A stretch of DNA of 47,907 bases from Deltaproteobacteria bacterium. Its GTDB lineage: Bacteria; Desulfobacterota; Binatia; UBA12015. Shown in pieces: positions 1-47,907 of this stretch (its first letter is position 1; each line of letters starts with the position of its first letter). The notes beneath the pieces are model-generated. The model was not told the DNA's origin, did no database searches, and was given only the letters and a program-made list of their open reading frames with translations. The translations under genes were made by a program, and so were the position numbers. The stretch spans positions 1-47,907 of the forward strand of contig VGTG01000026.1 in NCBI GenBank assembly GCA_016874795.1, read 5' to 3'.

Positions 1-1
1 G

Positions 2-847
2 GCGCGGGTCTCCTTCCTGACGGCCAGCAACATCAGCGACCGCGACGTCACGACTCACTGGATCTTCTGGAACGATTCCTGTGACGAGGAAGTCAACTTC
101 TCGATCTGCTTGACGGAGAACGACACAGTCGTCGTCGATCCGACCAACATGTCGGCCCTCGGCGTGGACAACGAGAAGGTCGGCCCGGAGATCAGCCTGT
201 CGGGCGTCCGCGGCGTCGTGACCGTGATCGCGTACGAGACGGATGAGGACTGCTCGCCGTTCAACGACCTGGAGAGCCAGATCATCGCGGACGATTCGAT
301 CGTCGGCGCCTTCACCTTCGCCGATACGGACGTCGGCTACTCGTTCGGTAACGACGCGTTCGCGCTCGGCACCGACTCGCTCGGCGAGGTCGAGGTTCCG
401 GAGCCCTCGATCGGCAACGACTTCGAGTTCGCCCTGCAGATCTTCAACCCGATCGCGGTCGAGACCAGCGTCGCGGTGCTCACGCACCTCGAGGAGCACA
501 GCAGCGGCATCGTCGTGCCGTCCTCGGGCTCGCTGCGCTTCCACACCGAGTTCGTCGACACGACGGAGATCCCGGTTTCGCTGCCTGACGTGACCGTGAG
601 CTGCACCAAGTTCTTCACGCTCAGCGGTGGCAACAAACCGATCATCCCGCCGACGACCACCATCGACACGTCGGGCATCGTTCGCCTCTTCCCCGCCGGC
701 GGCCTCGTCAACGGCGACGACTACCTCTACGGCATCGTCGGCCAGGCGATCGAGCGCTTCGGTGCGAGCGCCAGCGTGAAGGTCGAGCAGGTCGAGGGTT
801 CGCCGTCGCCGGCCTTCGTCGACGGCACCGCGCAGGGCCTGTTCTAG
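2..847 (+). CDS. Secreted or surface protein, 3' part only
   Basis: The reading frame is open from the left edge of the window to a TAG stop, so the N-terminus lies outside. At least 281 residues are visible. The protein is acidic, rich in Val, Thr, Ser, Asp and Phe, with no membrane segment and a few scattered cysteines, which fits an exported beta-rich protein. An internal ATG at 149 could be taken as a start, but good coding character continues upstream of it to base 2, so the gene is truncated by the window. I do not recognise the family. It is followed by a strong hairpin terminator, which separates it from the next gene. Confidence 0.75.
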   Translation, partial: ARVSFLTASNISDRDVTTHWIFWNDSCDEEVNFSICLTENDTVVVDPTNMSALGVDNEKVGPEISLSGVRGVVTVIAYETDEDCSPFNDLESQIIADDSIVGAFTFADTDVGYSFGNDAFALGTDSLGEVEVPEPSIGNDFEFALQIFNPIAVETSVAVLTHLEEHSSGIVVPSSGSLRFHTEFVDTTEIPVSLPDVTVSCTKFFTLSGGNKPIIPPTTTIDTSGIVRLFPAGGLVNGDDYLYGIVGQAIERFGASASVKVEQVEGSPSPAFVDGTAQGLF

Positions 848-884
848 TCCTTCTTCGAGATCTCGAGCGGATCTCGTCGACGGG

Positions 885-914
885 AAGGGCGCCCGGGGCA
901 ACCCGGGCGCCCTT
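885..914 (+). terminator. Strong intrinsic-type terminator hairpin
   Basis: A perfect 13-bp GC-rich stem (885-897 with 902-914) closes a GCAA tetraloop of the GNRA class and is followed by a pyrimidine-rich CTTCTTCGTTT tail. It lies 38 bases after the stop of the preceding gene. The U-tract is weak, as is usual in GC-rich genomes. Confidence 0.8.
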
Positions 915-971
915 CTTCGTTTCGGCGAAGCAACCTTGCGCGTCCCGCGGGTTTCTGTCGTTAGTTTCCGG

Positions 972-1739
972 ATGCGCGCCCGAATGCCTTTTCGCCCGGC
1001 CGTGTCGCTCGCGCTCCTCGTCCTCTGTAGTACGCCGTCCTACGCCCAGTTCGGGCTCGGCGGCGGAGCCCCGTCGGGTGGAGGCGGCAGCGGATCCGAT
1101 GCCGACGCGGGGGTTCCGGGACAAGGCCAATCGACGTTGCGGCCGGGAAGCTCCGGGCCCGACGTCGAGGCGCTCGCGGGAGACCTCGCCGATCCGGATC
1201 CCGCCGTCCGTCTCGAGGCCGTCAAGTCGCTCGCGGAAGCGGCGAAGGACGAAGAGGCGGTCCAGCACCTGATCGACGCGATGTCCGATCAGGACACGCG
1301 GGTCCGTCTCAAGGCGATCGACTGCCTCGGACAGGCGCGAGCGAGCACGGCAACGCCCGTGCTGGTGCAGACACTGTACCTACGGGACAGCGAGCCGTGG
1401 CTGAAGAAGCGCGTACTCGTCGCGCTCGGCAAGATCGGCGACCCGCGTGCGGCGAAGCCGGTCGCGGACTTCCTCGGACAGGATACCGAGGCCGAGCTGA
1501 TCGGGACCGCGATCTTCTCCCTTGGCGAGATCGGCACCGAGGACTCGGTCCCCGCGCTCGAGGTCGTCGCGCAGGGCAGCTCGAACGAGCGGCTCGCTCT
1601 GCTCGCGAACGATGCGATCGGCAAGATTCGCCAGCGCCAGGTCAATCCAGAAGTCGAGATCCAGGCGTTGCGTCCCGGTCCGGGCGACATCCAGCGGCCG
1701 GCGAGCGCGAGCGCGGCTCCGCCACTCGCGGGCTTCTAG
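972..1739 (+). CDS. Exported HEAT-repeat protein
   Basis: 255 residues. Residues 1-25 form a signal peptide (basic start, hydrophobic stretch, cleavage near SYAQ). Residues 26-62 are a Gly/Ser-rich linker, and residues about 65-222 hold four to five HEAT or PBS-lyase-type helical repeats, recognisable from recurring segments such as [24 protein letters not shown] and [19 protein letters not shown]. Such repeats are protein-binding scaffolds, so a periplasmic adaptor role is inferred. I chose the ATG at 972; the ATG at 984 would give an equally good signal peptide, while a longer frame from a TTG at 936 would spoil it. One base separates its stop from the mutase GTG, so the two are probably translationally coupled, although their functions are not obviously related. 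Confidence 0.8.
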
Positions 1740-1740
1740 C

Positions 1741-3330
<1,590 letters not shown>

Positions 3331-3341
3331 GATCGACCTCG

Positions 3342-4094
3342 ATGGCCCGCTGGCTCGTCGCTGCGACGGCCCTCTTCGGGCTCGGCGCGGGAATGGTCCT
3401 CGTCGCTTCGACACACGGAGCCGACCCCGCGCCGTGCAACCCGTATTACCCGCTCGCGACGGGAGCGTCGTGGACGTATCGCGAAGGTCCGCTCGGCAAG
3501 CCGACGCTGATCGAAAAGACGAGCGTCGTGAAGTCCCTGTCACGCGAAGGCGCGCGGGAGACCGCGACGATCGAGCAGACCGTGCGGACGCCGGAAGCTC
3601 CGGGCGTCGCTGCCGGACGCGCGCGAACGAGCGTCCAGTGCGACGGCGGACGGATCAGCATGATCGTCAAGGGACGGGCGCGCGGGCAGGACGGCGGCAA
3701 GAGGGCCACCGGGGCCGTGATCGCGCGCCTTCCGGGGCTCGCGCCCGCGAAGGACCTCGTCCCCGGATACGAGTGGAGCGCCGAAAGTCAGATCGAGGCG
3801 GTCGAAGGCGACCGCCGCATCGTGACACGCGGCGTGCGGAAGAGCCGTGTCGAAGGCACCGAGGTGGTTTCGGTTCCCGCGGGACGGTTCTCCGACGCGC
3901 TCCGGATCGCGGCGCTCGAGACGCTCGAGACGAAGGGCACCGATGGGACACTGTCCGCGCGGCAGGAGCTCGTCGAGTGGTACGTGCGCGGCGTCGGTCT
4001 CGTGAAGCGCGAAACTCGCGTGCGAAGCGGCGCCGGTCAGGCAATCAGCGTCGAGGAGCTGTCGGCCTCGAACCTCCGGCCGAGCGCGCCGTAG
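3342..4094 (+). CDS. Exported protein of unknown function
   Basis: 250 residues. An N-terminal hydrophobic segment (residues 3-26) acts as signal peptide or anchor. The mature part begins with NPYYPLATGASWTY, a pattern common at the start of secreted beta-rich proteins in delta-proteobacteria-like genomes, and continues with alternating polar and hydrophobic strands and few cysteines. It lies 11 bases after the mutase stop in the same orientation, so it is probably in the same transcript. I do not recognise a named family. It converges with the phosphohistidine-domain gene, with 7 bases between the two stops. Confidence 0.7.
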   Translation: MARWLVAATALFGLGAGMVLVASTHGADPAPCNPYYPLATGASWTYREGPLGKPTLIEKTSVVKSLSREGARETATIEQTVRTPEAPGVAAGRARTSVQCDGGRISMIVKGRARGQDGGKRATGAVIARLPGLAPAKDLVPGYEWSAESQIEAVEGDRRIVTRGVRKSRVEGTEVVSVPAGRFSDALRIAALETLETKGTDGTLSARQELVEWYVRGVGLVKRETRVRSGAGQAISVEELSASNLRPSAP

Positions 4095-4101
4095 ACCTCC
4101 T

Positions 4102-5790
4102 TCAACTCCCCAGGCGGTGCACGAGGCCGTCTCCGCCGTCGATCCGGACGCGCTCGCCCGTCGTCAGCACCGAGGTGGCGCCGCTCACGTCGACCACGGC
4201 AGGGATTCCGAGCTCGCGCGCGATGATCGCGCCGTGCGAGAGCAGGCCGCCGACCTCGAGGACGAGCCCGGACGCGAGCGCGAGGAACGACGTCCACGTG
4301 GGGTCGGTCGCCGTGGCGACGATGACCTCTCCCGGGAGAACCGCCTCCAGCTCCTCGACGGTACGGACGACCCGGACGGATCCGTCGATCGAGCCGGGAG
4401 CGGCGGCGACGCCGTGCAGCACCGCTGCGTCCGTGGGCGCACTCGCCACGCGGGCCGCAGCTTCGAGCTCGGGTAGGGCGGCTTCGTCCGCCCAGAGCAC
4501 CTCCGGCGGAGCCACGCCCCGATCGGCTTCGTACTCGCTTCGTCTAGCCGCCGCGACCACCGAAACGCTCGAGGCTCCGCTTCCCTCGAGGGCCCTCGCG
4601 AGCTCGTCCATGCGCAGGTAGAACACGTCGTCGCGATCGGCGAGCGCACCCGCGGCGACGAGCCGATCCCCCGCCACGAGAGCGAGCCCGCGTAGGGCCG
4701 CGAGGAAGTAGTCGGCGTGGTAGCGCATGTTCTCGCGCACGGCGTAGTACTGCTCGCAGAGCCGCAAGACGGTGCGAAAGGCCGTCCGCCGTGCAAACCC
4801 GCCGAGTCCTCGCGCCAGCTCCGCGTCGATCCGGCGGAGCCGCTCGTTGCGACGCGCCTGGCGGCACGCCGCATCTTCTCCGCCCGAAGCGGCGAGCCGG
4901 CGGACCATCTCGATCAGGACCGAAGGCCGCTCCCGCCACGTCGGAAACGCGAGATCGCGCGCGACGAGCCGGTGGCCGTGTCGCTCGAGCACGCCTCGGA
5001 AGTCCCGCCCGAAATCGCCGAAATCGCCCCGCGCGATACGCTGCGCGACGGTGCTCGCCGGCCCGTCGAGCACCGCGGCTCGAAGCTGCGGGTCCTCTCG
5101 AACGCGAGCCGCCAGGAGGAATAGCTCCTCATGCACCTCGAACGTGCGAATTCCGGGAATTCCAGCGAGGAGACCGGCGACCGACTCGCGCTCCGCGGGA
5201 AGCCACTCGCGCTGCAGGTGCGCGAGGAGGTGGAAGAAGACGTAGGCGTAGATCATCCCCCAGCTGACGACTTCGAGGAACCGTCCGAGCCGCCGACGCA
5301 GCGCTTCCATCTCCGCTGCGATCTCCGAGCCGCTCGCCCGCGAATCCACGTGAAATCCCGCGAGCTCGCGCGCGACGCGGGCCGCCTCGGTACGGAACGA
5401 AGCCGCGCGCGACCATGGGGCCCAGTCGCGCTCGTTCCAGGTGAGGCGCGCAACCGTCGCGAGGGTCCGCGGGTCGAGGATCCCGCGCCGCTGCTGCTCG
5501 AGGGTCGAGCGAAGCTCGTCGGGAAGGAGCGCCCGCACACCGTCGCTCAGGACGAGGCCCGGCAGCTCGGCCATCACCTCGGCCATCAACGAAGCGTTGA
5601 CGTAGACATGGCCGCGCACGAGCTGAAATACCGGACGTCGACTCGGCCCGTGCAGACCCGCCTGCTCCAGGCGACGCCGAACCATGTGCTCGGTCATCTC
5701 CTCGGCGAGCAGCGAGAAGGTGAGGGGGGTCACGACTCCGGACCAGAGCTCGTCCGCGATTCGTCGGCTCCAGGCCGTGCCCGAACCCAC
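4102..5790 (-). CDS. PEP-utilizer-type phosphohistidine domain protein lacking the ATP-grasp half
   Basis: 562 residues. The C-terminal 90 residues are a swivelling phosphohistidine domain (GGLLSHGAIIARELGIPAVV, catalytic His519), as in PEP synthase, PPDK and rifampicin phosphotransferase. The N-terminal and middle parts (opening near WSGVVTPLTFSLLAEEM) resemble the substrate-binding region that precedes this domain in rifampicin phosphotransferase-like proteins. The ATP-grasp domain that normally phosphorylates the histidine is missing, and no such partner is encoded nearby. It may receive phosphate from a separate ATP-grasp protein or may have lost phosphotransfer. The start is GTG. Upstream are 149 bases shared with a divergent membrane-protein gene. 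Function as drug phosphotransferase cannot be assumed. Confidence 0.8.
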   Translation of the reverse strand: MGSGTAWSRRIADELWSGVVTPLTFSLLAEEMTEHMVRRRLEQAGLHGPSRRPVFQLVRGHVYVNASLMAEVMAELPGLVLSDGVRALLPDELRSTLEQQRRGILDPRTLATVARLTWNERDWAPWSRAASFRTEAARVARELAGFHVDSRASGSEIAAEMEALRRRLGRFLEVVSWGMIYAYVFFHLLAHLQREWLPAERESVAGLLAGIPGIRTFEVHEELFLLAARVREDPQLRAAVLDGPASTVAQRIARGDFGDFGRDFRGVLERHGHRLVARDLAFPTWRERPSVLIEMVRRLAASGGEDAACRQARRNERLRRIDAELARGLGGFARRTAFRTVLRLCEQYYAVRENMRYHADYFLAALRGLALVAGDRLVAAGALADRDDVFYLRMDELARALEGSGASSVSVVAAARRSEYEADRGVAPPEVLWADEAALPELEAAARVASAPTDAAVLHGVAAAPGSIDGSVRVVRTVEELEAVLPGEVIVATATDPTWTSFLALASGLVLEVGGLLSHGAIIARELGIPAVVDVSGATSVLTTGERVRIDGGDGLVHRLGS

Positions 5791-5939
5791 GCCCGACCCT
5801 TACCCCGTCGATGGCTCTCCCGCTATGGCTCCTGTCTTGTCACCGGCATGCGGGGCGAGTAGACTCAGCGCCGCGGCGCGCGCGCGGTTCCCCGATCGAT
5901 GTCGGGCGAGCACGTCTGCTCGCCGTCGGGCGAAGCGTT

Positions 5940-6470
5940 ATGGCGACCGAACGAGGGCAGTCCTCACAGAAGCTCGTCTACCTCCGCGACCACACGCTAC
6001 GCCCTCGGCCGCGCGCTTCACGAGTCGATCGTCGCCCGCCGACGCCGCCTCCGTCCGATCTCGCTGTGGAAGCGATCTGGCTCGGCCGATCGCTTCTCGT
6101 GCTCGCGGGCTTCGTTCTCGTCTACTGGACCACTCTCGCGGCAGGGGTCGGGCAAGCGACGAGCGACGAGACGTGGCGCTGGACCGTCTCGCACTCGCTC
6201 CCACACCTGTTCCTCGTCACGACCTCCGCGATCGCCGCGCGCTCGCTCCTCCGTGGTGATCCACACTCGAGCATGATCGTCGCCGTCGTCGCCGGAGCCC
6301 TGATCGTCCTCGCCCTGGAAGGCATCGCGCGCGCCGCGATCGGGGGCAGCTTCGACGACTCCTCCTTGACCGCGCACACCGACGTCCTCACCCGTGCCGT
6401 CACGCTCGCCATGGGCATCTGGGCGGCCTCGTTCGCGATCCGCGCCGAGCGGCGTCCCGGCGGGTCCTGA
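5940..6470 (+). CDS. Small integral membrane protein, unknown function
   Basis: 176 residues. A basic, proline-rich N-terminal tail of about 45 residues is followed by four predicted membrane helices (about 48-70, 83-105, 113-137 and 150-172). I recognise no family. I chose the ATG at 5940 because the longer frame from the ATG at 5811 adds a cysteine- and arginine-rich segment that does not look like protein. No strong ribosome site is visible at either. The DHH phosphoesterase gene follows 29 bases later on the same strand. Confidence 0.6.
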   Translation: MATERGQSSQKLVYLRDHTLRPRPRASRVDRRPPTPPPSDLAVEAIWLGRSLLVLAGFVLVYWTTLAAGVGQATSDETWRWTVSHSLPHLFLVTTSAIAARSLLRGDPHSSMIVAVVAGALIVLALEGIARAAIGGSFDDSSLTAHTDVLTRAVTLAMGIWAASFAIRAERRPGGS

Positions 6471-6499
6471 GCGCGCGTCGCTCTCGCCCTCTTCTTCGC

Positions 6500-7483
6500 A
6501 TGGCCGGTCGCGTACTCCACCTCGTCAGCCACGGTCCGCACTGTCTCGACGGTGCCGTCGCCGCGGCCGCCGTCGCGCGCTTCTTCGAGGACGACGACGT
6601 CCGCGTGCAGTTTGCGTCGAACCAGGAAGTCGGCGCGCTGATCCGCTCGATCGAGCCCGCTCCCGGCGAGGAGCTCTGGATCACCGACATCTCGTGGAAC
6701 GACCCCGACACGGAAGCGCACCTCGCACGTCTCGCCGAACGCGGGGTCGTCCTCCGCTGGTTCGATCACCATCGCACCGCGATCGAGCGCCTCGCCGCGG
6801 GCGCGTACGCTCTTCCGTTCGCCACCCAGGTCGTCCGCGACGAGTTCTCCGCGGCGAAGCTCGTCTACGATCATCTCGCCGAGAGCGCCGCGGAGGCGAA
6901 GCGCCGCGGCGAGCCCGGCGCGCCGGCGCGCTTCGAGCAGTTCGCTCCGGTCGCGGCGATGGCGGACGACAACGATCGCTGGCTGCACCGGATCCCGGGC
7001 TCGCGCGAGCTCGGTCTCGTCGTCCGCGCCTTGCCGACGGGCGCGGCCTACGAAGCGTTCCTCGAGATGGGACCGGACCTCGCGGACACTCCGGCAATGG
7101 CCGAGGCCCGGAAGCGCGTGAAGGAGGAGCTCGAGCGAAACCGCGCGCTTTCGGTCGCGACGCGATTCGATCGCTCCATCGGCTCGCTCACGCTGACCTC
7201 CGCCCTCTGCGACGGATACTCGGGCGAAATCGCGGACGAATGGGGAAAGGCGAGCCCACGGACGGTCTTCGTCCTCTTCGACGTGCGAAGCCGGGCGCTG
7301 TCGTTCCGCCGCTCTCCCGACATCGACTTCGATCTCTCGAAGCTCGCCGAGGCGTGCGGCGGAGGCGGCCATCCCGCCGCGTCGGGAGCGAGCCTCCCGA
7401 GCCTGCCGGCTGCGCTCGGAGAGCTCGTCGGCGATCAGGTCGAGGCCGCCGCCCGGAAGCTCACGGGGGAGCCTTCGAAGTGA
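6500..7483 (+). CDS. DHH-family phosphoesterase
   Basis: 327 residues. The N-terminal DHH domain carries the metal-binding motifs HGPHCLDG (11-18), WITDIS (60-65) and DHH (89-91). The C-terminal DHHA1 substrate-binding domain shows the glycine motif GGGGHPAASG at 287-296. Members hydrolyse short RNA oligonucleotides, pAp or cyclic dinucleotide products; nothing here fixes the substrate. A plausible reading is a nanoRNase/pAp-phosphatase-like enzyme. It overlaps the downstream Nudix gene by GTGA, so the two are translationally coupled and may act on related nucleotides. Confidence 0.85.
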   Translation: MAGRVLHLVSHGPHCLDGAVAAAAVARFFEDDDVRVQFASNQEVGALIRSIEPAPGEELWITDISWNDPDTEAHLARLAERGVVLRWFDHHRTAIERLAAGAYALPFATQVVRDEFSAAKLVYDHLAESAAEAKRRGEPGAPARFEQFAPVAAMADDNDRWLHRIPGSRELGLVVRALPTGAAYEAFLEMGPDLADTPAMAEARKRVKEELERNRALSVATRFDRSIGSLTLTSALCDGYSGEIADEWGKASPRTVFVLFDVRSRALSFRRSPDIDFDLSKLAEACGGGGHPAASGASLPSLPAALGELVGDQVEAAARKLTGEPSK

Positions 7484-8034
7484 CGGCTTCGTCGATCGAA
7501 GCCGAGGTCGCGAGCCTCTCGCGCCGGTACGGGAAGCCGAAGACCTTCGCGCATGCGCTGCAGAAGACCTCCTTCGGTCCGCTGAACGGCGCTCGCGAGG
7601 CCGAGGTCGCGATGGCGATCCGCCGCCCGAGCGGCGGCATCTTGCTGCAGACGAAGGGCAGCTACCCGGACCAGGTGTTCCGCCTTCCGACCGGCGGCTT
7701 GAAACGCGGCGAGACGATCGAGCACGCGCTCCTGCGCGAAACCGAGGAGGAGACCGCGCTCGAGGTCGACGTTGCGCGCTTCCTCGCGGTGCTGCAGTAC
7801 CGGACCCTCTCGGGTCGCTCGATCTTCCGGAGCTACCTCTTCCTCCTCGAGGAGCGCGGCGGCGTGCTGCAGGAGCAGGATCCGGAGGAAGGCATCACCG
7901 GCTGGATCGAAGCCGACCGCGCCGGGCTCGACGACGCCGCGAGGCGCCTGCGCGCGTGTCCGGGGACCTGGAGGCACTGGGGCAACTTCCGCGCGATCGC
8001 GATCGAGACGCTGGTCGGCGCGATGGCGCGGTAG
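7480..8034 (+). CDS. Nudix hydrolase
   Basis: 184 residues. The Nudix box spans residues 72-94 (GGLKRGE then RETEEET) and keeps the catalytic Glu cluster. The last Gly of the consensus is Ala and the residue after RE is Thr, so it is slightly off consensus. The N-terminal 45 residues are not part of the fold core and may form a substrate-specific lid. Nudix enzymes cleave nucleoside diphosphates linked to other groups; the substrate is unknown. Its GTG start overlaps the stop of the DHH gene, and the glycosyltransferase gene follows after 30 bases. Confidence 0.85.
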   Translation: MTASSIEAEVASLSRRYGKPKTFAHALQKTSFGPLNGAREAEVAMAIRRPSGGILLQTKGSYPDQVFRLPTGGLKRGETIEHALLRETEEETALEVDVARFLAVLQYRTLSGRSIFRSYLFLLEERGGVLQEQDPEEGITGWIEADRAGLDDAARRLRACPGTWRHWGNFRAIAIETLVGAMAR

Positions 8035-8064
8035 ACCCGCAGCGACGGATCGCGGGAGCTCCGC

Positions 8065-9699
8065 GTGCGCGCGTCGATCTTCCTCCTCCTCCTCGTCTCC
8101 CTTCTCGGCCTGCGTCTCGCGACGCTGTCCGTCCTTCCGCTCGTCGATCCGAGCGAGGCCCGCTACGCGACGGTCGCCCGCGACATGCTGCAGACCGGGA
8201 ACCTGCTCACGCCCATGGTCTGGTCGAACAACGACTACATCCCCTTCCTGAGCAAGCCGCCGCTCTACTACTGGCTCAGCTCCTTCTCGATGCGCTTCTT
8301 CGGTCCGGACGAGTTCGCGAGTCGGTTTCCGTCGTTTCTCGCCGCGATCGCCGTACTCGGGTCGACCTGGCTCGTGATGCGGCGGCACCTGGGGTCCGAC
8401 GTCGTGCGAAGCGCGCTTCTCGTGCTGCTCTCGTGTCCCCTCTTCTTCTTCGCGGCGGGATTCGGGCTGACCGACGTCGTTCTCACCCTCGTCGTCAACC
8501 TCGCGCTCCTCGCCTTCTTCTGCTCGACGCTCGAGGAAGATCTTCGACGAAAGCGACGCTTCGGGCTCGTGGCGTTCGCGTGCCTTGGCGTCGGGATGAT
8601 CATCAAGGGTCCCGTCTCGCTCGTTCTCTTCGGGTTGCCTGCAGCTCTCTGGGCGCTCTGGAAGCGGCCGCCGCTCGTCCTGCGCGGGCTGCCGTGGGGG
8701 CTCGGGATGCTGCTGTTCCTGCTGCCCTGGGCTCCGTGGTTCCTGCTCGCCGAGCGGAGCAATCCGGGATTCCTCGAATACTTCTTCGTCAACGAGAACT
8801 TCCTCCGCTACGCCTCGTCGAGCTACGGCGACCGTTACGGAGGAGGTCACCGCTATCCTTACGGAGCCGCGATCTTCTTCTTCCTCCTGGCCGTGCTGCC
8901 GTGGCTGCTGCTGCTCGGCTGGAAGATACGACGCCCCGAGGAGAGAAGCGCAGCGCTGACGCAGTTCCGCGCGCCCGCTCTCCAGTTCTTCCTGCTAGTC
9001 ATCGCCGCGGACGTGTTCTTTCTGTGCTTCTCGCGACACATCCTCGGGACGTACGTTCTTCCCGTCCTCCCCGTCGCGGCCCTTCTTCTCGCCGCGCTAC
9101 TCGCGACCGCGGGATTTCGAACCGTGCACGTTGCGGTCGCCTCCGCGGCGCTCGTCACCGTCTACTCCCTGGTGCTCACCGTGGGGATGCCGCTGATCGA
9201 AGGACGCTGGTCCGCGAAATCCGTGCTCGACGAGGCGCGCGCGATCCAGCAGCAACGGCACGCCACGGGACAGATCATCTTCATCGAGAAGATCCCGTTC
9301 TCGGCGCGGTTCTACGGGGGGAGAGACGTGTTTCACCTCCCGTGGGACGCCGGCAATGCGCACTACGAGGGATATCTCGCTCCGGCGCACGGCGACCTGT
9401 TCGTTCTGAGCCCGGCGCACGACGAGCGCCTCGATCGCTACGTGACGGATCGCCTGGCGAAGATCGTCGACTGCGGATTCTACTCGATCTGGCAGCCGGT
9501 GCTGCCCGGAACCGAAGGGGAAGCCGTCGTCGTCGGTGCGGAGGACGAGTCCGATCAGGCGACGCGAGCGGGACGCTCGGAGTCGCGCTGCTTCGCGTCC
9601 TCGAGCGCTCTTGCGAGCGCCTCGCCCTCGAGCGTCTCCTGGGCCTCGAGTGCGCGCGCCAGGCTCGCCAAACCGCGATTCCGCTCCGACAGGAGCTGA
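8065..9699 (+). CDS. ArnT/PMT-type GT-C membrane glycosyltransferase
   Basis: 544 residues with about ten to twelve membrane helices. The first periplasmic loop holds DPSEARYATVARDML (Asp28, Glu31) and, further on, KPPLYYWL. These are hallmarks of GT83/GT39-like enzymes that transfer sugars from polyprenyl-phosphate donors on the outer face of the inner membrane, to lipid A or other acceptors. The start is GTG. The last 145 bases (from 9555) run antisense to the end of ftsH, and the corresponding tail (about 48 Ser/Arg/Ala-rich residues) looks like read-out of antisense sequence rather than folded protein. There is no earlier in-frame stop. Confidence 0.85.
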   Translation: MRASIFLLLLVSLLGLRLATLSVLPLVDPSEARYATVARDMLQTGNLLTPMVWSNNDYIPFLSKPPLYYWLSSFSMRFFGPDEFASRFPSFLAAIAVLGSTWLVMRRHLGSDVVRSALLVLLSCPLFFFAAGFGLTDVVLTLVVNLALLAFFCSTLEEDLRRKRRFGLVAFACLGVGMIIKGPVSLVLFGLPAALWALWKRPPLVLRGLPWGLGMLLFLLPWAPWFLLAERSNPGFLEYFFVNENFLRYASSSYGDRYGGGHRYPYGAAIFFFLLAVLPWLLLLGWKIRRPEERSAALTQFRAPALQFFLLVIAADVFFLCFSRHILGTYVLPVLPVAALLLAALLATAGFRTVHVAVASAALVTVYSLVLTVGMPLIEGRWSAKSVLDEARAIQQQRHATGQIIFIEKIPFSARFYGGRDVFHLPWDAGNAHYEGYLAPAHGDLFVLSPAHDERLDRYVTDRLAKIVDCGFYSIWQPVLPGTEGEAVVVGAEDESDQATRAGRSESRCFASSSALASASPSSVSWASSARARLAKPRFRSDRS

Positions 9700-11462
9700 C
9701 GCGCGCGCGCGTGCGCCTGGCGGACGAAGCCCGCCACCTCGGCGTCGATCGCCTCCGCCGTCGCTTCGCTCGCCGCTTGCGGACGCCCGAGCATGTCGCC
9801 GAGGAACGAGGCCTCGCGCCGGCCGTAGCTCAGGGGACCGAGCTTCTCGCTCATCCCGAAGAGGCAGACCATCTGTCGCGCGAGCTGCGTCGCGCGCTCG
9901 AGGTCGTCCTGCGCGCCGGTGCTGACGTCGCCGAAGACGATCTCCTCGGCGACGCGTCCGCCGAGCATCACCGCGAGTCGATCGAGCAGCTCCGACCGTC
10001 GCGCGAGAACCCGGTCCTCGGTCGGAAGCTGCATCGTGAAGCCGAGCGCGCCGATCGACCGCGGAATGATCGTGATCTTCGTCACCGGATCCGTGTGTTC
10101 GAGCAGCGAGGCGACGAGCGCGTGTCCGGCCTCGTGGTGCGCGACGAGCGTACGATCCTCCGGACGAAGCACGCGGCTCCGTCGCTCGAGGCCGGTCATC
10201 AAGCGATCGGCCGCCTCGAGGAAGTGCTTCTGCTCGACGACGTTCGCTCCGCGCTGCGCGGCGAGGAGCGCTCCCTCGTTGACGAGGTTCGCGAGGTCCG
10301 CGCCGGAGAATCCCGGAGTGCGCGCCGCGAGGTCGTCGACGTTGACCTCCGGCGAGGCCTTCACGCTCTTCAGATGCACTTGCAGGATCTTCGCGCGGCC
10401 CGTGCGATCGGGGAGCTCGACGACGATCCGGCGGTCGAACCGGCCGGCGCGCAGCAGCGCCGGATCGAGGACTTCGGGACGGTTCGTCGCGGCGAGCAGC
10501 ACGACTCCCTTCGAAGCGTCGAACCCGTCCATCTCGACGAGGAGCTGGTTCAGCGTCTGCTCCTGCTCGTCGTGCCGGCCCATCTGGAGGCCCGCGCCTG
10601 CGCGAGACTTTCCGACGGCGTCGAGCTCGTCGATGAAGACGATGCACGGAGCCTTGCTCTTCGCCTGCTCGAACAGGTCGCGAACCCGAGCCGCACCGAG
10701 GCCGACGAACATCTCGATGAACTCGGAGCCGCTGATCGAGAAGAACGGAACGCCGGCTTCGCCCGCGATCGCGCGCGCCAGGAGCGTCTTGCCGGTGCCG
10801 GGAGGACCGACGAGAAGAACGCCCTTGGGAATCCGTCCGCCGAGCCGCTGGAAATGCGCCGGGTCGCGAAGGAAGGACACGACCGCTTCGAGCTCGGCCT
10901 TCGCCTCGTCGATCCCGGCGACGTCCGAGAAGCGCGCCTGGACGTCGTTCTCGCCGTAGATCTTCGCCTTGTTGCGGCCGAACGAGAGCGCGCCCGCGGC
11001 GCCACCGGGGCCCATCCTCCGCGCGATCAGATTCCACATCAGGAGGATCAGTCCGAACGGAAGGAGCCAGCCGAGGAGCAGCGTCCGCCAGAAGTCGTCT
11101 GCGATTTCGCCCGAGAACTCGACCTTGTGATCGGTGAGAGTCTTGACGAGTGGCGCGACGTCGAGGCCGGGCGGCCGCGTCGCGACGAAGGTCGGCGTCG
11201 CCTCTCCGATCGAACCGACGAAATCCTTCGACTTCTCGACCTTCTCCTTCAGCTTTCCGTTGACTTCGTAGTCCGGTCGGAGCTGGAACCGTACCTCGTC
11301 CGAGGTGATCAGCGCCTTCTGGACGGCGTTGTCGTCCGCGAGCCCCTGCAGGTCGCTGTAGCTGACGGAGATCGGACGCGGAGTGACGAAGATGCTCTGC
11401 ACGAGCAACAGCACGAGGAGCGCGGCGGGCAGATACCAGATGGAGAAGCGGATCTTCTTCAC
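9555..11462 (-). CDS. ftsH: ATP-dependent zinc metalloprotease FtsH
   Basis: 635 residues. Membrane helix 9-27, periplasmic domain 30-125, second helix 127-145. The AAA module has Walker A GPPGTGKT at 219-226, pore loop FVG at 252-254 and Walker B CIVFIDE at 273-279. The zinc site is HEAGH at 443-447 in a C-terminal M41 peptidase domain. The protein forms membrane-bound hexamers that extract and degrade membrane and regulatory proteins. The start is GTG, with AGGGAAA about nine bases upstream. It is preceded by coaE on the same strand with an 84-base gap that holds promoter-like sequences, including a heat-shock-type one. Its 3' end overlaps the convergent glycosyltransferase gene. Confidence 0.97.
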
Positions 11463-11501
11463 GCTGCGATTTCCCTGCGATTCCGAGGGTCCTTGCCGTG
11501 C

Positions 11502-11525
11502 GGGGTCGCTCGCATCAGGTTCAAC
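11502..11525 (-). promoter_or_regulatory. Candidate heat-shock (sigma32-type) promoter for ftsH
   Basis: On the minus strand, GTTGAA (11520-11525) is followed after 14 bases by CCCCGCAC beginning at 11505. This resembles the sigma32 pattern TTGAA, N13-17, CCCCAT. It would start transcription about 30 bases before the ftsH GTG. ftsH is a classical heat-shock gene in other bacteria, which supports but does not prove the reading. Confidence 0.35.
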
Positions 11526-11550
11526 TTAAGGGCACGCACGCCCGTGTCAA
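11523..11550 (-). promoter_or_regulatory. Candidate sigma70 promoter for ftsH overlapping the coaE stop
   Basis: A perfect TTGACA (minus strand, 11545-11550) contains the coaE TGA stop and is followed after 16 bases by TAAGTT (11523-11528), a 3/6 match to the -10 consensus. The -10 is weak. It overlaps the heat-shock-type element. Confidence 0.3.
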
Positions 11551-12146
11551 CGCGCGATCCGGGCGCGCCAGACTTCGCCGATTCGCGCCTCGAGATCGGC
11601 GAGCGAGCCGTCGTTCTCGATGACGAGATCGGCCTTCGCGCGCCTTTCCTCATCGGACATCTGACGAGCGGCGCGCGCGTCGACTTCACTCGCGTCGAGG
11701 CCGCGCTGCGCGGCGAGCCGCTCGCGAATACGGCCCGCCGGCGCCGAGAGCACCCAGATCTCGTCCATCGAGCCGCGCCAACCCGCCTCCAGCATGATGG
11801 CGGCTTCGACGATCACGGCCGGCACGTCCCCCCGTCGCCGCACCGCCTCGATGCGCTCTTCGATCGCGGTCCGGATCAGCGGGTGCACGATCTGATTCAG
11901 TCGCGCGAGCGCCGCGGGATCCGAGAAGACGCGCGCGCCGAGCTTCTTACGGTCGATCGTGCCGTCGGCCGCGACGACCTCCCGCCCGAACTCCGCGACG
12001 ACCGCGTCGAAGCCCGCGGTTCCCGGGAGATACGCCGCATGTCCGAGCTTGTCCGCGTCGATCACCTCCGCGCCGAGCCGCGCGAGCATGGCGGAGACGG
12101 CACTCTTGCCCGAGCCGATCCCGCCGGCGAGTCCGATCACACGCAC
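11547..12146 (-). CDS. coaE: Dephospho-CoA kinase
   Basis: 199 residues. The P-loop GLAGGIGSGKS lies at the very N-terminus (residues 5-15), followed by DADKLGHA and a lid region with the RLAAQRG segment, matching the family in order and length. It phosphorylates the ribose 3'-OH of dephospho-CoA with ATP, the last step of CoA synthesis. The open frame extends upstream to 12338, but that part is antisense-like and overlaps asnS. The GTG at 12146 has GAGGA about eight bases upstream and puts the P-loop where the family has it. It lies 44 bases after the asnS stop, in the same orientation. Confidence 0.95.
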   Translation of the reverse strand: MRVIGLAGGIGSGKSAVSAMLARLGAEVIDADKLGHAAYLPGTAGFDAVVAEFGREVVAADGTIDRKKLGARVFSDPAALARLNQIVHPLIRTAIEERIEAVRRRGDVPAVIVEAAIMLEAGWRGSMDEIWVLSAPAGRIRERLAAQRGLDASEVDARAARQMSDEERRAKADLVIENDGSLADLEARIGEVWRARIAR

Positions 12147-12190
12147 GAGTCGATTCCTCGCAACCCGTCCCGAGGCCCGCAAGCCGGGCT

Positions 12191-13483
12191 CTATGGGGTC
12201 GTGCGCTCCAGCATGCGGGGGAACGGGATCGTCTCGCGAACGTGGTGGATCCCGCAAATCCACGCGACCATGCGTTCGATCCCCATGCCGAAGCCCGCGT
12301 GCGGCACGCTGCCGTAACGGCGCAGGTCGAGATACCACTCGAACGGCTCACGCGGCAGCTCGTGCGCGGCGATCTTCTGCTCGAGCGTCGCGAGATCGTC
12401 CTCGCGCTGGCCGCCGCCGATGATCTCGCCGTATCCCTCGGGTGCGAGCACGTCGACGCAGAGCGCGAGCCGCGGATCGGCGGGATCGTTCTTCATGTAG
12501 AAGGCTTTGCACGCGGCCGGATAGCGATGGATCATCACCGGCCGGTCGAAGCGGCTCGCGAGCACGGTCTCCTCGTCGCCGCCGAAATCGTCGCCCCATG
12601 GGTGCTCGTGGCCGGCTTCGCGCAGGAGATCGACGGCTTCGGTGTAGGAGATCCGCGGGAACGGCTTCTGCGCCTTCTCGAGCGAGGTCACGTCCCGCTC
12701 GAGCAGCTCGAGCTCCAGGCGTCGCTCCGCGAGGACGCGCTGCAGGACCGAGACGATGAAGTCCTCGGCGAGGTCCATGTCGCCGTCGAGGTCCATGTAG
12801 GCGACCTCGGGCTCGATCATCCAGAACTCGGTCAGGTGCCGCCGCGTCTTCGACTTCTCCGCGCGAAACGTCGGTCCGAGGCAGTAGACCTTTCCGAAGG
12901 CCATCGCCCCGGCTTCCATGTAGAGCTGCCCGCTCTGCGTCAAGTAGACGCGCTCGCCGAAGTAGTCCACGGGAAAGAGCGTCGTCGTACCCTCGCACGC
13001 CGCCGGCGTGAAGATCGGTCCGTCGAGAAGGGTGTAGCCGCGCTCGTCGAAATAGCTTCGACAGGCACGGACGACGCTGGCGCGGATCCGCAGGATCGCG
13101 TGCTGGCGGCTCGAGCGGAGCCAGAGGTGGCGCCGGTCGAGGAGAAAGGCCGTCCCGTGCTCCTTCGGGGTGATCGGGAACTCGTCGGCGACGGCCTCGA
13201 CCGAGAGATCCTGGACCTGGAGCTCGAAACCGCCCGGGGCCCGAGGGTCCTCCCGGACCGTCCCGACCACCGTGAGGGAGGACTCCTGGGGAAGCCGGGA
13301 GGCCTCCTCGAAGACTCCGGGGGCGATGTCGGGCCGGAACGCGGTGCACTGGATCGTCCCGGTCCCGTCCCGCACCTGCAGGAAGAGGAGCTTCCCGCTG
13401 GACCGCCGCCCCTTCAGCCATCCCCGGAGGGTCACCGTCTCCCCGACGTGGCGGGAGACCTCCTCGATGTGCGCCCGGACCAT
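12191..13483 (-). CDS. asnS: Asparaginyl-tRNA synthetase
   Basis: 430 residues, the usual length for bacterial AsnS. An N-terminal OB-fold anticodon-binding domain (about 1-105) is followed by a class II catalytic domain with motif 2 [16 protein letters not shown] and motif 3 [12 protein letters not shown] near the C-terminus. The Asn-specific catalytic core rather than AspRS is indicated by the overall length, the lack of the AspRS insertion domain and the [11 protein letters not shown] segment. It charges tRNA-Asn directly. It is divergent from iscS with a 158-base shared upstream region, and coaE follows on the same strand. Confidence 0.96.
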
Positions 13484-13570
13484 GGTTCCCGATTATCGGC
13501 GCCCGCGGGATCGTGCAAAGCGGACCGCGAAAGGGCCCCGTCGCCCTTGACATCGGCGCCGCCGTAAATC

Positions 13571-13598
13571 ATCCTAAACAGGTCTGAATAGTCTCCAA
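13571..13598 (-). promoter_or_regulatory. Candidate sigma70 promoter for asnS
   Basis: On the minus strand TTGGAG (13593-13598) is separated by 16 bases from TAGGAT (13571-13576). It would give a leader of about 80 bases before the asnS ATG. On the opposite strand the same region holds a perfect TTGACA at 13547-13552 pointing towards iscS, but no good -10 lies at the usual distance from it. Confidence 0.35.
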
Positions 13599-13641
13599 GC
13601 CACCCAGAGGCTCGCCGCGAGCCGGAGGCAGGCGAAGAAGG

Positions 13642-14886
13642 ATGCAGAGCCGAATCTACATGGACAATCACGCCACGACCCCGCTCGATCCGCGGGTGCT
13701 CGAGGCGATGCTGCCCTACCTCAGAGACCACCTCGGGAACGCGGCGAGCCGCAACCACTCCTTCGGCTGGGAAGCGGAGGAAGCCGTCGATCGCGCACGC
13801 GAGACCGTCGGAAGCTTCCTCGGCGGCAAGGGCAAGGAGATCATCTGGCTCTCCGGCGCCACCGAGTCCGACAACCTCGCGATCAAGGGCGTCGTCGAGT
13901 TCTACAAGGACAAGGGCAACCACGTCATCACGACCGCCACCGAGCACAAGGCAGTGCTCGACACCTGCAAGGCGCTCGAGCGGAAGAAGCTCGCGCGCGT
14001 CACGTATCTGCCCGTCGATCAGCAGGGCCGCGTTTCGGCGGAGCAGGTACGCGAGGCGATCACCGACGAAACGATCCTGATCTCGGTCATGCTCGCCAAC
14101 AACGAGATCGGCACGATCCAGCCGATCGCCGAGATCGGACGCGTCGCAAAGGAGAAGGGCATCTTCTTCCATTGCGACGCGACACAGGGCTTCGCGAAGA
14201 TCTCGGTCCACGTCGACGAGCTCGGCGTCGACCTGCTCTCCGCCTCCGGTCACAAGATCTACGGTCCGAAGGGCGTCGGCTTTCTGTGGGTCCGCTCGCG
14301 CGGACCGCGCGTTCGCTTGACGGCGCAGATGGACGGCGGTGGACACGAGCGCGGCATGCGCTCCGGGACGCTCAACGTCCCCGGCATCGTCGGCTTGGCC
14401 GCCGCGGTCGAGATCGCCCGCGGCGAGATGGCCGAGGAGGCCGTGCGAACGCGGGGTCTCCGCGACCGCCTGCACGAGAAGATCGTCGCCGAGCTCGACG
14501 ACGTCTACCTGAACGGCCATCCGACCGAGCGGCTTCCCGGCAACCTGAATCTCAGCTTCGCCTACATCGAGGGCGAGTCGATGCTGATGGGCCTGAACGG
14601 CTCCGCGCATCCGAACCTGCCGGCGATCGCCGTCTCCTCCGGCTCCGCCTGCACGTCCGCGACGCTCGAGCCGTCGTACGTCCTGAAGGCACTCGGCGTC
14701 GGCGACGAGCTCGCGCACACCTCGATCCGCTTCGGCCTCGGCCGCTTCAACACCGAGGAGGAGGTCGACTACGTCGCCGGCCGCGTGATCGACGAGGTCA
14801 AGCGCCTGCGCGACTTGTCACCGCTGTACGAAATGGCGAAGGAAGGGATCGACCTGAAGAACTACTTCGCGGGCGCGCAGCACTGA
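13642..14886 (+). CDS. iscS: Cysteine desulfurase IscS
   Basis: 414 residues. A PLP enzyme of aminotransferase class V with the PLP lysine in SGHKIYGPK (Lys205) and the mobile-loop cysteine in SSGSACTSA (Cys337). That loop is the group I (IscS/NifS) type. It removes sulfur from cysteine as a persulfide and hands it to IscU. The start ATG has AAGAAGG just upstream. It is the first gene of a complete isc operon; the C-terminal segment ending in KNYFAGAQH is similar to the IscU-docking tail of other IscS proteins. Confidence 0.97.
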
Positions 14887-14914
14887 ACGGCGCTGAAGGG
14901 ATAGAGGAACGACC

Positions 14915-15325
14915 ATGGCAAGCTACAGCGACAAGGTCATCGACCACTACGCGAACCCGCGGAACGTCGGCTCGTTCGAGAAGGGCGAGGAGAACGTCGG
15001 CACGGGCATCGTCGGTGCGCCGGAGTGTGGCGACGTCATGAAGCTCCAGCTGAAGATCAGCGACGAGGGCGTCGTCCAGGACGCGCGCTTCAAGACGTTC
15101 GGCTGCGGCAGCGCGATCGCGAGCTCGAGCTATGTGACGGAGCTCGTGAAGGGCAAGACGGTCGACGAGGTCGAGCAGATCAAGAACTCGATCATCGTCG
15201 AGGAGCTCTCGCTGCCTCCGGTGAAGATCCACTGCTCCGTGCTGGCCGAGGACGCCATCAAGGCTGCCGTCAAGGACTGGCGCGAGCACCACGAGAAGAA
15301 GAAGGACGGCAGCGCGGCTGCCTGA
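14915..15325 (+). CDS. iscU: Fe-S scaffold protein IscU
   Basis: 136 residues. The three cluster cysteines are Cys38, Cys64 and Cys107, with the conserved Asp40 that allows cluster release. The HscA recognition motif LPPVK is intact at 100-104. The protein receives sulfur from IscS and builds [2Fe-2S] clusters in the cytoplasm. AGAGGA precedes the ATG, and the gap to iscS is 28 bases. The short Lys/Ala tail is variable in the family. Confidence 0.97.
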   Translation: MASYSDKVIDHYANPRNVGSFEKGEENVGTGIVGAPECGDVMKLQLKISDEGVVQDARFKTFGCGSAIASSSYVTELVKGKTVDEVEQIKNSIIVEELSLPPVKIHCSVLAEDAIKAAVKDWREHHEKKKDGSAAA

Positions 15326-15364
15326 CGGCACGCCGCACCGCTCCTCCGGAACGGAACTCGAGCC

Positions 15365-15700
15365 TTGTCGACGACACGAGGAATCACTCTCAGCGACTCC
15401 GCCGTCGCGAAGATCCGCTCCCTCCTCCCGGAGGAGACGCCGGAGGAGCGCGGGCTCCGCGTGAAGGTCGTCGGCGGCGGCTGCTCGGGTCTCTCCTACA
15501 AGATGGACCTCGATCAGAAGCGCGACGGCGATCGCGTCTTCGAGCGCGGCGGCGCGCGCATCATCGTCGACCGGAAGAGCTATCTCTATCTGAACGGCAC
15601 CGAGCTCGATTACGCCGATGACCTCATGCATTCGGGGTTCAACCTGAGGAACCCGAACGTCAAGAGGACCTGTGGCTGCGGCGCTTCCTTCGGAGTCTGA
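15365..15700 (+). CDS. iscA: A-type Fe-S carrier protein IscA/ErpA
   Basis: 111 residues with the HesB-type fold and the three conserved cysteines Cys40 (GGGCSG), Cys103 and Cys105 (TCGCG). It carries clusters from IscU to target apoproteins. The start is TTG, since no ATG or GTG gives the family N-terminus. The last 29 bases overlap the GTG start proposed for hscB. All three ligands are cysteine, not selenocysteine, although selenoprotein forms of HesB exist in other bacteria. Confidence 0.93.
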   Translation: MSTTRGITLSDSAVAKIRSLLPEETPEERGLRVKVVGGGCSGLSYKMDLDQKRDGDRVFERGGARIIVDRKSYLYLNGTELDYADDLMHSGFNLRNPNVKRTCGCGASFGV

Positions 15701-16349
15701 GCGCCGGATCCCCTGCTGGCGCTGTCGGCAACCGAATCCGCCCGCCTTCTTCTGTCCGAACTGCGAGGCGATCCAGCTCTTGCCCAGCAACGCCGATTAC
15801 CTCGCCCTGCTCGGCTTCGCGGGTCGTCCGGGCATCGAGACGGACGAGCTGCAGCGCCGCTACTACGATCTGAGCCGCCGGCTGCACCCCGATCGCTTCC
15901 AGACCGGCTCGGCCGAGGAGCAGCGCGCGAGCGTGCGCGCGTCCGCGCTACTGAACGACGCGTTCCGCACGCTGAAGGACGTCGAGAGTCGCGGCCGCTG
16001 GTGGCTCGAGCGCGCGGGCGACTCGCTCGGGCGCGAGAACAACCAGGTCCCGCCGCGTCTCGCCGCCGAGGTCTTCGAGGTGCAGGAGAAACTCGCCGAG
16101 CTTCGCGCCGCGAGCGGCTCCGAGCGCGAAGCTCTGCAATCGGAGACGCGCGGCATCCTCGAAGCGCTCTCGTCGCGCCTGGGGGACGAGCGCGCGGCGG
16201 TGCAGAGCACGCTCGAGGAGTGGCCCGATGCGAGCGCGGAGGAGGAGCCGCTCGGCGAAGCGCGCAGCCGGCTGAAGCAGCTCCTCTCCGAGATCTCCTA
16301 CCTCCGCACGCTGGAGCGCGACGTCCGGCGCGCTCTCGAGGAGTCGTAG
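15672..16349 (+). CDS. hscB: HscB J-domain co-chaperone with N-terminal zinc finger
   Basis: 225 residues. The J-domain (about 42-110) carries LHPDRF with HPD at 72-74, which stimulates HscA ATPase. The C-terminal part (about 125-222) is the helical HscB oligomerisation and IscU-binding domain. Residues 15-31 form an added tetracysteine motif, CWRC then FFCPNC (Cys15, 18, 28, 31), closely like the N-terminal zinc-binding module of human HSCB and absent from E. coli HscB. The GTG start lies inside iscA; a shorter start would remove the zinc finger. hscA begins one base after its stop. Confidence 0.93.
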
Positions 16350-16350
16350 G

Positions 16351-18180
16351 ATGCCCCGCGTCGTCGGAATCGATCTCGGCACGACGAACAGCCTCGTCGG
16401 CTTCCTCGACGAGGACGGGCGCCCGCAGATCGTCCCCGATCCGAGCACCGAAAGCCCGCTCCTGCCTTCGGCGGTGTCGCGCCTTCCCGACGGCTCGTTC
16501 CTCGTCGGCGAGACCGCGCGACGTCGCGCCGTGCTGCATCCGCGAAGCTCGATCCTCTCCGTCAAGCGCTTCATGGGGCTCGGGATCGAGCACGTCGACT
16601 CCGTCGACCGGGCGCAGTACCGCTTCGCCGAAGATGCGGGACCGCTCCGCATCCTGCTCGACGCGGAGGAAGCTCCCGGAACGACCTTCGCGCTGACGCC
16701 GCCCGAGGTTTCCTCGCTGATCCTGCGCGAGCTGAAGCGCCGCGCGGAGCAGGCCTTCGGCGAGGAGGTGCTGCGCGCCGTGATCACGGTGCCGGCGTAC
16801 TTCAACGACAGCCAGCGCCAGGCGACGCGCGACGCAGGCCGCCTCGCGGGGATCGAGGTGCTGCGCCTCGTGAACGAGCCGACGGCGGCAGCGCTGGCCT
16901 ACGGCCTCGACAAGCAGGAGGAAGCCCTCGTCGCGGTCTTCGATCTCGGCGGCGGCACGTTCGACGTGTCGCTACTGCAGCTTCGCGAGGGTCTCTCCGA
17001 GGTGCTCGCGACGGGCGGCGACACGCGCCTCGGCGGCGACGACTTCGACCGCCGCATCGTCGATCACTTTCGCGAGAAGCTCAGCATCGAAGGCGACGAC
17101 ACCGAGACGTTCGCTCTCCTCGTCGCGGCGGCCGAGCGGGCGAAGCGCGTGCTCACGGAGTCGCCGGAGGCGCGCGTCGAGATCCCGCTCTCGGGCGGCA
17201 CGCGCATCGCCACACTCTCGCGCGGCGAGTTCACGAGCAGGACCGCGGACCTCGTCGAGCGCACGCTCGACCACTGCCGCCGCGCGCTCGGCGACGCCGG
17301 AAAGAGCGCCGGCGACGTCGACCACGTCATCCTCGTCGGCGGCGCGACGCGCATGCCGATGATCCGCGAGGCGGTGAAGAAGCTCTTCGGCCGCGAGCCA
17401 TATGCGCGGATCGATCCGGACGTGGTCGTCGCCCTCGGCGCGAGCGTGCAGGCCGGCATCCTCTCCGGCGGCACCAAGGACATGCTCCTCCTCGACGTCG
17501 TCCCGCTCTCGCTCGGCATCGAGACGATGGGCGGCGTGCTGACGCGGCTGATCGATCGCAACACGACGATCCCTGCGGCCGCGCGAGAGCAGTTCACGAC
17601 CGCGGTCGACAACCAGACGCACGTCGAGGTGCACGTGCTGCAGGGCGAGCGCGAGCTCGCGAAGGACTGCCGGAGCCTCGCGCGCTTCCGCATCCCGATC
17701 CCGCGCCAGATCGCCGGTCTGCCGCGCGTCGAGGTCACTTTCCTGATCGACGCGAACGGCATTCTCTCGGTCTCCGCACGCGACCTTCGCACGAATGCGG
17801 AGCACTCGATCGAGGTGAAGCCGAGCTACGGTCTCACCGACGAGGTGATCGAGCGCATGCTCGAGGAGTCCTTCGATCTTGCCGAGGAAGATTTTACCGC
17901 GCGTCTTCTGATCGAGGCCCGGACCGAAGCGGAGACGCTGCTTCACGCGACCGAGCGCGCGGTGCAGGGCCATGCGGGCCTTCTCGACGCCGACGAGCGC
18001 GCGGCGATCGACCGCTACGCGAACGACCTCCGCGCCGCGTGCGCCGAGAAGGACCACAATCGTATTCGCGACCTGATCGAAGTCCTGAACGATGCGGGGC
18101 GTCCACTCGCAGAGCGGATCATGAACGCATCGATCAAGCAGGCTCTCGAATCCAAGTCGGTGGGCGAGCTTTCCGAATGA
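16351..18180 (+). CDS. hscA: Hsp70-type chaperone HscA
   Basis: 609 residues. The actin-like ATPase domain begins with GIDLGTTNS (6-14) and includes [29 protein letters not shown] and [12 protein letters not shown]. The substrate-binding domain follows from about residue 370. The length and lack of a DnaK-type acidic tail fit HscA, as does the position after hscB. It binds the LPPVK motif of IscU and drives cluster transfer. The next gene, fdx, overlaps it by ATGA. Confidence 0.95.
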
Positions 18181-18500
18181 AGCACAAGGTCACCTTCCTC
18201 CCGCAGAACGTGACGGTCGAGGTCGACGAAGCCGAGTATCCCTACGGGGACCACGGCAAGCCGGGCTCGATTCTCGACATCGCGCTCGAGAACGGCATCT
18301 CGCTCGAGCACAACTGCGGCGGAAACTGCGCGTGCACGACCTGCCACGTCGTCGTCCGCAGCGGCGAGGGGAACCTCTCCGAGATGCAGGAGGACGAGGA
18401 GGACAAGCTGGATCAGGCCCCGGGCCTGACGCCCTACTCCCGCCTGGGCTGCCAGAGCGTCGTCCGGGGCGACGTCACGGTCGAGATCCCGGAGATCTGA
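18177..18500 (+). CDS. fdx: ISC-type [2Fe-2S] ferredoxin
   Basis: 107 residues of the adrenodoxin/Fdx type. The cluster ligands are Cys47, Cys53, Cys56 (C-x5-C-x2-C) and Cys92. An extra Cys51 sits inside the ligand loop. It donates electrons in cluster assembly on IscU. The ATG overlaps the hscA stop, so the two are translationally coupled. The N-terminus LPQNVTVEV contains a short acidic strand typical of this subgroup. Confidence 0.95.
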
Positions 18501-18533
18501 GCGTGCGGACCGTGCGGGTAGGATTCGGCCAGC

Positions 18534-18564
18534 TTGACCGTGACATTCGAGGTTCTGCTAGTAT
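18534..18564 (+). promoter_or_regulatory. Candidate promoter for the rrf2/iscR gene
   Basis: TTGACC (18534-18539) and TAGTAT (18559-18564) are 19 bases apart, and the -10 is preceded by TG one base upstream (extended -10). A 130-base gap after fdx, unusual in this compact operon, contains them. The stretch GGTTCTGCTAGTAT shares a pattern with GGTCTGAATAGTCT upstream of iscS (13581-13594), which may be an operator. Confidence 0.4.
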
Positions 18565-18630
18565 GAGCCGAGGTTCGCAGGCGATGGATCGGAAGCTGGA
18601 CGGCCGGCGACGCCGCGGGAGTGCCACGAG

Positions 18631-19104
18631 ATGGCTTTGATGCAGGTCAGCCGTCGCGTCGACTATGCGCTTCGCGCGACCATCCACCTCGCCCGCCAAG
18701 AGCCGGGACGCGCCGCCTCCGTCGCCGAGATCGCCGCGGCCGAGGCGGTTCCGAAGAAGTTCCTCGAGAAGATCATCCAGGACCTGATCCACGCCGGCCT
18801 CGTCCTCTCGCAGCGCGGCGCGCACGGCGGCTATCGCCTGGCGCGCGACCCGAGCTCGATCTCGTTCAAGGACGTGGTCGAGGCGGTCGAGGGCCCGATC
18901 GCCCTCAACATCTGCGTGGGTGACATGAATGCATGCTCCGTCAGCGGGACCTGCGGCATGCATCACGTCTGGGCAGAAGGTCAGCGCCGCCTGATGGAGC
19001 TCTTCGCCGCGACCAAGCTTTCCGAGCTGATCGGCCCCTCCGCAGGATTCGGACTGCACCCGGCCGCGACCGAGCAGCCGACCGAGCCCGTCACCGCGGG
19101 CTGA
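18631..19104 (+). CDS. iscR: Rrf2-family Fe-S sensing regulator, IscR type
   Basis: 157 residues. The N-terminal winged helix-turn-helix runs from about 5 to 75 (SRRVDYALRATIHLA, KKFLEKIIQDL, GAHGGYRLAR). It carries Cys95, Cys102 and Cys108 with His111/112, the [2Fe-2S] ligand set of IscR, with a C-x6-C-x5-C spacing slightly longer than the C-x5-C-x5-C of E. coli. It probably represses isc transcription when its cluster is full. Unlike in E. coli it lies at the 3' end of the operon behind its own promoter-like sequence. Its target specificity is inferred from position. Confidence 0.88.
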   Translation: MALMQVSRRVDYALRATIHLARQEPGRAASVAEIAAAEAVPKKFLEKIIQDLIHAGLVLSQRGAHGGYRLARDPSSISFKDVVEAVEGPIALNICVGDMNACSVSGTCGMHHVWAEGQRRLMELFAATKLSELIGPSAGFGLHPAATEQPTEPVTAG

Positions 19105-19169
19105 CGCGCAACCCGGCGCGACCTGCGGTTTCGATCGAATACCCGAATCCGCGAGCCGTCTATCGGCTC

Positions 19170-19598
19170 ATGGAAACTTCGGTCTGGGTGCGCGACGAGC
19201 GCGGCCACGAGCGTGGAATCGACAGCCTGGAGCCGGATCACATGACTCCGGAGCAGTTCGCGGGGCTTCTCCGGCGCCACTCCTGGCGTGACGGGGAGCA
19301 CCGGCTGGTCGCTGCGGTCCTCCAGGACGCCGTCGAGACCTTTCAGAAGCATGCCTTCGCCACGTCTCCCGAGAAGCGCGAGCTCTTCGACGAGGTGTAC
19401 GGCTGGGTGACGAACCGCGAGGACCATTCGCTGTTCGCCTTCACGACCGTATGCGAGATCCTGGGGCTCGATCCCGACTACCTGCGTGGCGGGCTGCTGC
19501 GTTGGCTCGAGCAGAACCGCAAGCGGCCCGTCAGCATCGGGGCGCGCTTCCTCGCCGATCCGCCCCGGCGGATCCAGACGGTCGCGGCGGTCGGGTAG
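19170..19598 (+). CDS. Conserved-looking small protein, unknown function
   Basis: 142 residues, soluble, mostly helical and rich in charged residues and Trp. The segment EDHSLFAFTTVCEILGLDPDYLRGGLLRW resembles, from memory, helix-turn-helix-like tails found in many small hypothetical proteins of delta-proteobacterial genomes; I cannot name a family. The ATG at 19170 is the first plausible start after the iscR stop. It lies 65 bases downstream of iscR on the same strand and could be co-transcribed. It is not IscX, which is shorter and differently composed. Confidence 0.65.
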   Translation: METSVWVRDERGHERGIDSLEPDHMTPEQFAGLLRRHSWRDGEHRLVAAVLQDAVETFQKHAFATSPEKRELFDEVYGWVTNREDHSLFAFTTVCEILGLDPDYLRGGLLRWLEQNRKRPVSIGARFLADPPRRIQTVAAVG

Positions 19599-19670
19599 GA
19601 TCGAGGACCAGGACCGGCCCGCGGTTGCGGCTCCTGCGGCTCGCTCCGTAAGCTTCCGCTGGAAGCGCGG

Positions 19671-19958
19671 ATGCCGGTCCACAACCATCCCCCGTGCCCG
19701 GGCTGCGGCGAGAAGCTCGTCCGCAAGCCGGGCGGACGCTGCCCGAGCTGCGGCGCGGACGTCGCCGCCTTCGTCGCGCACGAGCGCGAGCGGGAGACCC
19801 GGATCGAGAAGGTCGTTGCCGTCGTGTCGACCGTTCTCGTGATCACCGTCCTCGTCGTCGGCGGCGGGCTCGGCGTGATCGAGGGGATCTTGATGTACGC
19901 CGCCGGCGGCGCGTTCGTCTGGTATCTCGCGAAGGGAACGTTCGGCGAGGAGAGCTGA
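19671..19958 (+). CDS. Zinc-ribbon membrane protein
   Basis: 95 residues. The N-terminus has two CxxC knuckles (CPGCG at 9-13, CPSCG at 24-28) forming a zinc ribbon, followed by an amphipathic helix and two adjacent hydrophobic segments (about 47-68 and 70-86). The arrangement suggests a cytosolic zinc ribbon tethered to the membrane. Function is unknown. It ends 10 bases before the convergent ABC permease gene. Confidence 0.7.
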   Translation: MPVHNHPPCPGCGEKLVRKPGGRCPSCGADVAAFVAHERERETRIEKVVAVVSTVLVITVLVVGGGLGVIEGILMYAAGGAFVWYLAKGTFGEES

Positions 19959-19968
19959 GCCGCGTCGC

Positions 19969-20877
19969 TCAGGACTCGCGCGTACCGAGCGCGCGCGGCG
20001 CCGACGCGGAGCCGCGCGACACGACGAGCACGAGGAGCGTGAGCACGTACGGCAGCATCAGGAACGCCTGGTAGGGGATCGAAAGAGCCGCGGCCTGGAG
20101 CTGGAACTGGAGCGCGCTCGCGAGCCCGAAGAGCAGCGCTCCCGCGAGCGCGCCCCACGGCGACCAGCGTCCGAACACGACGACGGCGAGCGCGACGAAG
20201 CCGCGCCCGGCGGTGATCCCCTCGACGAAGGTGTTCGTCGCCGCGAGCGTCAGCGTCGCTCCGCCGAGCCCGCCGAGGGCTCCGCCGACGAGCGTCGCCC
20301 AGAAGCGGTGCGCGCGGACCGAGTAGCCGAGGCTCGACGCCGCGGCCGGATGATCGCCGATCGCGCGCAGGCGAAGCCCGAGACCCGTGCGCGACAGGAG
20401 AGCGGCGAGAATCGGCACGACGACGATCGCGAGGTACACGACCGCGTTCTGCGAGAAGAAGATCCTCCCGACGAACGGCAGGTCCGCCAGAAGCGGCACG
20501 GGTAGCGGTGGAAGGGAAGGGAGGAGCAGCGGCGCGCCGGTCCCGCCGAGCAACGCGCGGTACAGCGTGCCGGTCGCGCCGAGCGCGAGGAGGTTGATCG
20601 CGGCTCCCGCGATGATCTGGTCTGCGCCGAGAAAGAGCGTCGCGCCGGCGAACAGTGCGGCGACGGCGACGCCCATTCCCACGGCAGCAAGGGCGCCGAG
20701 ACCCGCGTCGCCGCTCGCACTCGCCGCGAGCGCCGCGGCGAACGCGCCCGCGAGCATCGTTCCCTCGACGCCGATGTTGAGTACGCCCGTGCGCTCGACG
20801 AGAAGCTCACCGAGCGCCGCGAGGAGGATCGGCGTCGCGAGGAGAAGCCCGGCTGCGAGGAAGCTCTCAAGTACCAT
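19969..20877 (-). CDS. ABC transporter permease, nucleoside type (NupQ-like)
   Basis: 302 residues with about eight to nine hydrophobic segments. The opening ALGELLVERTGVLNIGVEGT is the hallmark of the BMP/nucleoside permease group (YufQ/NupQ-like), and GLGLRLRAIGDHP is the usual coupling loop with the ATPase. It forms the inner-membrane channel with the partner permease. Its ATG overlaps the end of that gene by 11 bases. No substrate-binding lipoprotein gene follows. Confidence 0.88.
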   Translation of the reverse strand: MVLESFLAAGLLLATPILLAALGELLVERTGVLNIGVEGTMLAGAFAAALAASASGDAGLGALAAVGMGVAVAALFAGATLFLGADQIIAGAAINLLALGATGTLYRALLGGTGAPLLLPSLPPLPVPLLADLPFVGRIFFSQNAVVYLAIVVVPILAALLSRTGLGLRLRAIGDHPAAASSLGYSVRAHRFWATLVGGALGGLGGATLTLAATNTFVEGITAGRGFVALAVVVFGRWSPWGALAGALLFGLASALQFQLQAAALSIPYQAFLMLPYVLTLLVLVVSRGSASAPRALGTRES

Positions 20878-21958
20878 CGCGATCTCCGGAGGAAGCCGCG
20901 AGACCCGTCCACGACATGCGGTTCGTGATGGCGACGATCAGGATCGTCGCGCCTTGCACCGCGAGCGCCAGCACCGCGGAGACGCCGGCCGAGCGCTCCA
21001 TCGCGGAAGCGCCCGTCGCGAGCGCCGCGAAGAACAGCGCCGCGAGGAGCACGCCGCCGGAGCGGAGGCCGCCGAGAAGTGCGACCGCGATCGCCGTGTA
21101 CCCCGTCCCCGTCGAGATCCGCTCGTACAGCCGGCCGGTGACGCCGGCGACCTCGATCGCTCCCGCGACGCCGGCGAGCGCACCGGAGAGCGTGAACGCG
21201 AGCAGGAGATCTCTCCCGACCGGAAATCCCGCGAGGCGCGCCGCGGCTGGATTGAGCCCTGCGGCCCGCAGACGGAGACCAGTCGCGGTCCGCGAAAGGA
21301 GGACTCCGGCACCGATCGCGGCGAGCAGTGCCAGCACGAGACCGAAGTGGAGACGCGTTCCCGGCGGTACGCGCCAGAGCATCGCCGGGTCGGGGAACGG
21401 GTCCGACTGCGGATACGTTCGCCCGCTCTCCTGGAGCGGTCCGGCGACCGCCCACGACACGAGATAGAGCGCGACGAAGTTCAGGAGGATCGTCGTGATG
21501 ACCTCGTTCACTTGACGACGCGCGCGCAGCCACGCCGCGATCGCAGCCCAGAGCGCTCCGCCGACCGCGCCAGCGAGGAGAACGAGCACGACTTGCCCCG
21601 GCCACGCGCCGAGCCGCGTGCCGACCGCGGTCGCCGCGAGCGCGCCGATCAGGAGCTGCCCCTCCGCACCGACGTTGAACACACCGCTCCGGAACGCGAG
21701 CATCACGCCGATTCCCGTCAGCAGCAGCGGACCTGCACGAAGGAGAGTCGTCGCGAGGCTCGCTCCCGAGCCGACGCTGCCCGAGAGCAGCGACCCGATC
21801 GCACGCGCCGGATCCGCGCCGGCCGCCGCGGCGAAGAGCGCCGTCAAGCCGATCGCGAGCCCGCCCGCGACGAGCGCCGGGGCGGCGAAGCCGAGGCGCG
21901 ATGCGAAGCTCGCGCCGTTTCGGATCTCCGCTCGCGTCGCGTCGCCGGCGGTGCTCAA
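20867..21958 (-). CDS. ABC transporter permease, nucleoside type (NupP-like)
   Basis: 363 residues with about ten hydrophobic segments. It contains FRSGVFNVGAEGQLLIGA, the counterpart of the NIGVEG motif of its partner, and GLRLRAAGLNPAAA as coupling loop. With its partner it makes the heterodimeric permease. The TTG start overlaps the ATPase stop by TTGA. No ATG or GTG gives a sensible start, and the frame is open much further upstream only as an antisense shadow. Confidence 0.87.
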   Translation of the reverse strand: MSTAGDATRAEIRNGASFASRLGFAAPALVAGGLAIGLTALFAAAAGADPARAIGSLLSGSVGSGASLATTLLRAGPLLLTGIGVMLAFRSGVFNVGAEGQLLIGALAATAVGTRLGAWPGQVVLVLLAGAVGGALWAAIAAWLRARRQVNEVITTILLNFVALYLVSWAVAGPLQESGRTYPQSDPFPDPAMLWRVPPGTRLHFGLVLALLAAIGAGVLLSRTATGLRLRAAGLNPAAARLAGFPVGRDLLLAFTLSGALAGVAGAIEVAGVTGRLYERISTGTGYTAIAVALLGGLRSGGVLLAALFFAALATGASAMERSAGVSAVLALAVQGATILIVAITNRMSWTGLAASSGDRDGT

Positions 21959-23466
21959 GCAGCGACTCCGGCCATCAGACGACCGACCACGGCGCGCTCG
22001 GGACGAGCCGCCTCCGGCACCACGATCCGTCCGCGGAAGAGCACCAGGATGCGGTCGGCGAGCGCCTCGACCTCGTCGAGGTCCGTCGAGAACACGAGAA
22101 CTGCGGCTCCGCCGCGCGCGAGCCCGCGGATGCGGTCGTGTACGCCCTCGGTCGCGACGAGGTCGAGCCCGCGCGTCGGGGTCGCCGCGACCACGGCGCG
22201 GAGGCCTTCGCGCGAGAGCTCGCGCGCGAGAACGAGGCGCTGCTGGTTGCCTCCCGAGAGCGCCGCCGCCGGCAGATCCGGATCGGCCGGACGGACGTGG
22301 AACTCCTCCAGCGAGGCGCGCGCCGACGCTCTCTGCTCCGACGGACGGAGCCAACCACGCGGCGCCGCGCTCTCGATCCGATCGCGCGCAAGGAGCAGGT
22401 TCTCCCAGAGCGCGAGCTCCGAAACGAGACCGTCGCGACGCCGGTCGGCAGGAACGACCGCGAGACCCGCCGCGCGCGCTTCGGCCGGCGAAGCGATGGA
22501 GCGGCCGCAGAGCTTCACCTCGCCTTCGAGTCCTTCGGCGCGCTCTCCCGCGAGCGCCGCGGCGAGCTCGGATTGACCGTTTCCCTCGACTCCGGCGACG
22601 ACGAGGATCTCTCCTTCGCGCACCGCGAGAGAGACGTCGTCGAGCCGCCGCCCTCCGCTTCGATCCGTCCACGACAGGCCGCGGGCCTCGAGCACGACTG
22701 CACCGGCTCGCGCCGCCGCGTCGCCTCCTGCAACGGACGTCCGGGTGCGCTCGCCCACCATCAAGCGCGCGAGCGCGCTCGCATCGAAGTCCGAAGCCGG
22801 TCCGGTCCCGACGAGGCGTCCCCGTCGCAGCACCGTGACGCGATCGGCGAGTGCCTCGACCTCGGCGAGCTTGTGCGTGACGATCACGATGGCCGTACCG
22901 CCGTCGACGAGCGAGCGCAGGAGCGAGAAGAGATCCCGCACCTCCGAAGGAACGAGCACGGCCGTCGGCTCGTCGAGCACGAGCAACGCCGGCGGAACGA
23001 CGAGCGCCTTCAGGATCTCGACGCGCTGCTGCTCGCCGACGGCCAGGTCCTCGATGCGCCGGCTCGGGTCGCCGATGTCGACCCTTCGCTCCGCCGCGAG
23101 CGTCCTCACCTCCGCGTGCAGACGCTCGCGATCGAGCAAGCCGAGGTCGCGCCGCGCGAGCGCGACGTTCTCCGCGATCGAGAGGGTCGGGACCAGCATG
23201 AAGTGCTGGTGCACCATCGAGATGCCTTCGCCGCGCGCCTGGCCTGCCGAGCGCCAGACGGCGCTCTCGCCGCGCCAGCGCATCTCGCCGCCGTCCGGAC
23301 GGACGAGCCCGGTGATCAGGCTCGCGAGCGTCGACTTGCCGGCGCCGTTCTCGCCGAGGAGAGCGTGCACCTCGCCGGCCGCGCACGCGAAGTCGACACC
23401 TTCGAGAGCCGTGACGGGCCCGAAGCGCTTGCGGAGACCGGTGGCTTCGAGAAGCGGCGCGCTCAC
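21955..23466 (-). CDS. Double ABC ATPase of nucleoside-type importer (NupO-like)
   Basis: 503 residues with two fused nucleotide-binding domains. The first has Walker A GENGAGKST (38-46), signature LAVGEQ (141-146) and Walker B LLVLDEP (161-167). The second has a degenerate Walker A GVEGNGQSE (292-300), a good signature LSGGNQ (403-408) and a Walker B lacking the DE pair (AATPTRGLD). This asymmetry is normal for sugar and nucleoside importers. Four bases (GTGA) overlap the nucleotidyltransferase gene upstream, and the two permeases follow directly. Confidence 0.9.
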   Translation of the reverse strand: MSAPLLEATGLRKRFGPVTALEGVDFACAAGEVHALLGENGAGKSTLASLITGLVRPDGGEMRWRGESAVWRSAGQARGEGISMVHQHFMLVPTLSIAENVALARRDLGLLDRERLHAEVRTLAAERRVDIGDPSRRIEDLAVGEQQRVEILKALVVPPALLVLDEPTAVLVPSEVRDLFSLLRSLVDGGTAIVIVTHKLAEVEALADRVTVLRRGRLVGTGPASDFDASALARLMVGERTRTSVAGGDAAARAGAVVLEARGLSWTDRSGGRRLDDVSLAVREGEILVVAGVEGNGQSELAAALAGERAEGLEGEVKLCGRSIASPAEARAAGLAVVPADRRRDGLVSELALWENLLLARDRIESAAPRGWLRPSEQRASARASLEEFHVRPADPDLPAAALSGGNQQRLVLARELSREGLRAVVAATPTRGLDLVATEGVHDRIRGLARGGAAVLVFSTDLDEVEALADRILVLFRGRIVVPEAARPERAVVGRLMAGVAA

Positions 23467-24848
23467 GTCGGCGGATGATTGCGGACGACCCACGCCCGCG
23501 CGTCCTCGCGCGAAGCGAAGACGCCCTCGAGCTGGGCGTCCAGGGCTTCGTCGAGCAGCGCGCGAAAGCTCGGTCCAGGGGAGTAGCCGAGCTCGAGCAA
23601 GTCGCGGCCACGAAGGAGTGGAGCGGGGCGAATCTCCTCGCACGAGAGCTCCGCCCGGCGATCGACGCAGAACCGCCACGGCGCGAGATCGCCGGAGGCG
23701 GACGAGGCGTCGATCCGCACGAGCTCGAGCAGCGATTCGATGTCGGGCTCGCCGAGGAACCGCTTCAGGGTGGCGACACGCATCCGCGGCGCTTCGATGT
23801 GACGCAGGTGGTTCTCGATCAGCCACGCGACGCGCTCGCCCGTCTCGCGGCTCCGGCGTAGTCGCCGCACGATCTCGCGCGCCATCGCGCCGCCCTGCTC
23901 GCAATGTCCGTAGAAGCGGATGCGACCGTCGTCGCCGCGTGAAGCCGTCATGGGCTTCGCGACGTCGTGCAGCAGCACCGCGAGGGCCAGTGCCTCGTCG
24001 TGTCGCTCCGATTCGATCTTCTCGAGGCAGAGGAGCGTGTGCACGAGCACGTCGCCCTCGGGATGATGCTCCGGCGACTGCGCGACGCCGCGCATGGCGC
24101 TCACCTCGGGCAAGACGGCGTCGAGGAGACCGGACTCCGCGAGGAGCTCGAAGCCGCGGCGCGCTCGCCCTTCGCGCAGGATCTTGACGATCTCGTCGCC
24201 GATCCGCTCCCACGCGATCTGCCGGATGCTCCCTGCGTGCCCGACCAGGCTCTCCCACGTGCGCGGCTCGATCGAGAATCCGAAGCGCGCCGCGAAGCGC
24301 ACGGCGCGAAGGAGCCGCAGGCGGTCCTCGTCGAAGCGCGCTTCCGGATCGCCGATCGCGCGGATCACCCCGGTTTCGAGATCGGCTCTCCCGCCCACGA
24401 AGTCGAGCACCTCGTCCGTCTCGGGATCGAGGAACATCCCGTTGATCGTGAAGTCGCGCCGCGAAGCGTCTCCGCGCGGGTCGGTGAAGTGGACTTCCGC
24501 GGGATGGCGATGATCGGGGTACGCGCCGTCGCTGCGGAAGGTCGCGACCTCCGTGTCGAGGCCGTCCTCCAGCACGCGGACGACGCCGAACTGGATGCCG
24601 ACGTCGACGGTGCGGCGGAAGAGCTTCTGCACCACCGCGGGAGGCGCCGACGTCGCGACGTCGATGTCGCCCGTTCCCTCGACGCCGAGCAGCCGATCGC
24701 GCACGTAGCCGCCCGCGAACAGCGCCTCGTAACCGGCACGCCGCAGCTTCGCGGCGATCTGCTCGGCGACGAGCCGCCTCTTCTCGTACGCCTCTCGTGC
24801 CACGCGAAATGCTCGCACGCTCCCGCAGGCCGCGCAATTTGGCGACAT
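23463..24848 (-). CDS. CCA tRNA nucleotidyltransferase or poly(A) polymerase-type enzyme with HD domain
   Basis: 461 residues. Class II nucleotidyltransferase head with AGGYVRDRLLG (45-55), catalytic DIDVATS (61-67), RRDFTINGM and the neck motif DEDRLRLLRAVRFAARFGF. A C-terminal HD-type domain follows, with HTLLCLEKI and LLHDVAKP. It adds CCA, or part of it, to tRNA 3' ends; sequence alone does not exclude an A-adding or poly(A)-adding specificity. The ATG at 24848 has GGGAAG upstream. The longer frame would overlap the divergent helicase gene, whose start lies 37 bases away. Confidence 0.88.
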   Translation of the reverse strand: MSPNCAACGSVRAFRVAREAYEKRRLVAEQIAAKLRRAGYEALFAGGYVRDRLLGVEGTGDIDVATSAPPAVVQKLFRRTVDVGIQFGVVRVLEDGLDTEVATFRSDGAYPDHRHPAEVHFTDPRGDASRRDFTINGMFLDPETDEVLDFVGGRADLETGVIRAIGDPEARFDEDRLRLLRAVRFAARFGFSIEPRTWESLVGHAGSIRQIAWERIGDEIVKILREGRARRGFELLAESGLLDAVLPEVSAMRGVAQSPEHHPEGDVLVHTLLCLEKIESERHDEALALAVLLHDVAKPMTASRGDDGRIRFYGHCEQGGAMAREIVRRLRRSRETGERVAWLIENHLRHIEAPRMRVATLKRFLGEPDIESLLELVRIDASSASGDLAPWRFCVDRRAELSCEEIRPAPLLRGRDLLELGYSPGPSFRALLDEALDAQLEGVFASREDARAWVVRNHPPT

Positions 24849-24885
24849 TGGCTTCCCGACAGGCCAGCGGTACAAGCAGAGCGGG

Positions 24886-27800
24886 ATGCGTGGACTCGGA
24901 TTCGATCCCCTCGTCGAAGGCTGGTTCCTCGAGCGCTTCGGCGAGCCGACGCCACCGCAGGCGCTCGGCTGGGGTGCGATCGCCGCCGGCAAGGACACGC
25001 TGATCGCCGCGCCGACGGGATCGGGAAAGACGCTCGCCGCGTTTCTGTGGGCGATCGACGGGCTCGTCCGCGCGGCGCGCACGGAAGCGCTCGAGGACGC
25101 TTCCACGATCGTCTACGTGTCGCCGTTGAAGGCGCTCGGAAACGACATCGAGAAGAACCTCCAGATGCCGCTCGGAGCGGTCCGTGAGCGCGCCGCGGAA
25201 GCCGGCGTTCCTCTGCAGGAGATCCGCGTCGCCGTGCGAAGCGGCGACACGCCGCCCGCGGCGCGACAGAGCATGGTGCGTCGCCCTCCGCACATCCTGA
25301 TCACGACGCCGGAGTCGCTCTACATCCTCCTCACCGCGGCGCGGAGCCGCGAGATGCTCGCTTCGGCGCGCACGGTGATCGTCGACGAGATCCACGCGAT
25401 CGCCGGCGACAAGCGCGGCGCGCACCTCGCGCTGACGCTGGAGCGGCTCGACGCGCTCGTCGGAAGACCGCTGCAGCGGATCGGCCTCTCGGCGACACAG
25501 AAGCCGATCGACGACGTCGCGCGCCTCCTCGTCGGCACCGGCCGCGCCCGTCCGGACGGATCCCCCGACTGCGTGATCGTCGACACCGGCCATCGCCGCG
25601 CCATGGAGCTCCGCATCGAGACGCCGGACATCGAGCTCGGCGCGATGGCGACGCACGAGCTGCGCGCGGCGATCTGCGACCGTATCGCCGCGCTCGTCGG
25701 CGAGCACCGCACGACGATCGTCTTCGTCAACACGCGCCGCCTCGTCGAGCGCGTCGCGCACGATCTGGGAGAGCGCCTCGGCCCGGAGCGCGTCGTCGCG
25801 CACCACGGCAGCCTCTCGCGGCGAATTCGACTCGCGGCGGAAGAGAAGCTCAAGTCCGGCGAGGTCCCGGTCGTCGTCGCGACGGCCTCGCTCGAGCTCG
25901 GCATCGACGTCGGGCACGTCGACCTCGTCTGCCACCTCGGCGCGCCGCGCGCTCTCGCGACCCTGCTCCAACGCGTCGGTCGCTCGGGCCACTGGCTCGG
26001 CAGCGTGCCGCGGGGCATCTTCTTCCCACTCACCCGGGACGAGCTGGTGCAGACGTCGGCCGCCGTGCGCGCGATCCGCGCGGGCGAGCTCGACCGGATC
26101 AAGATCCCCTCGAAGTCGCTCGACATCCTCGCGCAGCAGATGGTCGCGACCGTCGCCGCGGATGAGATCGGCGTGGACGAGCTCTTCGCTCTCGTCCGCC
26201 GCGCCCACCCGTATCGCGACCTCGAGCGCGAGGAGTTCGACGAGATCCTCGAGATGTCCATCGAGGGCGTCGCGACGGCACGTGGGCGCCGCGCCGCGCA
26301 CCTCCATCTCGACCGCGTGCACGGACGCCTGCGTGGCCGCCGCGGCGCGCGTCTCGCGGCGATCACGGGCGGAGGCGCGATCCCGGACACCGCCGACTAC
26401 GACGTGATCGAGGAGCCGACCGGCGCGCGCGTCGGGAGCGTCAACGAGGACTTCGCGATCGAGAGCATGGCCGGGGACATCTTCCTCCTCGGCAACCGCT
26501 CGTGGCAGATCCGCCGCGTCGAAGCGGGAAAGGTCCGCGTCAGCGACGCAGGACAGACGCCGCCGACGATCCCCTTCTGGCTCGGCGAGGCGCCGGCGCG
26601 GACGCGGGAGCTCTCGCAGGCGGTCGCAGCGCTCCGCGAGGACACCGCGGTCCGTCTCGGCGATCGCGAAGCCGCCGTCGTGTGGCTCATGAGCGAGTGC
26701 GCCATCGATCGCGGCGGCGCCGAGCAGCTCCTCGAGTACGTCGCCTCGACCGTCGCGATCCTCGGGACGGTTCCGACCTGCGACCGCATGATCGCCGAGC
26801 GCTTCTTCGACGAGAGCGGCGGGATGCAGCTCGTCCTGCACGCGCCCTTCGGCGGCGCGATCAACCGCGCGCTCGGGCTCGCCCTGCGAAAGCGCTTCTG
26901 TGTCAGCTTCGACCTCGAGCTGCAGGCCGCGGCGACGGACGACGGGGTCGTGATCTCGCTCGGCGAGCAGCACAGCTTCCCGCTCGCGAGCGTGTTCTCG
27001 ATGATCCGCCCCGCGACGCTCGAGGCCGATCTCGTGCAGGCCGCCCTCGCGGCCCCGATGTTCGGGAACCGCTGGCGCTGGAACGTGACGCGCTCCCTCG
27101 TCCTCGCGCGCCATCAGGGCGGGAAGCGCGTTCCGATGAACATCCAGCGCATGCGCGCGGAGGACCTCCTCGCGGCAGTCTTCCCGGCGCAGGTCGCCTG
27201 CGGCGACAACCGCACGGGCCCGATCGAGGTTCCCGAGCACCCCCTCGTCGACGAGACGCTCGCGAACTGCCTGCACGAAGCGATGGACATGGACGGCCTC
27301 CGGAGCGTCCTCGACCGGATGGCGAACGGCGCGATCGAGACCGTCGCCGTCGAGACGCCCGCGCCGTCGCCGATGGCGCACGAGCTCCTGAACGCCTACC
27401 CGTATGCGTTCCTCGACGACGCGCCCCTCGAGGAGCGCCGCGCGCGCGCCGTCAATCTGCGTCGTACGGACACGCGGCTCGCGAGCGGCATCGGCGCGCT
27501 CGATCCCGCGGCGATCGAGGAGGTGAGAGCGCAAGCGTGGCCGGACGTCCGCGACGCCGACGAGCTCCACGACGCTCTGCACGGCTTCCTCTGGATCCCG
27601 CTCGAGGAGCTCGCGCGCGGCGAAGGCTGGGACGGCTGGATGGGCAAGCTGCTCGAGCAGCGGCGCGCGACGCTCGTCGACTGGACACCCGCGGGCACGA
27701 CGACGGAGCGCCGTGCGCTCGTCGCTGCGGAACGGATCGAAGCCGTACGCCTTGCTTTGCCGGGCGCCCGCTTCGAGCCCGCGCTGCAGGCTCCTGCAGG

Positions 27801-29171
27801 TTCGCCGAGCGTTCCGGAGCCCGAAGCCGCGATCGACATCGCTCTCCGCGGCTGGCTCGAAGCGATCGGGCCGACCGACGTCGCGAGCCTCGGGCTCCGT
27901 CTCGGCCTGTCCGCGACCGCCGTCGACGCGGGGCTCGCCCGTCTCGAGACGGAGGGCTTCGCGCTGCGCGGCCGCTACACGACGGACGCGAGCGACGAGG
28001 AATGGTGCGAGCGCCGTCTGCTCGCGCGCATCCATCGGCTGACGCTTGGACGTCTCCGTCGCGAGATCGAGCCGGTCTCCGTGTCCGATCTGATCCGATT
28101 CCTGATTCGCTGGCAGCATCTCGAGAACGGCACGCACCTGCACGGCCGCGACGGCCTCGTGAGGGTGATCGAGCAGCTCCACGGTCTCGAGCTGCCCGCT
28201 CCCGCGTGGGAGCAATCCGTTCTCCCGGCGCGCATCCACTCGTACACCTCCCTCTTGCTGGACGACCTCTGCTTGACGGGCGAGGTCGCTTGGGGACGGT
28301 TCTCGCCGCCGACGCCGAACCCGAGCCGGAGACCCGGGCGGCGCGGCAGCGCTCCGACGCGGAACGCGCCGATCGGGCTCGCCTTGCGCGAGGACCTCGG
28401 GAACCTTCTCGCGGATCGCGAAGCGCCGACGACCACGGGGCTTTCGCGCACGGCGAAAGAGGCCCTCGCAGTGCTCGAGCGGGACGGCGCTTCGTTCGTC
28501 GGTGACGTCTCGCGTGCCGCCGGCATGCTGCCGGGCGTCGCCGAGGAAGCGCTCTGGGAGCTCGTCGCGCGAGGCCTCGTCACGGGCGACGGCTTCGCGG
28601 GTCTTCGCTCGCTTCTCAAGCCGGACGAGCGCCGCCGCGGCGAGCGGCGTCTGCGTGCCATCGCGGGCGGACGTGCCCGCGCGCGCTCTCTCGTCGTCGG
28701 CCGCTGGGCCCTGCTGCCGAGACGAGCCGCGACGGCCGAGGCAGCACAGAGCCCGGACATGAGCGACGAGCGCATCGAAGCCTCCGCGCGGCTCCTCCTG
28801 CGGCGGTGGGGCGTCGTCTTCCGCGAGATCCTCGCGCGTGAAACGCTGCTGCCGCCGTGGCGCGCTCTCCTCGGCGCGCTGCGCCGTCTCGAGGCGCGCG
28901 GCGAGATCCGCGGAGGGAGGTTCGTCGCCGGGCTGATCGGAGAGCAGTTCGCGACTCCCGAGGCGGTCGAGGCTCTGCGGGCGATTCGCAAGACGCCGAG
29001 CGAAGAGGTCGTCCTCGTTTCTTCCGCCGATCCTTTGAACCTCGTCGGCATCCTCACGCCGGGAGCGCGGATCGTTCCCCAGAGCGGCCAGGTGATCGCC
29101 TACGCAGGCGGTGTTCCGATCGAGTCCGGAGACCTCGGGAGCGTGCGCAGCCGCCTGAGCGCCCGAGGCCA

Positions 29172-29184
<13 letters not shown>
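24886..29184 (+). CDS. lhr: Large ATP-dependent helicase Lhr
   Basis: 1432 residues, a full-length bacterial Lhr. Helicase core: Walker A APTGSGKT (42-49), DEIH (167-170), SAT (202-204) and motif [10 protein letters not shown] (362-369). These are followed by the Lhr winged-helix and beta-barrel core to about residue 850 and the long C-terminal Lhr-CTD with several winged helices. Lhr unwinds RNA-DNA hybrids and is linked to DNA repair. It is divergent from the nucleotidyltransferase with only 37 bases between starts. Its stop overlaps the selA start by 13 bases, so the helicase and the selenocysteine genes share a transcript. Confidence 0.94.
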
Positions 29185-30591
<1,407 letters not shown>

Positions 30592-30599
<8 letters not shown>

Positions 30600-32514
30600 A
30601 CGGAAGCATCTGATCCTCGGCACGGCCGGACACGTCGACCACGGGAAGACGGAGCTCGTGCGCGCGCTCACCGGGCAGGAGACGGATCGTCTCGCGGCAG
30701 AGAAGGAGCGCGGCATCTCGATCGAGCTCGGATTCGCGCACTACGAGATCGACGGCCGGCGCTTCGGCGTCGTCGACGTCCCGGGGCACGAGCGCTTCCT
30801 CCGCCAGATGCTCGCGGGCGCGCACGGGATCGATCTCGTTCTCTTCGTGATCGCGGCGGACGACGGAATCATGCCGCAGACGGAGGAACACTTCGACATC
30901 CTGCATCTGCTCGGCGTGCAGCACGGGATCTTCGTCCTCACGAAGATCGATCTCGTCGAAGGCGGACGCATCGATGTCGTCCGCTCCGACGTCGAGGTCC
31001 TCGCCGCCGGAACGAACGCCGAGACGTGGCCCGTGTGCGCGGTCTCGAGCACGACCGGTCGAGGCCTCGAAGAGCTCCGCGCGTGGATCCGCGAATCCGT
31101 CGACGATCTTCCCCCGCGGAGTCCTGGCGGTTGGTTCCGGCTGCCGATCGACCGGGCCTTCCACCTGCACGGGCATGGCCTCGTCGTCACGGGAACCGCC
31201 GTCGCGGGCTCGGTGCGCGAAGGGGACGAGCTCGCGCTCCGTCCCGGCGGTCGGACGACGCGCGCGCGTCAAGTACAGGTGCACGGCGAGACGGTGCGCG
31301 AGGCCTTCGTCGGACAGCGCGTCGCGGTCAACCTTCCGGGCGTCGAGCAAGACGAGGCCCGGCGCGGACACTGGCTCGTCGATCCGCGCATCGAGCGTCT
31401 CAGCGACCGCTTCGACTGCCGCGTCGAGATCCGCCCCGGTGCGCGTCGGCCGCTCGCGAGCTTCGACCGCGTGCGCCTCCACGTCTCGACGGCGGAAGTG
31501 ATGGGACGAGTGATCGTGCTCGGGGAAGGCTCCGAGATCGCTCCGAAGTCGACGGCGTGGTGCCAGATCGCGCTCGACGAGCCGGTCCTCGTCGCCGCGG
31601 GCGACCGCTTCATCCTGCGCACGGAGACGGCGACGCGGACGACGGGGGGAGGGCAGGTGGTGCATCCCTTCGCGCCGCGCCACCGGCCGGGGGAGGAGCA
31701 CCTCGAGGAGAAGCTCGAGACGCTGCGCGACGGAACGCTCCCCGAGCGCATCGCCGCCTTCCTCGATCTCCTCCGCGAGTTCGCTGCTCCGACCGAGCTC
31801 GTCGCACAGGCGCTCGCGCGAACCTCGCCGGAGATCCTCGGAGCGGCGGCCCAGAGCCCGCGGGTCGTGGCCTTGCCGCACGCGAGCGCGCCTCTCGCCT
31901 GGACGACGTGCGACAAGTGGACGGAGCTCGAGAGCGCCGTGACCGATGCTCTCGCGGCGTTTCATCGCGCCCACCCGCTCGAAGCGGGAATGGACCTCGA
32001 GTCCCTGCGCTCGCGCCTGAGAGTCCCCCTGCCTCCCAAGCAGTTCCGCCCCGCGATCGATCGCCTCGCGGTGGCCGGTTCCGTCGTACGCGACGAGTCG
32101 CGTGTCCGACTGCCGCAGCATCGCGTCAGCCTCGACGACGGCGAGTCGACGGAGATCACGCGCATCACCGGCCTGCTCGCTTCGGGCGGGCTGACGCCGC
32201 TCGACGCGAAGGTTCTCGCGACGACGGTCGGACTCGCACCGGACCGCCTGACCGCTCTTCTGCGCGTCCTCGAGCAACGCGGGAGCGTCGTTCGCGTGTC
32301 GAGCGATCTCTTCTACGACGCCGCGGCTCACCAGGAAGCGCGTCGTCTCCTCCTCGCGCACTTCCGCGATCATCGGGAGATCACCGTCGCCGACTACCGG
32401 ACACTCCTCTCCGCGAGTCGGAAGTACGCCCTCGCGCTGCTCGAGCACTTCGACGCGACGGGCGTGACGGTGCGGATCGGCGACGCGCGGCGCCTTCGCT
32501 CGACGGGCGGCTGA
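30592..32514 (+). CDS. selB: Selenocysteine-specific elongation factor
   Basis: 640 residues. The EF-Tu-like GTPase domain has [11 protein letters not shown] (10-20), [12 protein letters not shown] and TKIDL. Beta-barrel domains follow, and the C-terminal third (about 420-640) is a set of winged helices that bind the SECIS hairpin. It delivers Sec-tRNA(Sec) to in-frame UGA codons. The ATG overlaps selA by 8 bases. The stop faces the parvulin gene, with 18 bases between them. selC and selD are not in the window. Confidence 0.95.
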
Positions 32515-32532
32515 GCTTCCTCGCGACGACGC

Positions 32533-33510
32533 TCAGTGGCCGGCGCCGCCGTGCACCGGCACGACGCCGACGCCAGGGCTCGGCTCGGGCACGTTCTTCG
32601 CCACCTCCTCCAGCTTCACCTCGTCGATCTGGAGGTTCGCCCGCTTCTTCAGGTCCTCGTAGTAGTCCTGCGTGCGGTCCTGGATCGTCTGGTGCCGGAG
32701 CGTCGCACGGATCTGCTCACGCACTTGATCGATCGGCTTCTGCTCGCCCTCGCGACGCTCCTCGAGCCGGATGACGTGGAATCCGTATTGTGTCTTGACG
32801 ACGTCGCTGAGATCACCCGGCTTCTTCAGGACGAACGCGGCCTCCTCGAACTCCGGCACCATCCGGCCATGACCGAAGAACCCGAGATCGCCGCCCTTGC
32901 GAGCGGAAGCGGTGTCGACGGAGCTCTCCTTCGCGAGCGCCTCGAAGCTCTTCGGATCCGCTACGAGCTTGTCGTGGATCTCCTTCGCCGTCTTTTCGTC
33001 GCGGACGAGAATGTGCCGCGCGCGGATCGTCGTCGTCGAGTAACGATCGCGATTCTTCTCGTAGTAGTCGGCGACTTCCTCGTCCGTCGGCGTCGGAGCA
33101 TCCTGGAGCTCGCGCACGAGCTTCTGCACGACGAGACGCTTCTCCATGTCCGCGATCTGACGCGCGATCTCGGGATCGTCCGCGAGACCACGTCGCTTCC
33201 CTTCCTCGAACAGAAGCTCGTTCAGCACGTGATTCTCGACGAAGCGCGCACGCCCTTCGCCGTTCATGAGCTGGCGCGAGCGGCGCGGCAGACGCTGTAG
33301 CTCGACCGTGAGCTCCTCGGCGGTCAAGGCCCCGCCCTCGTAGCGCGCGACGACCTCGCCGACGACCTCCTCTTCCTCGGCCGCCGCAGGCTCGGCAACC
33401 GCGGTCGCCACGGCCTGGGGACCCCCTTGCGGTGCGGGCGTGGATCCCTCACAACCGCCGAGAATCAGCCCGAGAACCAGTCCGATGCAAAGCGAGAGTC
33501 TACCGAGCAT
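32533..33510 (-). CDS. Parvulin-type peptidyl-prolyl isomerase lipoprotein
   Basis: 325 residues. A signal peptide ends in LILGGC, a lipobox with Cys20, so the protein is lipid-anchored. A Pro/Ala/Glu-rich linker and a SurA-like helical chaperone region (about 55-160) come before one parvulin (PpiC) domain (about 163-265: ARHILV, GGDLGFFGHGRMVPEFEEAA, YGFHVIRLEE). It probably helps fold outer-membrane or exported proteins. It is divergent from the AAA regulator gene over a 198-base gap and convergent with selB. Confidence 0.9.
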   Translation of the reverse strand: MLGRLSLCIGLVLGLILGGCEGSTPAPQGGPQAVATAVAEPAAAEEEEVVGEVVARYEGGALTAEELTVELQRLPRRSRQLMNGEGRARFVENHVLNELLFEEGKRRGLADDPEIARQIADMEKRLVVQKLVRELQDAPTPTDEEVADYYEKNRDRYSTTTIRARHILVRDEKTAKEIHDKLVADPKSFEALAKESSVDTASARKGGDLGFFGHGRMVPEFEEAAFVLKKPGDLSDVVKTQYGFHVIRLEERREGEQKPIDQVREQIRATLRHQTIQDRTQDYYEDLKKRANLQIDEVKLEEVAKNVPEPSPGVGVVPVHGGAGH

Positions 33511-33708
33511 GACCCTCTGCTTAGCCGAAACCGGAGCTTCTCCGAAAGGTCGAGAAGGCCTTGGCAGACGCTCGCGGAGTCGGCCCCGGCTCGCCTTGCG
33601 CGCTGCTCTCGTGTCGGCCAACCTCTCCCCTGGCGGCGTGAGACCGGTCCAGCCGTCTCGCTCAAACCAAGTACTGCGCGTACGTCCCGGTGAACGCCGA
33701 GGGCAAAC

Positions 33709-35049
33709 GTGGTGACGAACACGTCGACCCCGAAGATGCAGTTTCCGAGCGAAGAGAGGTTCCTGCAGTATTGCGTCAGCAAGCGCAGAACGTACCTGCG
33801 CCAGCTCTTCGAGCGTCGTAGCCTGCGCGGCTTCTACGACCTCTGGCAAGGCGAGATGACTCTCGCGGGAAGTCGCTTCGAGATCGCGGGCATTCCGCGG
33901 CAGCGTAGCCGCGCGCTCGGTCGCGAATTGCGCTGGCTCCTGCTGCAGGATCTGCACCGCCTCGCACGCAACGTCGTCCCCGAGTTCCCGCCGGCGCCGC
34001 CCACCGTCATCGAGCGCCTTCCCGGCGCGCTGCATCAGGTGCGCACCGCGCGGTCGATGCTGATCGCGGGCGAGGAAGGCGTCGGCAAAGAGCAGCTCGC
34101 GGTCCTGCTGCACGTTCTCTCGGGGCGTCCCGGCGCGCTCGTTCGTGTTTCCGCGGCCGAGCTCGGCAACGCCAGCGGGACGCCGACGCGCCAGCTCATG
34201 CCGGAGCGCGGCTCGGTTTACATCGACCTCGTCGAGAATCTCGAGCCGCACGCACAAGAGGATCTTCTCGCGTTCCTGAACGGCGAAGCGCGACGACGCG
34301 ATCTTCTCTTCTTCGCCGCGACGCGCGCCGAGCCGCGCGAGCTCGTTTCGCGCCACGGGCTGCGCCGCGACCTCTTCGTGCGCGTGAGCCAGACGGAGGT
34401 CCGCCTGCCGCCGCTCGAGCGTGGTGCGGAAGAAGTTCCGGACTTCGTCGGGGACATCGTCTACGACCTCGTTCGCATCTCGCCGGAGGAGCTCGCCACG
34501 CTGCGCGACGAAGCGGAGACGCTCGCGACGGCCTGGCGCAACGGACCAAGCATCCCCGTACCGCCGAGCTACGACTTCTTCTCGGAAGCGCTCTCCTACG
34601 TCCTGTGGGAGGAGCGACGCGAGCGTGCCGCGAACGTCCTCGATCACGAGTTCGTCGCAAGCATCACGAACGCTTCGGTCGCGGGGAATTTCCGCGGTCT
34701 CTGCCACCGCGTCGCGGCGGCTCTCGCGCAACGCGCGATCACCGACCCGCGGCGACGAAGCGCCGGAGCGGCTCGTGTCGGCGAGCGAGCGGGCCTCGCG
34801 CGGTCCGCCGTCTCCGGGCCTCTCGAGCGAGAGCCCGAGAGCGACGCGTCGGTCGAAGTTCCGACGCATCTCCGCCGCGACGAGCTTCTCGCCGTTTACT
34901 ATCGCGCTCTCCTCGAAGAGGAATCCGGCGATCTGCAGCGCGTCGCCGCGCGTGCCGGTCTCGCGTCGCACGAGCTTCGCGGCGAGCTCGAGCGTCTCGG
35001 TATGCAAGACGAAGCCGACGCGGACGCGCCACCGCCCACACGAAGCTAG
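33709..35049 (+). CDS. Degenerate sigma54-activator-like AAA protein with Fis-type HTH
   Basis: 446 residues. Residues 1-100 are an unfamiliar basic region. A P-loop-like GEEGVGKEQ (121-129) matches the GESGTGKE form of sigma54 activators, and RGSVYIDLVENLE follows where Walker B would be. The GAFTGA loop that contacts sigma54 is absent and the domain is shortened. Residues about 395-435 form a Fis-like helix-turn-helix (VAARAGLASHELRGELERLGM). The protein could bind DNA without activating sigma54 promoters. The start is uncertain: GTG 33709, GTG 33712 (better spaced from GAGGG) or ATG 33736. Confidence 0.7.
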   Translation: MVTNTSTPKMQFPSEERFLQYCVSKRRTYLRQLFERRSLRGFYDLWQGEMTLAGSRFEIAGIPRQRSRALGRELRWLLLQDLHRLARNVVPEFPPAPPTVIERLPGALHQVRTARSMLIAGEEGVGKEQLAVLLHVLSGRPGALVRVSAAELGNASGTPTRQLMPERGSVYIDLVENLEPHAQEDLLAFLNGEARRRDLLFFAATRAEPRELVSRHGLRRDLFVRVSQTEVRLPPLERGAEEVPDFVGDIVYDLVRISPEELATLRDEAETLATAWRNGPSIPVPPSYDFFSEALSYVLWEERRERAANVLDHEFVASITNASVAGNFRGLCHRVAAALAQRAITDPRRRSAGAARVGERAGLARSAVSGPLEREPESDASVEVPTHLRRDELLAVYYRALLEEESGDLQRVAARAGLASHELRGELERLGMQDEADADAPPPTRS

Positions 35050-35060
35050 GTGTGAACCCT

Positions 35061-35137
35061 CCGAGCGATGCGAGCGCGGGGAGTGAGGCGCAGCTTAGGC
35101 TTTGCCGGGTGGAGCGAGGGGGCGCGTGCCCCCTCGT
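35061..35137 (-). repeat. Dispersed palindromic repeat, copy A
   Basis: Read on the minus strand, this 77-base segment aligns almost end to end with 43481-43554 on the plus strand. The shared core is a CGAGGGGGC-type hairpin with loop ACGC, then a CCAC spacer, then GGCAAAGCC and a GCGCTCGC-rich tail. It lies directly after the stop of the AAA regulator gene. It is a REP-like intergenic element; nothing in it codes for protein. Confidence 0.75.
35115..35136. terminator. Hairpin within repeat copy A
   Basis: A perfect 9-bp stem (35115-35123 with 35128-35136) with loop GCGT and no clear U-tract. It could end transcription of the AAA regulator gene or protect the transcript end. Confidence 0.45.
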
Positions 35138-35304
35138 CAAACCAGCCCCTGTTGCGCGCCGGCGGCGCATCAGACAGGATCGCGCCGTTCCGGATGTGGT
35201 TCGACTGGTCCAACGAGAATGGGAATGAATCGACGGGGCCGAAAGAGCGGCAACCCGGTCGTTCGACGCTGGCGGCATCCCCGCCGCACATGAGGGGGAT
35301 CGAG

Positions 35305-35568
35305 ATGGACGATGTCTTGCGCCAAGCGGAAGCGCTTCTCCGCTTCTCCGGCGAGGTCGAGAACCGCATGGCCGAGAGCGGCCTCGGCGGCGTGACCGGA
35401 GTGATCGAGCGCTACGTGCAGCTTCGGCAGGCGCTGGACCGCCTGAGCCAGCGTGAGCTCGATTGGGCGAAGGGCGAAGTCGATCGTCTCATCGCGACGC
35501 TCACCGCGGTCGCGGACCAGCTCGAGCAGCTCCGCGCGATCAAGCTCGCGATCGTCGATCCCAACTGA
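35305..35568 (+). CDS. Small coiled-coil protein, unknown function
   Basis: 87 residues, almost entirely helical with heptad-like spacing of Leu, Val and Ile and no cysteines. The ATG at 35305 has GAGGGGGA five bases upstream, the best ribosome site in the area. The in-frame ATG at 35290 has none. About 255 bases separate it from the gene before and contain repeat copy A. No family is recognised; small scaffold or regulatory partner proteins look like this. It converges with the VanZ-like gene, with 14 bases between stops. Confidence 0.65.
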   Translation: MDDVLRQAEALLRFSGEVENRMAESGLGGVTGVIERYVQLRQALDRLSQRELDWAKGEVDRLIATLTAVADQLEQLRAIKLAIVDPN

Positions 35569-35582
35569 AATCGTGCGGACGT

Positions 35583-36056
35583 CTATCGCGGGCCGGCGCA
35601 AGCACGCAAGCGACCTCTCGGCGGCCACACGAAGAGCAGCACGGCCAGCGCCAGTGCTGCTCCCGCGGCGTCGAAGAGGACGTCGCCGACGGCGGCGGAG
35701 CGCGACGGAACGAAGATCTGATGGACCTCGTCGATCACCGCCCACGCGACGCTGAGAAGCAGCGCGATCGAGGCAGCCTTGCGCGCGGGACGCCGGCCGT
35801 CGTACAACGCGCGGAAGAGGAGCAGCGCGAGCACCCCGTACTCCGTCATGTGCGCGAGCTTCCGGATGCCTGCGTGCGCGAGCTGGATCTGGCCCTGCCC
35901 GAGCCACGGCAGGACGTCCTCGAGCAAAGGCACGAGGATCCAGCCCGTGCCCGAGCCGCTGAAGAGATCCGTCGAGAAGGTCCAGATCAGGCCGGCCCAG
36001 GCGACGACGGGAAGCCAGCGCGAGAGCGTTCCGCTGGCGCCGCGAGACGCGCGCAA
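35583..36056 (-). CDS. VanZ-like membrane protein
   Basis: 157 residues with four membrane segments. The conserved features are RKLAHMTEYGVLALLLFRAL and DEVHQIFVPSRSAAVGDVLFDAAGA, the classical VanZ-family pattern. VanZ gives low-level teicoplanin resistance in enterococci, but most family members have no known role. The TTG start at 36056 is the only reasonable one; a CTG at the end of the VKOR-DsbA gene is an alternative. It lies 11 bases downstream of that gene and is probably co-transcribed with it. Confidence 0.8.
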   Translation of the reverse strand: MRASRGASGTLSRWLPVVAWAGLIWTFSTDLFSGSGTGWILVPLLEDVLPWLGQGQIQLAHAGIRKLAHMTEYGVLALLLFRALYDGRRPARKAASIALLLSVAWAVIDEVHQIFVPSRSAAVGDVLFDAAGAALALAVLLFVWPPRGRLRACAGPR

Positions 36057-36067
36057 ACGAGGGCGGC

Positions 36068-37318
36068 TCAGCGAGCCGCCGTCGCGGGGCCGGAGTCGCG
36101 CGCGAGCCGCTCGCGCTCGATCGCGAACGCGTAGCGATACTGCTCGGGGCGCGAGAAGCCGCCGTCGACGCGACGCCCGTTGATGAAGAACGTCGGCGTC
36201 GACTGCACGCCTGCGTCCTGTCCGGCCTTTACGTCCTTCGCGACAGCTGCGGCGGCCTCCGGCGAGTCGAGGCACTTCTCGAACTGCGCCGTGTCGAGGC
36301 CGACGCGCGACGCGTAGCCCTTCAGGTCGTCGCGCGAGAGCGCCGTCTGGTTCTCGAACAGCAGGAGGTTGAACGCCGATCCCTTGCCGCTCTGCACGGC
36401 GCACACGGAAGCGGTCGCGGCGGTACACGCGTCCGCGTGGTTGCGCGTCTCGATCGCCGCGTTGCAGTCCGCGTTCAGCGGGAAGTTCCGGTGGATCACC
36501 TCGACGTCGGCGCCGTCGGTCGCGAGAACCTCCGTCAGGTCGAGAAACGCCCTGCGACAGTAGGGACACTGGAAGTCGGAGAACTCGACCACGGTGATCG
36601 CGGCGCCACCTGCGGGGTGGCTCTCGTCGATCGGAGGATCGACGATCGGTCTGGAGACGTAGAAGGCATAGAAGCGCGGATCCTTCTGCTTGATGCCCTC
36701 GACCGACATCGGTCCGCCCGTCGTCTCGTCGGACGCCTGGACGACGCCGAGCACCACGACGACCGCGAGGGTCGCCCCCACCGCCGCCGCGAGCGGTCCG
36801 GGACGAAAGGGCGACGAGCTCTCTCGCGACACCTCGACGAGAAGCGCGAGCGCCGCGCCGAAGAGGCCGATCCCGACGGCATCCATCGAGAGGCAGATCG
36901 GGCAGGCGACGCCGATCACGAACGCCGAGACGAAGAAGAAGTACAGCGAGATCCCGAAGATGCCGAGCGTCAAACCGAAGAGCGCGGTCGCGAGCGGCAG
37001 CCGGCGCGCCGGGGGAGCGCGCATCACCAGGACCGCGAGCACCGCCGTCGCGAGATACGACAAGATCCCCCACGCCCCGACCGGGATGCCGAGGAACTCC
37101 GAGTACGCGCTGCCCAGCACGACGTCGCAGGACAGCCCCTCGGACACGTCGCAAAAACTAGTGTAGTCGCCCTGGCTTGCAGCCAGTCGATCATGGATAA
37201 AGAGCACCACCGAGCCGAGGATCAGGCCCACCATGGAGAGGACGAGGAGCAGGACCGGGAGGGATCCGATTCGAGGCGCCGCGGGCGAAGAAATCGAGCT
37301 GCGACGGGCGCTTGGCAT
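36068..37318 (-). CDS. VKOR-DsbA fusion, disulfide-forming system in one chain
   Basis: 416 residues. The N-terminal half is a VKOR domain with about four or five helices, loop cysteines Cys56 and Cys64 and the quinone-side CPIC at 139-142. A membrane helix (about 175-195) leads to a periplasmic DsbA-like thioredoxin domain with CPYC at 251-254 and the cis-Pro segment STPTFFING. Quinone oxidises VKOR, which oxidises the attached DsbA, which forms disulfides in exported proteins, so DsbB is unnecessary. Further cysteines in the DsbA part (FPLNADCN and HADACTAATASVC) may form structural bonds. The ATG overlaps the start of the divergent glycosyltransferase gene by 2 bases. Confidence 0.92.
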   Translation of the reverse strand: MPSARRSSISSPAAPRIGSLPVLLLVLSMVGLILGSVVLFIHDRLAASQGDYTSFCDVSEGLSCDVVLGSAYSEFLGIPVGAWGILSYLATAVLAVLVMRAPPARRLPLATALFGLTLGIFGISLYFFFVSAFVIGVACPICLSMDAVGIGLFGAALALLVEVSRESSSPFRPGPLAAAVGATLAVVVVLGVVQASDETTGGPMSVEGIKQKDPRFYAFYVSRPIVDPPIDESHPAGGAAITVVEFSDFQCPYCRRAFLDLTEVLATDGADVEVIHRNFPLNADCNAAIETRNHADACTAATASVCAVQSGKGSAFNLLLFENQTALSRDDLKGYASRVGLDTAQFEKCLDSPEAAAAVAKDVKAGQDAGVQSTPTFFINGRRVDGGFSRPEQYRYAFAIERERLARDSGPATAAR

Positions 37319-40300
37319 GATTGGCGGGGATCCTAGCCACGCGAGGTTTGCAATTCAACGCAGCCCTCGCGCTCGTTCGACGTGGAAGCGCGTCTTCTCA
37401 TTCGCATTCCTCGCGTGCTCGCTCGTGCTCGCACTCGGAGCTCCCGCGAGCGCGCGTGACCTCGTCATCAACGGCAGCTTCACCGCGGGAGCGGAGAGTC
37501 AGCCGAACGGCTGGCGGCCCGACCTCTGGAGCGCCGCGGCCGGCACCACCTTCGAGTGGAAGAAGGACGACGTCGCCCCGGGCGTCGTGATCGTTCGGAA
37601 CCCGAACCCGAACGACGCGCGCTGGATCCAGGAAGTCCCGGTGCAGCCCGGACAGTGGTATCGGCTCTCGGGCTTCGTGCGCGCGGTCGGAGTTTCCGAC
37701 GGGGGCGCCGGCGCGAACCTGTCGATCCTGCGTGGCTTCGATCGGACGGAAGCGTTCCATGGCGACACCGAGTGGACTCCCGTCTCGATGTGGTTCAAGG
37801 CGAACCCGGACGAGACGAAGGTCACCGTCGCCTGCCGTCTCGGGGGCTACGCGGAGACGTCGTCGGGCGAGGTGTGGTGCGCGGGCATTCGCCTCGAAGC
37901 GCAGGCGGCGCCGCCCGTCAATGCCAACTTCGTCTACGGACCGATCGAGGAGTCGACGGCGACGGTCGGGCTTCCGACCGTTCTCGGGCTGATCTTCCTG
38001 CTCGTCTTCGGGCTCGGCCATTACGGCAGCGTCGGCGCGAGCGTCCCGAGGAGAGAGAAGCTCGCGCTCGCCGGAATCCTGATCGTGGTGCTCGCCGCAA
38101 AGATCGCGGCGGCCCCCTGGTTCCAGTACCGCGTCGACGTCGGGACGTACTCCGCCTGGGCGATCAAGCTCGCGGGCGAAGGTCCCGCTCGCTTCTACGC
38201 TCCGGGTTACTTCGCCGACTATCCGCCCGGCTACATGTACGTGCTCTGGGGAATCGGCGTCCTGAGCAACGCCGTCGGGATCCCGTTCGGCTCGTCGGGG
38301 TTCCTGATCCTCTTGAAGCTACCCGCACTGCTCGCGGACGCGGCCGTCGCGTGGCTGACGTTCGCGCGCCTCCGCAGCGACGACAAGCGTCTTGCGTGGA
38401 CGGCGGCGCTCGCCTTCGCGCTCAACCCCGCGCTCGTATTGAATTCGGCGGTCTGGGGACAGACCGATTCCGTCCTCGGGCTTCTCGTCCTCCTCGCGTT
38501 CCTCGCGCAAGGCGAGCGACGCTTCGAGCTCGCGTGGGTGTTCGCGGCGCTCGCAGTCCTGACGAAGCCGCAAGCGCTCCTCCTCGTCCCGCTGCTCGCC
38601 TTCTGGCCGCGCGGCTGGTGGAAGACCGGCCGTCCCATCTCGAGCCTCCTCGCCGCTTTGGCGACGGTCTTCGTCGTCGCCGATCCGTTCCGGGGCGAGC
38701 GTCCGTGGCGCTGGCTCGTCGACCTCTACTTCGGGACGACGGGCTACTACGCCGAGACGTCGGTCAACGCGATGAACCTCGCCGCGCTCCTCTTCGGGAT
38801 GCGGCACAACGACTCCGAGATCACGCTCGGGCTCTCCGCGAACAACTGGGGCTTCCTGATCGGTCTCGCGATCGGGCTCGCCTTCTTCGTCGCCTACCTG
38901 CGGCGACGAGATCGCGTGCTCTACACGAACCTCTTCGCAGCGGCGACGCTCACCTCGTTCACATGCTTGACGCGCATGCACGAGCGCTATCTCTACCCTT
39001 TCTTCGTGTTCGCGGGGCTGCTCGCGATCACGGGGCCGCTCGGCGCGATCTACTGGACGCTCTCGGCGCTGTTCCTCGCGAACCAGCTCGTCGTCTACCT
39101 CTATCAGGAGAGCGCGACCTCGGGCCCGACGTGGCTCTGGATGACCGTCGCGGTCCTCACGACCGCGTGCCTCTTCGCCTGGCTCGCGCTCACCTGGAGA
39201 ATCGTCCAGGGCAAGGTCGAGGTGCCGGGAGCGCGCGCGCTCGAGCGCGACGACTCGGCGTGGCTCCGCTGGCTCGCTCTCGACCGATCGGGCCCGAGCC
39301 TCGCTCCGCCGACTCCGGAGGGGGCGACCGCGGATGCCTCGGGCGCGCCGCTCACCTCATGGACGAGGCACGAGGCCGTCTACCTCCTCGCGCTCCTGCT
39401 CCTCTCGCTCGGCCTGCGGCTCTACGCGATCGACAAGCCGACGGACCTCGTCTTCGACGAGGTCTACTTCGTCGAGCAGGGCCGGAACTACCTCACGGGC
39501 ACCGACTTCCTCGATCCCCACCCGCCGTTCGCGAAGCTGATGATCGGACTCGGCATCGGCGCGGTCGGCGACACGCCGTTCGGCTGGCGCATCATGAACG
39601 CGATCGTCGGCACGATCCTGGTCGGCCTGATGTACGTGCTCGGGCGCGAGCTCTTCCAGCGCCGTCTCGCCGCCGGGCTCGCGGCACTCTTCGTCGCGAT
39701 CGACGGGCTCTGTCTCGTCGACTCGCGCATCGCCGTGATCGACATCCACTACGTGACGTGGGCGATCGGCGCGTACACCCTCACGATCCGGTTGATCCGA
39801 AAACGGGACTACCAGAACGTGCCGCTCCTTCTCGGGATCGGCGCCGTGCTCGGCGTCTCCGTCGGATCGAAGCTCTACATTCCATTCTTCAGCTTCATTC
39901 TCGTCCTCGGTGCGCTCGCCGTGACGGGCTGGAACCAGGCGCGCAGAATGAAGCAGCCGGTCGTGCGCTTTCTCGCGAAGCCGATCCTCGTCGTGGGCTG
40001 GACGGCGTTCGGCGTGTACGTCCTCACCTACGCGCCGCACTTCCTCTGGGGCTGGTGGCACTCGCCGATCGACCTCGTCAATTACATCTTCGTCGAGGTT
40101 CCGAACTATCAGGCGGCGGTCGCCGACGCGCAGCACCCGTACTCGTCGAAGTGGTGGACGTGGCCGCTTCTGCTGCGGCCCGTCTGGTACTACTGGAAGG
40201 ACCCCGGACCGACGCCCGGCATGGTCGTCGGTATCTGGGGCTCGGGAAACCTGGCGATCTGGTGGGCCGCGCTCGCCGCGCTTGCGTTCGTCGCCTGGCA

Positions 40301-40784
40301 CGCGATCCGCGAGCGACGGATGGCTCTCGCGTTCGTCGCCGCGGGCTGGCTGATCCACCTGATGCCGTGGGTCGGAATCGGCCGGACGCTGTTCCTCTAC
40401 CACTACCTTCCCTCGCTGCTGTTCGCGTTCCTCGCCCTCGCATGGCTTCTCGACCGCCTTTGGAACGGCGAGGGAACGAAGGTCGAGCGAGGCCTGATGG
40501 GCGCAGCGGTGCTGGGAAGCCTGTTCCCGGTCGTCTGGTACACGCTCCGCGAGTGGTCGATCCCGTTCATCGCGATCCTGATCATCTACGAGGGCTGCAC
40601 GTACTCGCCCTACGTCGAGCCGAAGCGGCTCGGGCGCGTCGTCGTCGCCGGCTACTGCGTCGCCATCCTCGCCATTTCCTGGTACTTCCTGCCGATCTGG
40701 CTCGGACTGCCGATGCCCAAGAACGACTGGCAGGCACGCATGTGGTTCTCCGATCTGAACTACAAGTTCCTAAACTGGATATGA
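37317..40784 (+). CDS. Lectin-like domain, Gpi18-type GT-C and PMT-type mannosyltransferase in one chain
   Basis: 1155 residues in one uninterrupted frame. Signal peptide about 24-46. Carbohydrate-binding-module-like beta domain about 48-200. Membrane glycosyltransferase 1 about 215-640, Gpi18-like, with YRVDVGTYSAWA, YPPGYMYVLW and RMHERYLYP. A linker of about 80 residues. Glycosyltransferase 2 about 700-1155 of the PMT (GT39) family with VFDEVYFVEQG and DPHPPFAKLM, then HPYSSKWWTWPLLLRPVWYY. PMTs transfer mannose from polyprenyl-phosphate mannose to Ser/Thr of exported proteins. The protein probably acts on the periplasmic side, with the lectin domain holding glycans or acceptors. No internal start or stop hints at two genes. 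Confidence 0.85.
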   Translation: MIGGDPSHARFAIQRSPRARSTWKRVFSFAFLACSLVLALGAPASARDLVINGSFTAGAESQPNGWRPDLWSAAAGTTFEWKKDDVAPGVVIVRNPNPNDARWIQEVPVQPGQWYRLSGFVRAVGVSDGGAGANLSILRGFDRTEAFHGDTEWTPVSMWFKANPDETKVTVACRLGGYAETSSGEVWCAGIRLEAQAAPPVNANFVYGPIEESTATVGLPTVLGLIFLLVFGLGHYGSVGASVPRREKLALAGILIVVLAAKIAAAPWFQYRVDVGTYSAWAIKLAGEGPARFYAPGYFADYPPGYMYVLWGIGVLSNAVGIPFGSSGFLILLKLPALLADAAVAWLTFARLRSDDKRLAWTAALAFALNPALVLNSAVWGQTDSVLGLLVLLAFLAQGERRFELAWVFAALAVLTKPQALLLVPLLAFWPRGWWKTGRPISSLLAALATVFVVADPFRGERPWRWLVDLYFGTTGYYAETSVNAMNLAALLFGMRHNDSEITLGLSANNWGFLIGLAIGLAFFVAYLRRRDRVLYTNLFAAATLTSFTCLTRMHERYLYPFFVFAGLLAITGPLGAIYWTLSALFLANQLVVYLYQESATSGPTWLWMTVAVLTTACLFAWLALTWRIVQGKVEVPGARALERDDSAWLRWLALDRSGPSLAPPTPEGATADASGAPLTSWTRHEAVYLLALLLLSLGLRLYAIDKPTDLVFDEVYFVEQGRNYLTGTDFLDPHPPFAKLMIGLGIGAVGDTPFGWRIMNAIVGTILVGLMYVLGRELFQRRLAAGLAALFVAIDGLCLVDSRIAVIDIHYVTWAIGAYTLTIRLIRKRDYQNVPLLLGIGAVLGVSVGSKLYIPFFSFILVLGALAVTGWNQARRMKQPVVRFLAKPILVVGWTAFGVYVLTYAPHFLWGWWHSPIDLVNYIFVEVPNYQAAVADAQHPYSSKWWTWPLLLRPVWYYWKDPGPTPGMVVGIWGSGNLAIWWAALAALAFVAWHAIRERRMALAFVAAGWLIHLMPWVGIGRTLFLYHYLPSLLFAFLALAWLLDRLWNGEGTKVERGLMGAAVLGSLFPVVWYTLREWSIPFIAILIIYEGCTYSPYVEPKRLGRVVVAGYCVAILAISWYFLPIWLGLPMPKNDWQARMWFSDLNYKFLNWI
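37330..37358 (-). promoter_or_regulatory. Candidate promoter of the VKOR-DsbA gene inside the glycosyltransferase gene
   Basis: On the minus strand TTGAAT (37353-37358) and TAGGAT (37330-37335) are separated by exactly 17 bases, matching sigma70 spacing with 4/6 fits in each box. The start of transcription would fall only a few bases before the ATG at 37318, giving a nearly leaderless message. No Shine-Dalgarno sequence is visible there, consistent with this. Confidence 0.45.
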
Positions 40785-41479
40785 GGGACGCTCGACGGAT
40801 GACGGCGGGCCTCGGCGCCTGCCTCCTGCTGCTCCTCGTTTTCGCCGGAGTAGCGCACGCTTCGCGCGAGCTCGTGCAGAACCCGCTTCTCGGCAACGGC
40901 CAGAACGGTCAGCCGCTCCACTGGAAAGCCGAAGGCTTCAAGATGGAGACCGAGGTCACTCGCTTCGGGTGGAGTGTCGACACGAAGGGCATCGGCGTCC
41001 TCGAGATCGACAGCCCGGGCGGGAACGATGCGCGCTGGGTGCAGACCGTTCCGGTCTCGCCCGACACCTGGTACCGCGTCACCGGCTGGATCCGCACGGA
41101 GAACGTCGGGGCGACGCAGATGGGCGTCCACCTCTCGGTGATGGGCACCTTCCACAACTCGCGCGACCTGCGCGGAACGCTCGGCTGGCAGCCCGTCGGG
41201 TTCTGGGTGAAGACGGACGGGCTCACGACGAAGCTCCAGATCGCGTGTCGACTGGGCGGCTACAGCTCGCTCAACACGGGGAAGGGCTGGTGCACGGGGA
41301 TCTCCGTCGTCGCCGCGGGCACGCCGGCTCCGGACCGCTTCGTCTACGGCAACACCGCGGACCCGCAAGCGTCGAGCGGCGCCTTCGGCGTGCAGGCGAT
41401 CGCGGTGCTCGTCGTGGTCGGCATCGCGCTCCTGATCTGGCGCTACGTCCTGCCACCCTCGACGCACATTCCCGAATGA
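40781..41479 (+). CDS. Membrane-anchored lectin-like domain protein
   Basis: 232 residues. Signal peptide to about 27 (LLLLLVFAGVAHAS), a beta domain about 28-195 and a C-terminal membrane helix about 203-225 with a short cytosolic tail. The domain is clearly homologous to the N-terminal domain of the preceding fusion protein: both have NDARW, VPV, WYR, ACRLGGY and a WC near the end. It is thus a duplicated, free-standing version of the putative carbohydrate-binding module. The ATG overlaps the preceding stop by ATGA, so the two proteins are coupled and may work as partners. Confidence 0.8.
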   Translation: MRDARRMTAGLGACLLLLLVFAGVAHASRELVQNPLLGNGQNGQPLHWKAEGFKMETEVTRFGWSVDTKGIGVLEIDSPGGNDARWVQTVPVSPDTWYRVTGWIRTENVGATQMGVHLSVMGTFHNSRDLRGTLGWQPVGFWVKTDGLTTKLQIACRLGGYSSLNTGKGWCTGISVVAAGTPAPDRFVYGNTADPQASSGAFGVQAIAVLVVVGIALLIWRYVLPPSTHIPE

Positions 41480-41486
41480 GGAGCGG

Positions 41487-43115
41487 ATGAGGCTCGCCAC
41501 CGTCTTGGTCTTGACGGTGATCGCGGGGTGGCTGCGCTTCACGTCGCTCGACTTCGGGCTCCCCGACAAGTTCCGGCCCGACGAGGAGTACATGGTCTCG
41601 CGGGCGGTCGGGTTCTCGGAGGACCTGAATCCCCACTTCACCGTGTACCCGGCGGCACAGATGTACGTGCACCATGCGACGCTGCGCTTGATCGCCGCTC
41701 TCGAGGGGCAAAAGGGCGACTTCCGCGGCGCGTTCCTTCCGGGTGGGTTCGCGCGGGCCCATCTCGTCGGACGTCAGCTCGCCGCGGCGTTCGGGACGGC
41801 GACGATTCCCGCGATCTATTGGGCTGCACTCCCCGCGTACGGCTCGACCGCCGCGCTCGCCAGCGCCACCGTGATGACGTTCGCGACCATCCACGTGCGC
41901 GAGTCGAAGTACTCGACGACGGACACCGCGGCGGTCTTCTGGCTCACGCTCGCGATCGGGATGATGCTGCGCGTGATCCTGCGCGGCGGCCTCGGGCCCT
42001 CGCTCCTCGCCGGCGTCTTCACCGGGATCGCGATGGCGACGAAGTATCCGACGGGCGCCGTGCTCGCGGGTCAAGCGCTCGCGCACCTCGGCGCGCGCTG
42101 GCGCGAGGGGCGGAGCCTCTGGCGCTCGTTCCGCGACATCCGGCCGTGGATCACTCTGGTCACGACGATCGTCGTGTTCGTCTGCTGCACGCCCTACTTC
42201 CTTCTCGACTGGGCGCAGACGCTGAACGACTTCGCGTATCAGCGCGGATTCCTCGAGCAGGGCGTCGGCAACACCCGGGCGGGTTGGGGCTGGTCCTGGC
42301 TTCTCGAGAAGGCGTTGCCGGACGGGCTCGGTCCGGAGCTCGCGACGGTCGTGCTCGTGGCCGTCGCCTGGTGCGTGATCCGGCCGCGGATCGGCACGTG
42401 GTCGCTTCTCGCGTTCGTCGCGGTGGCGACGCTCGGCATGACCTCGAGCCGCTACGCGTTCTATCGCTACGTCGTCATTCCTCTTCCGGCGCTCGTCCTC
42501 TTCGTCGGGATCCTCGCGAGCGACGTGAAGCGCTGGCTCGCGCGGCGCGTTCCGGATCCGTGGCCGGCGGTCGTCCTCTCGGCGGCGCTTCTCGTACTGC
42601 TCGTCCCTTCCGCGATCCGCGACTACAAGCTCGGCCGCATCTTCGCGCGCCGCGACACGCGCACGATCGCGCGCGAGTGGATCCAGGAGCACGTCCCGCC
42701 GGGCTCCGCGATTGCGATGACGAACCACGCGACGCCCTACGGGAAGCCGCAGCTCACCGCAGGCGGGTACCGCATCGAGCCGTTCCAGGACGTCGCGACG
42801 CTGCGACGGGGCCAGATCCGCTGGGTTCTCTCCGACTCGGACGTCCTGCCCTTCTACTCGCCGGCGCCGACGGATGCGCAGCTCCGCGAGCTCGAGTCGT
42901 CCGCGGACCTGCGCTTCGATCTCGATCCCGTCAAGCCGGGAACGCCGAAGCCCGTGTTCGACGAAGCGGACGCGTTCTACATCCCGATCCGGCACACCTC
43001 GAGCATGAAACGACCGGGGCCGCGCATCCGGATCTGGGAGCTGCGCGACGGCCCCGCCGCGCCTGCCGAGCCGCCGCCGAGCACGAAGTTGCGCCGGCGC
43101 CGCGTGCAGGACTAA
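41487..43115 (+). CDS. GT-C membrane glycosyltransferase
   Basis: 542 residues with about ten membrane helices in the first 400 residues and a soluble C-terminal part of about 140 residues. The first loop carries FRPDEEYMVSRAVGF with the Asp-Glu pair typical of GT39/GT83-like enzymes, and ESKYSTTDTAAVFW follows. The donor is probably a polyprenyl-phosphate sugar. GAGGAG precedes the ATG, 7 bases after the lectin gene. It is the third gene of the putative O-mannosylation operon. Its acceptor is unknown. Confidence 0.82.
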   Translation: MRLATVLVLTVIAGWLRFTSLDFGLPDKFRPDEEYMVSRAVGFSEDLNPHFTVYPAAQMYVHHATLRLIAALEGQKGDFRGAFLPGGFARAHLVGRQLAAAFGTATIPAIYWAALPAYGSTAALASATVMTFATIHVRESKYSTTDTAAVFWLTLAIGMMLRVILRGGLGPSLLAGVFTGIAMATKYPTGAVLAGQALAHLGARWREGRSLWRSFRDIRPWITLVTTIVVFVCCTPYFLLDWAQTLNDFAYQRGFLEQGVGNTRAGWGWSWLLEKALPDGLGPELATVVLVAVAWCVIRPRIGTWSLLAFVAVATLGMTSSRYAFYRYVVIPLPALVLFVGILASDVKRWLARRVPDPWPAVVLSAALLVLLVPSAIRDYKLGRIFARRDTRTIAREWIQEHVPPGSAIAMTNHATPYGKPQLTAGGYRIEPFQDVATLRRGQIRWVLSDSDVLPFYSPAPTDAQLRELESSADLRFDLDPVKPGTPKPVFDEADAFYIPIRHTSSMKRPGPRIRIWELRDGPAAPAEPPPSTKLRRRRVQD

Positions 43116-43124
43116 CGTCGGCAC

Positions 43125-43475
43125 ATGGCCAAGGTCATGATCTATCACAACCCGGTGTGCTCGAAGTCGCGCGGCGCCGTCGAGATCCTCACCGAGCGCG
43201 GCGTCGCGCACGACGTCGTCGAGTACCTGAAGATGCCGCTCGACCGAGCGACGCTGGAGCACTTCCTCGACCTCCTCCCCGGCGAGCCGTCGGCGCTCGT
43301 TCGCAAGGACAAGCGCTTCGCCGAGCTCGGGCTCGACGCGAAGGACTACCAGACGCGCAAGCAGGTGATCGAGGTGCTGCTCGCGCACCCCGAGCTGATG
43401 GAGCGGCCGGTCGTTCTGAACGGCAATCGCGCCGTGATCGCGCGCCCTTCGGAGAAGGTGCTCGAGATCCTCTGA
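43125..43475 (+). CDS. arsC: ArsC-family protein, probable arsenate reductase
   Basis: 116 residues with the glutaredoxin-linked ArsC fold. The active cysteine is in YHNPVCSKSR (Cys12), and the anion-binding arginine is in MERPVVL (Arg93). Such enzymes reduce arsenate to arsenite using glutathione and glutaredoxin; some members are YffB-like or Spx-like, so the function is probable rather than certain. No ars efflux or regulator gene is near, and it lies 9 bases after the glycosyltransferase gene, probably in its transcript. Confidence 0.85.
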   Translation: MAKVMIYHNPVCSKSRGAVEILTERGVAHDVVEYLKMPLDRATLEHFLDLLPGEPSALVRKDKRFAELGLDAKDYQTRKQVIEVLLAHPELMERPVVLNGNRAVIARPSEKVLEIL

Positions 43476-43480
43476 TGTAT

Positions 43481-43554
43481 ACGAGGGGCACGCGCCCCTC
43501 GCCCCACGCGGCAAAGCCGCGCGGGGCCCCACTCCTGCGCTCGCTCGCGCTCGG
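43481..43554 (+). repeat. Dispersed palindromic repeat, copy B
   Basis: This is the plus-strand counterpart of 35061-35137, 74 bases, beginning 5 bases after the arsC stop. The GAGGGGC/GCCCCTC hairpin with loop ACGC, the GGCAAAGCC core and the GCGCTCGC tail are shared. The two copies lie 8.4 kb apart in opposite orientation, each just behind a gene. Confidence 0.75.
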
Positions 43555-43573
43555 CCGCGCGCTACGCGCGCGG
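43482..43573. terminator. Cluster of three hairpins between convergent genes
   Basis: Hairpin 1 is 43482-43489 with 43494-43501 (8 bp, loop ACGC). Hairpin 2 is 43502-43512 with 43516-43526 (11 bp with one mismatch, loop AAA). Hairpin 3 is 43555-43561 with 43567-43573. They fill the gap between arsC and the convergent lipoprotein gene and probably end transcription from both sides. Confidence 0.5.
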
Positions 43574-43589
43574 AGGTCTCGCGTCACTC

Positions 43590-44831
43590 CTACCGCAAGG
43601 TGCGGAGCTGCGACTCGACGCGGCGCCGCCTTGGCTCGTGCATCGCCGCCGCTTCGGACGTCCGCTCGAGATAGAGCTGGTACAGCGAGCGCGCGAGAGC
43701 GTGCGGATCCTTCGCGCGCTCGGCGAGCGGGCGGATCGAAGCGGGACGCTCGAGGATCTTCCGGGTGCTCTCGAAGGCGGCCTGGTCGTCCGCGTTCGAC
43801 GTCTCGAGATCCGCGAGCGCGTCGGCGAGATCGACGAGCGGCGCCGCTTCGTACGACTCGAGCGCCACGGCGACCGCGAGCGAAGGCGCGCCCTTCGCCG
43901 CCTGTCCGCTCTCGAACTCGAGACGCCCGAGAAGCCGCCAGGGCTTCTCGTCGCACGCATCCGCAGCGATCGCATCGTGCAGGAACCTCTCCGCCTCCTC
44001 CTTGTGGAGTGCGTCGTTGGCGCGGCGCGCCGCCTTCGCGAGCCGCGCGACCGTGTCGCGCTGCCAGCGTCGGAGCTCGCCCGGACCCGACGCGAGCACG
44101 CTCTCGTCGAGAGGACGGGCGAGACAGCGGAAGCCGTCGACCTCGTCCCAGCCCGTCGTCGCGAACCGCATCACGCGCCCGGTGCGCGCGCCCGGCACGA
44201 GATCCGGAGGAGGGAACGTCGCTTCCCACGACTCGACGAGCTCGCCCGCAATCACGTCGTAGCGCGACGGCGCCGAGAGCTTCGGCGCGCAAAGGAAGCG
44301 AGGCCGCTTCTCGGCGAGAAGCCAGCCGCACGCGGTCGTTGCACCCGGTCCCGTCATCACGGCGAGGACGAGGGGCTCGCCCGCCTCGGTGCGAAGATCG
44401 AGCGCGCCCTCGAGCTTCGTGACGCGCGCGTCGAAGTCGTGACGGCCGACGAGCACGGCCGGCTCGTGGCCGACGTCGATCAGAAGCGCGGTCGCCCTGC
44501 TCCTGGTCTCGGGCGAAGCGCCGCCCGCGAGCAGTCCGACGACGTAGGGTGAATCGTCGGAGACCGCCTTCAGGGGAGAGTCGCCGCCGCCCGGCGGCAG
44601 GGCCGTGCGCGCCCGAGCGATGCGCGTCGCGGGGCTGCGCGGCGGCGTGACGGGTTGCGGCTTCTTCTCGGCTTCCGCAGGAGCAGGCTCCGGCATCGCC
44701 GGCGCCGCGGCGGCCTCCTTCATCTTCTCGAGCTGGTGCGAAAGCTCCGGGTCGACCGGAGCCGAGGCCCGCGCCGCACAACCGAGAGCGACCGCGAGCA
44801 CGAGCAGCGACGGGAGCCGGGCACGAAGCAC
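43590..44831 (-). CDS. Lipoprotein of unknown function
   Basis: 413 residues. A short signal peptide ends in AVALGC, a lipobox with Cys18. A Pro/Ala/Glu/Lys-rich linker runs to about residue 90. The centre (about 90-250) is a mixed alpha/beta region with no motif I recognise. The C-terminal half (about 255-400) is helical and may contain tetratricopeptide-like repeats, as suggested by evenly spaced Ala/Leu helices (KEEAERFLHDAIAADACDEK, WRLLGRLEFESGQ). Membrane tethering is certain enough; the role is not. It lies 66 bases downstream of the FecR-type gene, in the same orientation. Confidence 0.75.
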   Translation of the reverse strand: MLRARLPSLLVLAVALGCAARASAPVDPELSHQLEKMKEAAAAPAMPEPAPAEAEKKPQPVTPPRSPATRIARARTALPPGGGDSPLKAVSDDSPYVVGLLAGGASPETRSRATALLIDVGHEPAVLVGRHDFDARVTKLEGALDLRTEAGEPLVLAVMTGPGATTACGWLLAEKRPRFLCAPKLSAPSRYDVIAGELVESWEATFPPPDLVPGARTGRVMRFATTGWDEVDGFRCLARPLDESVLASGPGELRRWQRDTVARLAKAARRANDALHKEEAERFLHDAIAADACDEKPWRLLGRLEFESGQAAKGAPSLAVAVALESYEAAPLVDLADALADLETSNADDQAAFESTRKILERPASIRPLAERAKDPHALARSLYQLYLERTSEAAAMHEPRRRRVESQLRTLR

Positions 44832-44897
44832 GGGCCCGAGTATAGGCGCCGCGGCGCCGGTTCCCGAAACCCGTCCCCGCCCGCAAGGCTGGGCGAA

Positions 44898-47615
44898 TCA
44901 GCGACCGAAGCCCGCCCGGCCTCCACCGCCGCCGCTGGACCAACCGCTGCCTCCGCTGCCTCCACCACCTCCGCCGACTCCGCCGCCTCGCCCGAAAGAG
45001 CCCGAACCGGAGGAGAAGCCGCGGCTTCCCGAGAAGCCGCCGCCCGAACCGAACCCGCCCATGTTCGAACGCATGCCGCCGCTCGAGCCGAAGCCGGAGC
45101 GTGGCTGGCTCGGAGCCGAGTACGAATGGCTCGGCGGGGCGCTCGGACGGCTGCCGCCGTACGAAGTCCGTGGCTGGCTCTGCGACGGCGCCGAGTACGA
45201 GGGCCGGCTCGCGCCGTACGAGGCCGGAGGCCGGCTCTGCGTCGGCGGAGAGTACGACTGCCGGCTTCCGCCGCTCCCGCCGAAGGGTGCGCGCGAGCCG
45301 GTGGACGGCGGATTCGCGTATCCGCGACTGGGCGCCGCGCTCGCGTAGCCGCCCGAGCCCGGGCGCGACAAGGTTGCCGATTGCCGCGTGGGACGTGAAC
45401 CCGAATTGGTCGATGCGCGCGGAACGTTGAACGCGGAGCGGCCATCCCCTCCGCGCGACGTCGCGGTCCCGCCGGCGCGCCCGACCTGCGCGAAGCTGCC
45501 GCGCGGAGTGCTCGGCGTGCGCACGATCCCCGAGCGCGAAGCCGAGCCGCCGGACTCGGAGCGCGACCAGGTCGGAGGCCGCGAGAAGCCGCTGCTCGCG
45601 CGCTCGCCGCTCGCGCCGCGCGAAGTCGTCATCGACCGGGAAGCGGTCGTCGGACCCGCGGCGCTCCGCGTTCGTCCCGCGCTCGACCACCCGGTGCGCG
45701 AGCCGGACGTCGTCGGTCGCTCCGCGACGTAGGGCGAGCTCCGACGGGCGGAGCTCGCGGTGCGAGGCGCCGTGACCGTGCGCGTCGACATCTCGGCGGG
45801 CGGGCGAGGAACGCCGGACCGTCCACGAGCCGAGCCGGAGGCGAGGCTCCGGCGACCGTCGGACGAGGTCGCGTCGCGCGAGGAAGCGAAGCCGTCCCGC
45901 GCGCCGCGCGAAGCCGTACCGCTCTCGGCGGTCCCGCGCGAAGCGCCGAGGCTCTCGCGCCCCGAGGTCTCCGAAAGCCCGCCGCGAGACGCGAGGCCTT
46001 CGCGTGCCGAAGAACGAGTCGCACCCCGGGACCCAAGGCTCTCGCGCCCGCTGGGAGCGGAAGCTCGCTCCGAATCCGAGGCCGGGTCGCGCGCCGAAGC
46101 GAGACCGCGCCTGCCACCCTCGTCTGGAGCGGCATCGCTTCCGCCGATCGACCGCCGTCCACCTTCGTCGTTCGCCGCGCGCGAAGCGAGGTCGTCGCGT
46201 CCGCCGCGCCGCGCCGCGGCCGTCCGTGTGATCGCTTCGCGACCGCGTGCCTCCGAGGGACGCGCGCCGCGTCCGGCGCTCACCCGCGAAGCGCTCGCCG
46301 TCTGGAACGCATCACGATCCGGCGTGATGTCGAGCCGGCCGCCGGTCGGCTGGAAGGCGTCCAGGTCGGCGCCACGCGCCGCGATCGGTCGCCCGCCGCG
46401 CCCGAAGTCCTCGCGCGGCACCGTCGAGAAGCCGCCCGGGTTCTCCCGGTTCGTGTACCGGACGTCGTTCACGTTGATGTTCGTGATGTTCTTGTTGATG
46501 ATGACGTTGTTGTTGACGACCCACGGGCCGCCCCAGCCGCCCCACCACGGATAGCCGATGCTGGCGCCACCCCAGCCGCCCCACCAGGGATAGCAGGGCT
46601 CGCCCCAGCCGAGCGGCGTCCAGCCGATGTAGCCGCCCCAGCCGCCGCCGAACCCGAGCGACACGCCGAACCCGCCCCAGCCGCCGTAGAAGCCGACGAG
46701 AGCGGGAGCGTAGATCGGCGGCGGTCCGAGCGGACCCGGCGCCCAGTACCAGTACGAGTTGCGGTAGAGCCAGCGACCGTAGTGGAACGGTGCCCAGCCC
46801 CAGGGCGCGTAGTCGATCCAGCTCCAGCCCCACGGCTGGACGTAGCTCCAGCGGCCGTCCGTGTAGGGCGACCAGTCGGCGGAGACGTCGGTCGGCCTCC
46901 AGAGCTGGCCGTACTCGTCGTCGTACTCCCAGGTGCCGTACTGATCGAGATCCTCGGCGCCGTAGATCGCCTCGTCGACGTGCTGGTAGCTGACGGCGGT
47001 CTCGATGCGGGCGTCGCGGCTCGCCTCCCAGCCGTCGAAATCGTCTTCGGGAGCGTAGGCGACCGTGCGGAAGCCGAGGCCACCACCGATGTCGTCGATG
47101 ATCGCGCTGGTGTTGCCGGTCAGGTCGTACTTCTCGGATCCGACGTGGGCGACGGCGTCGCCGCCCTCGACGCGGACGGTCGTCCGGCCGCCGGAATCGA
47201 CGTCGACGCGGTAGGCGCCTGGTCCTTCCAGGACGAGCGCCACGGTCGGCGTATCGAGCTCGACGTGGCCGCGCGGCTCGCCGCGAAGGCGCATCGTCAC
47301 GCGGCCGACGGGCACGCGGACCTGCGTCGCGTCGGGAGCGAGCTCGACGAGGTCGATCTCGGTCTCGGCTCCGAGCCGGACGTAGGTCTCCGGAGCGAGC
47401 TGGATCTCGGCCCGCGAGGCGTCACCGGAGTAGAAACGATCGCCCGTGACGAGCGGGGCGTTGACCGCGACCCCGGTCCAATCGTCGCCGTCGCGGCGAT
47501 AGTAGGAAGCTTCGCCCTCGATCAGGCTCACCCGGGCGACGCCTGGCGGATCCCCTTCCGCGTCCTTCGGGGGCCCGCCTTCCGCGCGCACCCCGGATGC
47601 CCAGGCGGATGCCAC
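44898..47615 (-). CDS. FecR/DUF6600-type surface protein with long low-complexity tail
   Basis: About 905 residues from a GTG start. Residues about 25-150 are a FecR-like beta domain. Residues about 215-300 are rich in Trp and Tyr (DVSADWSPYTDGRWSYVQP, APWGWAPFHYGRW), resembling the DUF6600 family. A Gly/Trp segment with tandem PWWGGWGG units follows, then a 550-residue tail rich in Arg, Ser, Gly and Ala, ending in Gly runs. It is probably a cell-surface or matrix protein. The true start is in doubt: the frame upstream of the GTG encodes a good signal-peptide core but no start codon. Confidence 0.75.
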   Translation of the reverse strand: MASAWASGVRAEGGPPKDAEGDPPGVARVSLIEGEASYYRRDGDDWTGVAVNAPLVTGDRFYSGDASRAEIQLAPETYVRLGAETEIDLVELAPDATQVRVPVGRVTMRLRGEPRGHVELDTPTVALVLEGPGAYRVDVDSGGRTTVRVEGGDAVAHVGSEKYDLTGNTSAIIDDIGGGLGFRTVAYAPEDDFDGWEASRDARIETAVSYQHVDEAIYGAEDLDQYGTWEYDDEYGQLWRPTDVSADWSPYTDGRWSYVQPWGWSWIDYAPWGWAPFHYGRWLYRNSYWYWAPGPLGPPPIYAPALVGFYGGWGGFGVSLGFGGGWGGYIGWTPLGWGEPCYPWWGGWGGASIGYPWWGGWGGPWVVNNNVIINKNITNINVNDVRYTNRENPGGFSTVPREDFGRGGRPIAARGADLDAFQPTGGRLDITPDRDAFQTASASRVSAGRGARPSEARGREAITRTAAARRGGRDDLASRAANDEGGRRSIGGSDAAPDEGGRRGLASARDPASDSERASAPSGRESLGSRGATRSSAREGLASRGGLSETSGRESLGASRGTAESGTASRGARDGFASSRDATSSDGRRSLASGSARGRSGVPRPPAEMSTRTVTAPRTASSARRSSPYVAERPTTSGSRTGWSSAGRTRSAAGPTTASRSMTTSRGASGERASSGFSRPPTWSRSESGGSASRSGIVRTPSTPRGSFAQVGRAGGTATSRGGDGRSAFNVPRASTNSGSRPTRQSATLSRPGSGGYASAAPSRGYANPPSTGSRAPFGGSGGSRQSYSPPTQSRPPASYGASRPSYSAPSQSQPRTSYGGSRPSAPPSHSYSAPSQPRSGFGSSGGMRSNMGGFGSGGGFSGSRGFSSGSGSFGRGGGVGGGGGGSGGSGWSSGGGGGRAGFGR
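46531..46594. repeat. Short tandem repeat within the FecR-type gene
   Basis: Two 25-base units, 46531-46555 and 46570-46594, differ at one position and are 39 bases apart from start to start. They code on the minus strand for the repeated GYPWWGGWGG module. Confidence 0.75.
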
Positions 47616-47837
47616 GGCGGCGACCAGGACCCAGAGGACGAATCGGGACGCCTGCGAAGGCTCCCCGTGCGACCATCTGCGCTGCGTGTTCGTGATGATC
47701 TCCCATCGGGAGCGTATCTCGGCTCCCGGGGAGACCCAACACCCGAAGTGCGAGAAGGTCGCGCGAAGGATCGATTGCGCGCTGTCAGGAGCAGTTAGTC
47801 AAGTCCGGGTCATAAGCAGTTTAAGATGTCCGCTCGT
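47616..47837. other. Gap with lost or hidden start region of the FecR-type gene
   Basis: The minus strand up to about 47700 encodes the hydrophobic core FVLWVLVAAVASAW in frame with the gene but without ATG, GTG or TTG. An ATG at 47676 starts MVARGAFAGVP in another frame. The part from about 47780 has clearly more A and T than the rest of the window. No promoter or RNA gene was recognised. Confidence 0.5.
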
Positions 47838-47907
47838 TCAAGCTGCTTTTTTCTTGGTCTTGGATTCGGTGAGGATATCTCCTTGCTGGCTGTAGGCCGC
47901 GAGGAGG
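47838..47907 (-). CDS. C-terminal end of an unknown protein, cut by the window
   Basis: On the minus strand a frame open from the window edge ends with TGA at 47838-47840. The 22 visible residues end in TESKTKKKAA, a lysine-rich tail. The surrounding DNA is lower in GC than all other regions here, so a recently acquired gene such as a transposase is possible. Too little is visible to name it. Confidence 0.45.
   Translation of the reverse strand, partial: LLAAYSQQGDILTESKTKKKAA

Follow-up and report, generated by a model that had tools for sequence, protein, structure and literature searches.

A probable REP-like miniature mobile family of three-hairpin elements near gene 3' ends in a Deltaproteobacteria bacterium

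What are two similar palindromes that lie in opposite orientation behind two genes of the same contig, and how did they come to be there? The question arose in an uncultured Deltaproteobacteria bacterium, from a 47,907-nt stretch of DNA (contig VGTG01000026.1; the window), in which the original prediction – made from the letters alone – had recognised two repeats of about 75 bp and assigned them to a REP-like family with further copies, possibly mobilised by a RAYT-type transposase or acting as a transcript-end structure. Both palindromes are indeed there, one starting at 35061 on the minus strand and the other at 43481 on the plus strand, and they are alike along nearly their full length: aligned locally, 35051-35140 (minus) and 43476-43560 (plus) reach a score of 72, against a mean of 18.4 (sd 3.2) and a maximum of 37 for 2,000 dinucleotide-preserving shuffled pairs. 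They share the GGCAAAGCC core, the GCGCTCGC tail and a hairpin with the loop ACGC – CGAGGGGC-ACGC-GCCCCTCG and CGAGGGGGC-ACGC-GCCCCCTCG – and each is preceded by a stop codon, all as had been noted. The high G+C content of the window (69%) might suggest a chance likeness of GC-rich sequence, an explanation whose probability is vanishingly small, refuted as it is by the shuffled scores, by the DNA matches in the genome (45, of which 43 have E < 1e-8) and by covariance-model matches. An isolated pair scoring like shuffled sequence, named beforehand as the outcome that would speak against a repeat family, is thus not what was found.

Where the earlier description falls short is the length of the unit: the pair is real, but the complete element, as represented by the 43481 copy, measures about 96 bp (Table 1). 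Two convergent genes end 114 bp apart, stop codon to stop codon, and this copy takes up most of the gap; its third hairpin contains the GCGCTCGC tail along with the CCGCGCGC/GCGCGCGG palindrome. The ORF that ends in front of it matches ArsC, and the one that ends next to the 35061 copy has matches to sigma-54-activator domains.

Table 1. Coordinates of the two element copies, their hairpins and the adjoining stop codons in the window
Feature	Coordinates	Strand	Remark
Complete element copy, three abutting hairpins	43481..43576	+	
Hairpin H1, paired part, loop ACGC	43483..43500	+	
Hairpin H2, GGC-AAA-GCC core	43501..43527	+	
Interrupted hairpin H3, CTCC ... GGAG	43532..43575	+	
Second copy, without second half of H3	35061..35142	-	
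H1 of second copy, 9-bp stem, loop ACGC	35115..35136	-	
Stop codon TGA of ORF 43125-43475	43473..43475	+	5 bp before 43481 element
Stop codon TAG of ORF 33709-35049	35047..35049	+	11 bp from H3 end of second copy

The fold of the complete copy has z-scores of -3.7 and -3.5 on its two strands, and hairpin 2 is maintained by compensatory change. Such changes occur in 8 of its 11 pairs, with a covariation score of 0.407 versus 0.103, reached by none of 500 shuffles; the set comprised the 44 of 78 hairpin-2 windows (35 distinct) in which 9 or more of the 11 pairs are formed, and the pairing percentage is inflated because only these were retained. An initial consensus fold from 26 copies turned out poorly, with no pair changed on both sides, because the H1 loops are shifted between subfamilies; it was superseded by the hairpin-2 alignment and by per-copy folds, the latter comparing 73 of the 84 hits starting at model position 7 or lower, the other 11 being without a perfect 6-bp stem. 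Wobble pairs give a mixed picture of the strand preference of the hairpins, and a comparison of positions 34500-44000 with the Rfam covariance models yielded, up to E 1, a single match (E 0.71) – unrelated, outside the copies and far below cut-off.

In the 6.27-Mb genome as a whole, at least 83 covariance-model matches were found at E <= 0.001, a lower bound from scoring the best 150 of 22,792 candidates; a few hits at contig ends with shared flanks (C54, C164, C279) may represent one locus assembled more than once. The distribution of the family among genomes is patchy. The element was found in at least 7 of 148 genomes of the class (best 6 or fewer candidates scored in each), and none was seen in three congeners (G001-G003), for which, as for the other individual genomes, the best 40 or fewer candidates were scored, so that counts are lower bounds and absences not exhaustive. 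DNA matches number 62 in G006 and 52 in G010, and G005, G025, G032 and G091 also carry the element. No vector emerged, as neither a blastn search of plasmids and phages with one 95-nt query (E 1e-3) nor a search of viral contigs with one exact 20-mer gave a match.

The copies are located chiefly at the 3' ends of genes. An element separates 38 tandem, 32 convergent and 2 divergent gene pairs, versus 201, 36 and 54 pairs that have none (P 4e-10), the 35061 copy being scored as divergent on account of an antisense ORF called before it. Between convergent genes – 30 of the 31 convergent hits entered this test – the median distance from the stop codon is 4 bp to the H1 end and 17.5 bp to the H3 end, and the H1 end falls within -3 to 10 bp of a stop in 25 of 30 cases, against 10 of 30 for H3 (P 2e-4), usually 3-7 bp past it. 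Some copies sit inside conserved same-strand gene pairs. The proposed check of orientation relative to genes thus yielded mostly convergent or same-strand gaps, close after stop codons, and rarely divergent ones; together with the number of model matches, this placement bears out a REP-like family with more copies.

Gap lengths and comparison with relatives indicate how the copies came to lie there. Where a gap holds one copy, it is longer by roughly the length of the element: the tandem median is 148 bp (31 pairs) versus 34 bp without a copy (201 pairs), an excess of 114 bp, and the convergent median is 117 bp (27 pairs) versus 26.5 bp (36 pairs), an excess of 90.5 bp. Two junctions were picked by eye, as likely conserved gene pairs, among 12 candidate copies. 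The DUF1800-DUF1501 junction measures 142 bp in this genome versus 15-40 bp in eight relative loci (L155-L162 of the DUF1800 loci L155-L168), several of the DUF1800 loci being paralogues (49-57% identity) and the best four reaching 63-66%; the CoxS-CoxL junction holds the element here and is unfilled in G001, G003, G005, G006 and G010. No match to the element at E <= 10 was found in the 36 relative loci L141-L176, and a G006 locus could not serve for empty-site comparison, the genes on either side of it having numerous relatives. The two junctions are filled here and empty in relatives, and gaps with a copy are longer by about one element; the copies are therefore insertions at gene junctions. 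As the evidence for recent movement is mostly between genera or species, it does not demonstrate current movement.

How such insertions might have been made is partly a question of their ends. In 79 of 89 hits, the longest direct match between flanks averages 4.59, compared with 4.32 for permuted pairs, and 21 of 2,000 permutations attained the observed value. Wider flanks give 5.68 versus 4.97 (none of 2,000, a result to which tandem copies contribute) and narrower ones 3.78 versus 3.63 (128 of 2,000) – a weak excess that varies with flank length. At one filled site, a 5-bp ACTGA repeat was seen by eye. MITEs are short, non-coding and moved in trans, and the element is like them in being short and non-coding and in having filled and empty sites at two junctions; its terminal inverted repeats amount to a tendency and its target duplications to a weak excess of direct matches, neither of them clear. 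A MITE origin, with a classical transposase acting on terminal inverted repeats, would be consistent with the ACTGA repeat and with a weak tendency towards TCGAAC / GTTCGA at the two ends, but of the 79 copies only 4 have TCGAAC in their 5' flank and a single one has GTTCGA in its 3' flank (the aligned stretch may include part of the motif), and target duplication is not consistent, which makes this origin very unlikely. A transcript-end or terminator structure, held by selection and not mobile, would in turn fit the hairpins directly behind stop codons, the preference for convergent gaps, the z-scores on both strands and the compensatory changes that keep the structure. This part of the original prediction stands as far as position behind genes is concerned, but of the 2 U-tract terminator patterns that a simple scan of 34500-44500 detected, where 4.2 would be expected in 10 kb, neither is at a window copy, one lying some 30 bp away from the 35061 copy, which has no second half of H3, and copies also occur within conserved same-strand pairs. 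With sites empty in relatives, gaps longer by one element and none seen in the three congeners (best 40 or fewer candidates scored per genome), an immobile terminator is quite unlikely.

The remaining candidate, a genuine REP family whose mobility depends on the RAYT/Y1 transposases of this genome (the REPtron type), can point to the suggested search for a Y1 gene, which gave 15 Y1_Tnp matches, one of them at 71 bits versus the NCBI REP_Tyr_transpos cut-off of 80, as well as to the REP-like distribution around genes, the joint presence of Y1 genes and elements in this genome (G000), G025 and G032, and the occurrence of GTAG in 7 of 79 copies (2.0 expected) within the final 16 nt of the 5' flank. 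Yet no copy is close to any of the 15 Y1 genes: the search, which extended roughly 3 kb to either side of each gene and less far at contig ends, found a single one, about 2.8 kb off. PF01797 has no match at E <= 0.001 in the element carriers G005, G006 and G010, and relatives of this genome's main multi-copy Y1 family are absent from the element-rich G006 and G010 (G005 has one weak 45-residue match), whereas G014 has 18 Y1 matches and no element match. The multi-copy Y1 family has a common upstream sequence of its own, and the near-canonical Y1 gene C66:15174 is surrounded by its own inverted repeat, distinct from the element (seen by eye). Neither tag is conserved in the family: GTAG is found in 0 of 79 3' flanks, CGTC in 7 of 79 5' flanks (last 16 nt; 12.5 expected) and 8 of 79 3' flanks, and most flanks have neither. 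Copy number does not follow the Y1 genes; the link, sought by Pfam family, protein and neighbourhood, is not supported, the search found no mobiliser, and RAYT mobilisation is unlikely.

Several known repeats offer a comparison. ERIC, BIME and NEMIS are composite palindromic repeats of about 100 bp with several stems, intergenic and non-coding, in host groups that differ from that of this organism; in general description, the element is like them in size, stems and intergenic non-coding nature. PMC3733652 describes REPs as palindromic, intergenic units of 20-40 bp, present in many copies, chiefly near 3' ends and in the gaps of convergent or same-strand gene pairs, with some overlapping gene ends; it distinguishes the superfamilies GTAG and CGTC, lists no known transposase for the latter and calls RAYT-flanking long inverted repeats TIRtrons. 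Against that account (PMC3733652), the element is REP-like in being high-copy, palindromic and intergenic, near 3' ends, with some copies overlapping gene ends, and in convergent or same-strand gaps, but differs in having about 96 bp and three hairpins rather than 20-40 bp and one palindrome, and in having no conserved GTAG or CGTC tag. C66:15174, with its own inverted repeat, recalls a TIRtron as outlined there (PMC3733652), that repeat differing from the element; unlike in a RAYT-mobilised REP or REPtron, no Y1 gene is flanked by the element. Searches of the open-access literature revealed no publication on repeats of this kind in related organisms, which does not prove that none exists, and we regard the REP-like miniature mobile family as new.

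We consider it probable that the pair are members of a non-autonomous, REP-like miniature mobile family, with a core of about 96 bp formed by three abutting hairpins. A trans-acting enzyme recognising these hairpins, most likely in single-stranded DNA, may move or copy the element – a step that, taken by itself, we put forward tentatively, at slightly less than an even chance, because there is no consistent target duplication and the structure is constrained. Insertions would persist where neither genes nor promoters are broken, and the hairpins would then be transcribed into mRNA 3' ends or operon junctions, where, in a putative role, they may slow 3' exonucleases. That insertion is aimed at stop codons, with a hairpin-recognising enzyme that is neither a RAYT nor a classical terminal-inverted-repeat transposase putting the H1 end 3-7 bp behind them, seems rather unlikely; if true, every insertion would give a gene a structured 3' end with little harm.

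Many short palindromic bacterial repeats have no known mobiliser, and the present case adds the caution that a RAYT gene in a genome need not explain that genome's REP-like repeats. In this family some genomes are rich in the element while none was seen in three congeners, conserved junctions occur both filled and empty, and placement follows a directional rule, so that its mobiliser becomes searchable by presence and absence.

The two window stretches lie where they were originally described and are truly alike (alignment score 72, against a maximum of 37 in 2,000 shuffled pairs); the ACGC loop, GGCAAAGCC core and GCGCTCGC tail claimed for them were all found, and a stop codon precedes each (Table). 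A complete copy of the element – about 96 bp – consists of hairpins H1 and H2 followed by an interrupted H3. The copy at 43481 folds with z -3.74 (0/200 shuffles equal; opposite strand -3.47, 2/200), and that at 35061, which lacks the second half of H3, folds with z -2.06 (7/200) and -2.39 (2/200) on its two strands; no U-tract terminator is seen at either window copy. A perfect H1 stem of at least 6 bp, in 21 distinct sequences, is found in 65 of 79 complete copies, and a TAAGCT-type change in H2 in 31 of the 79. By eye, several copies from more than one genus have, directly 5' of H1, an additional H1-like arm that is truncated and leads into about GGGYTNTCGCC. At window positions 32533-35049, long ORFs overlap on opposite strands; since the Pfam matches – rotamase for the minus ORF, sigma-54 activator for the plus ORF – occupy separate parts of the region, this is probably two divergent genes, and a plus-strand gene ending at 35049 fits these separate domains, one per strand.

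Features of the three-hairpin element and of a separate element in the source genome (C, contigs; G000) and relatives (G); L, fetched stretches
Feature	Location	Sequence or context
Window copy, plus	43481-43576	
Window copy, minus	35061-35142	
Stop TGA	43473-43475	ORF with ArsC match
Stop TAG	35047-35049	ORF with sigma-54-activator domain matches
H1, examples		GAGAGGGGC-GCC-GCCCCTCTC or CGAGGGGC-ACGC-GCCCCTCG
H2		CTCCACGCGGC-AAA-GCCGCGCGGAG and variants
H3, interrupted		CTCC to GGAG; contains CGCTCGC repeat and CCGCGCGC/GCGCGCGG palindrome
Extra H1-like arm	L196, L198, L199; C164:2024, C82:16962, C194:3293	G006; G000
Copies overlapping called gene ends, examples	C18:37523-37627, C267:4702-4798, C126:5582-5597	
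Head-to-tail arrays	L187, L188, L189, L192	G010, G006
~186-bp element	L089:5780-5965 (C36:23979-24164)	inverted ends TAGCCTGCATTTCTCACCAGATC
~186-bp element, other complete copies	C38:32863, C17:12055, C15:29558, C66:12591	
~186-bp element, single ends	C267, C285, C67, C53, C250, C176	

H2 is maintained by compensation. Among 35 distinct sequences, its columns pair in 89.6% of 385 cells versus 72.5% when shuffled – a percentage inflated because the sequences kept were those with 9 or more of the 11 pairs, the TAAGCT type being left out – and covariation scores 0.407 versus 0.103; none of 500 shuffles reaches either value. Sliding the partner by 1-3 columns lowers pairing to 35-54%. Both sides have changed in 8 of the 11 pairs (shuffled mean 5.6; 19/500 reach 8); no such pair appeared in an automatic fold made earlier from 26 copies. 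Copies from another genus widen the range of matched variants, for instance with CCCCGTCAAGC-AAA-GCTTGACGGGG.

The further copies foreseen in the original prediction exist: with 73 bp of the 43481 copy as query, the genome (6.27 Mb, 360 contigs) yields 45 DNA matches, 43 of them below E 1e-8. A covariance model built on 26 copies gives at least 83 at E <= 0.001, a lower bound because 150 of 22,792 candidates were scored. A profile marks 89 stretches in the sequence retrieved around copies and Y1 genes (437 kb); a few are partial, some at contig ends may represent a single locus that was assembled twice, and the C36 copy counts as two halves because another element is lodged within it. A separate element, about 186 bp long, of which one copy is nested within a three-hairpin copy, apparently has a TA target duplication and is MITE-like; several contigs end inside it.

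The copies are insertions, added to gene junctions. Gaps that hold a single copy are longer in the median than gaps with none, by 114 bp in tandem and 90.5 bp in convergent pairs. The DUF1800–DUF1501 junction spans 142 bp here; at the eight relative loci where it was measured, paralogues among them, it spans 15-40 bp. By eye, a 5-bp ACTGA repeat stands either side of the insertion, but across 79 copies the signal of target duplication is weak and varies with the flank chosen. The element between CoxS and CoxL is missing from the congeners G001 and G003 and the relatives G005, G006 and G010 (the locus of G002, another congener, stops before the junction). The window's PMT–ArsC gene order is preserved in G005, G006 and G010, and a search of 36 relative loci (L141-L176) with the profile detects no element at E <= 10.

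Placement behind stop codons is directional. On our own gene calls, the 89 hits comprise 35 tandem, 31 convergent, 2 divergent (one being the 35061 copy, where the caller chose an antisense ORF), 10 overlapping called gene ends and 11 at contig edges. Where a gene pair has the element, it is tandem in 38 cases, convergent in 32 and divergent in 2; pairs that lack it number 201, 36 and 54 (P 4e-10). Measured over 30 convergent pairs, the median distance to the stop codon is 4 bp for the H1 end, with 25 falling within -3 to 10, and 17.5 bp for the H3 end, with 10 in that range (H1 versus H3, P 2e-4); in tandem pairs, 23 copies are opposite in orientation and 12 the same (P 0.09). As some copies overlap called gene ends, the element may there encode a protein's last residues.

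It is this distribution that earns the proposed label REP-like, for REPs are described in PMC3733652 as lying mainly between unidirectional and convergent ORFs, near 3' ends. Identity with GTAG or CGTC REPs – the latter, according to the same paper, with no known transposase – is ruled out by unit length, tag and RAYT flanking, in all of which the element differs. GTAG occurs in the 5' flank of 7 of 79 copies, versus 2.0 expected; TAG stop codons may account for the excess.

Covariance-model matches occur in 6 of 39 genomes and, at E <= 1e-8, matches occur in 7 of 148 genomes of the class, from two families (source included in both counts); copies in other genera reach 93% identity. A 95-nt DNA query finds, at E <= 0.001, 62 matches in G006, 52 in G010, 39 in G032, 28 in G025, 11 in G005, 5 in G009, 2 each in G004 and G020, and 1 each in G007 and G013; the congeners G001-G003 have none, nor did the plasmids, phages and viral contigs searched match. 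In G006 and G010, copies are also arrayed head to tail, the repeat period being about 92, 120-121, 123 or 125-126 bp, and there are short forms that stop within the first part of H3; the short forms L196-L201 have a different 3' part.

Mobilisation by the genome's own RAYT/Y1 transposases, as originally suggested, is not supported. The source genome has 15 Y1_Tnp (PF01797) matches (L121-L135), 13 above the Pfam cut-off, yet an element copy lies within reach of just one, about 2.8 kb off, in a search of about 3 kb each side (shorter at contig ends). One gene is near-canonical (71 bits; NCBI cut-off 80); a divergent multi-copy family (35 bits) has RDHAH instead of the usual HUH surroundings, its members being 65-85% identical among the 60 closest pairs listed. 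Each bears flanking sequences of its own: a 17-bp inverted repeat around the near-canonical RAYT at C66:15174, and the common upstream GAACATCGCCCGATTCAA in the family. Y1 genes and elements do occur together in G025 and G032, but G005, G006 and G010 carry the element without a PF01797 match at E <= 0.001; the multi-copy family is absent from G006 and G010, with one weak match in G005, and G014 has 18 Y1 matches and no element match.

We read the element as probably a REP-like miniature mobile family, for which movement by RAYT is not supported. A hairpin-recognising enzyme acting in trans, probably on single-stranded DNA, would move it, with insertions persisting at gene ends, where the hairpins, if transcribed, may affect mRNA 3' ends.
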